NCBI GenBank assembly: GCA_947378235.1
Contig: CANCJE010000007.1
Coordinates: forward strand, 1 to 45,031
DNA: 45,031 nucleotides
Direction: 5' to 3'
Source: Caulobacteraceae bacterium
GTDB lineage: Bacteria; Pseudomonadota; Alphaproteobacteria; Caulobacterales; Caulobacteraceae
The position numbers were made by a program, and so were the translations under genes. Below the pieces are notes generated by a model that was not told the origin of the DNA, made no database searches, and saw nothing but the letters and a program-made list of their open reading frames with translations. Shown in pieces: positions 1 through 45,031 of the stretch (within the stretch, counting starts at the first letter, position 1; the number at the start of each line of letters is the position of its first letter).

Positions 1-65
1 GTGTCTTGCGACCAAGATTGAGCCAAATTGGCCACCCTGCCGCTGTCTGATTCAGATTCCGTCAT
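1..65 (-). CDS. Possible start of a gene running off the left edge (unidentified)
   Basis: An ATG on the minus strand at 65-63 opens a frame that stays open for 21 codons to the window edge. The visible residues are polar and acidic (MTESESDSGRVANLAQ...) and match no family I recognise. The upstream minus-strand sequence has only a weak GAAG-like ribosome site. If real, it is transcribed divergently from the polyprenyl synthase gene, sharing about 140 bases of control region. It is too short to assign a function. Confidence 0.3.
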   Translation of the reverse strand, partial: MTESESDSGRVANLAQSWSQD

Positions 66-208
66 GGTTTGACCGCTTCAAGACTTGTGCTCGCCTCTCC
101 CCTGACCTATCCCGCAATCCTTGTCTCCTGCAACCGTCAGCGCATATTCAGTATGAAGGCGATGGGCAGGGGTCTAATCTGCTAGCGGCATCAGCGAGGA
201 GCCAGATC

Positions 209-1243
209 TTGGACGCCACGGAGGTCATCACCCGACCAATCGGTTCTGTCGAGCGCCTCGTGCGTTTGGCGGCGTCGGATATGGCGGGCGTCGACAGCCT
301 GATCATGGGGCGGATGGATAGCCCTGTGCCGGTCATCCCAGCCTTGGCCGAACATCTGATCGTGGCGGGCGGCAAGAGGCTGAGGCCCCTCCTGACGGTC
401 GCGGCGGCGCGGCTGGCGCGGGGGCAGGCCTCTACGGTCGCCAATGGATTGCCCGAAGATGGCTTCTTGAAGCTGGCGGCAGCGGTAGAGTTCATCCACA
501 CCGCAACCCTTTTGCATGATGATGTGGTCGATGGCAGCACGCTGCGCCGGGGTAAGGTCGCCGCGCACCTGATCTGGGGCGGGGCCTCTAGTGTACTGGT
601 CGGAGACTTCCTGTTCGCGCGATCGTTCGAGCTGATGGTAGAGACGGGGTCCTTGCGAGCGCTGAACATTCTGGCCCATGCGTCTAGCGTCATTGCCGAG
701 GGCGAGGTTCTGCAACTGACCCGCGCCCATGATCTGGCGCTCGATCAGGACACCTATCTGGAAATCATCAAGGCCAAGACCGCCGAACTGTTCGCGGCTG
801 CCGCCGAAGCGGGCGCAGTGGTCAGCGGCGCGTCAGAGATCGATATCCAAGCCCTACGCGCCTATGGCCTCAATTTGGGACTGGCGTTCCAGTTGACGGA
901 TGACGCGCTCGACTATGGCGGCAAGACCGAGACGCTGGGCAAGAATGCCGGTGATGACTTTAGAGAGGGTAAGGCCACCTTGCCCTTGCTTCTGGCCATG
1001 GCCCGCACGGGCGCAGCCGAGACGGCCTTCTGGGAGCGGACGGTCGGGCGGCTCGATCAGACCGACGCGGACTTCTTGCGCGCGAGAGATCTGATCTTGA
1101 GCACGGGCGCCCTGGATGCCAGTCTCGATCTGGCGGTGGACTATGCTGAAACGGCCAAGGCCGCCTTGGCGGTGTTCCCGAACAATGATTGGCGCCAAGC
1201 CCTAGAGGCCTTGGCCGATTTCTCTGTCAGCCGCGCAGCCTAG
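209..1243 (+). CDS. ispB: Polyprenyl diphosphate synthase (octaprenyl/decaprenyl type)
   Basis: Long-chain trans-prenyl transferase that condenses isopentenyl diphosphate onto an allylic primer to make the ubiquinone side chain. All family landmarks are visible in 344 residues: the GKR substrate motif (55-57), the first aspartate-rich motif DDVVD (104-108) followed by LRRG, and the second motif DDALD (231-235). The length is normal for IspB/DdsA. The start is TTG at 209, preceded by GAGGAG at a good distance, so a TTG start is preferred. Chain length cannot be read from sequence; Caulobacterales typically make Q-10, so decaprenyl synthase is likely. The stop overlaps the stop of the convergent neighbour by 4 bases (CTAG at 1240-1243). 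Confidence 0.93.
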   Translation: MDATEVITRPIGSVERLVRLAASDMAGVDSLIMGRMDSPVPVIPALAEHLIVAGGKRLRPLLTVAAARLARGQASTVANGLPEDGFLKLAAAVEFIHTATLLHDDVVDGSTLRRGKVAAHLIWGGASSVLVGDFLFARSFELMVETGSLRALNILAHASSVIAEGEVLQLTRAHDLALDQDTYLEIIKAKTAELFAAAAEAGAVVSGASEIDIQALRAYGLNLGLAFQLTDDALDYGGKTETLGKNAGDDFREGKATLPLLLAMARTGAAETAFWERTVGRLDQTDADFLRARDLILSTGALDASLDLAVDYAETAKAALAVFPNNDWRQALEALADFSVSRAA

Positions 1244-2268
1244 GCCTGAAGCGACCGATCCCAGCGCCGCCACAGCAAGACGCAGATCAGGATGCTGAGG
1301 GCCAAGAGGCCTGCCTGAGAGCCCACTTGTGTGGTCTCGGCTATGATCCCTAGTCCGGCGAAGGCTGCGGTTAAGATCCATAACCTGACCGATAGGCCTG
1401 CATGGGTGCGCTTGGGGTCAGCCAGCAGCCAGCGCTGAAACAGATGATCTCGATGGGCGGTTAAGAGGCCCTGTTTTCGGTGCGCACGTGACAACAGGGT
1501 CAAGAACACGTCGGTGAGCAGCGGCAGACTGGCAAAGACCACGGGATAGGGCGACAGGTGTCCGCCTGCTTTCGGGTCCGCCATCAGAACCGCAAGGCCT
1601 GCGATGAGAAAGCCACTGAACAGGGCCCCAGCATCGCCTTGAAATACCCGCCCGCCCGGCAGGTTCCACGGCAAGAACCCAAGCGAGGCGGCTGCCGCGA
1701 TGATGGCGACGGCAGCAAGCCCAGTCTGCCCTTGGGAACCCGCCAATAGGCCAACGACTGCCAAAATGATGATCGCCGTTCCGGGAGCAAGCCCATTGGC
1801 TCCATCGACGAAATTCAAGCCATTTACCAGAACCACGATCCACAGGGCGGTGCCGAGGATCGCGAAGATCGGCAGAAGCGGCAGGTCTAGCCCCGCCGCC
1901 AACGGCAGGACGCCGATCTTGGCCACGAAGGCCGCAAAGGTGATGGCCAGCGCGACATGGATGCCAAGTTTAAGCCGGGCATTTAGATCAAAAATATCGT
2001 CGATCAGGCCTAACACCCCTATGGCAAGCGCCATGCCCAACAGGGCCACGAGCGGTGCCAGATGGTCTTTGGGCAAGTGGCTGGCTAAGAGGGCGAGACC
2101 GGCGCAGGTGCCGGCCATGATCCCAAGGCCGCCGCTGGTGGGTGTCGGGGCCTTGTGAGCGCCCCGATCCCTTGGCGGATCAATCGGTCCCCAACGGGAC
2201 ACCAGTCCTGTGACCACGGTCCCCGTTGCCCAAGCCAACGCTGCCGCTAAGGCCAGTTGGTCGATCAC
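1240..2268 (-). CDS. WecA/MraY-like polyprenyl-phosphate sugar-1-phosphate transferase
   Basis: Polytopic membrane enzyme of the polyprenyl-phosphate N-acetylhexosamine-1-phosphate transferase superfamily, which moves a sugar-1-phosphate from a UDP-sugar to a lipid carrier at the inner membrane to begin polysaccharide synthesis. Visible landmarks in 342 residues: the DD pair in GLIDDIFDL (about 90-91), NGLNFVDGANGL (149-160), FQGDAGAL (about 209-216), and a cytoplasmic HRDHLFQR loop (272-279) resembling the His-containing loop of WecA. Roughly ten hydrophobic segments surround these. MraY itself is longer and lies in the division cluster, so a WecA-like role in O-antigen or exopolysaccharide is more likely; the exact sugar is unknown. 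It follows aspC by 12 bases and is probably cotranscribed with it. Confidence 0.87.
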   Translation of the reverse strand: MIDQLALAAALAWATGTVVTGLVSRWGPIDPPRDRGAHKAPTPTSGGLGIMAGTCAGLALLASHLPKDHLAPLVALLGMALAIGVLGLIDDIFDLNARLKLGIHVALAITFAAFVAKIGVLPLAAGLDLPLLPIFAILGTALWIVVLVNGLNFVDGANGLAPGTAIIILAVVGLLAGSQGQTGLAAVAIIAAAASLGFLPWNLPGGRVFQGDAGALFSGFLIAGLAVLMADPKAGGHLSPYPVVFASLPLLTDVFLTLLSRAHRKQGLLTAHRDHLFQRWLLADPKRTHAGLSVRLWILTAAFAGLGIIAETTQVGSQAGLLALSILICVLLWRRWDRSLQA

Positions 2269-2280
2269 GGGGTGAGGTCC

Positions 2281-3676
<1,396 letters not shown>

Positions 3677-3704
3677 GGTGGAGGCAGGGAGCGAGCGGGC
3701 TGTT

Positions 3705-3755
3705 TTCCGTCTGAGTGAAAGGGTCTGGGTCCCCGCCTTCGCGGGGAAGACGGAG
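3705..3755. repeat. Palindromic repeat family C, copy 1
   Basis: Outer arms TCCGTCT (3706-3712) and AGACGGA (about 3748-3754) enclose a perfect inner hairpin TCCCCGC-CTTC-GCGGGGA (3730-3747). The text from TTCCGTCTGAGTGAAA to the end is nearly identical to 37364-37413, and in both places it follows a family A repeat, so A plus C behave as a composite unit. Further downstream, around 3768-3798, lies a CCCCCTTCGG...GGGGTAGGGGG stretch resembling the D repeat and the sequence near 43146-43166. Confidence 0.8.
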
Positions 3756-3843
3756 GTCAGGAAACAATGCCCCCTTCGGCGCAGTCGGGGTAGGGGGCAC
3801 GGTGGCAGGTGTCAGGCTGGCAAGTCCGCTCTATAAGGGACCC

Positions 3844-4584
3844 ATGACCGCTCTGATCCGATTCCTGATGAATATGGACGCCCGCGCTTGGCGCAGCGTT
3901 GGTGTGTCGTTCCTATTGTTCGGCGGCGTGGGGATCGTGTTCGTGTTTGGGGCTCAGCTATTGGGCTTTAACGGCGAAACGACGGTCGAGCATTGGCTGG
4001 ACATAGCGCCCCATGGCCCCTTTGCCTTGCCGGTGGCGGTAGCGGTCTTTGCCCTGATGGCCTTTTTAGGCGTGCCGCAATTTGTCCTGATCGCCGCGAC
4101 GGTCTTGGCCTTTGGGCCGTGGGTGGGGCTGACCTATAGTTGGATCGGCACCCTGGTCTCGGCCGTGGTGGGCTTTGGGCTGGGTCGTAAGATCGGCGGC
4201 GGGGCCCTGTCGGCCTTGGGCAGTGTTGGCGGCGGTGAGGGTGTTACGCGTTTTATGGGCCTGATTGGCCGCAACGGCTTTATGGCGAGCTTGATCGTGC
4301 GTCTGGTTCCGTCAGCGCCCTTTATTGTCGTCAATATGGCCGCAGGGGTGACGCCCATGCGCTTTAGTCACTTTCTTGCGGGCACCGCGATTGGCATCAT
4401 CCCCAAGATCGCCCTGACCGCCTTTGCCGGCAATAGTATCGTCCAAGCGATGAAGGGTGGGGGCTATCAACCGGTCATTCTGCTGATCTTGGCAGCCTTG
4501 GTCTGGCTTGGAGCAGGATTTGTCGCGCGGCGCTGGATGAAGCGCGATGGGAACGAAATTTCGCCAATTGACCGGACAAAGTGA
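3844..4584 (+). CDS. TVP38/TMEM64 (VTT/DedA-type) membrane protein
   Basis: A 246-residue polytopic inner-membrane protein with about five or six hydrophobic segments and the glycine-rich re-entrant core typical of the VTT domain (GVPQFVLIAATVLAFGPWVG, then GFGLGRKIGGG, then RNGFMASLIVRLVPSAPFIV followed by a small-residue segment). DedA-superfamily members are implicated in phospholipid or undecaprenyl-phosphate translocation and membrane homeostasis; the specific substrate is unknown here. The start is ATG 3844 with AAGGGA immediately upstream; the longer open frame from 3715 runs through palindromic repeat DNA and is not believed. It stands alone, with leuA control sequences following. Confidence 0.82.
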   Translation: MTALIRFLMNMDARAWRSVGVSFLLFGGVGIVFVFGAQLLGFNGETTVEHWLDIAPHGPFALPVAVAVFALMAFLGVPQFVLIAATVLAFGPWVGLTYSWIGTLVSAVVGFGLGRKIGGGALSALGSVGGGEGVTRFMGLIGRNGFMASLIVRLVPSAPFIVVNMAAGVTPMRFSHFLAGTAIGIIPKIALTAFAGNSIVQAMKGGGYQPVILLILAALVWLGAGFVARRWMKRDGNEISPIDRTK

Positions 4585-4632
4585 AAATTTCTTGCCGTGA
4601 GCCGTAAAATGCACCCCTTCGGCGCAAGAGGC

Positions 4633-4661
4633 TTGCTGAAATCTCGAAGATTCGCTAGAAG
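4633..4661 (+). promoter_or_regulatory. Candidate leuA promoter (Caulobacter housekeeping type)
   Basis: TTGCTGA at 4633-4639 and GCTAGAAG at 4654-4661 are separated by 14 bases. This fits the recalled Caulobacter consensus TTGACGS, 10-14 bases, GCTANAWC, with seven of eight positions in the downstream box. The predicted transcription start is about 4667-4669, essentially on the ATG of the upstream ORF at 4668. A GATTC (GANTC, the CcrM methylation site class) lies at 4649-4653 inside the spacer. Confidence 0.55.
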
Positions 4662-4667
4662 AGCGTC

Positions 4668-4766
4668 ATGAATATGCGTCTTCACATGACTGGACAGGCT
4701 GCTTCGGCAATGTTGTACCCACTCTTGGGTGGGGTCCTAGGGCTTAGCTGCCCCTGGGCGTTCTGA
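4668..4766 (+). CDS. Putative leuA leader peptide (uORF, probably leaderless)
   Basis: A 32-codon ORF between the candidate promoter and leuA. The C-terminal half is rich in leucine: reading LYPLLGGVLGLSCPWAF then TGA, with five Leu codons in the last 17 (TTG, CTC, TTG, CTA, CTT; six in all counting codon 5). The predicted transcription start coincides with its ATG, so it may be translated as a leaderless mRNA, a common mode in Caulobacter; a GAAGAG lies just upstream as an alternative ribosome site if transcription starts earlier. The CCCCTG near its end can pair with CAGGGG at about 4794, giving a structure the translating ribosome would disturb. No U-tract terminator is seen, so the mechanism (Rho-dependent or translational) is inference. 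Confidence 0.5.
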   Translation: MNMRLHMTGQAASAMLYPLLGGVLGLSCPWAF

Positions 4767-4850
4767 GGCGCGTACCTAACGCGGCCGGACGTGCAGGGGG
4801 TGAAAGACAAAACCCTAAACCGTCCATGACCAACGCCAAGAGCAATTCAC

Positions 4851-6437
4851 ATGACCTCTTCTATCGATAATACCGCCGCAGCCGCTGCTAAGGCGCGCGA
4901 AAATGTCATCATCTTTGACACCACCATGCGCGACGGCGAGCAATCGCCCGGCGCCTCCATGAGCCTGGATGAAAAGCTCGAACTGGCCAAGATTTTGGAA
5001 GAGATGGGGGTCGATGTCATCGAGGCCGGTTTCCCCATCGCCTCCAATGGCGACTTCGAAGCGGTTCGCGAGATCGCCAAGATCGTCAAGACCAGCACCA
5101 TAGCGGGCCTGTGCCGCGCCCATCAGGTGGATATTGACCGTTGCGCCGAGGCTCTCAAGCCTGCCGCCCGTGGCCGCATCCATGTGGTGATTGCCACTAG
5201 CGACCTGCATATGAAGCACAAGCTCCAGATGGAACCTGAACAGGTGCTGGAAACCATCACCCGCTCGGTCGCCCATGCCCGCAATCTGCGCGACGATGTT
5301 GAATGGTCCGCTGAAGACGCGACCCGCAGCGACCGCCAGTTCCTGCGCCGCGCTGTCGAGGCCGCCATCCGGGCCGGTGCCACCACGATCAATCTGCCTG
5401 ATACGGTCGGCTATACCTATCCGTCTGAATATGCCGACCTGTTTGGTTGGATGACCCAGAATGTCGAGGGCGCGGACCGGGTGATCTTCTCGACCCACTG
5501 TCATAACGACCTGGGTCTGGCCGTGGCCAACTCTCTGGCCGGGGTTCAGGGCGGGGCGCGTCAGGTGGAATGTGCCATCAATGGCCTTGGCGAGCGGGCC
5601 GGTAATGCGGCGCTGGAAGAGATCGTCATGGCCTTGAAGGTGCGGGCCGACCGTCTGCCCTTCCAGACCCGCATCGACAGCACCCACATCACCCGCGCCA
5701 GCCGCTATGTCTCGGCCATCACCGGCTTTGCGGTCCAGTACAATAAGGCCATCGTCGGCAAGAACGCCTTCGCCCACGAAAGCGGCATCCATCAGGATGG
5801 CATGCTCAAGAACCGCGAGACCTACGAGATCATGACCCCGGAATCGGTCGGTCAGGCCCCCTCGACCCTGGTCATGGGCAAACATTCCGGCAGCCATGCC
5901 TTCCGCGCCAAGCTGAAGGATTTGGGCTATGAGCTGGGCCAGAATGCTCTGAAGGAGGCCTTTGGCCGCTTCAAGGACTTGGCTGATCGCAAAAAGCACG
6001 TCTATGACGACGATATTATTGCGCTGGTCGATGATGCCTTGGCGCGCGGCGGAGAGCGTATCCGCGTCACCCATCTGCGGGTCATTGCGGGCACCGAAGG
6101 CCAATCGGCTGACCTGACCTTGGAAATTGACGGCATTGAAAAGAAGGCGACCTCAACCGGTGACGGCCCCGTGGACGCGGTGTTCAACGCCATACGCGAG
6201 ATCGTGCCTCACGAGGCAGCGCTTCGCCTGTTCCAGGTTCATGCTGTGACCGAAGGCACCGATGCACAGGCTCAGGTCTCCGTGCGTCTGGAAGAGGATG
6301 GCCGCATCGCGACCGGTCAGGCAGCAGACACCGACACCATGACCGCTTCGGCTAAGGCCTATGTCAACGCGCTGAACAACCTGATGGCGCGCAAGCAAAA
6401 GTCAGCACCCGAGCCCCTCGTCGCGGGTCAGTTCTAA
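4851..6437 (+). CDS. leuA: 2-isopropylmalate synthase
   Basis: Condenses acetyl-CoA with 2-oxoisovalerate to give 2-isopropylmalate, the first committed step of leucine synthesis. The 528-residue product has the HMGL-like TIM barrel: DTTMRDGEQSPGASM with R27/D28, the metal-binding HCHND (216-220), NGLGERAGNAALEE (244-257), then the C-terminal allosteric domain (about 390-500) that senses leucine. The length is that of full-length feedback-regulated LeuA, not of the short homologues. ATG 4851 is preceded by AAGAG; an ATG at 4826 is in another frame and ends at 4870. It is preceded by a leader ORF and followed 63 bases later by two transporter genes in the same direction. Confidence 0.95.
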   Translation: MTSSIDNTAAAAAKARENVIIFDTTMRDGEQSPGASMSLDEKLELAKILEEMGVDVIEAGFPIASNGDFEAVREIAKIVKTSTIAGLCRAHQVDIDRCAEALKPAARGRIHVVIATSDLHMKHKLQMEPEQVLETITRSVAHARNLRDDVEWSAEDATRSDRQFLRRAVEAAIRAGATTINLPDTVGYTYPSEYADLFGWMTQNVEGADRVIFSTHCHNDLGLAVANSLAGVQGGARQVECAINGLGERAGNAALEEIVMALKVRADRLPFQTRIDSTHITRASRYVSAITGFAVQYNKAIVGKNAFAHESGIHQDGMLKNRETYEIMTPESVGQAPSTLVMGKHSGSHAFRAKLKDLGYELGQNALKEAFGRFKDLADRKKHVYDDDIIALVDDALARGGERIRVTHLRVIAGTEGQSADLTLEIDGIEKKATSTGDGPVDAVFNAIREIVPHEAALRLFQVHAVTEGTDAQAQVSVRLEEDGRIATGQAADTDTMTASAKAYVNALNNLMARKQKSAPEPLVAGQF

Positions 6438-6500
6438 ACCCATGCCTCATTGTCCATCTCGCGCTGGGTGTGGCTCGGCGCGAGACGAGGGCAAGGCTGC

Positions 6501-7388
6501 ATGTTGATCTGGATCCCGATCTCTGTGGGCGCCGCCGTCATGCAGGTGGCGCGCAATGCGGTTCAGCGTGATCTGTTGACCCAAACAGGGCCGTGGGCGG
6601 CGTCGCTCGTTCGGTTTCTGTTTGGGGTGCCCTTCACCCTACTGTTCGTGTTGATCGCCAAGATGATCACGCCTCAGGCCCATGGAACGCTCAGCCTTCA
6701 TCTGCTGGCGATCTGTAGTCTCGGGGCCCTGACCCAGATCGTAGCGCAGGCGGCTTTGCTGGTCTGTATGGAGCGGTCCAGCTTTGCCATTGGCTCAGCC
6801 TTCTTTCAGACCTCGTTGCCCTTTACGGCATTGGTCGGGGCGGTCTTTTTGCAAGATCCCTTAAGACCCTTGGCCTGGTTCGGCATTGTCATCGTCACCG
6901 CAGGTCTTGCCGTTCTGTCTTGGCCTAAACGCAAAGAGGACCAACTTCGGGACTGGAGCCCGATCTTGCTGGGCCTGACCTCCGGGGCCTTCACCGCCTT
7001 TTCAGCCAATGCCTTTCGTCAGGGCGGGCTGCTGTTCGAGCCCCATCATGCGGTCTATTCGGCGCTTTTTTGCCTGCTTATTGTTCAGACGGTTCAGAGC
7101 CTTGTTCTGGGCGTGATCTTGGGGCTAACCGACCGCGCGTCCCTGCGTGCCGCTTTTATGTCTTTGAGATCGGCCATAGGATCGGGGTTCGGCAGTTCCG
7201 CTGCCTCAGGCCTTTGGTTTGTCGCCTATACCTTGGTTCCAGCCGCCCTCGCCCGCGCTGTTGGGGTCGTCGAAATGCCGCTCGCCGCCATCACTGGCCG
7301 TCGGGTTTTCGCTGAGAGATTGACCCTCATGCAGATCATGGCCGGTGTGGTCACGGCGGCAGGCGTGGTTCTGGCAGCGGTGGGTTAG
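6501..7388 (+). CDS. EamA-family (DMT) transporter, first of a tandem pair
   Basis: A 295-residue, about ten-helix inner-membrane carrier of the drug/metabolite transporter superfamily, built from two EamA halves. The frame opens upstream at a TTG (6450), but ATG 6501 matches the start of the downstream paralogue (MLxWIP) and is chosen. It shares long blocks with that paralogue, for example GPWAASLVRFLFG, MITPQAHG, RSSFAIG, LPFTALVG, RDWSP, NAFRQGG and AVGVVEMPLAA, so the pair arose by duplication. The substrate is unknown; many EamA proteins export amino acids or metabolites, and the position after leuA makes a branched-chain-related substrate worth considering, but that is inference. Confidence 0.83.
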   Translation: MLIWIPISVGAAVMQVARNAVQRDLLTQTGPWAASLVRFLFGVPFTLLFVLIAKMITPQAHGTLSLHLLAICSLGALTQIVAQAALLVCMERSSFAIGSAFFQTSLPFTALVGAVFLQDPLRPLAWFGIVIVTAGLAVLSWPKRKEDQLRDWSPILLGLTSGAFTAFSANAFRQGGLLFEPHHAVYSALFCLLIVQTVQSLVLGVILGLTDRASLRAAFMSLRSAIGSGFGSSAASGLWFVAYTLVPAALARAVGVVEMPLAAITGRRVFAERLTLMQIMAGVVTAAGVVLAAVG

Positions 7389-7391
7389 GTT

Positions 7392-8273
7392 ATGTTGTGG
7401 ATTCCCCTGACCTTAGCGGCGACAGTTTTGCAGGTATCGCGCAATGCCTTGCAGCGCGGTCTATTGCCTGTGGCGGGACCCTGGGGCGCGACCTTGGTGC
7501 GGTTCCTGTTCGGATTGCCCTTTACGCTGGCCTTCATTGCCGTGGCCAAGCTGATGACGCCTCAGGCTCATGGCCACTTCAGTGCCTATTTCTTCACGGC
7601 CTGCACGATCGGGGCCGTGGCGCAGATGGGCGCGACGGCAGCGCTTCTGGTGTCGATGCAGCGGTCTAGCTTCGCGATCGGCACGGCCTTTCAACAAAGC
7701 TCTCTGCCCTTTACCGCTCTGGTCGGCATATTTGTGTTTCACGATCCGATCAGCCCCGTGGCTTGGATAGGACTGTTCATTGCGACCGCCGGACTGATTC
7801 ACCTGTCCTGGCCCCGCCGTATGGAAGGCGTTCGCGACTGGAGCCCAGCTCTGCTCGGCCTGACCGCAGGAGCCTGTTTTGCCCTAGGAGCCAATGCCTT
7901 TCGCCAAGGCGGACTGGCCTTTGATCCGCATCATATTGTCTATTCGGCCCTGGTAACGGTGGCGGTGGTTCAAACGATCCAGACCGCCGTCCTGATTGCT
8001 GGCCTCACGATCCTCGATCCTAAGGCGCTCAGGGCCGCCATTGGTGCGTGGAAGTCCTCGTTGGGCGCTGGATTTTTTGGGGCAGGGGCCTCAGCCCTCT
8101 GGTTCGTGGCCTTGACCATGAGCCCGGCAGGGCCGGTTCGCGCCGTCGGGGTTGTCGAGATGCCGGTCGCGGCCCTGATGGGGCGCAGGCTATTTGCTGA
8201 GCGTTTGAGCCTCGCTCAGATCGTTGCGGGATTAATCACGGCCCTTGGTGTGGTTTTAGCAGCCATTGGATAG
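7392..8273 (+). CDS. EamA-family (DMT) transporter, second of a tandem pair
   Basis: A 293-residue paralogue of the preceding gene, starting three bases after its stop, so the two are surely cotranscribed and probably translationally coupled. Two EamA repeats and about ten hydrophobic segments are visible; the conserved VEMPVAALMGRRLFAERL block lies near the end of the second half, as in the first gene. Over the full length more than half of the residues look identical by eye. Paired DMT proteins can work as heterodimers (known for small multidrug resistance members) or have separate substrates; nothing here decides. A 260-base gap with no obvious terminator separates it from mreB. Confidence 0.83.
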   Translation: MLWIPLTLAATVLQVSRNALQRGLLPVAGPWGATLVRFLFGLPFTLAFIAVAKLMTPQAHGHFSAYFFTACTIGAVAQMGATAALLVSMQRSSFAIGTAFQQSSLPFTALVGIFVFHDPISPVAWIGLFIATAGLIHLSWPRRMEGVRDWSPALLGLTAGACFALGANAFRQGGLAFDPHHIVYSALVTVAVVQTIQTAVLIAGLTILDPKALRAAIGAWKSSLGAGFFGAGASALWFVALTMSPAGPVRAVGVVEMPVAALMGRRLFAERLSLAQIVAGLITALGVVLAAIG

Positions 8274-8461
8274 ACGAGCTGCCGGGTCGTTTTGAACAGT
8301 GTCCCCAAAGACGCCCATCAATCCGAATCACAAAATGCCTTGAATTCAACACGCTCACAGGGCAAACCGACCTGTCTGCAGGGCTTGCAACCGGGTTAGA
8401 GTTCTAATTGTCTGTTGATCGTCCTTACGGATCGAAATTCACGTGGACGAACCGTTATAGG

Positions 8462-8493
8462 TTGCAGCCACAAGATCTTCTATTTGCTACCTT
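8462..8493 (+). promoter_or_regulatory. Weak candidate promoter upstream of mreB
   Basis: In the 260-base gap before mreB, TTGCAGC (8462-8468) and GCTACCTT (8486-8493) partly resemble the Caulobacter housekeeping boxes, but the spacer is 17 bases, longer than the usual 10-14, and the downstream box is imperfect. The gap also contains one GAATC (8325-8329) and a TTATAG (8455-8460). The mreB ribosome site is AAGG (8524-8527). A promoter is expected somewhere here because mreB begins an operon unrelated in function to the genes before it. Confidence 0.22.
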
Positions 8494-8518
8494 AGGTAAA
8501 GCGCCCTTCAATCCCTGA

Positions 8519-9577
<1,059 letters not shown>

Positions 9578-9657
9578 CCGCCTGATGGTGGCACTTCTCG
9601 CGTCCTGACGAATTTCTATGATCTTGGCCCTGTCCAGATCTGCCGTGGAGACCAGCG

Positions 9658-10764
9658 TTGTCCTTAAGGGACGGGCCATTTCAAGACCTCAAGGTCCCGC
9701 TAACCTGGGCGGCAGCCATGGCGGTTATTGTCGCGGGCGTGGCGGGTCTTGGTCTACTGCTGAGCGATCGGCGCGAAACCTATAAGGCCGAGGCCTATGG
9801 GGCGGGGCGCGTGGTTGTTGATCGGGTCGTGGCGCCTGCCGCCAATGTTCTGTCGACGCCCGCCGATTGGGCCCGGAGCCTTGGCAATGGCATCGGGGAC
9901 TATTTCTTCGCCGTCAGTGAAAATCGTCGCCTGAAGCTTGAAAATGCCCGGCTGCGACAGTGGCGAGACGCAGCCATCGCGCTCGAAGACATCAATTCTC
10001 GCTACCGCGCCCTGCTCGGTGTCAAGATTGATCCCCCGATCCCTATGGTCACGGCGCGGGTGGTGCTCGATGCACGCGGTCCGTTTGCCAATACTCGCCT
10101 GGCCAATGCGGGCGAGGAAAAGGGCGTCAGGGTCGGACAGCCAGTGATGAGTGATGCTGGTTTGGTCGGCCGTGTTGTCGGGACAGGCCAGGGAATCAGT
10201 CGCATTCTGCTGCTGACCGATGTGGCAAGTCACATGCCGGTTCTCGTGGACCGCACCAATGCGCGCGCGATCCTGTCCGGCGATGGCGGCCCTAATCCAA
10301 CGCTGGACTATTTGCGGGGGATTGATCCAGTTCGCAATGGCGACCGGATCTTAAGCTCTGGTGATGGCGGTGTCTTGCCGCGAGGCCTTCCCGTCGGGAC
10401 AGCGGTTAAGGGCTTGGATGGTCATTGGCGGGTGCGTTTGAGCGCCGATGCCGTGCCGATCGATCTTGTCCGCATTCTTCTCTTCAAGGATTTCACCGAC
10501 CTTGCGGCCCAAAAGGCGCTGCAGGCCGCCAAGATGCCACCCTTGACCGACGTGCCCGCGCCTGTGGCCTCGTCGTCTGTTCTGCCACCGGCGATCACAT
10601 CAAAGCCTGCGCCAGCGCCGGTTGTCGCTCCGGTCGCTGTAAAACCGGCTGCGATTAAGCCTTCGGTGGCCAAGCCTGCTCCTACCAAGCCAATCGCCCC
10701 AGCACCTGCGCCTGCAAAGCCAGTGATCAAGCCTAGCGCCGCTGCGGCGGAGCCGGTCAGATGA
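9658..10764 (+). CDS. mreC: Rod-shape-determining protein MreC
   Basis: Periplasmic scaffold that links MreB and MreD to PBP2-RodA. The 368-residue product has a short cytoplasmic N-terminus, one membrane segment (about 14-36), a helical/coiled-coil stretch (about 85-115, NRRLKLENARLRQWRDAAI) and the beta-rich MreC core to about residue 285. The last 80 residues are a Pro/Ala/Lys-rich low-complexity tail (repeats like APAPVVAPVAVKPAA), typical of the extended alphaproteobacterial MreC. The start is TTG 9658 with GGAG seven bases upstream; no ATG in frame gives a sensible start, and the MSLRDGPF N-terminus fits relatives. It overlaps mreD by four bases. Confidence 0.95.
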   Translation: MSLRDGPFQDLKVPLTWAAAMAVIVAGVAGLGLLLSDRRETYKAEAYGAGRVVVDRVVAPAANVLSTPADWARSLGNGIGDYFFAVSENRRLKLENARLRQWRDAAIALEDINSRYRALLGVKIDPPIPMVTARVVLDARGPFANTRLANAGEEKGVRVGQPVMSDAGLVGRVVGTGQGISRILLLTDVASHMPVLVDRTNARAILSGDGGPNPTLDYLRGIDPVRNGDRILSSGDGGVLPRGLPVGTAVKGLDGHWRVRLSADAVPIDLVRILLFKDFTDLAAQKALQAAKMPPLTDVPAPVASSSVLPPAITSKPAPAPVVAPVAVKPAAIKPSVAKPAPTKPIAPAPAPAKPVIKPSAAAAEPVR

Positions 10765-11291
10765 CGTTTCAGACCTCGCGTCAGACCGCAGCACGCTCGA
10801 TGGATGCGTGGAACTGGTTGGCCGTACCTACCCTGACTTGCTTGATGCTGACCCTGTTATTCGCCTTGCCTATAAGGGTGTTTGGTCTTGTGCCGCCTGA
10901 GCCCGTCTTTTTGATGGTGCCCGCCTTTGTCTGGGCAGTAATCCGGCCTTCGATCTTGCCACCGATTGTTCTGATGGTTTCTGGGCTGTTGATCGATATT
11001 CTGTGGGGAGCACCCTTGGGTCTTTGGGGTTTCTCGCTGCTGTTTGGTTATGCCGGTGTTCTCGCCTCGCGTAGTTTTGCGAGTGGACAGGGTCAATCGA
11101 TGAACTGGGTCTGGTACGCCATCACCTGCCTGATTGTTGAACTGACGGCCTATCTTGTGACCCTGATCGATGTCCAAGCCGCCCCCAGTATCGTTGGGGC
11201 CTTCTGGCAGTGGGCGGTGACAGCTGCGCTCTATCCCTTCGCCCACCAGCTGATCGAGCGGTTCGAGGATGCGGACGTCCGCTTCAAATGA
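10761..11291 (+). CDS. mreD: Rod-shape-determining protein MreD
   Basis: A 176-residue inner-membrane protein with about five hydrophobic segments, in the invariable position after mreC. MreD is a small integral membrane partner of MreC in the elongasome. The family is poorly conserved, so the call rests on size, topology (FLMVPAFVWAVIRP, then LLIDILWGAPLGLWGF, the latter a recognisable MreD motif) and neighbourhood. It starts inside the mreC stop (ATGA overlap) and its stop overlaps the start of mrdA in the same way, indicating translational coupling through the operon. Confidence 0.93.
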   Translation: MTFQTSRQTAARSMDAWNWLAVPTLTCLMLTLLFALPIRVFGLVPPEPVFLMVPAFVWAVIRPSILPPIVLMVSGLLIDILWGAPLGLWGFSLLFGYAGVLASRSFASGQGQSMNWVWYAITCLIVELTAYLVTLIDVQAAPSIVGAFWQWAVTAALYPFAHQLIERFEDADVRFK

Positions 11292-13297
11292 GTGAACCGT
11301 CGATCTTCTTTTCTGAGGTCAATGAGCGTCAGGGCGTGTTCAACCGGCGCGCCTTTCTCATGGGGGGATTGGCGGGGGGCGGCATCTTGGCGCTCGGGGG
11401 ACGATTGGCCCAGCTTCAGGTGCTGGAGTTTGACCGCTACCGGCTGATGTCGACGGAAAATCAGTTCAATTTCCGCCTCATTCCACCACCCCGTGGCCGG
11501 ATTTTGGATCGTTTCGGCGTTGAGTTGGCGTCCAACAGACCCAATTTCCGCGTCCTACTGGTGCGCGACGAGATCAATGATATTGACGCCACGCTCGACG
11601 CCCTGTCGCAGCTGATCCCCATTACCCCCGAGCGGCGCAGGCAGTTGCTGCGTGAAATCTCGCGCAGTCCCAAGCTGGTGCCGGTGGCCGTTGCTGAAGA
11701 CCTAACCTGGGAAGAGTTCTCACGCGTCAATGTGCGTACGCCCGAGCTGCCGGGCGTGACCGCCGATATGGGCGAGGCCAGGGTCTATCCCCACGGCGGG
11801 GCCTTTGCCCATGTGGTTGGCTATGTGGCCAAGGTCTCTGACCGCGATGTAGAGGCGGCGGGCCTCAACCCTGATCCGCTGTTGCACCATCCCGGCTTTC
11901 GGATCGGCAAGCAGGGCGTGGAAAAGGCCCTCGACGCTGTCCTGCGCGGCAAGTCCGGTGCGGTAAAGACCGAGGTCGATGCCTTGGGCCGTGAGGTGCG
12001 CAAGGACCCCGAGGGCGATATTAAGCCTGTTGCAGGCAAGACCGTGGTCCTTTCCCTTGATGCCGATGTTCAGAGCCGGGCGCTGGAAGTGCTCGGCGAG
12101 GACAGCGGGGCCTGCGTGGTCATTGATGTGCAGTCCGGTGACCTGATCTGTATGGCCTCTGCCCCAAGCTTCGACGCGAACCAGTTCGTCAGGGGCCTGA
12201 CCTCGGCGGAATATCGCGCCCTGTCCGAATATGAGCGGCGTCCCTTGCTCGATAAGGCCCTTTCAGGAACCTATCCGCCGGGCTCGACCTTTAAGCCAAT
12301 GACGGCCTTGGCCGCCTTGGACTCTGGGATGGTCAACCCGAATGAGACTGTGGTCTGTTCGGGTCAGATGTGGTTTGGCAATCGCTTCTTCCACTGCTGG
12401 AAGCGTGGCGGGCACGGTGCGCAAAATATGCACGAGGCGATCAAGAACTCGTGCGACATATATTTCTACCAGACCGCCTTGAAGATCGGTCCAGACCGGA
12501 TCGCACGTGTCGCGGAGGCCTTTGGGCTGGGCCAGACCTTCGACATCGGCATTTCGGGACAAAAGCCAGGGCTCGTGCCGTCGACGGCTTGGAAGCGCAA
12601 ACAATATCATCAACCCTGGTATCCGGGGGAGTCCCTCAGCTTCGGGATCGGGCAGGGGGCTCTGTCGGCCAATGCCCTGCAACTGGCCGTTATGACCGCA
12701 AGGTTGGCCAACGGTCACAAGGCGCTCAACCCGCGCCTGATCAAATCCATCGGCGGCGTTGAGACCCCGAGCGGCGCGGCAGCGGCGGACCTACCGTTCC
12801 GGCCTGAGCATATGGAACTTGTTCGCTCGGGCATGGCGGCTGTAGCCAATGATACGACGGGTACGGCCTATCGCGCCAGTCAGTTGGGTCTTGGCCCGGT
12901 CCTGATGGCCGGAAAGACCGGGACGGCTCAGGTTCGGGTGATCAGTCGCGCCGAACGGGCCAGTGGCGTGCGCAGCAATGACTCCTTGCCGTGGCACCTG
13001 CGCGACCATGCGCTCTTTGTCGCCTTTGCGCCCTACGACGCGCCGCGCTATGCCCTGTCGATCATTGTCCAGCATGGCGGGGGCGGAGCGGCGGTTGCGG
13101 CCCCCAAGGCGCGGGAAATCATGCGCGTCGTCTTGCTGAAAGATGCCGCCATCCGCGCCCGCATTGAATCGCCCCTACCCATGCCAGAGGCTCCTGTTTC
13201 TGCAACGGGTGAGGTTGAGGGCGAGGCCCCGCCGCCTCCCAGCGATGCGATGATGCCTGCGGCTGCAGCCACCGTTTCGGGAGGCCCGACCCCATGA
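11288..13297 (+). CDS. mrdA: Penicillin-binding protein 2 (elongasome transpeptidase)
   Basis: Class B monofunctional transpeptidase crosslinking side-wall peptidoglycan. The 669-residue protein has an N-terminal anchor (about 20-45), the dimerisation/pedestal region with RGRILDRFG (69-77), and the transpeptidase domain with catalytic S333 in STFK (333-336), the SxN-type triad SCD (388-390), and KTGT (543-546). A Pro/Ala-rich tail follows from about 630. An upstream extension to 11210 is open but lies within mreD; ATG 11288 overlaps the mreD stop as ATGA, matching the coupling seen throughout the operon. It works with RodA, encoded next with another 4-base overlap. Confidence 0.97.
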   Translation: MSEPSIFFSEVNERQGVFNRRAFLMGGLAGGGILALGGRLAQLQVLEFDRYRLMSTENQFNFRLIPPPRGRILDRFGVELASNRPNFRVLLVRDEINDIDATLDALSQLIPITPERRRQLLREISRSPKLVPVAVAEDLTWEEFSRVNVRTPELPGVTADMGEARVYPHGGAFAHVVGYVAKVSDRDVEAAGLNPDPLLHHPGFRIGKQGVEKALDAVLRGKSGAVKTEVDALGREVRKDPEGDIKPVAGKTVVLSLDADVQSRALEVLGEDSGACVVIDVQSGDLICMASAPSFDANQFVRGLTSAEYRALSEYERRPLLDKALSGTYPPGSTFKPMTALAALDSGMVNPNETVVCSGQMWFGNRFFHCWKRGGHGAQNMHEAIKNSCDIYFYQTALKIGPDRIARVAEAFGLGQTFDIGISGQKPGLVPSTAWKRKQYHQPWYPGESLSFGIGQGALSANALQLAVMTARLANGHKALNPRLIKSIGGVETPSGAAAADLPFRPEHMELVRSGMAAVANDTTGTAYRASQLGLGPVLMAGKTGTAQVRVISRAERASGVRSNDSLPWHLRDHALFVAFAPYDAPRYALSIIVQHGGGGAAVAAPKAREIMRVVLLKDAAIRARIESPLPMPEAPVSATGEVEGEAPPPPSDAMMPAAAATVSGGPTP

Positions 13298-14448
13298 CTG
13301 CGAGTGCCATTACACGTCCCGGCGAACGGGATCGCTTGATCGTCAAGCTGGCTCAGATCGACTGGACCTTCACGCTGGTCCTTTGCCTGATCGCGGCCAC
13401 GGGCGCGGCCATGCTCTATTCGATTTCAGGCCTGTCGTGGGAGCCATGGGCTGCCAAACACCTGATCCGATTTGGTCTCTGTCTCGCCCTGATGATTGTG
13501 TTGGCAACGGTCGATGTGCGGATTTGGTTTATCTCGGCCTATCCGGTCTATGGATTTGGACTGCTGCTCTTGATCGCTGTTGAGGTGATGGGGGATGTGT
13601 CATTAGGCGCGCAGCGCTGGCTTGATCTGGGTGTCGTACGACTGCAACCCTCTGAAATTATGAAGATTGGCTTGGTCTTGGCGCTGGCCCGGTTCTATCA
13701 CGGTCTATCAGCGGAGGCGGCCAAGTTCTCTTGGCGTCTGGTGGTGCCGGTGGTCTTGATTGCGCTGCCAACCTTGCTGGTGGCGCACCAGCCCGATCTG
13801 GGCACAGCGGTTCTGTTGGCGGCCACGGGTGGTGCAGTGATGGTGTTGGCCGGGCTGAGCCTTCGGGTGGTTGTGGCCTTGGCCGTGACGGTCGCCGCGG
13901 CCATCCCGCCCTTTGTCATGTTCGTGCTGCATGACTATCAGCGCAACCGTATCTTGACCTTCCTGAACCCCGAGGCTGATCCATCGGGTTCTGGCTATCA
14001 CATCTTGCAGTCCAAGATCGCACTGGGCTCAGGCGGCCTGCTCGGCAAGGGCTATGGCCTAGGGTCGCAAAGCCAACTGAACTTCCTGCCGGAAAAACAT
14101 ACGGACTTTATCTTTGCCACCTTGGCCGAGGAATTTGGCTTTGTCGGCTGTATATCGGTGCTGCTTCTCTATGCGGCGGCCATCACCATTGCCCTGCGTA
14201 TTGCCAGTATCTCGCACAGTCACTTTGGCCGTCTGGGGGCCGCAGGCGTCACCGCGACCTTTGCGCTCTATGTGATGATTAATGGAGCCATGGTCATGGG
14301 CCTCGCGCCCGTCGTGGGCGTACCCATGCCGCTGTTGTCGTTTGGCGGCACGGTCATGCTAACGGTCATGATCGGCTTTGGATTGGTCCAGTCGGTGCGG
14401 GTTCACCGCTATTCCGAAATTACCAGCGGTCGCGGCACCCTGCTCTAG
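13294..14448 (+). CDS. rodA: SEDS peptidoglycan glycosyltransferase RodA
   Basis: Polytopic SEDS-family glycosyltransferase that polymerises lipid II for lateral wall growth with PBP2. The 384-residue product has about ten membrane segments and the family landmarks GAQRWLDLGVVRLQPSEIMK (105-124), HQPDLGTA (165-172), and EKHTDFIFA with the essential aspartate D271. The C-terminus carries GLAPVVGVPMPLLSFGGT, a SEDS hallmark. The start overlaps the mrdA stop (ATGA), and the stop overlaps the stop of the convergent iminopeptidase gene in a shared CTAG (14445-14448). It is the last gene of the operon; no hairpin terminator is possible in the overlap, so transcription probably runs into the antisense of the next gene. 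Confidence 0.97.
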   Translation: MTASAITRPGERDRLIVKLAQIDWTFTLVLCLIAATGAAMLYSISGLSWEPWAAKHLIRFGLCLALMIVLATVDVRIWFISAYPVYGFGLLLLIAVEVMGDVSLGAQRWLDLGVVRLQPSEIMKIGLVLALARFYHGLSAEAAKFSWRLVVPVVLIALPTLLVAHQPDLGTAVLLAATGGAVMVLAGLSLRVVVALAVTVAAAIPPFVMFVLHDYQRNRILTFLNPEADPSGSGYHILQSKIALGSGGLLGKGYGLGSQSQLNFLPEKHTDFIFATLAEEFGFVGCISVLLLYAAAITIALRIASISHSHFGRLGAAGVTATFALYVMINGAMVMGLAPVVGVPMPLLSFGGTVMLTVMIGFGLVQSVRVHRYSEITSGRGTLL

Positions 14449-15434
14449 AGGCTGAAGGCCGCGTCTGTGGCCCGGACCAGTCCGTCGATAACGCCCGGTT
14501 CCGTCGAGGCGTGGCCGGCATCCCAGATTAGGTTGAAGTTCACTTCGGGCCAGCCGGTCTTGACCCGCCAGGCGGCATCCATCGGCGTGACCACATCATA
14601 GCGCCCCTGCACGATCCAGCCGGGAATATGACGGATGCGGTCAAGGTTTTTGACGATCCAGTCGTCTTCCTCAAAGAAGCAGCCGTTCATGAAATAGTGG
14701 CACTCGATCCGAGCAAAGGCGACGGCGAAGGCGGTCTCGTTGAACTTGTCAGGGCGATCCGCAGGGCCACGGATGGAGATGGTATCGCCCTCCCATTGGC
14801 TCCAAGCCGCTGCCGCCTCAGCTTGTGCGACGGTGTCAGAGCCAGTCAGGCGCTTGTGGAAGGCAGCCATCAGATTGCCGCGCTCTGCCATCGGGATTGG
14901 CGCGACATAGCGCTCCCAAACATCGGGGAACAGCATGGAGGCCCCGTTCTGATAGAACCAGTGCAACTCGCGCTGCGAACCCATAAAGATGCCGCGCAGA
15001 ACCAGAGCCTCAACCCGTTCGGGATGGGTGATGGCGTAGGCGAGGGCCAGCGTCGAGCCCCATGAGCCGCCAAAGACGGTCCATTTTTCAAGGCCTAACT
15101 GCACGCGCAGTCGCTCAATGTCCTCAATGAGGGTCCAGGTCGTGTTGTCCTCGAGCGAGGCATTGGGGGTCGAGCGCCCGCATCCGCGTTGATCAAACAG
15201 GACCATGTGCCAGCGCGAGGGGTCGAAATAACGCCTCATGGTCGGGTTGATCGCACCGCCCGGGCCGCCATGCAGGATCAGGCAGGGCTTGCCCTTGGGC
15301 CGACCGCACTCTTCAAAAAAGACCGAATGGCCGCCTTGTTCGGGCAGGAAGCCGCTGTTGAATGGCTGGTTCTCAATATAGAGACCCCGGCGCATGGCGG
15401 GGTTGGCGAGGGTCGAGGCAGATGTCGGTTCCAT
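14445..15434 (-). CDS. pip: Proline iminopeptidase
   Basis: Alpha/beta hydrolase of peptidase family S33 that removes N-terminal proline from peptides in the cytoplasm. The 329-residue protein shows the oxyanion motif HGGPGG (55-60), DQRGCGRS (81-88), the nucleophile elbow GGSWGS with S124, and the C-terminal acid/His region GRYDVVTPM and DAGHAST. The length is normal for the family. A second ATG 13 codons in (MRRGLYIENQPFN) could be the real start and gives a more typical N-terminus. It lies ten bases after the epoxide hydrolase-like gene and is probably in an operon with it. Confidence 0.9.
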   Translation of the reverse strand: MEPTSASTLANPAMRRGLYIENQPFNSGFLPEQGGHSVFFEECGRPKGKPCLILHGGPGGAINPTMRRYFDPSRWHMVLFDQRGCGRSTPNASLEDNTTWTLIEDIERLRVQLGLEKWTVFGGSWGSTLALAYAITHPERVEALVLRGIFMGSQRELHWFYQNGASMLFPDVWERYVAPIPMAERGNLMAAFHKRLTGSDTVAQAEAAAAWSQWEGDTISIRGPADRPDKFNETAFAVAFARIECHYFMNGCFFEEDDWIVKNLDRIRHIPGWIVQGRYDVVTPMDAAWRVKTGWPEVNFNLIWDAGHASTEPGVIDGLVRATDAAFSL

Positions 15435-15443
15435 GGTCTCGCC

Positions 15444-16403
15444 CTAGCGCGGAAACCGGCGATTGAGCCAGTCTAAAAAGATCGCATTCACTTCTTCGGG
15501 CTTTTCCTGCTGTGTCCAGTGACCGGAGTCTAGGACCAGCGCCTTTTCCAAATCCGAACAATATTTGCCCATCTTGTCGGCCATAGAGGGCGGCAGGACG
15601 GCGTCCTTCTCGGCCATGACCATCAGCGAAGGGACATCGACCCGGTCAACCAGATGGGCGGAGTTCTCCCAATTGCGGGTGAAGTTTCGATACCAGTTGA
15701 TGCCACCGCGAAAGCCAGAATGGCGATACATCTCGACATAGACGCCCAGTTCCTCATCGGTCAGGATCGGGCTGTCAGCCTCGCTGGGCACATAGTTGGG
15801 TATGGCCTTGTAGATTGGCTCGCGGGCCTCTTTGGCCATGGCCGCATTTGGACGGCGCAGATTAAAGCGGAAGGTCTTTTCCAGATCGGCCTCGAACACA
15901 GCCTCGGCCTCGCCGGGCTTTTGGAAATAGACGATGTACATGTCCTCGCCCAGATTGTCGCGATAGAGCGCGATGGGGTCGCGGGACAGGCGCGGGATGA
16001 AGGGGGTGTTTAGGCCCATGACTCCGGCTGTGCGATCCGGATGGCGCAGGGGCATTTGCCAAGCAATCAGCCCGCCCCAATCGTGCCCGCACCAGATGGC
16101 CTTCTCGATGCCCAGATGGTCCAGCAGTCCGATCAGATCGTCTGTCAGGTGCTGCATGTCAAAGTCGGTGACCGCTTCGGGTGAGGAGGTCAGACCAAAG
16201 CCGCGTTGATCCGGCGCTATGACCCAGCGGCCTGCATCGCCCATCCCCTTGAGCTGATGACGCCAAGAAAAGGCCAGCTCTGGCCAGCCATGACAGAAGA
16301 TCACCGGAATGCCGCCCCGCGGACCGGCCTCATAGAAGGCCATTCTAATGCCGTTGAGTTCGGCATATTGGACCGGTGGCATCAGCCGTTGCAGTGCGGT
16401 CAT
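15444..16403 (-). CDS. Epoxide hydrolase-like alpha/beta hydrolase
   Basis: A 319-residue alpha/beta hydrolase with features of soluble epoxide hydrolases: HGWPELAFSW oxyanion motif (38-47), an aspartate nucleophile D108 in GHDWGG (not serine), acid D267 in AEKDAVLP, catalytic H295 in DSGHWTQQEKP, and tyrosines in the cap (Y156, Y159, Y238) that could activate the epoxide oxygen. It would hydrolyse an epoxide to a diol; haloalkane dehalogenase or haloacetate dehalogenase are related alternatives, but the HGWP motif and cap favour epoxide hydrolase. It precedes pip by ten bases. The natural substrate is unknown. Confidence 0.8.
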   Translation of the reverse strand: MTALQRLMPPVQYAELNGIRMAFYEAGPRGGIPVIFCHGWPELAFSWRHQLKGMGDAGRWVIAPDQRGFGLTSSPEAVTDFDMQHLTDDLIGLLDHLGIEKAIWCGHDWGGLIAWQMPLRHPDRTAGVMGLNTPFIPRLSRDPIALYRDNLGEDMYIVYFQKPGEAEAVFEADLEKTFRFNLRRPNAAMAKEAREPIYKAIPNYVPSEADSPILTDEELGVYVEMYRHSGFRGGINWYRNFTRNWENSAHLVDRVDVPSLMVMAEKDAVLPPSMADKMGKYCSDLEKALVLDSGHWTQQEKPEEVNAIFLDWLNRRFPR

Positions 16404-16539
16404 GTCGTTATCCCATCCCCCAGACCTTTTAGGCCCGCCTTCGTCTTGACGATATGGATAGGGCGCAGAGGGGCTGTGTGCAAAGCTCTTTTGCCGCCTT
16501 GGGCTTGCCCCGCCTCGCTGGGTGGTTCATGACCAGCCC

Positions 16540-17742
16540 ATGACCGAGACCCAAACCCGTTCGTCAACCTTTGGCATTGTGCTTTTGCTGGGCACCATGA
16601 CGGCCTTTGCGCCCATGTCCATCGACATGTATTTGCCCAGCTTCCCTGCCATCGGCCGTGATCTGCACACAACGCCGCAGGCGGTTCAGAGCAGTTTGGC
16701 CATATTTTTCGCAGGCCTAGCCTTTGGTCAGTTCTTTGTCGGTCCAGCCTCTGACCGGTTTGGTCGACGCCTGCCGGTCCTGATTGGTATTAGTGTCTAT
16801 GTCGCCTCGTCGATTGCTTGCGCCCTTTCGCCGACCATCGAGGTTCTGTGGGCAGCTCGGGTGGCCCAGGCGCTGGGCGGATGTGCCGGAGCGGTGGTGT
16901 CGCGTGCCGTCGTGCGCGACCTGTTTAGCAATCAGGAGATGGCCCGCATCTTTTCGCTGATGAGCCTGGTGATGGGCATGGCCCCGATCTTGGCCCCTAT
17001 GTTGGGGGGGCTGGTCCTCAGCCTTGCGGGATGGCGGGCGATCTTTTGGTGCCTGGCCCTCTTTGGGGTCGTGGTGGGTCTAGCGGTGATCTTTCTGCTG
17101 AAGGAAACCCGATCACCGGAAACAGCGGCCCAAGCGAGGGCGGAGAACCCTTTTCAGGCCTATGGGATCTTGCTGAAAAATCCCCGGCTGATGGGCTATC
17201 TGTTGGCTGGAGCCCTCAATAGCGCCTGTCTTTTTGCCTATGTGTCATCATCCTCCGACCTGTTCATAACCACCTACGGCATCTCGCCGGGGCAGTTTGG
17301 GCTCTATTTTGGGGTCAATGCGGTCGGATTAATTGGTGCAGGCCAGGTCAACCGTCACCTGCTGCGCCGTCACAGTCTGGACCGGATCTTGAGTGTCGCC
17401 AGCCTCGTGACCCTCGTGGTCGGGGTGCTGATGATGGTCACGACCTCAACCGGCTTTGGCGGATTTTGGGGGGTCTTCCTGCCGATCTTCGCCCTGATGA
17501 CCACCTTTGGCTTCATGCAGTCCAACACGGCGGCTGGAGCCCTGAGCCTCGATCCCTTGCGCGCGGGTTCAGTCGCTGCCCTGCTGGGCGGCTCATCCTT
17601 CGGCGTGGGAGCCCTGTCGTCAGCCTTGGCCGGGATGATGCATGATGGCAGCGCCAAGCCCATGGCCCTGATCATCTTGGTCAGTGTGTTTGGCAGTTCA
17701 TTGGCCCTCTACGGCTTGGCGCTGCCCAAGTCCGCGCGGTAG
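16540..17742 (+). CDS. Bcr/CflA-type multidrug efflux MFS transporter
   Basis: A 400-residue, 12-helix major facilitator protein. The first helix MTAFAPMSIDMYLPSFPAI is the signature of the Bcr/CflA drug:proton antiporter subfamily, and the loop after helix 2 has GPASDRFGRRLPVL (the MFS motif A). These pumps export drugs such as bicyclomycin or chloramphenicol, or small peptides and amino acids. A GTG at 16522 would add six residues, but ATG 16540 gives the usual N-terminus. Its last 34 bases overlap the 3' end of the convergent DUF423 gene, a longer tail overlap than at the other gene ends in this window. Confidence 0.87.
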   Translation: MTETQTRSSTFGIVLLLGTMTAFAPMSIDMYLPSFPAIGRDLHTTPQAVQSSLAIFFAGLAFGQFFVGPASDRFGRRLPVLIGISVYVASSIACALSPTIEVLWAARVAQALGGCAGAVVSRAVVRDLFSNQEMARIFSLMSLVMGMAPILAPMLGGLVLSLAGWRAIFWCLALFGVVVGLAVIFLLKETRSPETAAQARAENPFQAYGILLKNPRLMGYLLAGALNSACLFAYVSSSSDLFITTYGISPGQFGLYFGVNAVGLIGAGQVNRHLLRRHSLDRILSVASLVTLVVGVLMMVTTSTGFGGFWGVFLPIFALMTTFGFMQSNTAAGALSLDPLRAGSVAALLGGSSFGVGALSSALAGMMHDGSAKPMALIILVSVFGSSLALYGLALPKSAR

Positions 17743-18095
17743 GCCTGCCAGGCCAAGAGGCTCCAGCCCGCCATGAGGCCAAGACCACCCAGCGGCGTCA
17801 CGGCCCCCAAGATCCGAGGCGCTCCAAGGGCCATGGCATAAAGCGTTCCGGCAAAGATCAGGCCGCCGCCGAGGAACAGGCCGGCCACAGTCTGCATCCG
17901 CTCCAGCCCTGCACTGGTAAGGCTCAAGACCACCATTGCGGCGACCGCGTGGACCAGTTGATAGTGCGCGCCGGTCTTGAGCCAGTCCTGCGCCTTGGGG
18001 TCGGTGATCGCGTGCGCTCCAAAGGCCCCGGCACCAACGGCGAGCAATCCGCTCAGTGCGGCCAGTGCCATCAGGTTATTTTGTCGCGACGTCAT
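17709..18095 (-). CDS. DUF423 small membrane protein
   Basis: A 128-residue inner-membrane protein with four hydrophobic segments and the DUF423 pattern: an N-terminal helix running into GAFGAHA, then a YQLVHAVA motif, and a GGLGLMAGWSLL C-terminal helix. Function is not established in the family. The frame is open to 18221, but ATG 18095 has GAAGGG upstream and gives the standard family N-terminus. It overlaps the convergent MFS gene by 34 bases and faces away from the CrtC-like operon. Confidence 0.85.
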   Translation of the reverse strand: MTSRQNNLMALAALSGLLAVGAGAFGAHAITDPKAQDWLKTGAHYQLVHAVAAMVVLSLTSAGLERMQTVAGLFLGGGLIFAGTLYAMALGAPRILGAVTPLGGLGLMAGWSLLAWQAYRADLGSAKP

Positions 18096-18219
18096 TGCTT
18101 GACCCTTCGTCACCGTTGCAAAGCCTGCACAGGACCTTAACGTGAGCCCGAACAAAGCGATATGGCCGCGACAGACGGTTTGAGCTGGTGTGGAAACGAC
18201 AGAGCGAAGGACGCCAATC

Positions 18220-19329
18220 ATGACCTTGACCCGTGGGGACGACTATCCCCTTCACCAGACCCCTGAACCCATCGCTTTTTCAGGCACTGACCGGAATTTT
18301 TACGACCGCTATTTCTTCAATGGCTATGCGGCCGAGGGCGATCGGATGTTCGCTGTGGCCCTGGGGGTCTATCCGCACCTGAACGTGATTGACGCCCATT
18401 TCAGCGTCATCCGCGATGGCGTGCAGATCTGCCTCCATGCCAGCGCCTGCCTGAATATGGAGCGGATGAATATCGCGGCTGGCCCCATCAGCATCGAGAT
18501 CCAAGAGCCTTTGCAGAAGCTGCGGGTCATTGTCGATGACGCTAAGAACGGCATTAAGGCCGATATCGAATTTGTCGGACGCTCTTTCCCGATTGAAGAG
18601 CCGCGCTTCATGCGCCGCATCGGTCCTCGGTCCTTCATGGACTACACCCGCCTGACCCAAAACGGCCACTATACCGGCTGGATCGAGGTCGACGGCAAGC
18701 GCGAGAGCGTCGATGGCTTTTCCGGCACACGCGACCGCTCATGGGGCGTGCGTCCCATCGGCTCGCGCGATCCGCAAGAGATGATGCCGCCTGCCCCGAT
18801 GCAGTTCTATTGGCTCTGGTCCCCGACCAGTTTCGAGGATGGCAGCTTCTTCTTCCACACCAATGATGACGCCCAAGGTCGGCCTTGGAACACGCGCGCA
18901 GTCTGGGCTGCGGATCAGTCCAATGCAGAGGAACATGCTCACTTTGAGGCTGCCAAGGCCAAGGTCGAATGGAAGTCCGGCACCCGCCATGCCACCCGCG
19001 CGGTCATTGAACTGGTTGATGAGGATGGTGCCAAGAGCTCGGTGACCTTTGAGCCGGAACATCAGTTCTATATGCGCGGCATTGGCTATACCCACCCGAC
19101 TTGGGGCCACGGCATTGCGCATGGGATGCTCGAGGTCGAGCGTGAGGACATCATCCTGAAGGATGTCGATGTCCAGCAGATGCACAATCTGCACATTCAA
19201 GCCGTTTCCAAGGTCACCTATGTCGATGCCCATGGCCGCACACGGGTTGGACGCGGCGTGCTGGAGCAACTGGTGATGGGGGCCTATGAGCCCGCAGGCT
19301 TTATCGGCATCTCGGACTTTGCCAAATGA
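18220..19329 (+). CDS. CrtC/AttH-like (DUF7064/7065-type) protein, first gene of kinase trio
   Basis: A 369-residue soluble protein without signal peptide. Composition and motifs (FYDRYFFNGY, GFSGTRDRSWGVRP, FYWLWSPTSFEDGSFFFH) recall the double lipocalin-like fold of the AttH / carotenoid 1,2-hydratase (CrtC) superfamily; some relatives carry DUF7064/DUF7065 labels, a recollection rather than a search result. Members often sit beside phosphotransferase-family kinases, as here. The start is ATG 18220 with GAAGGA eight bases upstream (a GTG at 18190 also is in frame). Its stop overlaps the start of the kinase by four bases, so the two are translationally coupled. A hydrophobic-ligand or lipid-related substrate is plausible; the reaction is unknown. 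Confidence 0.65.
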   Translation: MTLTRGDDYPLHQTPEPIAFSGTDRNFYDRYFFNGYAAEGDRMFAVALGVYPHLNVIDAHFSVIRDGVQICLHASACLNMERMNIAAGPISIEIQEPLQKLRVIVDDAKNGIKADIEFVGRSFPIEEPRFMRRIGPRSFMDYTRLTQNGHYTGWIEVDGKRESVDGFSGTRDRSWGVRPIGSRDPQEMMPPAPMQFYWLWSPTSFEDGSFFFHTNDDAQGRPWNTRAVWAADQSNAEEHAHFEAAKAKVEWKSGTRHATRAVIELVDEDGAKSSVTFEPEHQFYMRGIGYTHPTWGHGIAHGMLEVEREDIILKDVDVQQMHNLHIQAVSKVTYVDAHGRTRVGRGVLEQLVMGAYEPAGFIGISDFAK

Positions 19330-20339
19330 GTCTGGCCGATCAGCTTTCCGCCTATCTAGGCCGCCTCTGGGGCCGTCCAGTGCAGGTGCTCGACCTTACC
19401 CGGATTCCCGGTGGTGCCAGCCGTGAAACCTACCGGTTCGACGTTGACGTCGATGGTGAGCGCAAGGGCCTGATCCTGCGCCGCGATCCTGTCGGTAGTC
19501 TGATCGATACGGACCGGCGGTTAGAGTTTCTCGCCTATCAGTCCTTCTATGGTCGCGGGGTTCCAGCCCCTGAGCCGGTTGCGCTGGAAATGGCGGAGAC
19601 GGAGTTGGAGCGCCCGTTCTTCATTATGGGCCGCATTGATGGGGGCAAGGCTGCCAGTCCCTTCACCGTTGATCCCTACGCTGCCCATGCCGCGGCGATC
19701 GGCGAGCAGTTCTTCTCGATCCTGGGCGCTATCGCCAAGGCCGATCCGGTCGGCCTGCCAATCAGTGACGTGGCTGAAATGCCCGATCTGGCCGCCTGTT
19801 GGTCCAAGGAACTGGACTATTGGGCCAAGGTCATCGAGACCGACCAACTCCATCCGCAACCCATCGTTTGGGCCGCGATCCGCAGGCTTCGGCGCAATCC
19901 CCCTCCGCCCGCGCAGAAGATCAGCGTTGTCCATGGGGACTACCGCACCGGCAATTTCCTGCATGATGGGGAGGGCAAGATCATCGCCATCCTCGATTGG
20001 GAAATGGCCCATCTGGGCGACCCGATGGAAGATCTGGGCTGGGCCATTGATCCGCTTTGGGGACATTTTGATCCCGACAAGGTTGGGGGCATGATGGCGC
20101 GCGCCGAGGCCTTAGCGATCTGGGAACAGGCCAGTGGCCTAAAGGTCGACGATAAGGCGCTGGACTGGTGGTCGCTGTTTAACGCCGTCAAGGGCCAAGC
20201 TATCTGGACCTCTTCAGCCCGTGAATATCGCGATAGCGGCGGTAAGGATCCGGTTCTGGCCCTATCGGGATGGTACACGGCCCGTCGTCACGACAAGATC
20301 ATTGCTGATCGCCTCGCAACCTTGGAGGGCTGGGCATGA
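19326..20339 (+). CDS. APH-fold small-molecule kinase (ACAD10/11-like phosphotransferase)
   Basis: A 337-residue protein-kinase-fold phosphotransferase of the aminoglycoside phosphotransferase superfamily. Visible: glycine-rich IPGGASRETYRF (27-38), catalytic loop VVHGDYRTGNFL with D205 and N210, and metal-binding D224 in AILDWEMAHLGDP. The family includes the N-terminal kinase domains of ACAD10/ACAD11, which act on hydroxylated acyl-CoAs, so a lipid or acyl-CoA hydroxyl is a better substrate guess than an antibiotic. It is the middle gene of a three-gene unit with 4-base overlaps on both sides. Confidence 0.85.
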   Translation: MSLADQLSAYLGRLWGRPVQVLDLTRIPGGASRETYRFDVDVDGERKGLILRRDPVGSLIDTDRRLEFLAYQSFYGRGVPAPEPVALEMAETELERPFFIMGRIDGGKAASPFTVDPYAAHAAAIGEQFFSILGAIAKADPVGLPISDVAEMPDLAACWSKELDYWAKVIETDQLHPQPIVWAAIRRLRRNPPPPAQKISVVHGDYRTGNFLHDGEGKIIAILDWEMAHLGDPMEDLGWAIDPLWGHFDPDKVGGMMARAEALAIWEQASGLKVDDKALDWWSLFNAVKGQAIWTSSAREYRDSGGKDPVLALSGWYTARRHDKIIADRLATLEGWA

Positions 20340-20743
20340 CCCCAACCGCTGCAGAAGTTCTGATGGGCAATTTTATGGCGCTGGTCGAGCCGCCGCCGCA
20401 GGAGTCGGTGGGCGACTATATGTCCAGCCGCATTTCGGTCATTGGCATGAACTCCCTGCTCGCCAGCCAAGAGGTCGAAATGGGGGCTGCTGTTCGGGTC
20501 TGGGAAAACGAGGCCATGTCGGCCTTGCTGGCCAAGGCCGGTGCGCCGTTAGCGGCCTCGACCGATGATCTCTCGATCTCCGCTTTAGACGCCCTAAACG
20601 CCAAGCTTCGTCTGGCCCTGATCGCCGTCCATGAGGCGGTGGAGGCCAAGGGCGACGTGGCGCTAGATCGCGAGATCTTGACCCTCTATCAGGCGATGGC
20701 CGACAAGCGCATGCTTGTTCTGCCTGTGATGCCGGGAAGCTGA
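20336..20743 (+). CDS. Small DUF6285-like protein linked to the kinase
   Basis: A 135-residue, mostly helical, acidic protein with no signal peptide or membrane segment. The N-terminus (PTAAEVLMGNF) and the central helix with alternating small and hydrophobic residues (ISVIGMNSLLASQEVEMG) resemble the DUF6285 family as I remember it, small proteins typically encoded right after ACAD10/11-like kinases. It begins inside the kinase stop codon (ATGA), so it is probably made in stoichiometric amounts and may be a partner subunit; that is inference. No catalytic motif is visible. It is followed 35 bases later by an MFS gene in the same direction. Confidence 0.7.
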   Translation: MTPTAAEVLMGNFMALVEPPPQESVGDYMSSRISVIGMNSLLASQEVEMGAAVRVWENEAMSALLAKAGAPLAASTDDLSISALDALNAKLRLALIAVHEAVEAKGDVALDREILTLYQAMADKRMLVLPVMPGS

Positions 20744-20778
20744 GCGACCTTGCGGGCCGATTCGGGTAGGGCTCATCC

Positions 20779-21939
20779 ATGAAAAAATGGATGCCCCTTG
20801 GTCTGTTCTACGCCACCATCTTTACGGTGACCGGGATCAGCACACCCTTCATGCCAGCTTGGTTTCGGGCTGAGGGCCTGAGCGGCGCGCAGATCGGCTT
20901 GATCCTGTCTGCGCCGATGATCGCACGCACCGTCACGGGACCTCTGATCGCGCTTTGGGCCGATAGTTTTCGACTGCGCCGTACGCCGGTCATGCTGTTG
21001 GCGGCAGGATCGGCCATCGCCTATGCGGCCATCTCGGTCTTGCAGGGCTTTTGGTTTTGGTTCGCAGCCTGGTTTGTGGCCTCGTCCCTGATCGCGACCT
21101 TGCCGCCCCTCACCGACGTTCTGGGTCTCAGATTGGCAAGGCGTGAAGGCTTTGCCTATGGCTGGCCGCGTGGGATCGGGTCGGTGGCCTTTGTCTTGGC
21201 CAATGTCGGAATGGGGTGGGTGCTGACACGTCTTCCCCACCAAGTAATCCTCTATGCAACCTTGGGCTTTTCGGCCCTTTGCGCGCTGGGGGCTTGGGTT
21301 CTGCTCCCTCCTGAGCCGGTGCAAGAAGGGGTGCAGCTGAACAGTCGCGACCGCCTGAACGGCCTTGGCAATCTGTTTCAGAGTCCCATGTTCCTCTGGG
21401 CGATATTTTCCAGCGGCCTCATTCAGGCGGCCCATGCCTTCTATTATGGTTTCTCCACCCTGATCTGGCAGGCCCAAGGCATTTCAGCCAGCACCATCGG
21501 TGCCCTTTGGGGATGGGGTGTGATCGCCGAGGTCGGCTTCATGTGGTTCCTCGAAGGTGTGCGTCGGCGGCTGGGGCCTGAGACCATGCTGATCATAGGC
21601 GGTGTCTGCGCGGTCCTGCGCTGGATCGCCATGGGTTTTTCACCGCCCGTTCCGGTCTTGTTTGCGCTTCAGGCCCTGCACGCCTTGACCTTTGCGGCGG
21701 TGTTCATGGCCTCCTTGCCCCTGATCGAACGCCACAGCCCGCCCGAAAGCGCCTCGGCGGCTCAGGTGGTCAATTCGGCCCTATCGAGCGGACTACTCAT
21801 CGGACTGGCCACCAGTGTGTCTGGGCCTCTGTTCGACCATGTGGGTGCCAAGGGTTATTGGGCGATGGCGGTGATGGCGTTGATCGGATTGATGGTGGCG
21901 TTGAAGCTTCGCAGTTTAACGGCGGGTTTGAAGGCTTAA
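20779..21939 (+). CDS. MFS transporter, 3-phenylpropionate/MFS_1-like family
   Basis: A 386-residue, 12-helix carrier. The N-terminus (GLFYATIFTVTGISTPFMPAW), TDVLGLRLA and FYYGFSTLIWQAQGISAS with GALWGWGVIAEV fit the HcaT/LacY-nucleoside-symporter-like branch (MFS_1_like) rather than drug pumps. The substrate is unknown; members of the branch carry aromatic acids, nucleosides or sugars. It follows the kinase trio by 35 bases on the same strand, so it may supply or export its substrate. Downstream is a palindromic repeat that separates it from the convergent epimerase gene. Confidence 0.82.
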   Translation: MKKWMPLGLFYATIFTVTGISTPFMPAWFRAEGLSGAQIGLILSAPMIARTVTGPLIALWADSFRLRRTPVMLLAAGSAIAYAAISVLQGFWFWFAAWFVASSLIATLPPLTDVLGLRLARREGFAYGWPRGIGSVAFVLANVGMGWVLTRLPHQVILYATLGFSALCALGAWVLLPPEPVQEGVQLNSRDRLNGLGNLFQSPMFLWAIFSSGLIQAAHAFYYGFSTLIWQAQGISASTIGALWGWGVIAEVGFMWFLEGVRRRLGPETMLIIGGVCAVLRWIAMGFSPPVPVLFALQALHALTFAAVFMASLPLIERHSPPESASAAQVVNSALSSGLLIGLATSVSGPLFDHVGAKGYWAMAVMALIGLMVALKLRSLTAGLKA

Positions 21940-21955
21940 GAGGCAACAAGATAGG

Positions 21956-22037
21956 CCCTCACCCAACCCTCTCCCACAGGGAGAGGGCTTATCGGTTCTA
22001 GCCCTCTCCCCCTTGGGGGAGAGGGTTGGGTGAGGGG
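21956..22037. repeat. Palindromic repeat family B, copy 1 (possible bidirectional terminator)
   Basis: A near-perfect inverted repeat: CCCTCACCCAACCCTCTCCC on the left, its complement ending GGGTTGGGTGAGGG on the right, with inner hairpins (GCCCTCTCCC / GGGAGAGGGC). It lies exactly between two convergent genes (MFS at left, epimerase at right). Other copies are at 37144-37227, 37428-37516 and 42978-43061. It may end transcription from both sides here. Confidence 0.85.
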
Positions 22038-22065
22038 GTCATTCACTGCCCGTCGAACTATAGGC

Positions 22066-23046
22066 TCAGCCCCAAAGGTCTCGGCTTGGCGGCATGATCA
22101 CGGAGCCGACAAATTCCAATCCCGGCTCGCGGTCTTTGGCTAAGAGGAGCGGTCCGTCGAGGTCTACGAACCCGACCCCTTGGGCAATGATCATGGCCGG
22201 GGCCATGGAGAGGGACGTCGCCACCATACAGCCGGCCATAATCTCGAGACCCAAGGCCTGCGCCTCTGCCTTCAGGAGGAGGGCCTCGGTCAGGCCTCCG
22301 GTCTTGTCGAGCTTGATATTGACCGCCCCATAGCGCCGGGCGCAGAGGGCGAGGTCTTGGCGTGTGTGCAGGCTCTCGTCGGCGCAGAGCAGGACGGGGC
22401 TTTGATAGCCTTCCAACGCCTGATCTTCTCCCGCCTTGAGGGGCTGTTCGATGAGTTTGACGTCTAGCTTGGCGAATTCTGGGGCCAGGCGGACCAGATC
22501 GTCAAAGTTGAGGGCCTCATTGGCGTCGACCACCAGCCGGGTTAGCGGGGCGGCGAGCCGGACGGCCTCGACCCGATCCAGATCATCCGGCCCGCCGATT
22601 TTCAGCTTGAGCATCGGTCGTTTCGCAGACCTTGAGGCGGCCTCACCCATAGCCTCGGGCGTACCCAGGCTGATCGTAAAGGCGGTTTTGACCGGGTCCA
22701 GACGTGCATAGCCCGCCCGCACGGCGGCAGGGGTGCCGGTTTGCTTGGCCTGGAGGTCCCAAAGCGCGCAGTCTAGCGCATTGCGGGCTGCGCCAGCGGG
22801 TAGCAGGGCCTGCAGGGCGGCGGGGTCAGCGCCCGCCTCAATAGCGGCCCTGGCCTGCTCAATCTGGTCTTGCACCCCGTCCATGGTCTCGCCATAGCGG
22901 CCATAGGGCACCGCTTCGCCGCGACCGGTGACGCCGTCTTGCATGATCGTGACCAGCGCCACATGGGCTTCGGTCTTGGCTCCGCGCGCGATGACAAAGC
23001 CGCCGGCAATGGGCCAGCGCTCGTCACTGAAGGTGAGTTGGCGCAT
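22066..23046 (-). CDS. L-Ala-D/L-Glu epimerase (dipeptide epimerase, enolase superfamily)
   Basis: A 326-residue enolase-superfamily enzyme (MLE subgroup) that interconverts L-Ala-D-Glu and L-Ala-L-Glu so murein peptides can be recycled. The catalytic set is intact: KxK in MLKLKIGG (K147, K149), metal ligands D174 (VDANEAL), E200 (LIEQPLKA) and D223 (CADES), and the second lysine in NIKLDKTGG, with the specificity-related MVATSLSMAPA and DLDGPLLLA. The start lies 11 bases after the stop of the TipN-like gene, so it is probably its downstream operon partner. Other dipeptide specificities exist in this subgroup. Confidence 0.87.
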   Translation of the reverse strand: MRQLTFSDERWPIAGGFVIARGAKTEAHVALVTIMQDGVTGRGEAVPYGRYGETMDGVQDQIEQARAAIEAGADPAALQALLPAGAARNALDCALWDLQAKQTGTPAAVRAGYARLDPVKTAFTISLGTPEAMGEAASRSAKRPMLKLKIGGPDDLDRVEAVRLAAPLTRLVVDANEALNFDDLVRLAPEFAKLDVKLIEQPLKAGEDQALEGYQSPVLLCADESLHTRQDLALCARRYGAVNIKLDKTGGLTEALLLKAEAQALGLEIMAGCMVATSLSMAPAMIIAQGVGFVDLDGPLLLAKDREPGLEFVGSVIMPPSRDLWG

Positions 23047-23057
23047 GGGGATGGCGC

Positions 23058-25790
23058 CTATTCCGTATCCGCGAGGGCGGCGGCATAGAGCAGGTAAGCG
23101 CGGCCCTGCTCATTGGACAGCAGGGTTGGCATGAGGAAGCCCTCTCGATCGCGGGAGGCGGCATCGACGATCATATTGGATTGTATCTCGACAAACCGCT
23201 CAGCCTTGGTCATCAGGCCCCGGTCAGACTGCAGGCGTTTGGCCAGGCGGCGGATCGAGTTCTGGGCCAAGGCGGTGACCTTGTCCAAGGCCGCATCATA
23301 GTCGCCAGCATTGATCGATGAAGCGATCTCCTCAACGCTGGCCCTTGGTAGAAGCGACTGGGTGTCGATCTTCATGTCGTGGATTTCCTGAGCCAAGATT
23401 GGCCCCAACTGCTCGTCCTCGACAAAGTCTTCTTCCAGCGAGGTCAGCAGGTCTTTCCAGGTCCACTGATCGGGCTTTTCTGAGCCGCTGCCAAGGTTCG
23501 CTGGCGCGGCTGGAGGCGCTGGCGCGACAGATGGCGCTGGGGTCGGAGCAGGCGGTGTCTCAATGGCAGGCGTCAATTTCAGGCGTGGCCGCAGCGGACT
23601 GTCATCGGGACGGACCAAGGGCCGCGTGATGGGGTCGGGCCGTGTCGGTGAGGCCGGTGGCGTGCGCAAGACAGGGCGACCCGCGACGGGTTGGCGCAAG
23701 CTGGAACTGACCGCCAAGGGTGGCCTTTCGGCCGTGGGTGTAGAGACCGGCGACGGCGTCCTCTTGCCCATAGCTTCCAACTGCATCACGGCCAGGCCCA
23801 GGGCCTCGTAGTTGCGTCGGACCCGATCTTTGAACTCAACGTCAAAGGTCTGGCTGTCCTCAGCGGCCCGCCGGGCGGCATGGGTGAGGTCCTCAATGCC
23901 TTGGATCAGGCCTTGGGCCAGTCCGGAGGTGACGATCTCCGCCTGACGGGCGGCTTCCTTGGGCAGGTTGGCCATGCGCGCCTCAAGGCTGGCCAGAAGC
24001 TCGGCAAATTCAGACACCACGGCGCGGGTCGAGATGAGCCCCTCGGTCAATTGCTCCGATGAGCGCGCGCCGGCCTCTTCGGCCAGCCGTGCAGACTGTT
24101 CGATCAAGGTGCGCGCTTCACTGAGGCGGGCTTCGAACATGGCCTCGGCCTGTTGGCCGGCGGTGAAGGAGGCCTCGCCCAACTGATCGATCTGCCCCTT
24201 GACGTGGGCCATCTGCTCTTCAGCGGCCAGACGGGCCTCCTCGGCGGCCTGGACCATGGCGTCAATCATGTACTGGGTTTCAGCCAAGAGCACGTCGCGG
24301 TGGCGCAGTGAGGCGTCGGTCAGGGCGCTGAGCGAGTCGACGGCGGCGCTGGCAATGGCGGCCCTATGCTGGCGCGCCGCGTCGCTCATAGCCTCGGCGC
24401 GGTCGATGGTGGAGCCCGCAAGATCATCGAACTGCTGATTGGCATCGGCGACCGATTGGGTCACCGCTTGAGCGGCTTCGATCGACTGGCTGACCAGATT
24501 TGCCAGTTGGTCGTGACGCTCCGCAAAGGTCTGCTCGAACTGTTCCTGCTCGGCCTTGAGACTGTCGATGGTGGCAGACAACATGACCCGTTGCCGATCC
24601 ATACCGGCGTCGGCGTCGCTCATGCGATCGTGAACCGTGCGGCTCGCCGTTTCGAGACGCTCGATCTGGACCTCTAGACCTTGGCCCGCAGCCTGAGTGC
24701 CTCGATTGGCATCCTCGGCAGCGGCGGTGAGGTCGGCGGCCCGCGCGGTCAGCGAGGCTTCGGCTTCACGCAATTGGGTCTCGGCCAGATCAGAGGCTTC
24801 GGCGACCATCCGGGCTTGCCGCTCAACGCTGCTGACCACCCGGTCTGCCTGATGGTCGAGCGCGGAGGTGACCCGTCCGAGCGCCTCACGCTCTTCACCC
24901 ATGACTTGGGTCAGGTGCTGGGTGGTGCGAATGGACTCATTGGCCGCGTCTAGGAGGCGGCGGGTTTCTTCGGCCAAGCCCTCGCGAAGGGCGGTCAGTT
25001 CGATCCTTGCCCGCGTCGCAGCGTCTGTGGCCCCGTTGATCTCAGACCGGATGGTGGCGACGACCGATCCGGCGGCCACCGCGGCGTTGGTCACGGGTGC
25101 GGCCAGATCATCAGCCAATCCCCGAGCGCGCTCCGCCTCCCGCGCAAACCGTGCCCCTTGATTGAAGGCAAAGGCCGAGAACCCAATGAAGCCGACCGGG
25201 GCGAGGGCTAGGAAGCCGAAGACGGCGGATGTGAAGGGGTCGAAGGTGAAGGCTCCCAAGCGGCTTTGAAAACCGACGGCGAAGGCGAGCAATCCACCGA
25301 TCCATAGGGCCGAGGCCAAGACGGCGAAGAGATAGACTTCGAGAGAGCTTGTGTTGCGCTCGTTCTTGGACGCTTTGGCCCTTGCAGGACCGGCAACGGC
25401 ACGGGGCGCGAACAGCGGTGTGTCATCCTGCGGCATCGGTGCAGTTTGGGCTGTAGCCTCGACCTCTAGGGCTTGGTCGGTTGTTGCCAGCGCGCCGAGG
25501 GACTGGTCTGAGCGCATGGCCGTCGGTAATTCGAGGTCGTGGGCCTGCGTCGCCGCTTCGGTCTCGCGGATGTCACTATCGCGCTGCGCCATGGCGGCGG
25601 AGGCCTTTTCTAGCGGATTGCGCGTGGCGTGATGGGGCTCGGCCTCTGGCTCAGGGGCCATTGGACTATAGTCATAGTCAGGATTGGACGATGGCTGCCC
25701 GTCTGTGGCGGCGTCGAACGGCAATTGGGTCGGTACGGCGTCGCTGTTGGACGCACCGATTCCAGAGGCTGATGTCTTTTTGACCTTCAT
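23058..25790 (-). CDS. tipN: TipN-like polarity protein (two membrane helices, giant coiled coil)
   Basis: A 910-residue protein with a Pro/acidic N-terminal region (1-148), two close membrane segments (about 150-173 and 188-209), a coiled-coil region of nearly 480 residues (about 211-690, heptads rich in Ala, Glu, Gln, Arg), a Pro-rich linker (about 690-770) and a conserved C-terminal helical domain beginning QWTWKDLLTSLEEDF (about 775-910). That layout and length match Caulobacter TipN, the new-pole landmark that controls flagellum placement and chromosome segregation by interacting with ParA. The frame is open for 85 more codons upstream, but ATG 25790 has AAGG at good spacing. An HAMP-less membrane coiled-coil of another kind is the alternative. 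Confidence 0.7.
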   Translation of the reverse strand: MKVKKTSASGIGASNSDAVPTQLPFDAATDGQPSSNPDYDYSPMAPEPEAEPHHATRNPLEKASAAMAQRDSDIRETEAATQAHDLELPTAMRSDQSLGALATTDQALEVEATAQTAPMPQDDTPLFAPRAVAGPARAKASKNERNTSSLEVYLFAVLASALWIGGLLAFAVGFQSRLGAFTFDPFTSAVFGFLALAPVGFIGFSAFAFNQGARFAREAERARGLADDLAAPVTNAAVAAGSVVATIRSEINGATDAATRARIELTALREGLAEETRRLLDAANESIRTTQHLTQVMGEEREALGRVTSALDHQADRVVSSVERQARMVAEASDLAETQLREAEASLTARAADLTAAAEDANRGTQAAGQGLEVQIERLETASRTVHDRMSDADAGMDRQRVMLSATIDSLKAEQEQFEQTFAERHDQLANLVSQSIEAAQAVTQSVADANQQFDDLAGSTIDRAEAMSDAARQHRAAIASAAVDSLSALTDASLRHRDVLLAETQYMIDAMVQAAEEARLAAEEQMAHVKGQIDQLGEASFTAGQQAEAMFEARLSEARTLIEQSARLAEEAGARSSEQLTEGLISTRAVVSEFAELLASLEARMANLPKEAARQAEIVTSGLAQGLIQGIEDLTHAARRAAEDSQTFDVEFKDRVRRNYEALGLAVMQLEAMGKRTPSPVSTPTAERPPLAVSSSLRQPVAGRPVLRTPPASPTRPDPITRPLVRPDDSPLRPRLKLTPAIETPPAPTPAPSVAPAPPAAPANLGSGSEKPDQWTWKDLLTSLEEDFVEDEQLGPILAQEIHDMKIDTQSLLPRASVEEIASSINAGDYDAALDKVTALAQNSIRRLAKRLQSDRGLMTKAERFVEIQSNMIVDAASRDREGFLMPTLLSNEQGRAYLLYAAALADTE

Positions 25791-25963
25791 TGCCGACCTT
25801 GTCTGCGGCATGCACACCGGAAAGTGGGTGCCGGAGGGTTCATCCGCTTTCTGGAAAACTATCGAGTTACAGTGTGCCCGCAAAGATGCTTTTACGCTTT
25901 TCCGCGCCTTGACCATGCCTATTGTTGGGGACAAGGACTTGATCGAGCCGTTATAGGGTTTTG

Positions 25964-25973
25964 TTTCCGGAAA
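25964..25973. promoter_or_regulatory. Perfect palindrome TTTCCGGAAA in the tipN divergent region
   Basis: A 10-base perfect palindrome in the 214-base gap between the divergent TipN-like gene (start 25790) and the small conserved gene (start 26005), 32 bases before the latter. Location and symmetry suggest a regulator site, but no regulator can be named and a chance match is possible. Confidence 0.2.
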
Positions 25974-26004
25974 TGATGTCTCAAGGGTTGGAATTTCAGG
26001 CGCT

Positions 26005-26313
26005 ATGAGCAGGTTCGACCCACAGAATGGCAGGCGGCCCCGCAAGGGCGAGTTGCTCTATCTGTCTATGGGCCTCAACCAGCCTGGCTATAAGCTGCCC
26101 CTGTTCAATGACAGTGGTCAGAGGATCCATTCCGCGATCATTCAGTCCTGCGTCGATTGCGGATGGGCTGAGCCTTGGTTCGCCAATCCCCTCGCGCCGG
26201 ACTGGCTGGTCTGCCGCCTCACCGAGGCTGGTGTGCAAGCCGCACGGCTGGCCGAAACCTCGTTATCCGACGAGGTCGACACAGACCCCCTCGCCATCCG
26301 CGCGCGGGGTTAG
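26005..26313 (+). CDS. Small conserved protein of unknown function
   Basis: A 102-residue soluble protein, not recognised beyond looking like a conserved hypothetical of alphaproteobacteria. It has a basic N-terminus, a KGELLYLSMGLNQPGYKLPL segment, a CVDCGWAEPWF motif with two cysteines, and a LVCRLTEAGVQAA helix that would suit a small winged-helix-like fold. The coding quality (codon bias, no stop, sensible composition) supports a real gene. It is divergent from the TipN-like gene and its stop overlaps that of the convergent ParA-like gene by four bases (26310-26313). Confidence 0.7.
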   Translation: MSRFDPQNGRRPRKGELLYLSMGLNQPGYKLPLFNDSGQRIHSAIIQSCVDCGWAEPWFANPLAPDWLVCRLTEAGVQAARLAETSLSDEVDTDPLAIRARG

Positions 26314-27050
26314 CCTGCGAGGGCTTGAGGATCGACCTGCATGCGCGGCCTGTACCAGATAGACTGCAGGCGTTCTGGCGTTTCAATCTTGGGGCTAGGG
26401 ATTTTCAGTTTGCTTTCGAGAGTAAGCTGTTCAGCAAGATAGGCCCAAACCGCCTCGATCTCCTTCGCAGCCGCGCTATCTGGAAACTGTTCAGCGGCGG
26501 ACAGTCCGCATGAGATGGACGCCTGAAAAGCCATCCGGGAGCGAAAACAGCAGGGCGCGACCGGCAGGCCAAAGCCAACAAGAATGTCGATCGCTTCCTT
26601 CACCAAGGTCGGCTCCCGACCATTGCGTTGTGACGGGGCCTGATTGAGCAGAATGACGCTCTTGAGTTTGAGCGACTTCAGGGTCGTGACCATGTCGGTC
26701 ATGGTTCGCAGGTCCATCACTGTCGGACGAGACACCAGCACCGATAGGTCGGCCGCCTTTGCCGCTTGGAGCGAAATTTCCGGAGAGGCGGAGGGGGTGT
26801 CGAGTATGAGAAGGTCGAGCCCAGCCCTGTCCGCCGCAAATTGCGAGGGGAAGAGTGAGCCGCGCTTAAACGGATTAACTGTCGGACCATCAGCCGAGCG
26901 CCCTCTGGCCCAGTCGACGGATGATCTTTGAGGGTCCAAATCACCAATCATCGTCTGATATTGAAGGTTATGAGCGGTGGCCGCCATATTCACCGAGAGG
27001 GTGGTCTTACCGGTTCCGCCCTTATTCGAAATGAAAGCTATCGTTTTCAT
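26310..27050 (-). CDS. Orphan ParA/MinD-family ATPase
   Basis: A 246-residue deviant-Walker ATPase: KGGTGKTT (10-17, signature K10 and catalytic K15), DLDPQ (37-41), and Walker B LLILDTPS with D84. Such proteins form ATP-dependent dimers on DNA or membrane and position chromosomes, plasmids or complexes. No ParB-like partner or parS cluster is next to it, so it is an orphan, likely positioning something other than the chromosome. An upstream ATG (27062) would add four residues and is nearly as good. The TipN-like gene is the next minus-strand gene downstream but is about 500 bases away, so operon membership is doubtful. A Cys-containing segment (APCCFRSR, about residue 165) is unusual. Confidence 0.85.
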   Translation of the reverse strand: MKTIAFISNKGGTGKTTLSVNMAATAHNLQYQTMIGDLDPQRSSVDWARGRSADGPTVNPFKRGSLFPSQFAADRAGLDLLILDTPSASPEISLQAAKAADLSVLVSRPTVMDLRTMTDMVTTLKSLKLKSVILLNQAPSQRNGREPTLVKEAIDILVGFGLPVAPCCFRSRMAFQASISCGLSAAEQFPDSAAAKEIEAVWAYLAEQLTLESKLKIPSPKIETPERLQSIWYRPRMQVDPQALAG

Positions 27051-27213
27051 GGCCTTGCGCATCCACATCCAAGCGACAATCAGAATCGCCCACAATTTAC
27101 AGGCTATAGATGTGATTTAAACATTAAATTCTTAAATAGCGATAGCAATTTCTTTAGCTCAACTCGGCGCCGTTTTGGCGGGTTCGATTGGCATTGCGCG
27201 GCAGAGGCGAACA

Positions 27214-27248
27214 GAAAAAAGCCCTCTCCCCGCGTGGGGAAGAGGGCT
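27214..27248 (-). terminator. Rho-independent terminator of the PQQ dehydrogenase gene
   Basis: Read on the minus strand, AGCCCTCT and AGAGGGCT form an 8-base stem with a further GGGG/CCCC pairing around a one-base bulge, followed directly by TTTTTTCTG. It lies about 60 bases after the stop at 27307 and before the AT-rich promoter region of the ParA-like gene. This is the clearest intrinsic terminator in the window. Confidence 0.8.
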
Positions 27249-27306
27249 CAATGGTTAGGGTTTAGGGGCCGGTCGTCCGACAGGCCCCTAAAGGGTCTCG
27301 ATCGAC

Positions 27307-29412
27307 CTATTTGGCTTTCGCCGCTTCGGCCTTGGCCTTAGCGGATTCGCTCAGGACATAGGCCCGGATCGATTCGGCTTGGTCGTTGGTCAGATATTCC
27401 TTGAAGCTGATCATGCCCATCGGCTGTCGAGCGCCATCAATGACGACGGACTTCCAGTTTTCGGCAGACAGCAACATCGGCGTCGTCTTCAGGTCTGGCA
27501 GATAGGTGCCAGAGACGCTTGCGCCGTGGCAGACCGCGCAGTTGGCGTGATAGAGCGCGAAGCCTTCGGTGACAGAGCCCTTAGAGGTCACGCCAGTCAG
27601 GTCAATCTGCATCTTCTCGGGTAGAGGCTGCTCCGGAACCTTGGCGGTGCCGCCCAGCTTAAAGACGATCAGACGACCGGGAAGGCGCGGACGATCGGGC
27701 AGGGCGAAGTTCGCAGCAAGAGGGGCTGCGCCGCCATAGCCGACCATCAGGGCGATATATTGTTCACCATCGATCGAATAGGTCGAAGGGGCGGCAATGA
27801 TACCGTTGTTGGTCTTATAGCTCCAAACCTTGGTGCCATCCTTGGCGTTGTAGGCGACAAATTCGCCTTCAGCCGAGCCTTGGAACACCAGATCACCGGC
27901 TGTTGCCAGAACGCCAGCGTTCCAGAAATAGGGGTGTTCAACGGTCCAGCGCGGTTTTTGCGCGACGGGATCCCACGCGATCAGATGACCCTTCATCATC
28001 GCCTTCACAGCCTTGCGCGCCGCATCCCCATCAGGAAGGGCGGTGGCAAGGGTATCAATACCGACGTTCCACTTGCCCTGATGATGGGTGTAGGCCTCTT
28101 CGTTCTTATAGCCGAAGGGTACGGACATGGCCGGGATATAGACTAGGTTTTCCTTGGGGCTGTAGGCCATAGGATGCCAGTTGTGACCGCCATAGGGGGC
28201 GGGCATGGCGAGCGCCGGGTTCTTTTCGTACCGTGCGCCGGGGGTTTCGATCGGACGACCCGTCTTCATGTCGACGCCGGTCGCCCAGGTAATGGGGATA
28301 TAGTTCTTGGCCGAGATCAGTTCGCCGGTTGCCCGGTCTAGCACATAGAAGAAACCGTTCTTTGGAGCCTGCATCACGACCTTGCGGGTCTTACCGCCAA
28401 TGTCCATGTCGGCCAAGATGATGTGCTGAACCGCCGTATAGTCCCAGCTTTCGCCCGGCGTCGTCTGATAGTGCCAGACATATTCACCCGTATCGGGCTT
28501 GAGCGCGACAATCGAGGACAGGAAGAGGTTATCCCCCTTGCCGTCCGAACGCTTCAGACGGTTCCAGGGCGAGCCATTGCCGGTGCCGACATAGAGAATG
28601 TCGAGTTCAGGGTCATAGGCCATCGCATCCCAAGGGGTGCCGCCGCCGCCGGTCTTCTTCCAACCGTCACCGAACCAGGTGCCATTGGCCTTTTCCGCTA
28701 GAACCTTGTCCGAAGCGGCACCATCGGGCTTACCCTCTGGATTGGGCGTCATGTAGAAGCGCCAGTCGAGCTTGCCGGTGGCGGCGTCATAGGCTGACAG
28801 ATAACCGCGCACGCCATATTCCGCGCCGCCATTGCCGATCATGACCTTGCCCTTGATGACCCGTGGGGCACCGGTGATGGTGTAGGGCTTGGATTGATCG
28901 ACGGTCACGACGGACCATTTGACCTTGCCGGTCTCCGCATCCAGAGCGATCAGGCGGCCATCAAGGGCCCCGACATAGACCATGCCGTTCCAAACCGCGA
29001 CGCCGCGATTGACCGTGTCACAGCAGGCGCTGAATCCGCGCTTGCCGTCGACCTTGGGGTCATAGGACCACTTGGGTGCGCCGGTCTTGGCGTCGAACGC
29101 ATAGACCTTGGACCAGTTGGTGGTGGTGTAGAGGGTGCCGTCGACGATCAGAGGCGTGGCCTCTTGACCGCGGTCGGTATCGAATTCGTGCGACCAGGCC
29201 ACGCCCAGCTTACTGACCGTATCGGTATTGACCTGGGTCAGGGGGCTGTAGCGCTGCTCTGAATAGGTCCGTCCATAGGACATCCAGTTGCTGCCATCGG
29301 AATCGGCCGAGGTCAGGCGGACCGCATCAACCTTGCCCGCCTTGGGGCCAGGGTGGCACGCCACCAACAGAAGGGACGCTGTCAGCGCCCCAAGGATTGA
29401 AAATTTTCCCAT
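27307..29412 (-). CDS. PQQ-dependent quinohemoprotein alcohol dehydrogenase (lipoprotein)
   Basis: An eight-bladed propeller dehydrogenase with a C-terminal cytochrome c domain, oxidising alcohols in the periplasm with pyrroloquinoline quinone and calcium. In 701 residues: lipobox LLLVAC (C19), vicinal disulfide C130-C131 in SACCDTVNRG, calcium ligands E198 (NGGAEYGVRG) and N279 (GTGNGSPWN), catalytic base D324 in PGESWDYTA, and heme motif CAVCH (625-629) with Met ligands near 665-667. So it is a type II quinohemoprotein that is probably anchored to a membrane as a lipoprotein, which is unusual. The start has AGGAG upstream. No pqq synthesis genes are in the window. It is divergent from a TonB receptor. 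Confidence 0.9.
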   Translation of the reverse strand: MGKFSILGALTASLLLVACHPGPKAGKVDAVRLTSADSDGSNWMSYGRTYSEQRYSPLTQVNTDTVSKLGVAWSHEFDTDRGQEATPLIVDGTLYTTTNWSKVYAFDAKTGAPKWSYDPKVDGKRGFSACCDTVNRGVAVWNGMVYVGALDGRLIALDAETGKVKWSVVTVDQSKPYTITGAPRVIKGKVMIGNGGAEYGVRGYLSAYDAATGKLDWRFYMTPNPEGKPDGAASDKVLAEKANGTWFGDGWKKTGGGGTPWDAMAYDPELDILYVGTGNGSPWNRLKRSDGKGDNLFLSSIVALKPDTGEYVWHYQTTPGESWDYTAVQHIILADMDIGGKTRKVVMQAPKNGFFYVLDRATGELISAKNYIPITWATGVDMKTGRPIETPGARYEKNPALAMPAPYGGHNWHPMAYSPKENLVYIPAMSVPFGYKNEEAYTHHQGKWNVGIDTLATALPDGDAARKAVKAMMKGHLIAWDPVAQKPRWTVEHPYFWNAGVLATAGDLVFQGSAEGEFVAYNAKDGTKVWSYKTNNGIIAAPSTYSIDGEQYIALMVGYGGAAPLAANFALPDRPRLPGRLIVFKLGGTAKVPEQPLPEKMQIDLTGVTSKGSVTEGFALYHANCAVCHGASVSGTYLPDLKTTPMLLSAENWKSVVIDGARQPMGMISFKEYLTNDQAESIRAYVLSESAKAKAEAAKAK

Positions 29413-29591
29413 CGTCTCCTGCCCATATTTCGTCCCACTTGTCGTAGCACGATTGATTTGTATCTAGGTTGACACCGATCATGTTGCATCAACGCGCCAA
29501 TGGCAACGGTTCAAGGGCCAATAAAGGGTTGCTTCGCGCCCATTAAGCGCCTTCGGTCAGGTTTGGTTTTGAAAATAGGACGACGTCTCGA

Positions 29592-31613
29592 ATGGTTATG
29601 GATATGCCCAACGCCCAACCGCCCGCGCAGGTCGAAGCCGCGCCGGTTGAAACCATCGTCGTTCGGGCGGCCCGTCTGTCGCCATCCCCCACCGATCCAG
29701 TCTTTTCTATCGTGCGTTTAAGGACTGAGGACCTGCAAGCCTCGCCGCGTCTGGACGAGGCCCTCAAGGCCGTTCCCGGTGCCTCTCTCTTTCGACGCAC
29801 CTCCAGCCTTTCGGCCAATCCGACCTCTCAAGGGGTGTCCTTGAGGGCCATTGCCCCATCGGGTGCAGGCCGTGCCCTCGTAACCCTCGACGGCGTGCCG
29901 CAGAATGATCCCTTCGGCGGTTGGGTCATCTGGACCGCATTGCCACCAGAAGGTCTGTCAGGGGCTTCGGTCGTTCGCGGTGCCGGTGCTGGGGCCTATG
30001 GCGCAGGGGCCTTGACCGGTGTGGTCAGCCTTGATGAGGCCGGACCGGATAGCGGCTACGTCTTGGACCTTTCGGCGGGTGAATTGGGCGCGCAAAGGCT
30101 GGCCCTGTCTGCGGCCACGGGTCCGCTCTTGATCGTGGGCAGCAAAGAGCATTCGGACGGCTATGTGCCTGTGCGGGGCTTAAAAGCAGGCGCGGCAGAT
30201 ATTCGGGCAGGTCTCGACAGTTGGACCGCTTCAGCCCGCTTGCAAGGCGAAATTGGCAATGCCGTCGGGGCTCTTCGGATTGGGGCCTATGAAGAAGAAC
30301 GGGGCGCAGGCCTTCGCGGGGCCAATAGCCGGGTTGAGGGCCAGCAGGCCAGCCTAACCCTCGTGCGTGATGCGAGGCCCAATGCCGCTGGGTGGCGGAT
30401 GCAGGCTTGGGTGCGTCAGTCCGATCTGGCTAACAGTTCCGCAGCCGTGGCGGCAGGGCGGGCGACCACCACCCCAGCCAATGAGCAATATGAGACCCCT
30501 TCGACGGGCTACGGCGCCAATGCTGCGTGGCGCTGGGTTCGGCCCGGTTGGAGCGCTGAGATCGGCGCCGACGCGCGCCTAACCGAAGGCGAGGTGCACG
30601 AAAAGTTCCGGTATCTGAACGGCGTCTTTACCCGTGACCGACGCGCCGGTGGTCAGACCCAGGTGATCGGTGCCTATGCTGAAGCCTCGCGCCAGATGGG
30701 ACCTTGGTTGCTAGCCGGCGGCGCGCGGGTCGATCACTGGTCGGCCAGTGATGGCTTCCGCCGCGAGCGCGACATTCAGACCGGTGCCGTGACCTTAGAC
30801 CAGACCTCTGCCAAGAAGGATGGCCTCCAGCCCACGGCCCGACTTGGCCTTCGCCGCAGTCTGGGGGAGAACCAGTGGATCAGAAGTGCGGTCTATTCCG
30901 GTTTTCGGACTCCCACTCTCAATGAGCTTCACCGGCCCTTCCGCGTTGGCAATGACGTGACCGAGGCCAATCCTGGTCTCAAGCCGGAGCGTTTGGGTGG
31001 GCTGGATCTGGCCATCGGCGGCGATCAGGCTTGGACCTGGAGCCTTGGCGGCTTCGTCAACCGGATCAGTGACCCGATCACCAATGTCACGGTCGGCTTA
31101 GGGCCAAAGACCTTTCCAACCGCCGGGTTCATTCCGGCTGGCGGCGTTCTGCGCCAACGCCAAAATGCCGGACAGATTGATGCCTATGGTATCGAAGCCG
31201 AAGCCTCGACCGATTTGACCCAGACGCTCAAACTTCGCGCGGCGATTTCTGCGACCCATGCGCGGGTCGATGGCGGCACCACTGCAGCGCAGCTCAATGG
31301 CAAACGCCCGTCCCAGACCCCGGAGGTGACCACGGTGGCCTCACTGACCTGGACAGCTCTGCCGCGCCTCACCGTCAATGGCGACGTGCGCCTTGAAGGC
31401 TCGCGCTTTGAAGATGACCTCAATGCGCGCAAGCTCGGCCCCGCCACCTCGGCGGACCTTCGCGTGCGATGGCAGGTGGTCAAGGGCACCGACCTCTATA
31501 TTGCAGCAGACAACATCACTGACGCCAAGATCTCTATCGGCCAGACCGCCGATGGGGTCGACAGCTATGGCGCGCCGCGTCAGATCCGGGTCGGGCTGAC
31601 CCTTCGTCGTTAG
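29592..31613 (+). CDS. TonB-dependent receptor without visible signal peptide
   Basis: A 673-residue outer-membrane receptor with plug domain (DGVPQNDPFGGWVIW, VVRGAGAGAYGAGALTG) and a beta-barrel ending in ...RQIRVGLTLRR. A TonB-box-like ETIVV is at 20-24, and the mature-like sequence begins near PPAQVEAAPV, but the first residues MVMDMPNAQ are not a signal peptide. The frame upstream hits TAA at 29544, and no other frame in the preceding 100 bases encodes a hydrophobic leader. Thus the gene is either 5'-truncated or its start is a decayed end of a signal peptide. Ligand unknown; divergent PQQ dehydrogenase suggests PQQ or a substrate. The stop overlaps that of the convergent gene by four bases. 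Confidence 0.85.
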   Translation: MVMDMPNAQPPAQVEAAPVETIVVRAARLSPSPTDPVFSIVRLRTEDLQASPRLDEALKAVPGASLFRRTSSLSANPTSQGVSLRAIAPSGAGRALVTLDGVPQNDPFGGWVIWTALPPEGLSGASVVRGAGAGAYGAGALTGVVSLDEAGPDSGYVLDLSAGELGAQRLALSAATGPLLIVGSKEHSDGYVPVRGLKAGAADIRAGLDSWTASARLQGEIGNAVGALRIGAYEEERGAGLRGANSRVEGQQASLTLVRDARPNAAGWRMQAWVRQSDLANSSAAVAAGRATTTPANEQYETPSTGYGANAAWRWVRPGWSAEIGADARLTEGEVHEKFRYLNGVFTRDRRAGGQTQVIGAYAEASRQMGPWLLAGGARVDHWSASDGFRRERDIQTGAVTLDQTSAKKDGLQPTARLGLRRSLGENQWIRSAVYSGFRTPTLNELHRPFRVGNDVTEANPGLKPERLGGLDLAIGGDQAWTWSLGGFVNRISDPITNVTVGLGPKTFPTAGFIPAGGVLRQRQNAGQIDAYGIEAEASTDLTQTLKLRAAISATHARVDGGTTAAQLNGKRPSQTPEVTTVASLTWTALPRLTVNGDVRLEGSRFEDDLNARKLGPATSADLRVRWQVVKGTDLYIAADNITDAKISIGQTADGVDSYGAPRQIRVGLTLRR

Positions 31614-32683
31614 GGGTTGGCCGTCTTCCAATAGATCAGCCGCACCATCATCTCCCCGACATCATGGATCGGGGAGGTGGCGACTGACAGGACCTGACCA
31701 TCATGCGGCGCGACGGCGGTCGCGATGACTGTGCCAAAGGGGTCGCAGACCGTGGCCAGCAGATCGCCGGTCTTGACCTTCTGGCCGATGGTGACCTTGA
31801 CCCGCACATAGCCGCCGCGCTGGGCGGTGACGTCGGTGGTGTCATTGCCGACATAGGGCTCCGGGCCTGTCAGACTGACCGTGCCGCTGATCATGCCGCT
31901 ATCGATCATCAGATTACGAATGCCGGCGAGGGCGCGGCGGGTCATGGCTGGATCAAACACCTCGGGTGCCCCAAGTTCGGCCGTGACGGCTTGGATGCCG
32001 ATGGGATTGAACTCATTTTCGATGGTGCCCCGCACGCCCGGATCGAGGGCAATGACGTCAGGACGCAACAGGTCGGCCATATGCTTGGCTGCAGGGGTCT
32101 CGGCAAAGACATAGAAGGGATAGAGCGTGCCGCGCGACTGGGTGTGTAGATCGACCGCCATGTCGGCATTGCCGAGGAACAGCTTGGTCCAGAGCCGACC
32201 GGCATAGACATTGATGATCTCGTCTGAGTTCACATCACCGGGCATCTTGCGGTTGAGATTGGTCCCGGTCGCCCCTTCACTGGGCTTGAACTCCCGCGCC
32301 GCCTGTAGAAGCCCGGGTTGATTGAGCCCGGGAACGCCGATCACCATACCCTTAAGGCCTTTGGGATCGAGGTCCTTGAATAGGTCTTGGATCACCGCGA
32401 TGCCGGTCAGCTCATCGCCATGGACGGCGGCAGTGAGCAACAGGCGTTTGCCCGGTGCCGCGCCCTTGGCCACCAGAACTGGAACATACCAACCTTGCCC
32501 TGTGGCCTGATCGGTCACGCGGAAAAAGAAGTGTGACAGGCTGGCGCTGGGCAGGTCAGCGACATCGAGCTGCTCGATCACCGGTACGCCATCGATCCGA
32601 TCCCCGGTCCTGATCGTGGCGGCATAGGCGCCGCTGCTCAGGGTCCAAAGACAGAGCGCAGCGATCAAGGGCTTGAGAGTCAT
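31610..32683 (-). CDS. Exported AstE/AspA-family (M14-like) zinc hydrolase
   Basis: A 357-residue zinc hydrolase of the succinylglutamate desuccinylase/aspartoacylase family. ATG 32683 (GAGG upstream) gives a clear Sec signal peptide MTLKPLIAALCLWTLSSGAYA, cleaved about residue 21, so the enzyme acts in the periplasm, unlike most relatives. Zinc ligands H88 and E91 (HGDE) and H180 (DLHTQ), substrate-binding N144-R145 (NLNRKM) and the likely catalytic E236 (TAELGAPE) are all present. The C-terminal part (GGYVRVKVTIGQKVKTGDLL) resembles a lipoyl-like barrel-sandwich domain of this family. Substrate: an N-acylated amino acid or amide, not known. It is convergent with the TonB receptor. Confidence 0.82.
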   Translation of the reverse strand: MTLKPLIAALCLWTLSSGAYAATIRTGDRIDGVPVIEQLDVADLPSASLSHFFFRVTDQATGQGWYVPVLVAKGAAPGKRLLLTAAVHGDELTGIAVIQDLFKDLDPKGLKGMVIGVPGLNQPGLLQAAREFKPSEGATGTNLNRKMPGDVNSDEIINVYAGRLWTKLFLGNADMAVDLHTQSRGTLYPFYVFAETPAAKHMADLLRPDVIALDPGVRGTIENEFNPIGIQAVTAELGAPEVFDPAMTRRALAGIRNLMIDSGMISGTVSLTGPEPYVGNDTTDVTAQRGGYVRVKVTIGQKVKTGDLLATVCDPFGTVIATAVAPHDGQVLSVATSPIHDVGEMMVRLIYWKTANP

Positions 32684-32789
32684 AGGAGTGCTCCTCGGGC
32701 GACGGGGGATCGATAGGAAACCATTAACCCTTTGGGTCGTCATATCCGCGGGTTCACCGTCGTTAAAGCACGGTAAAGGGGGAACCGCC

Positions 32790-33185
32790 ATGAACACCGA
32801 ACTGACCATGCTGACCTGGACTCTCGTCCTGGCCTTCGTTCAAATTCTCGCCTTCGACATTGCGCGTACCGGCCAATATGGCTTGAAGTGGAACACCGGT
32901 CCGCGTGACGAAGAAATGCCGCCGCTCAGCGCCATGGCCGAGCGCCTGCGCCGGGCCCAAAACAACCTGTTTGAAACCCTACCGCTGTTCATTGCTGCCG
33001 TCCTGATCGCTCATGTCGCCGGTAAGGAAACGAGCACAACGGCCTTGGGCGCACAGATCTATTTCTGGGGCCGCGTTGCCTATGTGCCGCTCTATGCCTT
33101 TGGCGTGCGTCAGGTGCGTTCGCTGGTTTGGCTCGCCAGCACGGCCGGTCTCTTGATGATCTTCTGGGCCCTGTTGGCCGGTTGA
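32790..33185 (+). CDS. MAPEG-family membrane protein
   Basis: A 131-residue, four-helix membrane protein with the MAPEG core pattern ERLRRAQNNLFETLPLF (glutathione- and trimer-related motif), an N-terminal helix (TWTLVLAFVQILAF) and a LVWLASTAGLLMIFWALL C-terminal helix. Eukaryotic relatives are microsomal glutathione transferases and prostaglandin synthases; bacterial members are small and poorly characterised, probably detoxifying. ATG 32790 is preceded by AAAGGGGGA; the longer frame from 32673 overlaps the upstream region of the M14-like gene and is rejected. Confidence 0.85.
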   Translation: MNTELTMLTWTLVLAFVQILAFDIARTGQYGLKWNTGPRDEEMPPLSAMAERLRRAQNNLFETLPLFIAAVLIAHVAGKETSTTALGAQIYFWGRVAYVPLYAFGVRQVRSLVWLASTAGLLMIFWALLAG

Positions 33186-33196
33186 TCTGACCGATT

Positions 33197-33221
33197 GGGG
33201 CGGGTCCAAGCGATCCGCCCC
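33197..33221. terminator. Hairpin between convergent MAPEG and malonyl-CoA synthetase genes
   Basis: GGGGCGGGTC (33197-33206) pairs with GATCCGCCCC (33212-33221) through a 5-base loop CAAGC, ten base pairs with one G-U wobble. It sits 12 bases after one stop and 8 before the other, so it can end transcription from either side. U-tracts are short, so it is a moderate call. Confidence 0.6.
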
Positions 33222-33229
33222 CTTAGGCC

Positions 33230-34720
33230 CTAGCCCTTCAAACAGTCGCGATAGAGATCGCGCAGCACATTTTTCTGAACCTTACCCATCGCATTGCGGG
33301 GCAGGTCCTCGACCAAGATGATCTTGCGAGGATGTTTGAAGCGGGCCAGTTGCTCCCGCACGCGGGCTTCAAGGTCAGCCAGTGACGGTGCCACAGTCTT
33401 TTCCGCCACGACCAGAGCGACAACGGACTCGCCAAAATCAGGGTCGGGAACGCCAATGACGGCGGTCTCGGCGACACCGGCCACCGCGTCGAGCACGCTC
33501 TCAATTTCCTTAGGATAGATATTATAGCCGCCTGAGATGATCAGGTCCTTGGCGCGGCCAACGATGGTCACGCGGCCATCGGGGCTCTGGACCGCCACAT
33601 CGCCGGTGATGAACCAGCCGCCATCACGAAACTCCTGCGCTGTCTTTTCGGGCATGCGCCAATAGCCGCCAAAGACGTTGGGGCCCTTGATCTCGATGAC
33701 GCCGGGGGTGTCATGGGGAAGTGGCTGTCCCTGTTCGTCGGCGATGCGCAGATCGACCCCGGGCAGGGGATAGCCGACCGTCCCGGCTATGCGTTCGCCG
33801 TCCAAGGGGTTGGAGGTGATGATCCCCGCCTCGGTCATGCCATAGCGCTCCAGCACGATCTGGCCGGTACGGGCCTCAAACTGGCGATGGGTTTCGGCCA
33901 ACATGGGGGCTGAGCCTGAGATGAATAGCCTGACCGACCCACAGTCTTGTGCGCCAAAGTCCGGCAAGGCCAGAAGGCGGGTATAGAAGGTCGGAACCCC
34001 CATCAGGACCGTGGCCTTGGGCAGCAGGACCTTGATCTGGGCCGCATCAAAGCTGGGCACAAAGATCGTGGTCGCGGCGCCCAAAAAGGCCGTGTGTAGG
34101 GCGATGAACAGGCCGTGGACATGGAAGACCGGCAAGGCATGCAGCAGCACATCATCGGGCGTAAAGCCCCAGAGCCGGTTCAGCTCCTGGGCATTGGAGG
34201 TCAGGTTGCCGTGGCTGAGCATCGCCCCCTTGGACCGTCCGGTGGTGCCCGACGTATAGAGGATGGCGGCAATGTCGCTTGCGGTGCGCGGTGCGATCAC
34301 GGGATCGGGCTCGGCCGCGAGCGCCTCGGCCCAGAGCGGGCTGTCGGGCGTGGTGCCCAAGATGAGGACATGGTCGGCGGCGGCGTCCCGTAGGCCTCGG
34401 GTCACAAATAGGCGCGGTTCGCTATCGCCTAGGAAATAGTCGACCTCGGCGGCAGTATAGGTGGTATTGAGCGGCACAAAGATCGCCCCGACGCGCAGGC
34501 AGCCCAGATAGAGCGCCATGGCCCCGACCGACTTATCGACCTGAACGACAATCCGGTCCCCGGCTTCGACGCCATAGGTCCGCAGAACCGCCGCGAACCG
34601 GGCAGAAAGATCATCAAGCTGGCCGTAGGTCGGGCCCTGTCCCACGACATCGATCAGGCTCGGCTTGGCGCTCGCCGCCAAAAAGCGATCTTGCAAAAGG
34701 CTGTAGAGATTATCGGTCAC
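33230..34720 (-). CDS. matB: Malonyl-CoA synthetase (MatB-type adenylate-forming ligase)
   Basis: Class I adenylate-forming enzyme making malonyl-CoA from malonate, ATP and CoA. In 496 residues: P-loop-like YTSGTTGRSKG (155-165), LPVFHVHGLF, MGVPTFYTRLL, ERYGMTEAG, the MatB-typical NPLDGERIAGTVGYPLPGV, and the catalytic lysine K480 in NAMGKVQKN. The start is GTG 34720 near the preceding gene. It is the last gene of a five-gene same-strand run with arsR-acr3-arsC and an unknown gene (24 bases from the latter). Methylmalonate or longer diacids are possible substrates. Confidence 0.87.
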   Translation of the reverse strand: MTDNLYSLLQDRFLAASAKPSLIDVVGQGPTYGQLDDLSARFAAVLRTYGVEAGDRIVVQVDKSVGAMALYLGCLRVGAIFVPLNTTYTAAEVDYFLGDSEPRLFVTRGLRDAAADHVLILGTTPDSPLWAEALAAEPDPVIAPRTASDIAAILYTSGTTGRSKGAMLSHGNLTSNAQELNRLWGFTPDDVLLHALPVFHVHGLFIALHTAFLGAATTIFVPSFDAAQIKVLLPKATVLMGVPTFYTRLLALPDFGAQDCGSVRLFISGSAPMLAETHRQFEARTGQIVLERYGMTEAGIITSNPLDGERIAGTVGYPLPGVDLRIADEQGQPLPHDTPGVIEIKGPNVFGGYWRMPEKTAQEFRDGGWFITGDVAVQSPDGRVTIVGRAKDLIISGGYNIYPKEIESVLDAVAGVAETAVIGVPDPDFGESVVALVVAEKTVAPSLADLEARVREQLARFKHPRKIILVEDLPRNAMGKVQKNVLRDLYRDCLKG

Positions 34721-34744
34721 GGCAGGGCCTCAGGGCAGGGTAGA

Positions 34745-35200
34745 TTAAAGGGCGCAGACATCAAGCGGTCTTAGGTCCGGCTCCACCCAACCACGCCGTG
34801 CCTCTAACGAGAAGAGCCGTTCGCGGGAATAGTAGGTCAAGGGAAAGTCACGCTGACCAATGGCAGATGCCAGAACCCTCGCGCTGGCAGCCTCAATCTC
34901 TAGCCCATCGGCCTGATGGACCAGGTAGCCGCCAATGGCCTTGAGATAGAACTGGGTCAGGGTCTCGTGATAGCCGCCCGTGTCGCTATTGGCCGTGCCG
35001 ACCGCTTCGTTATAGCGTCGAATAATCCGAGGCATCTGCGTGGGCAGGTCCAGATCCGGCCGCGCCTTGATCAGATAGAGGGTCGCCAGACAGTGAGCCT
35101 CATGGGTCCAGCACGCCTTGGGCAAGGACCCGCTCAGGAGACCTTCGCCGATCTCCTCAATTTGGCGACCGGACGGCGTAGAATTGGATGGAACAGGCAC
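34745..35200 (-). CDS. Unknown protein with a WTHEAH motif
   Basis: A 151-residue soluble, mostly helical protein with no signal peptide or metal motif of known type. Distinctive runs are KACWTHEAHCLATLYL, RRYNEAVGTANSDTGGYHET and FYLKAIGGYL. I remember conserved proteins with WTHxAHL plus NEAVGTxNTxxxGYHET patterns in several phyla, but I know no function; the repeated His/Glu residues could bind metal. The start is GTG 35200 with AGGA ten bases upstream. It lies between arsC (33 bases) and matB (24 bases) on the same strand and is probably cotranscribed. Confidence 0.75.
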   Translation of the reverse strand: MPVPSNSTPSGRQIEEIGEGLLSGSLPKACWTHEAHCLATLYLIKARPDLDLPTQMPRIIRRYNEAVGTANSDTGGYHETLTQFYLKAIGGYLVHQADGLEIEAASARVLASAIGQRDFPLTYYSRERLFSLEARRGWVEPDLRPLDVCAL

Positions 35201-35233
35201 GGTTGCGATGATCCTGAAAGTACGCGGGTCCGG

Positions 35234-35641
35234 CTAAACCTTCTGGCCGTCTTCCTTGGTAAAGCCTTCCGGCTGGCTTTCGAGCAGGTCTAGCGCCTTT
35301 TCTGAGGGGCGGCACAGGGCCGTGCCCTTGGGGGTGACCATGATCGGGCGGTTGACGAGGATCGGGTGGGCGACCATCGCCTCGAGGATCGCGTCATCGG
35401 TCGCCGTTGGCTCAAGCAGGCCAAGCTCAGCGGCAGGCGTGCCGCGATCACGCAGAAACTCGCGCAGGGGCACCCCCGCGTCGGTGGCCAGTTGTTTGAG
35501 CTGGTCTTTGGTCCATCCGGCCTTGAGATATTCAAACACCTGCGGCTCGTAGCCCGCCGCCTTGGCCATCGCCACGACATTGCGCGAGGTGCCGCAGGCC
35601 GGGTTGTGGAAGATGGTGATGGGGAAATCAGAGGCGCTCAT
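35234..35641 (-). CDS. arsC: Arsenate reductase (glutaredoxin-coupled ArsC)
   Basis: Reduces arsenate to arsenite with glutathione and glutaredoxin. The 135-residue protein has catalytic C16 in HNPACGTSRN and the arginine triad regions HPILVNRPI and CRPSEK typical of the ArsC/Spx thioredoxin-fold family; the length matches ArsC from proteobacteria, not thioredoxin-coupled low-molecular-weight phosphatase types. It follows acr3 by three bases in the same operon. Confidence 0.93.
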   Translation of the reverse strand: MSASDFPITIFHNPACGTSRNVVAMAKAAGYEPQVFEYLKAGWTKDQLKQLATDAGVPLREFLRDRGTPAAELGLLEPTATDDAILEAMVAHPILVNRPIMVTPKGTALCRPSEKALDLLESQPEGFTKEDGQKV

Positions 35642-35644
35642 GGT

Positions 35645-36718
35645 TCAGTCCTTGTGGGGAGTGGTGGATTGGCGCGCAACGAGGCGCTGAACTGCCAAGC
35701 CACTTTCGTACCAGCCCTTGCTGGCATTGACGATGGCCACGATGGACAACATGACCGGCACTTCGATCAGCACGCCGACGACCGTGGCCAAGGCGGCACC
35801 TGACTGGAAGCCAAAGATGCTGATCGCGGCGGCGACGGCCAGTTCGAAGAAGTTGCTGGCCCCGATCAAGGCCGATGGTCCGGCGACGCAATGGGCCTCT
35901 CCGGTTAGGCGATTGAGCAGATAGGCAAGGCCCGAATTGAGATAGACTTGGATCAGGATCGGCACGGCGAGAAGCGCGATGATCAGAGGCTGTTGCAAGA
36001 TCTGCTCGCCCTGAAAGCCAAACAGCAGAACGAGGGTGGCGAGCAGGGCACCGATGGAGGCAGGCTGGAGGGTGGCCAAAAGCCGGTTCAGGGCCTCCGC
36101 TCCGCCTGACCGCAGAAGGGCGGATCGGATCATCTGGGCGGCGATCACGGGCACGACAATATAAAGGGCGACCGACAGGACCAAGGTCTGCCAAGGGATG
36201 GTGATCGAAGACAGGCCCAGCAACAGGCCGACAATGGGGGCGAAGGCCACCACCATGATCGTGTCATTCAGAGCCACCTGGCTGAGCGTAAAGTTCGGCT
36301 CGCCCTTGGTCAGGTTGCTCCAGACAAAGACCATCGCGGTGCAGGGGGCGGCTGCCAGCAGGATCAGACCGGCAATGTAGCTGTCGATCTGGTCGGCCGG
36401 CAGATAGGGGCGAAAGAGCCCGCCGATAAAGATCCAGGCCAGAAGGGCCATGCCGAACGGCTTGACCACCCAGTTGATAAACAGGGTCACGCCAATGCCG
36501 CGCCAATGGTTGCGCACCTCGCCAAGAGCGGCGAAATCAACCTTGACCAACATCGGAATGATCATCAGCCAGATCAGACCGGCCATCGGCAGATTGACCT
36601 TGGCGACCTCAAGGCTGGCGATCAGGTGGAAGGTTGGTCCGAAAAAGTGGCCTAGGGCGATGCCAACCACGATGCAAAGGCCGACCCAGATGGTCAGGTA
36701 ACGCTCGAACAGGGACAT
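35645..36718 (-). CDS. acr3: Arsenite efflux permease, ACR3 family
   Basis: A 357-residue, ten-helix arsenite/proton antiporter. The essential cysteine is C126 in LLAAAPCTAMVFVWSNLTKG, and the conserved glutamate region GPSALIGASNFFELAVA is near the C-terminal third, as in the characterised bacterial ACR3 proteins. It exports arsenite made by ArsC. It starts directly after the arsR stop (TGA ATG), and arsC follows by three bases, so arsR-acr3-arsC is a textbook operon. Confidence 0.95.
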   Translation of the reverse strand: MSLFERYLTIWVGLCIVVGIALGHFFGPTFHLIASLEVAKVNLPMAGLIWLMIIPMLVKVDFAALGEVRNHWRGIGVTLFINWVVKPFGMALLAWIFIGGLFRPYLPADQIDSYIAGLILLAAAPCTAMVFVWSNLTKGEPNFTLSQVALNDTIMVVAFAPIVGLLLGLSSITIPWQTLVLSVALYIVVPVIAAQMIRSALLRSGGAEALNRLLATLQPASIGALLATLVLLFGFQGEQILQQPLIIALLAVPILIQVYLNSGLAYLLNRLTGEAHCVAGPSALIGASNFFELAVAAAISIFGFQSGAALATVVGVLIEVPVMLSIVAIVNASKGWYESGLAVQRLVARQSTTPHKD

Positions 36719-37090
36719 TCAGCAAAGTTCCTTCTGACGTGATGGGGTCGGGGCGCACTGTTGCGCTTGAGACAGCAATTGGTTTAGCGGCGAACAGATT
36801 TCCGGCGCACCGCCGCAGCAGTCTCCGACCAAAAATCCGACCAGTGCCGTCATGGTTCTAAAATCCGCCTGATAGATGATCGACCGACCCTCTCGGCGAG
36901 AGGTCGTCAGGTTGGCGCGGCTCAAAATATTGAGATTGGCCGACAGACTGTTCGGCACCATGCCCAATCGCCGCGCGATCTCCCCCGCAGCGAGACCCTC
37001 AGGCCCAGCGGAGACAAGAAGCCGAAAGATCGCGAGGCGGCCTTCATGGCCAAGGGCAGACAGGCTGAGGGTCGCAGATTTTGATTCCAT
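36719..37090 (-). CDS. arsR: ArsR-family arsenite-responsive repressor
   Basis: A 123-residue winged-helix repressor (SmtB/ArsR fold): HEGRLAIFRLLV, AAGEIARRLGMVPNSLSANLNIL recognition helix, and a wing SRREGRSIIYQ. Arsenite-sensing cysteines are probably C91, C92 and C99 (DCCGGAPEIC), a pattern like the C95-C96-C102 type of Acidithiobacillus ArsR rather than the E. coli CxC type; further cysteines at 112 and 123. It begins the ars operon and its own promoter contains a palindrome (37100-37112). Confidence 0.92.
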   Translation of the reverse strand: MESKSATLSLSALGHEGRLAIFRLLVSAGPEGLAAGEIARRLGMVPNSLSANLNILSRANLTTSRREGRSIIYQADFRTMTALVGFLVGDCCGGAPEICSPLNQLLSQAQQCAPTPSRQKELC

Positions 37091-37099
37091 AGTTCCAGG

Positions 37100-37112
37100 A
37101 TAATCGAATTAT
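37100..37112. promoter_or_regulatory. Candidate ArsR operator upstream of arsR
   Basis: On the minus strand ATAATTCGATTAT is a palindrome with 5-base arms and a 3-base spacer. It starts 10 bases before the arsR ATG, and a CATAAT (a good -10 box on the minus strand) overlaps it, so ArsR binding would block the promoter. No clear -35 is seen. Confidence 0.5.
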
Positions 37113-37143
37113 GTGACGGTTTGAAGGGGGAGGAGAAAACAAG

Positions 37144-37227
37144 GCCCTCACCCAACCCTCTCCCTCAGGGAGAGGGCTTTTCTGTTCTAGCCCTCGCCCC
37201 CATGGGGGAGAGGGTTGGGTGAGGGGG
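37144..37227. repeat. Palindromic repeat family B, copy 2
   Basis: Same architecture as the copy at 21956: CCCTCACCCAACCCTCTCCC ... GGGTTGGGTGAGGG with inner hairpins, loop around TTTTCTGTTCTAG. It begins the 540-base gene-free region (37091-37630), which is almost wholly built of repeat units B, A, C, B and D. Confidence 0.85.
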
Positions 37228-37253
37228 ATTACATCCACCGTCCCATCCTCGCC

Positions 37254-37349
37254 TCATTGCGAGCGCAGCGAAGCAACCTAGGGGACTGACACGGACCGCA
37301 ATTGATATGCCCCTAGGTTGCTTCGGCGCGATGCGCCTCGCAATGACGC
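37254..37349. repeat. Palindromic repeat family A, copy 2 (inverted relative to copy 1)
   Basis: Left arm TCATTGCGAGCGCAGCGAAG then CAACCTAGGGG; right arm CCCCTAGGTTGCTTCGGCGC then GATGCGCCTCGCAATGACGC. The longer arm (with GATGCGCCTCGC) is on the right here and on the left in copy 1, so the asymmetric unit is inverted. It is followed by family C, as in copy 1. Confidence 0.85.
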
Positions 37350-37363
37350 GGTAGAGGGTCACG

Positions 37364-37413
37364 TTCCGTCTGAGTGAAAAGGTCTGGGTCCCCGCCTTCG
37401 CGGGGAATACGGA
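37364..37413. repeat. Palindromic repeat family C, copy 2
   Basis: TTCCGTCTGAGTGAAA, then GGTCTGGGTCCCCGCCTTCG and CGGGGAATACGGA: almost base for base like 3705-3755 (one substitution in the outer right arm, one in the spacer). The inner hairpin TCCCCGC-CTTC-GCGGGGA is intact. Confidence 0.82.
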
Positions 37414-37427
37414 AGTGGGGAAACAAG

Positions 37428-37516
37428 GCCCTCACCCAACCCTCTCCCTCAGGGAAAGGGCTAAGAACGGGCAAGCCCTTTCCCCCCTTGAGGGGGAGAG
37501 GGTTGGGAGAGGGGGG
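37428..37516. repeat. Palindromic repeat family B, copy 3 (diverged)
   Basis: CCCTCACCCAACCCTCTCCC on the left; the right arm reads GGGGAGAGGGTTGGGAGAGG, with more substitutions than the other copies and a loop of AAGAACGGGC. It lies 15 bases after the family C unit. Confidence 0.8.
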
Positions 37517-37563
37517 TTATATCCACCGTCTTCTCCGCGTGTTCCCCATGAAGGAAGGAAACA

Positions 37564-37632
37564 AGGCCCCCTTCGGCCCTTTGGGCCACTTCCCCCTTTG
37601 GGGGAAGTACCCGCGAAGCGGGGGTCTGGGTT
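37564..37632. repeat. Palindromic repeat family D at the end of the acyl-CoA synthetase gene
   Basis: Consecutive small hairpins: GGCCC-TTT-GGGCC, CTTCCCCC-TTT-GGGGGAAG and CCCGC-GAA-GCGGG within about 70 bases. It reaches the stop codon of the minus-strand acyl-CoA synthetase (37631), so it is a likely terminator for that gene. A partly similar stretch lies at 3768-3798. Confidence 0.75.
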
Positions 37633-39331
37633 AACCCGCCGTTTGGGTGCTGAGCTTCTCGCGCAGTTCGCGCTTGAGGAACTTGCCGCTGGCATTACGG
37701 GGCAGGGCCTCGTCCATGAACCAGACATAGCGCGGTGCCTTGTGCTTCGCGATGAGGCCCGCACAGTGCTCGCGCAAACCATCAGCCGTCAGTCTGGCAC
37801 CCGGATGCAGCACCACAGCCACGGCGACCTCTTCACCCAAGCGATCATCTGGCACGCCGAACACGCAGCATTCCGCCACCGCGTCGTGACGGAAGATGCA
37901 GGACTCCACCTCTGCGCAGTAGACGTTTTCACCGCCGCGCAGAACCATGTCCTTCTTGCGATCGACAATATAGATGAAGCCTTCCTCGTCGAGGCGAGCG
38001 ACGTCGCCGGTCTGAAGCCAGCCATCAACGATGGTCGAGGCGGTGGCGTCAGGACGGTTGATATAGCCCTTGATCACGGGCGAGCCCTTAACCCAAAGCT
38101 CGCCAACCTCGCCGACGGGCAGGGTGTTGCCCGCATCATCGACGACCTTGACGATCAGGGTGGCGACGGGAGGACCGGCGCTGTCGGGGCGGTCAATGAA
38201 GAAGTCGCCAGAGATGGAGGTGATGATGCCGCTGGTCTCGGTCATGCCATAGCCGGTATTGGGACGGGCCGTGGCCACCGAGCTGTCGATCTTGGCCACC
38301 AGGTCGGGCTGAAGCTGCGCGCCGCCGCCGCCCAAGGAGAGCAGGCTCGACAGGTCATATTTGCTAAAGTCAGGGTGGGTGATCAGTTCGCGCGACATCA
38401 TGGGCACGCCGCTCATGGCCGTAACCTTTTCGCGGGCGATCAGCTTGAGCGCATCACCAGCATCCCACTTGTACATCAGCACAATGGCCCCGCCGCCTGC
38501 GGTCGTGGCATAGGCACCGCAATTGTTGGCCGTGACGTGGAACAGGGGCGTGGTCAGCAGGGCGGTCGGCCAAGGGATCGATTCTGGATCCGGAGCCGGG
38601 GTGTTGGTGGCCCGCTGGATGGCGAGGTTCTGGGCCTGACCGGCAAAGACCATGTTGAACAGGTTGGCGATGCAGCTGCGATGGGTGAGTTGCGCGCCTT
38701 TGGGACGGCCAGTGGTGCCCGACGTGTAAAAGATGCAGGCATCATCATCAGGATCGATGGTGGCGTCTGGCAAGACGGCGGCTGTGGCCTCGACCTCGGA
38801 CCAAGGGGTAACACCCGCCGGGATATTGGTCGTGCGAATGGCGACGACCTTGATGCCGTCGGCCATCTGTGGGCGTTCAGCGATGCGGGCAAGACGTTCG
38901 GAATCGACGAACAGGACCTTTGGAGCGGAATCTTCGAGGGCAAATTCAAGCTCGTCCGCGACCCACCAGGCATTCAGACCGACGACCGCGACACCGATGC
39001 ACAGGCTGGCCCAATAGATCAGCATCCATTCCGGATAGTTGCGCATACCAATGGCGATCCGGTCGCCGCGCTGAACGCCCTGCGCGACCAGCCAAGCGGC
39101 GATCGATGCGACCTTGTCGTGGGACTGGCCATAGGTCAGGCGCTCGTCCTCATAGACCAGATAGTCACGGTCGGCGAAGGCGCTGGTTGACAGCCAAAAG
39201 TCGCGAATGGTGGGAGGCGCGTTCTTGAAGGCCAGCAGGCTTTGCCCGCGCACTTCAATCTCATGGACTTCGAGCGGTGAGCCGGGGCCGGACAGTTCGG
39301 CGCGGGCCTGCTTCAATTCGGCGTAATACAT
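37631..39331 (-). CDS. Fatty acyl-CoA synthetase (class I adenylate-forming)
   Basis: A 566-residue AMP-forming ligase that activates a fatty or other carboxylic acid to its CoA thioester. Motifs: YTSGTTGRPKG (202-212), TPLFHVTANN, GYGMTETSG, DGWLQTGDVARLDEEGFIYIVDRKKDM in overlapping parts, and catalytic K550 in NASGKFLKREL. It is longer than MatB and resembles medium/long-chain or steroid/terpenoid-acid ligases; substrate unknown. The start has GGAGG at six bases. The next gene upstream on the same strand is an FAD oxidoreductase 137 bases away. A long antisense frame covers it but is an artefact. Confidence 0.87.
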   Translation of the reverse strand: MYYAELKQARAELSGPGSPLEVHEIEVRGQSLLAFKNAPPTIRDFWLSTSAFADRDYLVYEDERLTYGQSHDKVASIAAWLVAQGVQRGDRIAIGMRNYPEWMLIYWASLCIGVAVVGLNAWWVADELEFALEDSAPKVLFVDSERLARIAERPQMADGIKVVAIRTTNIPAGVTPWSEVEATAAVLPDATIDPDDDACIFYTSGTTGRPKGAQLTHRSCIANLFNMVFAGQAQNLAIQRATNTPAPDPESIPWPTALLTTPLFHVTANNCGAYATTAGGGAIVLMYKWDAGDALKLIAREKVTAMSGVPMMSRELITHPDFSKYDLSSLLSLGGGGAQLQPDLVAKIDSSVATARPNTGYGMTETSGIITSISGDFFIDRPDSAGPPVATLIVKVVDDAGNTLPVGEVGELWVKGSPVIKGYINRPDATASTIVDGWLQTGDVARLDEEGFIYIVDRKKDMVLRGGENVYCAEVESCIFRHDAVAECCVFGVPDDRLGEEVAVAVVLHPGARLTADGLREHCAGLIAKHKAPRYVWFMDEALPRNASGKFLKRELREKLSTQTAG

Positions 39332-39468
39332 AGATCCTCCAGCAATCCAATCTTGGCGTTGGTTTTGTTTGTGTGGGCGCGAGCAGCAGGGCTTGCTGTC
39401 CAGGTCCCTTCAATCCCTATGGTGACAAGCCGTTGCGGGTTGCGCCAGTCGAAATCGTTACGTGAACG

Positions 39469-41004
39469 TCAGGCAGCGGCTGCCAATTGATGTTTTGTGC
39501 GCTGCTGAGCCAAAATGGCGATGTCGGCATCGGCAGATAGGCCAAGCGCCTGCATCATCTCGCTACGATCAGGCCCGAGCTTGGGCGGATAGGCACCGGC
39601 CTTGCTCTTCTTGCTCTTGGCCCAATAGCCGAGGATTCGAAGCAGATTGGCCGGGCGACGCAGCCAGGCGTCTGGATGTTCCAGCATATGGAACCCGCGC
39701 AGGGCCTCGCGCAGCAGATTGGTTTCGGTGCGAATGGCCGGGCCGATACCATCTTCAAAGAAGCTGAGCAGGATGCGGGTGCGCAGGCGCGGCCTATAGT
39801 CGGGGGTCAAGATCTGTTCGGCCCGCTTGATCGCGCCCCGGTCCTGGCGCTGCATCACATCGAAATAGGGTTTCAGATCCGTATGAAGCCGCTGCTGATA
39901 GGCCAGCAACCGCGCCTTGGGATCGCTTTGGGCGGTCAGCACATCGCGCAGGGCATAGGCCGCCACAGCCGCGAACGAACAGCCCCGGCCATAGAGTGGA
40001 TTGGTGCGGATCAGGGTGTCGCCGACGGCAAAGAAGCCGAGCACTGCTGGCACTTCACCGGGCGCGAGATCACGCCAGCGGCTGAGCAGATTGCCCATGC
40101 CGAACACCTTGCTGACGGGCTCAGAAAGGGCCTTATCCGTCCAGACCTTCAGGCCCGGAATATTGGCGACGATCCCATCCCAGGTCTCGGGGTGAACAAT
40201 GGCCTTGCGCATCTCATACTCGATCTCTGGCGTGCAGAGTGTGATCGAGAAGCAGCCATTATCGGCCGGAAAGACGCCAAACTTCAGATAGCCCAGATCG
40301 CCTGTGGCGGGGGGATTGTCATCACGCGATGGCTCGATCTGACCAGGCAGCAAGCGATAGTGCCGGGTGAAATAGAGGATGCCCGCGCTCTCGCTGGCCT
40401 CAGAGATGGGGGCATTGGCGGCCATAAGCTGGTCAATGGCTGAGCCGTTCTTACCGCTGGCATCAATGACCATATCGGCCAGAATCTCAACCGGTCCGGT
40501 CTCATCCTCGCCGCGCAGGCCCGTGACCGTGACAATGCCGTCCCCATTGGTCTCAGAGATCAGGCCCCGGACAAACAGGTTCGACTTAATGGTGATGTTG
40601 GGCAAACGCTCGACATAGCGACGAATGACCAGTTCCAAGGTCGTGCGCCGACTGGTCAGGATCGACAGGTCTGCATCCTCTTGGGTGGGTTGATAGGTCG
40701 GCTTTTGCAGAGGCGATAGCATGCCCTCAAAGCCCAATTCCCGCACCCCGACATCCAGTAACTCTTGGCGCAAGGTGGGGTGGTCGGTCTTGATGATGGT
40801 GTTGAGCCGGGCCAAAAAGGCATGGCTCTGGCGAAGATGGCCAACACCGCGCCGGTTCCAGTCATGGAAAGCCTCGTCCGGACTGCCCTCAGGCGGCGGT
40901 CCGTCACGCTCGATTAGGGTCAGGGACTTGCCCGTCGGACCCAAGGCGAGTGCCGTACAGAGACCAGCAATGCCAGCCCCGATCACGAGGATCTTCTCCG
41001 TCAT
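39469..41004 (-). CDS. FAD-dependent oxidoreductase (halogenase/epoxidase-like fold)
   Basis: A 511-residue flavoprotein of the glutathione-reductase-2 fold: N-terminal dinucleotide motif VIGAGIAGLCTALAL (GAGIAG 9-14), E at the end of the second strand (LIERDG), and a C-terminal FAD site GDTLIRTNPLYGRGCSFAAV. It looks like monooxygenase, halogenase or geranylgeranyl-reductase-type enzymes acting on hydrophobic substrates; the exact reaction cannot be read. I prefer ATG 41004 over the in-frame TTG at 41010. It lies upstream of the acyl-CoA synthetase in the same direction. Confidence 0.78.
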   Translation of the reverse strand: MTEKILVIGAGIAGLCTALALGPTGKSLTLIERDGPPPEGSPDEAFHDWNRRGVGHLRQSHAFLARLNTIIKTDHPTLRQELLDVGVRELGFEGMLSPLQKPTYQPTQEDADLSILTSRRTTLELVIRRYVERLPNITIKSNLFVRGLISETNGDGIVTVTGLRGEDETGPVEILADMVIDASGKNGSAIDQLMAANAPISEASESAGILYFTRHYRLLPGQIEPSRDDNPPATGDLGYLKFGVFPADNGCFSITLCTPEIEYEMRKAIVHPETWDGIVANIPGLKVWTDKALSEPVSKVFGMGNLLSRWRDLAPGEVPAVLGFFAVGDTLIRTNPLYGRGCSFAAVAAYALRDVLTAQSDPKARLLAYQQRLHTDLKPYFDVMQRQDRGAIKRAEQILTPDYRPRLRTRILLSFFEDGIGPAIRTETNLLREALRGFHMLEHPDAWLRRPANLLRILGYWAKSKKSKAGAYPPKLGPDRSEMMQALGLSADADIAILAQQRTKHQLAAAA

Positions 41005-41089
41005 ATCCAACCCACAGTTCTAAGCGCGACGATCATGTGCCGTCGTTCAAGGTGACCATACCAAACCGGGCAGCCGTATGTAACTGAAC

Positions 41090-42787
41090 TTAGATCACAT
41101 GGGTTGCCGTTCCAGCAACCACGTACCAGGTGACAAAGAGGCTGCAGATCAGCGCGCCCGGTACGTAGCTGTTGGTCCGCCGCCATGTGAAGGTGGCGAT
41201 GGTGGCAATGACCGCCATCAGCGGCAGGAACTGGATGGCCACGACGGTGCTGAGGGGATCGAAACCGGTCAGCAGATGTCCGGTCGCGAACAGCACGCCA
41301 TAATCGACCGCTAGAAACACCAGAAAGCCCAGTGCCATGGCGGCGATGGCCGATAGATATTGCCCGCGGGCGCTATCGCCCTGCACCGTCAAGCGGCCAT
41401 GCAGGTCGCGCAGGGTGACGAGGAAGAAGGCTGTGAAGGGCAAAACATAGATGAGGGCGATCTTGAACTGCTGAGGGCTAAAAAGCTTGAGGGCGACGAC
41501 CCAGAACCGGAAATCGACGGTGAAGAGGCGGTCGGCGATCATCAAGGACAAATAGCCCATGGCCACCGTCAGCATCGCCACCAATGCACTCATGCCCCAG
41601 TGGTTGTCGAAACGCTCTTGCGGCTTGGCCTTTTGAACCGCCCGCATCGCCAGAACGATAGCGGCATTGACCAGCGCCCAGACAATGACCTGATTGGTGA
41701 TGGACTGCGGCATCAGGCCGAACGGTTTGAGTAAGAGGGTCACGGCAATGAAGGCTGGGAAGTAGGTGATTATGGGCAAGAAGGCGGTGGTCAGGAGCTT
41801 GCGGTTCCAATGACCGTCTCGGCTCACCAGTGCCGCTTGAGCCGGATGTTTTAGGCCAGCAAAGGCGGGCAGGCTGAGCAGCAGCTCGAAAGTGCCGAGC
41901 AGCAGAACGACAAAGCCGATAAAGCCAAGGCCGGTCCCGACCTCTTTCCAGATCCAGATCTGGTCTGAGGCCGCGCGCGGTGTGCCGCCGCTCAAGGTCT
42001 GAGCAAACCAGTCGAGGCTATAGCCGATGGCGGCCGTGGAGATATGATCTCCAGGATGGGTCACGGGCGGCGTGCTCAGGCGCCGCGCCGTGCCCATGGA
42101 GATATCGCCATAGACCTTGCCCGGAACCACGGCATCCGGGGTGCCGAACACGGCCTTGAGCTTGTCGCTTCCGGTCACCTTATTGGCCTGACCAACATGC
42201 CACATGATCTTGGAAAACTCATCGAACTGACTGAAAACAAGACCTAAATTGCGCGGCCAAGTGGGCGAGCCCTCAGCGGCGAAAGGCGCGCCCGTGGACG
42301 AGCCTTCGAGGACCACAGAGCGGTAGGCGTCGGGCATGGCTGCCGCGGCGGCGAGCACCGTCCAGCCGCCCATGCTGTGGCCTTCGAGCCCGATCTGATC
42401 CTTGTCGACCATGGGCAGGGTGCGCAGATAGGCCAGGCCATCCGGGCCGCCAAAGCCGTGGGAATAGGCCGCCCCACCGCTATAGCCGTGACCGGTCTGA
42501 TCCAGCGCCAGCACGACATAGCCGCGCCTTGCGAACTCGATGGCAAAGCCGCTCTGGGTCTCGCGGCTGTTGATATAGCCATGGACGGCGAGGATGCCGG
42601 GGGCAGGGGTCTTGGCGGTCGCGGTCTTGGGCACATAGAGCAGGGCGCTCATGGGCGTTCCGCTGGCACCGGTAAAGCGCACATCGGTAACGGTGACGCC
42701 GCCGGAGGTCTGGATCGTTGAGGCCAGCCAAGAGCCGACCAAAATCAATGCCCAACCGGCCAAATAGAGCCGCCACGACTTGCCCAT
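41090..42787 (-). CDS. Alpha/beta hydrolase fused to a polytopic membrane domain
   Basis: A 565-residue two-part protein. The N-terminus has a membrane segment (about 7-25), then an alpha/beta hydrolase domain (about 30-290) with HGYINSRE (69-76), DQTGHGYS, and the nucleophile S138 in LEGHSMGGW; a His in THPGDHIS is the likely base. The C-terminal half (about 300-565) has seven or eight hydrophobic segments of no family I recognise (IWIWKEVGTGLGFIGFVVLL through LFVTWYVVAGTA). ATG 42787 has GGGGGA upstream; the longer frame to 42841 is not favoured. The hydrolase is probably on the periplasmic side, but orientation is uncertain. Function unknown; an ester, lipid or peptidic substrate. Confidence 0.78.
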   Translation of the reverse strand: MGKSWRLYLAGWALILVGSWLASTIQTSGGVTVTDVRFTGASGTPMSALLYVPKTATAKTPAPGILAVHGYINSRETQSGFAIEFARRGYVVLALDQTGHGYSGGAAYSHGFGGPDGLAYLRTLPMVDKDQIGLEGHSMGGWTVLAAAAAMPDAYRSVVLEGSSTGAPFAAEGSPTWPRNLGLVFSQFDEFSKIMWHVGQANKVTGSDKLKAVFGTPDAVVPGKVYGDISMGTARRLSTPPVTHPGDHISTAAIGYSLDWFAQTLSGGTPRAASDQIWIWKEVGTGLGFIGFVVLLLGTFELLLSLPAFAGLKHPAQAALVSRDGHWNRKLLTTAFLPIITYFPAFIAVTLLLKPFGLMPQSITNQVIVWALVNAAIVLAMRAVQKAKPQERFDNHWGMSALVAMLTVAMGYLSLMIADRLFTVDFRFWVVALKLFSPQQFKIALIYVLPFTAFFLVTLRDLHGRLTVQGDSARGQYLSAIAAMALGFLVFLAVDYGVLFATGHLLTGFDPLSTVVAIQFLPLMAVIATIATFTWRRTNSYVPGALICSLFVTWYVVAGTATHVI

Positions 42788-42865
42788 TTTATTTCCCCCA
42801 TTTTGTTGCGTAAGTCTGGCCTGAGACGGGGAGAAGTACAATCGTCTATCGAGGGGCGCTCACCA

Positions 42866-42963
42866 GCGTCATTGAGATGCGCACCGCGCTGAAGCAACCC
42901 AGGAGATCATCACGTCACGTCCGGGTCAGTCCCTGGGTTGCTTCGCTGCGCTCGCAATGACGC
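42866..42963. repeat. Palindromic repeat family A, copy 3
   Basis: Left arm GCGTCATTGAGATGCGCACC through GAAGCAACCCAG; right arm CTGGGTTGCTTCGCTGCGCT then CGCAATGACGC. It lies in the 430-base gene-free stretch 42788-43217, which also contains family B and C units and a half-copy of family A (43131-43150). Confidence 0.85.
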
Positions 42964-42977
42964 GGATAAGAAAAAAG

Positions 42978-43061
42978 GCCCTCACCCAACCCTCTCCCTC
43001 AGGGAGAGGGCTTTGACTATCGTAGCCCTCGCCCCCTTGGGGGAGAGGGTTGGGTGAGGGG
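42978..43061. repeat. Palindromic repeat family B, copy 4
   Basis: CCCTCACCCAACCCTCTCCC ... GGGTTGGGTGAGGG with loop TTTGACTATCGTAG, almost the same as the copy at 37144. The repeat order here is A, B, C, against A, C, B at 37254-37516. Confidence 0.85.
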
Positions 43062-43087
43062 GTTGCATCCCCACGCTCTCCACAGCG

Positions 43088-43111
43088 TTCCCCGCCTGCG
43101 CGGGGAAGACG
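43088..43111. repeat. Palindromic repeat family C core, copy 3, with half of family A
   Basis: TTCCCCGC-CTGC-GCGGGGAA, a perfect 8-base-pair hairpin followed by GACGGG; it lacks the TTCCGTCTGAGTGAAA preamble of the other two copies. A single arm of family A (TCATTGCGAAGCGCAGC) follows at about 43133-43150. Confidence 0.75.
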
Positions 43112-43217
43112 GGATTGATGACGGGGTTCCACATCATTGCGAAGCGCAGCCGGGGTAGGGGCTCGCATCGTTGATAAAACCGGGTAGTCTGGACCAAACA
43201 AAAGCGAGGAAACGATC

Positions 43218-44045
43218 ATGGCTTATGAAGATATTCTCTATCGCGTTGATGATGGCGTCGCGGTCATCACCCTAAACCGTCCGGACCGGCTCAATGCGTG
43301 GCGCGGTCAGATGGCCATGGATGTGCGTGCGGCCATGCGCGCCGCAAGCGATGATCCTGCCGTGAGCGTGATCGTCCTGACCGGCGCGGGACGCGGCTTC
43401 TGTGCCGGGGCCGACATGAACAATTTGCAGACCATTCAGTCCGGCGACAGCTCCGCCCGATCATCAGCGGCCGCCGCACCGGATGCGCCGTTTGATCCGG
43501 CCAGCCGCAAGGATTTTCAGACCGCCAATTCCTACTTCCCCTCGGTGCCAAAGCCGATCATCGGGGCCATCAATGGGGCCTGCGCAGGGCTTGGCCTTGT
43601 CATCGCACTCTATTGCGACATCCGGTTTGCGGCTGACACGGCCAAGTTCACCACGGCCTTTTCCCGGCGCGGTCTGATTGCGGAACATGGGGTGAGTTGG
43701 CTCTTGCCGCGCCTGGTGGGCATTGCCAATGCCGCAGACCTGCTGTTCTCAGCCCGCGTGATCGAGGGGGCGGAGGCTCAAGCCTTGGGCCTCGTCAACC
43801 GGGTCGTGCCGCACGAGCACCTAGAGCGTGAGGTCATGGCCTATGCCCATATGCTGGCCAAACACGTCTCGCCTCGGTCGATGCGCGAGATGAAGCGGGA
43901 AATCTGGAATGGCCTGTTCCAGTCCTTGGGCGAGGCGATTGACGATGCCAATCAAGACATGCTGGCCAGCTTTGCGTCCGAAGATTTCAAAGAGGGTGTG
44001 GCCCACTTCGTCGAAAAACGTCCGGCGAATTTCACAGGGCGTTGA
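43218..44045 (+). CDS. Enoyl-CoA hydratase/isomerase family protein (crotonase fold)
   Basis: A 275-residue crotonase acting on an acyl-CoA. The oxyanion-hole segments GFCAGADM (61-67) and INGACAGLGL (118-127) are present. The two glutamates of a classical hydratase are not at their usual places: the first (in GGGCELA) is replaced, while E156 sits in GLIAEHGVSWLLPRLVG, a position used by isomerase-type members such as PaaG. So an isomerase or other acyl-CoA reaction is as likely as hydration. ATG 43218 is preceded by AGCGAGGAAA. A promoter is probably in the repeat-rich region upstream. Confidence 0.85.
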   Translation: MAYEDILYRVDDGVAVITLNRPDRLNAWRGQMAMDVRAAMRAASDDPAVSVIVLTGAGRGFCAGADMNNLQTIQSGDSSARSSAAAAPDAPFDPASRKDFQTANSYFPSVPKPIIGAINGACAGLGLVIALYCDIRFAADTAKFTTAFSRRGLIAEHGVSWLLPRLVGIANAADLLFSARVIEGAEAQALGLVNRVVPHEHLEREVMAYAHMLAKHVSPRSMREMKREIWNGLFQSLGEAIDDANQDMLASFASEDFKEGVAHFVEKRPANFTGR

Positions 44046-44085
44046 CGGGTTGGCTTGACCCGCTGCTGGGGGTCGTGAACAAGGG

Positions 44086-44108
44086 CGCAAGGCCGGTTGG
44101 GCCTTGCG
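44086..44108 (+). promoter_or_regulatory. Perfect hairpin before the Gre-type factor
   Basis: CGCAAGGCC (44086-44094), loop GGTTG, GGCCTTGCG (44100-44108): a 9-base-pair perfect stem with a 5-base loop. It lies 40 bases after the crotonase stop and 12 before the Gre-type ATG. No U-tract follows, so it could be a weak terminator or a hairpin controlling translation of the next gene. Confidence 0.5.
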
Positions 44109-44120
44109 GAACCTGAACCC

Positions 44121-44606
44121 ATGAGCGTGGCCTTTACCAAGGAAGAGGATAGCGAGGCGGCGGCGGCGAACCTGCCCGATCGTCCGATCTCGTCCCATCC
44201 CAATCTGGTCACTGCCAGTGGTCTTGCCCTGATCGAGACGGCTTTGGCGCAGGCGCAAGCGTCCTATGGGTCTGCTCAGGCGGACGGTGGGATCAATACC
44301 GACCGCACGGCGATGGCGCGCGCGACCCGCGACCTGCGCTATTGGTCAGCCCGCCGGGCGACGGCTCAGTTGATCGAGCCGACCGGGGTGCCGGATGAGG
44401 TGATGTTTGGTCGCCGTGTCACTCTCGACCGGGAAGATGGCCGTCGGCAGATCTTCCGTATCGTCGGTGAAGACGAGGCTGATCCGGCCAAGGGGGCCAT
44501 CTCCTACCTTTCACCGATTGCCCGAGGCGTGCTGGGCAAGTCGGTGGGCGATGTGGTCGAGGTCGGCGGCGCCGAGGTCGAGATTGTGGCGGTCGAAAGC
44601 CTTTAG
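44121..44606 (+). CDS. GreA/GreB-type transcript cleavage factor
   Basis: A 161-residue member of the GreA/GreB/Rnk group. The C-terminal FKBP-like domain is plain: VMFGRRVTLDREDG, then FRIVGEDEADPAKGAISYLS and PIARGVLGKSVGDVVEV. The N-terminal helical part (about 30-75) is short and has few acidic residues at its tip, so it may not reactivate stalled RNA polymerase in the classical way. Such short Gre-like proteins occur in Caulobacterales beside canonical GreA. ATG 44121 is preferred over a TTG at 44097. Its stop overlaps that of the convergent crotonase by four bases. Confidence 0.82.
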   Translation: MSVAFTKEEDSEAAAANLPDRPISSHPNLVTASGLALIETALAQAQASYGSAQADGGINTDRTAMARATRDLRYWSARRATAQLIEPTGVPDEVMFGRRVTLDREDGRRQIFRIVGEDEADPAKGAISYLSPIARGVLGKSVGDVVEVGGAEVEIVAVESL

Positions 44607-45031
44607 CGGCCCTCAAACACGGCCGGGCGCTTTTCCATGAAGGACAACATGCCTTCGCGGGCGTCGGCGGTCTTGAGCAGCGGCATCAGTTGCAAGAACA
44701 CGTGATGGACGTGGTCGTTAAAGGTCTGGGACAGGCCCATCCGCATCATCCGCTTTGAGGCCTGTACGGCGAGCGGGGCATTGGCGGCAATCTCGTGGGC
44801 CAAAGCCATGGCGCGGGGCATGACCTCGGCCTCATCGACCACGACCGATACCAGACCCATGGCCTCGGACTCGGTGGCATTGAGGGTGCGGCCGGTAAAG
44901 ATCAGCTCTGCGGCCTTGGACCAACCGATCATGCGGGGCAAGAACCAGGTCCCGCCCGACTCCGGCACGATCCCGCGCTTGACGAAGGCGGCTGAAAGCT
45001 TTGCGCCCTTGGCCATGATGCGGATATCGCA
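44603..45031 (-). CDS. Enoyl-CoA hydratase/isomerase family protein, 5' end outside window
   Basis: The C-terminal 142 residues of a second crotonase; the frame continues past the right edge as CDIRIMAKGAKLSAAF, the usual core after the second oxyanion segment, so the gene is incomplete here and the ATG at 45016 is internal. It has RGIVPESGGTWFLPRMIG, with Glu in the isomerase-type position, and ends FMEKRPAVFEGR, closely similar to FVEKRPANFTGR of the gene at 43218. The two are paralogues in inverted orientation around the Gre-type gene. Confidence 0.88.
   Translation of the reverse strand, partial: CDIRIMAKGAKLSAAFVKRGIVPESGGTWFLPRMIGWSKAAELIFTGRTLNATESEAMGLVSVVVDEAEVMPRAMALAHEIAANAPLAVQASKRMMRMGLSQTFNDHVHHVFLQLMPLLKTADAREGMLSFMEKRPAVFEGR

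Follow-up and report, generated by a model that had tools for sequence, protein, structure and literature searches.

In translational attenuation of the ermC type, the stalling of a ribosome on an upstream ORF (uORF) unmasks a sequestered downstream ribosome-binding site. The leuA gene of actinobacteria is preceded by the LEU element, described by Seliverstov et al. (2005, PMC1262725) as a uORF with Leu codons and two RNA features, a base stem in which these codons pair with the leuA SD and a pseudoknot within that stem. A protein ligand has been proposed for this element, and the same paper cites mutation work on actinobacterial leuA as inconsistent with classical attenuation (PMC1262725). 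With respect to leaderless leader ORFs, 375 leaderless mRNAs have been described in Caulobacter (PMC4117421), and the leaderless trpL of Sinorhizobium meliloti is translated (PMC10117765).

The leader ORF and its occurrence upstream of leuA

The window analysed here is a stretch of 45,031 nucleotides from a member of the Caulobacteraceae (contig CANCJE010000007.1). The putatively regulated gene, leuA, encodes 2-isopropylmalate synthase (NCBIfam NF002087, 844 bits versus a cut-off of 729) and is located at 4851-6437 on the + strand, as are all of the leader features described below. A membrane protein gene with a VTT domain (PF09335; 3715-4584) lies 5′ of the leader on the same strand, and two neighbouring genes, seemingly a tandem pair, for transporters of the EamA family are found directly 3′ of leuA (6450-8273; Pfam).

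A reading of this DNA from its sequence only had described a Leu-rich uORF of 32 codons, with five Leu among its last 17 codons and the ending CPWAF. All of these are present in the ORF at 4668-4766, which is translated in silico as MNMRLHMTGQAASAMLYPLLGGVLGLSCPWAF. It is preceded by the -35-like hexamer TTGCTG (4633-4638), 17 nt, and then GC-TAGAAG. Since the -10-like hexamer TAGAAG (4656-4661, within GCTAGAAG) ends 6 nt upstream of the ATG, transcription is predicted to start at A4668. In 29 of 36 uORFs from Caulobacteraceae that have just one ATG in frame, 6-7 nt separate the end of the -10 hexamer from that ATG, and TTGc is kept at about -35 from the uORF ATG in this family; the spacing of 6-7 nt was not seen in copies outside Caulobacteraceae. 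It supports the earlier suggestion of a leaderless start, and the uORF mRNA of Caulobacteraceae is accordingly described here as probably leaderless.

Comparison of the leuA-upstream regions of relatives revealed a short Leu-rich ORF at the same place in nearly all Caulobacteraceae loci for which upstream DNA could be compared, examples being MCRERDNLLLLALGLSRPWASV (Caulobacter vibrioides), MNVARQLLSLRLITPWAL, and MTPMNASLLLLLSLTSPWTL; both the uORF and its richness in Leu are conserved. The alphaproteobacterial survey set consisted of 153 distinct copies, 105 of which were left after dereplication. Among the latter, 48-50% of the eight codons preceding a fixed Leu codon encode Leu when read in frame, against 1-7% when read out of frame; the share of CUU is 37-47% among those leader Leu codons and 3-5% in leuA genes. 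From the in-frame Leu bias we infer that the leader ORF is translated, and the frame-specific enrichment of Leu and CUU is as it should be for a device that senses charged tRNA-Leu. The fixed codon itself, proposed to be the last sensing codon, is CUU at 4743-4745 in the window and in all 52 rows of the class-wide covariance-model alignment; because the regex of the 153-copy survey demanded CUU, invariance is claimed from that alignment only, and it is broken at least by a Phaeobacter leader (L204 480-570). This leader has CUA at the fixed position and a compensated helix, CCUCUGAGCG/CGCUCAGAGG.

Covariance models, one trained on Caulobacteraceae and then one class-wide, were used to search for the element. 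It was matched in 113 of 385 genomes of the class, with one match each, and all 41 matches in a phylum sample fall in Alphaproteobacteria. No further copy above noise was found in the window's own genome. Leaving aside four weak own-genome matches, leuA is located directly downstream in each of the 87 loci fetched by the models. The element is upstream in 59 of 80 leuA loci picked by protein similarity (E <= 0.01), many of which had also helped train the covariance model, and the loci lacking it belong mainly to Pelagibacteraceae and relatives of Magnetospirillum. In a Caulobacteraceae genus with no matches, 5/5 genomes tested also lacked this leuA. By these searches, the predicted element is widespread in Alphaproteobacteria, directly before leuA. 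The comparisons support the proposal that a translated, Leu-codon-rich leader ORF would control leuA. The uORF belongs to a widespread alphaproteobacterial element and is no peculiarity of Caulobacter.

In two of the 87 fetched loci (L154 and L161), the same leader stands before a non-orthologous leuA of the yeast/actinobacterial type; the enzyme is thus of another type, and the leader appears to have been either retained or transferred. On a Sphingomonas plasmid, the leader of a yeast-type leuA (L209 432-531) contains the uORF MIAALLLRSLRLIRP, with the stop UAG within an altered helix. The leuA leader on pSymB of Sinorhizobium meliloti (L210 336-420) ends with LLLLGLIRGCRVR; it has a different helix sequence at the same offset and is a weak model match (E 0.03). 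Against Rfam 15, the window had no match at gathering cut-offs, nor did five relatives at E <= 1, and no description of the alphaproteobacterial element was found in the literature examined on structured RNAs and attenuators, which covers earlier surveys incompletely.

Helix P1 and the stop codon within it

The end of the uORF forms one strand of a helix, P1, in which CCCCUGGGCG (4751-4760), encoding the P-W-A end, pairs with CGUGCAGGGG (4790-4799) over 10 positions, with one mismatch in the window (4757 with 4793). The complementarity of CCCCTG and CAGGGG noted previously (4751-4756 versus 4794-4799) is therefore genuine as part of this helix, but at 6 bp it had been drawn too short. Between the strands, CGCGU (4769-4773) pairs with ACGCG (4779-4783), as seen in the sequence and the MFE fold, and this GC-rich inner hairpin is, judged by eye, present in relatives too. 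The window leader folded alone gave an uninformative z of -1.45. A hairpin before P1, GGGGCUUAGCCGCCCC, was considered and rejected; by eye, it is good in many Caulobacter copies and the upstream G run is missing in others.

Both strands of P1 are defined by covariation. In the class-wide alignment of 52 sequences, compensatory two-sided changes occur at 8 of the 11 P1 pairs, and the number of two-sided change cells is 34, compared with 9.1 +- 2.5 in shuffles (none of 500 reaching 34) and far lower values in slid controls; this alignment had itself been fitted to the model, and a fairer picture comes from the slid control and from the first MAFFT alignment, in which 5 of 11 P1 pairs covary. 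The helix always begins 5 nt past the fixed Leu codon, and RNA structure thus overlaps the proposed stalling site. With the -10 spacing and the in-frame Leu content, the covariation of P1 makes the element much more than a coincidence.

The uORF stop is found within the P1 strand CCCCUGAGCG in 95 of the 153 copies (UGA 81, UAG 9, UAA 5), with UGG (54) or CGG (4) at this position in the remainder. The partner strand usually tracks the stop codon, reading UCAGGGG, CUAGGGG or UUAGGGG. Caulobacterales mostly have UGG here, and some CGG; with UGG, the peptide continues as PWA plus a few residues. The CPWAF ending is conserved as a helix strand and not as a peptide, W giving way to a stop or Arg elsewhere. 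Since UGG is exchanged for UGA, UAG, UAA or CGG with the helix retained, CPWAF is not a functional peptide motif; by this comparison, the tail is a by-product of the helix, a case of RNA conservation that arose where the stop became UGG.

Proposed control of leuA and the alternatives considered

P1 is followed by an untranslated spacer (4800-4850) with no U-tract. Near its end is CCAAGAG (4836-4842), the SD-like region of leuA (AAGAG, 4838-4842), for which duplex prediction gives as candidate partner CUCUUGG (4722-4728), a segment that includes the Leu codons CTC TTG (4722-4727). An ATG at 4826, out of frame, opens a 14-codon ORF across the leuA start (4826-4870).

Complementarity between the Leu-codon run and the leuA initiation region was assessed by species permutation, giving z -6.7 for all leaders (n=104) and z -6.4 outside Caulobacteraceae (n=77); control segments ranged from -1.8 to 0.1 over both sets and from -0.2 to -1.4 outside Caulobacteraceae. 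Two instances are UGCUCCUUAUA/AAUAAGGAGCC (L188) and ACUUAGGUG/CACCUAAGU (L052). Within Caulobacteraceae, pairing of the Leu run with the SD falls short of significance (z -1.5, n=27) and one control segment is better (z -2.4); the pairing in the window is equalled by 6% of shuffles. In leaders from outside Caulobacteraceae, the modelled opening of the SD changed by +0.063 when the nucleotides under a ribosome stalled at the fixed CUU were masked and by -0.001 when the loop was masked instead (p 6e-6); with the ribosome placed at the stop codon, the modelled opening is about as large. The masked stalled ribosome gives no clear modelled opening in Caulobacteraceae, and in the window the SD is predicted to become slightly less open upon stalling (0.57 to 0.47). 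Outside Caulobacteraceae, the pairing of the Leu run with the leuA ribosome-binding region suggests translational control. Pairing of the loop with the spacer, as in a pseudoknot, gave z -2.7 outside Caulobacteraceae and no signal within the family. A pseudoknot or a 3:4 alternative pairing can be drawn in many Caulobacteraceae and is weak against species permutation; we regard it as conceivable and nothing further. Since several of the tests share overlapping data, the moderate p values for the spacer C excess and for loop/spacer or alternative pairing are not to be relied on.

We propose that the element is a leucine-sensing leader-peptide attenuator of leuA, and give this reading, sensing and translational unmasking taken jointly and with reserve for Caulobacteraceae, a probability of roughly 0.6. 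Sensing of leucine by the uORF is in itself very likely, and we infer strongly that leucine starvation is what operates the device. Transcription would begin at or beside the first base (A) of the uORF start codon, and the Leu-rich uORF would be translated by ribosomes. With leucine in supply they would finish and leave, whereupon P1 would re-form and the Leu-codon run would mask the leuA ribosome-binding region by pairing. In a shortage of leucine, a ribosome would be held at the Leu codons, chiefly the fixed CUU, with its footprint reaching the first strand of P1; both P1 and the Leu-run/SD pairing would be kept open, and leuA would be translated. The unmasking step is included because of the complementarity in other Alphaproteobacteria. 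As the main output it has somewhat better than even odds across the class, and lower ones in Caulobacteraceae.

The terminator scan of the window detected nothing terminator-like with a U-tract, and at least five T within 8 nt after P1 are found in 0/27 Caulobacteraceae and 2.6% of the others, so that the earlier remark on a missing U-tract terminator extends to the whole family of leaders. This is the chief difficulty for classical attenuation with an intrinsic terminator, of the trp/ilvB type. The leader peptide is rich in the pathway's own amino acid, as such attenuation would have it, and in many Caulobacteraceae the 3′ side of P1 can be drawn paired with the spacer instead, to the exclusion of P1, but this alternative pairing is weak by permutation (p 0.03 overall and 0.13 in Caulobacteraceae alone, to be read with the caution given above). 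The window scan and the family-wide scarcity of T runs rule out an intrinsic terminator, and we consider the classical type highly improbable. Because that terminator is absent, the mechanism would be either Rho-dependent or translational, much as had been supposed. In Rho-dependent attenuation, the C-rich spacer (4800-4850), a possible Rho loading region, would load Rho once the uORF ribosome has left, stopping transcription before leuA, and a ribosome stalled at the Leu codons, along with the structures that this allows, would prevent it. Along with the lack of an intrinsic terminator, about 85 nt of untranslated RNA separate the uORF stop from leuA in the window, and the spacer has a C minus G excess of 0.23 in Caulobacteraceae, positive in 97%. 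The leuA coding sequence, however, is close behind, and among the other Alphaproteobacteria with the element the excess is just 0.05, with 65% of them positive. Rho is therefore not the common denominator, and a C excess confined to Caulobacteraceae rules it out as a mechanism shared by all carriers. We judge Rho-dependent attenuation rather unlikely; within Caulobacteraceae, Rho termination in the spacer may replace or supplement unmasking.

Two further explanations were considered. The RNA might bind a regulatory protein or small molecule and have an incidental uORF, in line with the published proposal for the LEU element of actinobacteria. The helix is very conserved, and S. coelicolor leuA leader mutations had effects at odds with classical attenuation, as cited in PMC1262725. 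On the other hand, the helix sequence itself shifts by compensation, and the bias to in-frame Leu and rare CUU, together with the fixed frame and stop position, shows selection on translation, which leaves a ligand-binding RNA improbable. Nascent-peptide arrest of the TnaC/SecM kind at the PWA ending, which is kept in most Caulobacteraceae, is the least probable of all; most Alphaproteobacteria, and some Caulobacteraceae too, have a stop codon in place of W, others have Arg, and the helix is compensated. We have ruled out PWAF as an arrest peptide, since the tail follows changes in the helix and in many copies gives way to a stop codon.

Comparison with known leaders

The proposed attenuator is most similar to the actinobacterial LEU element (PMC1262725), with which it shares a uORF with a Leu-codon run before leuA, structured RNA, and the lack of a terminator. 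Four actinobacterial leuA leaders possess a Leu run and then a helix at the alphaproteobacterial offset, and two of these (L205 and L206) have CUUCUUAGCUGCC in common with alphaproteobacterial copies. In 35 kb searched, an alphaproteobacterial covariance model gave weak matches to two leaders, from Microbacterium (E 0.0016) and from Nonomuraea (E 0.0021), and none to those of Nocardia and Tsukamurella. The base stem of the LEU element would correspond to the Leu-run/SD pairing, at z -6.4 (n=77) outside Caulobacteraceae and z -1.5 (n=27) within, and its pseudoknot to the loop/spacer pairing, with z -2.7 and no signal, respectively. The helices differ in sequence, being CCCCUGAGCG/CGCUCAGGGG in Alphaproteobacteria and CCGCGACGAG/CUCGUCGCGG in actinobacteria. 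Also unlike the LEU element, the alphaproteobacterial leaders have the stop codon within the helix, precede two types of leuA and, in Caulobacteraceae, have a uORF predicted to be leaderless. We conclude that the leaders of the two groups work alike; they may also be homologous.

More tentatively, and at somewhat less than even odds, we would see here one ancient leucine-sensing RNA design before leuA in Alphaproteobacteria and Actinobacteria, serving two leuA types that are not orthologous; its Leu codons would be the masking strand, its stop would lie inside the helix, and in Caulobacteraceae it would be leaderless. If the proposed control is right, leucine synthesis across much of a well-studied bacterial class is under an element missing from Rfam, and the puzzling LEU element of actinobacteria is linked to a second phylum and given a testable mechanism. 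Caulobacter would then allow the stalling of ribosomes to be studied on a leader ORF that is leaderless, and the covarying stop codon within the helix offers a direct experimental handle.

The transcription attenuators of E. coli trp and leu and of C. crescentus ilvBN (PMC4117421) likewise place, directly before a biosynthetic gene, a leader peptide in which the regulatory amino acid is abundant. The leuA leader has no U-tract terminator and, in place of a terminator/antiterminator pair, a single helix that holds the stop. Another alphaproteobacterial attenuator, rnTrpL/peTrpL of Sinorhizobium meliloti (PMC7298713, PMC10117765), has a leader ORF that is leaderless by Ribo-seq, as is predicted here. 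It differs in responding to tryptophan upstream of trpE, and in having an intrinsic terminator, none being detected in the leuA leader, and a trans-acting sRNA. Relative to translational attenuators of the ermC type, the proposed signal is charged tRNA-Leu and not an antibiotic, and the Leu codons would themselves form the masking strand.
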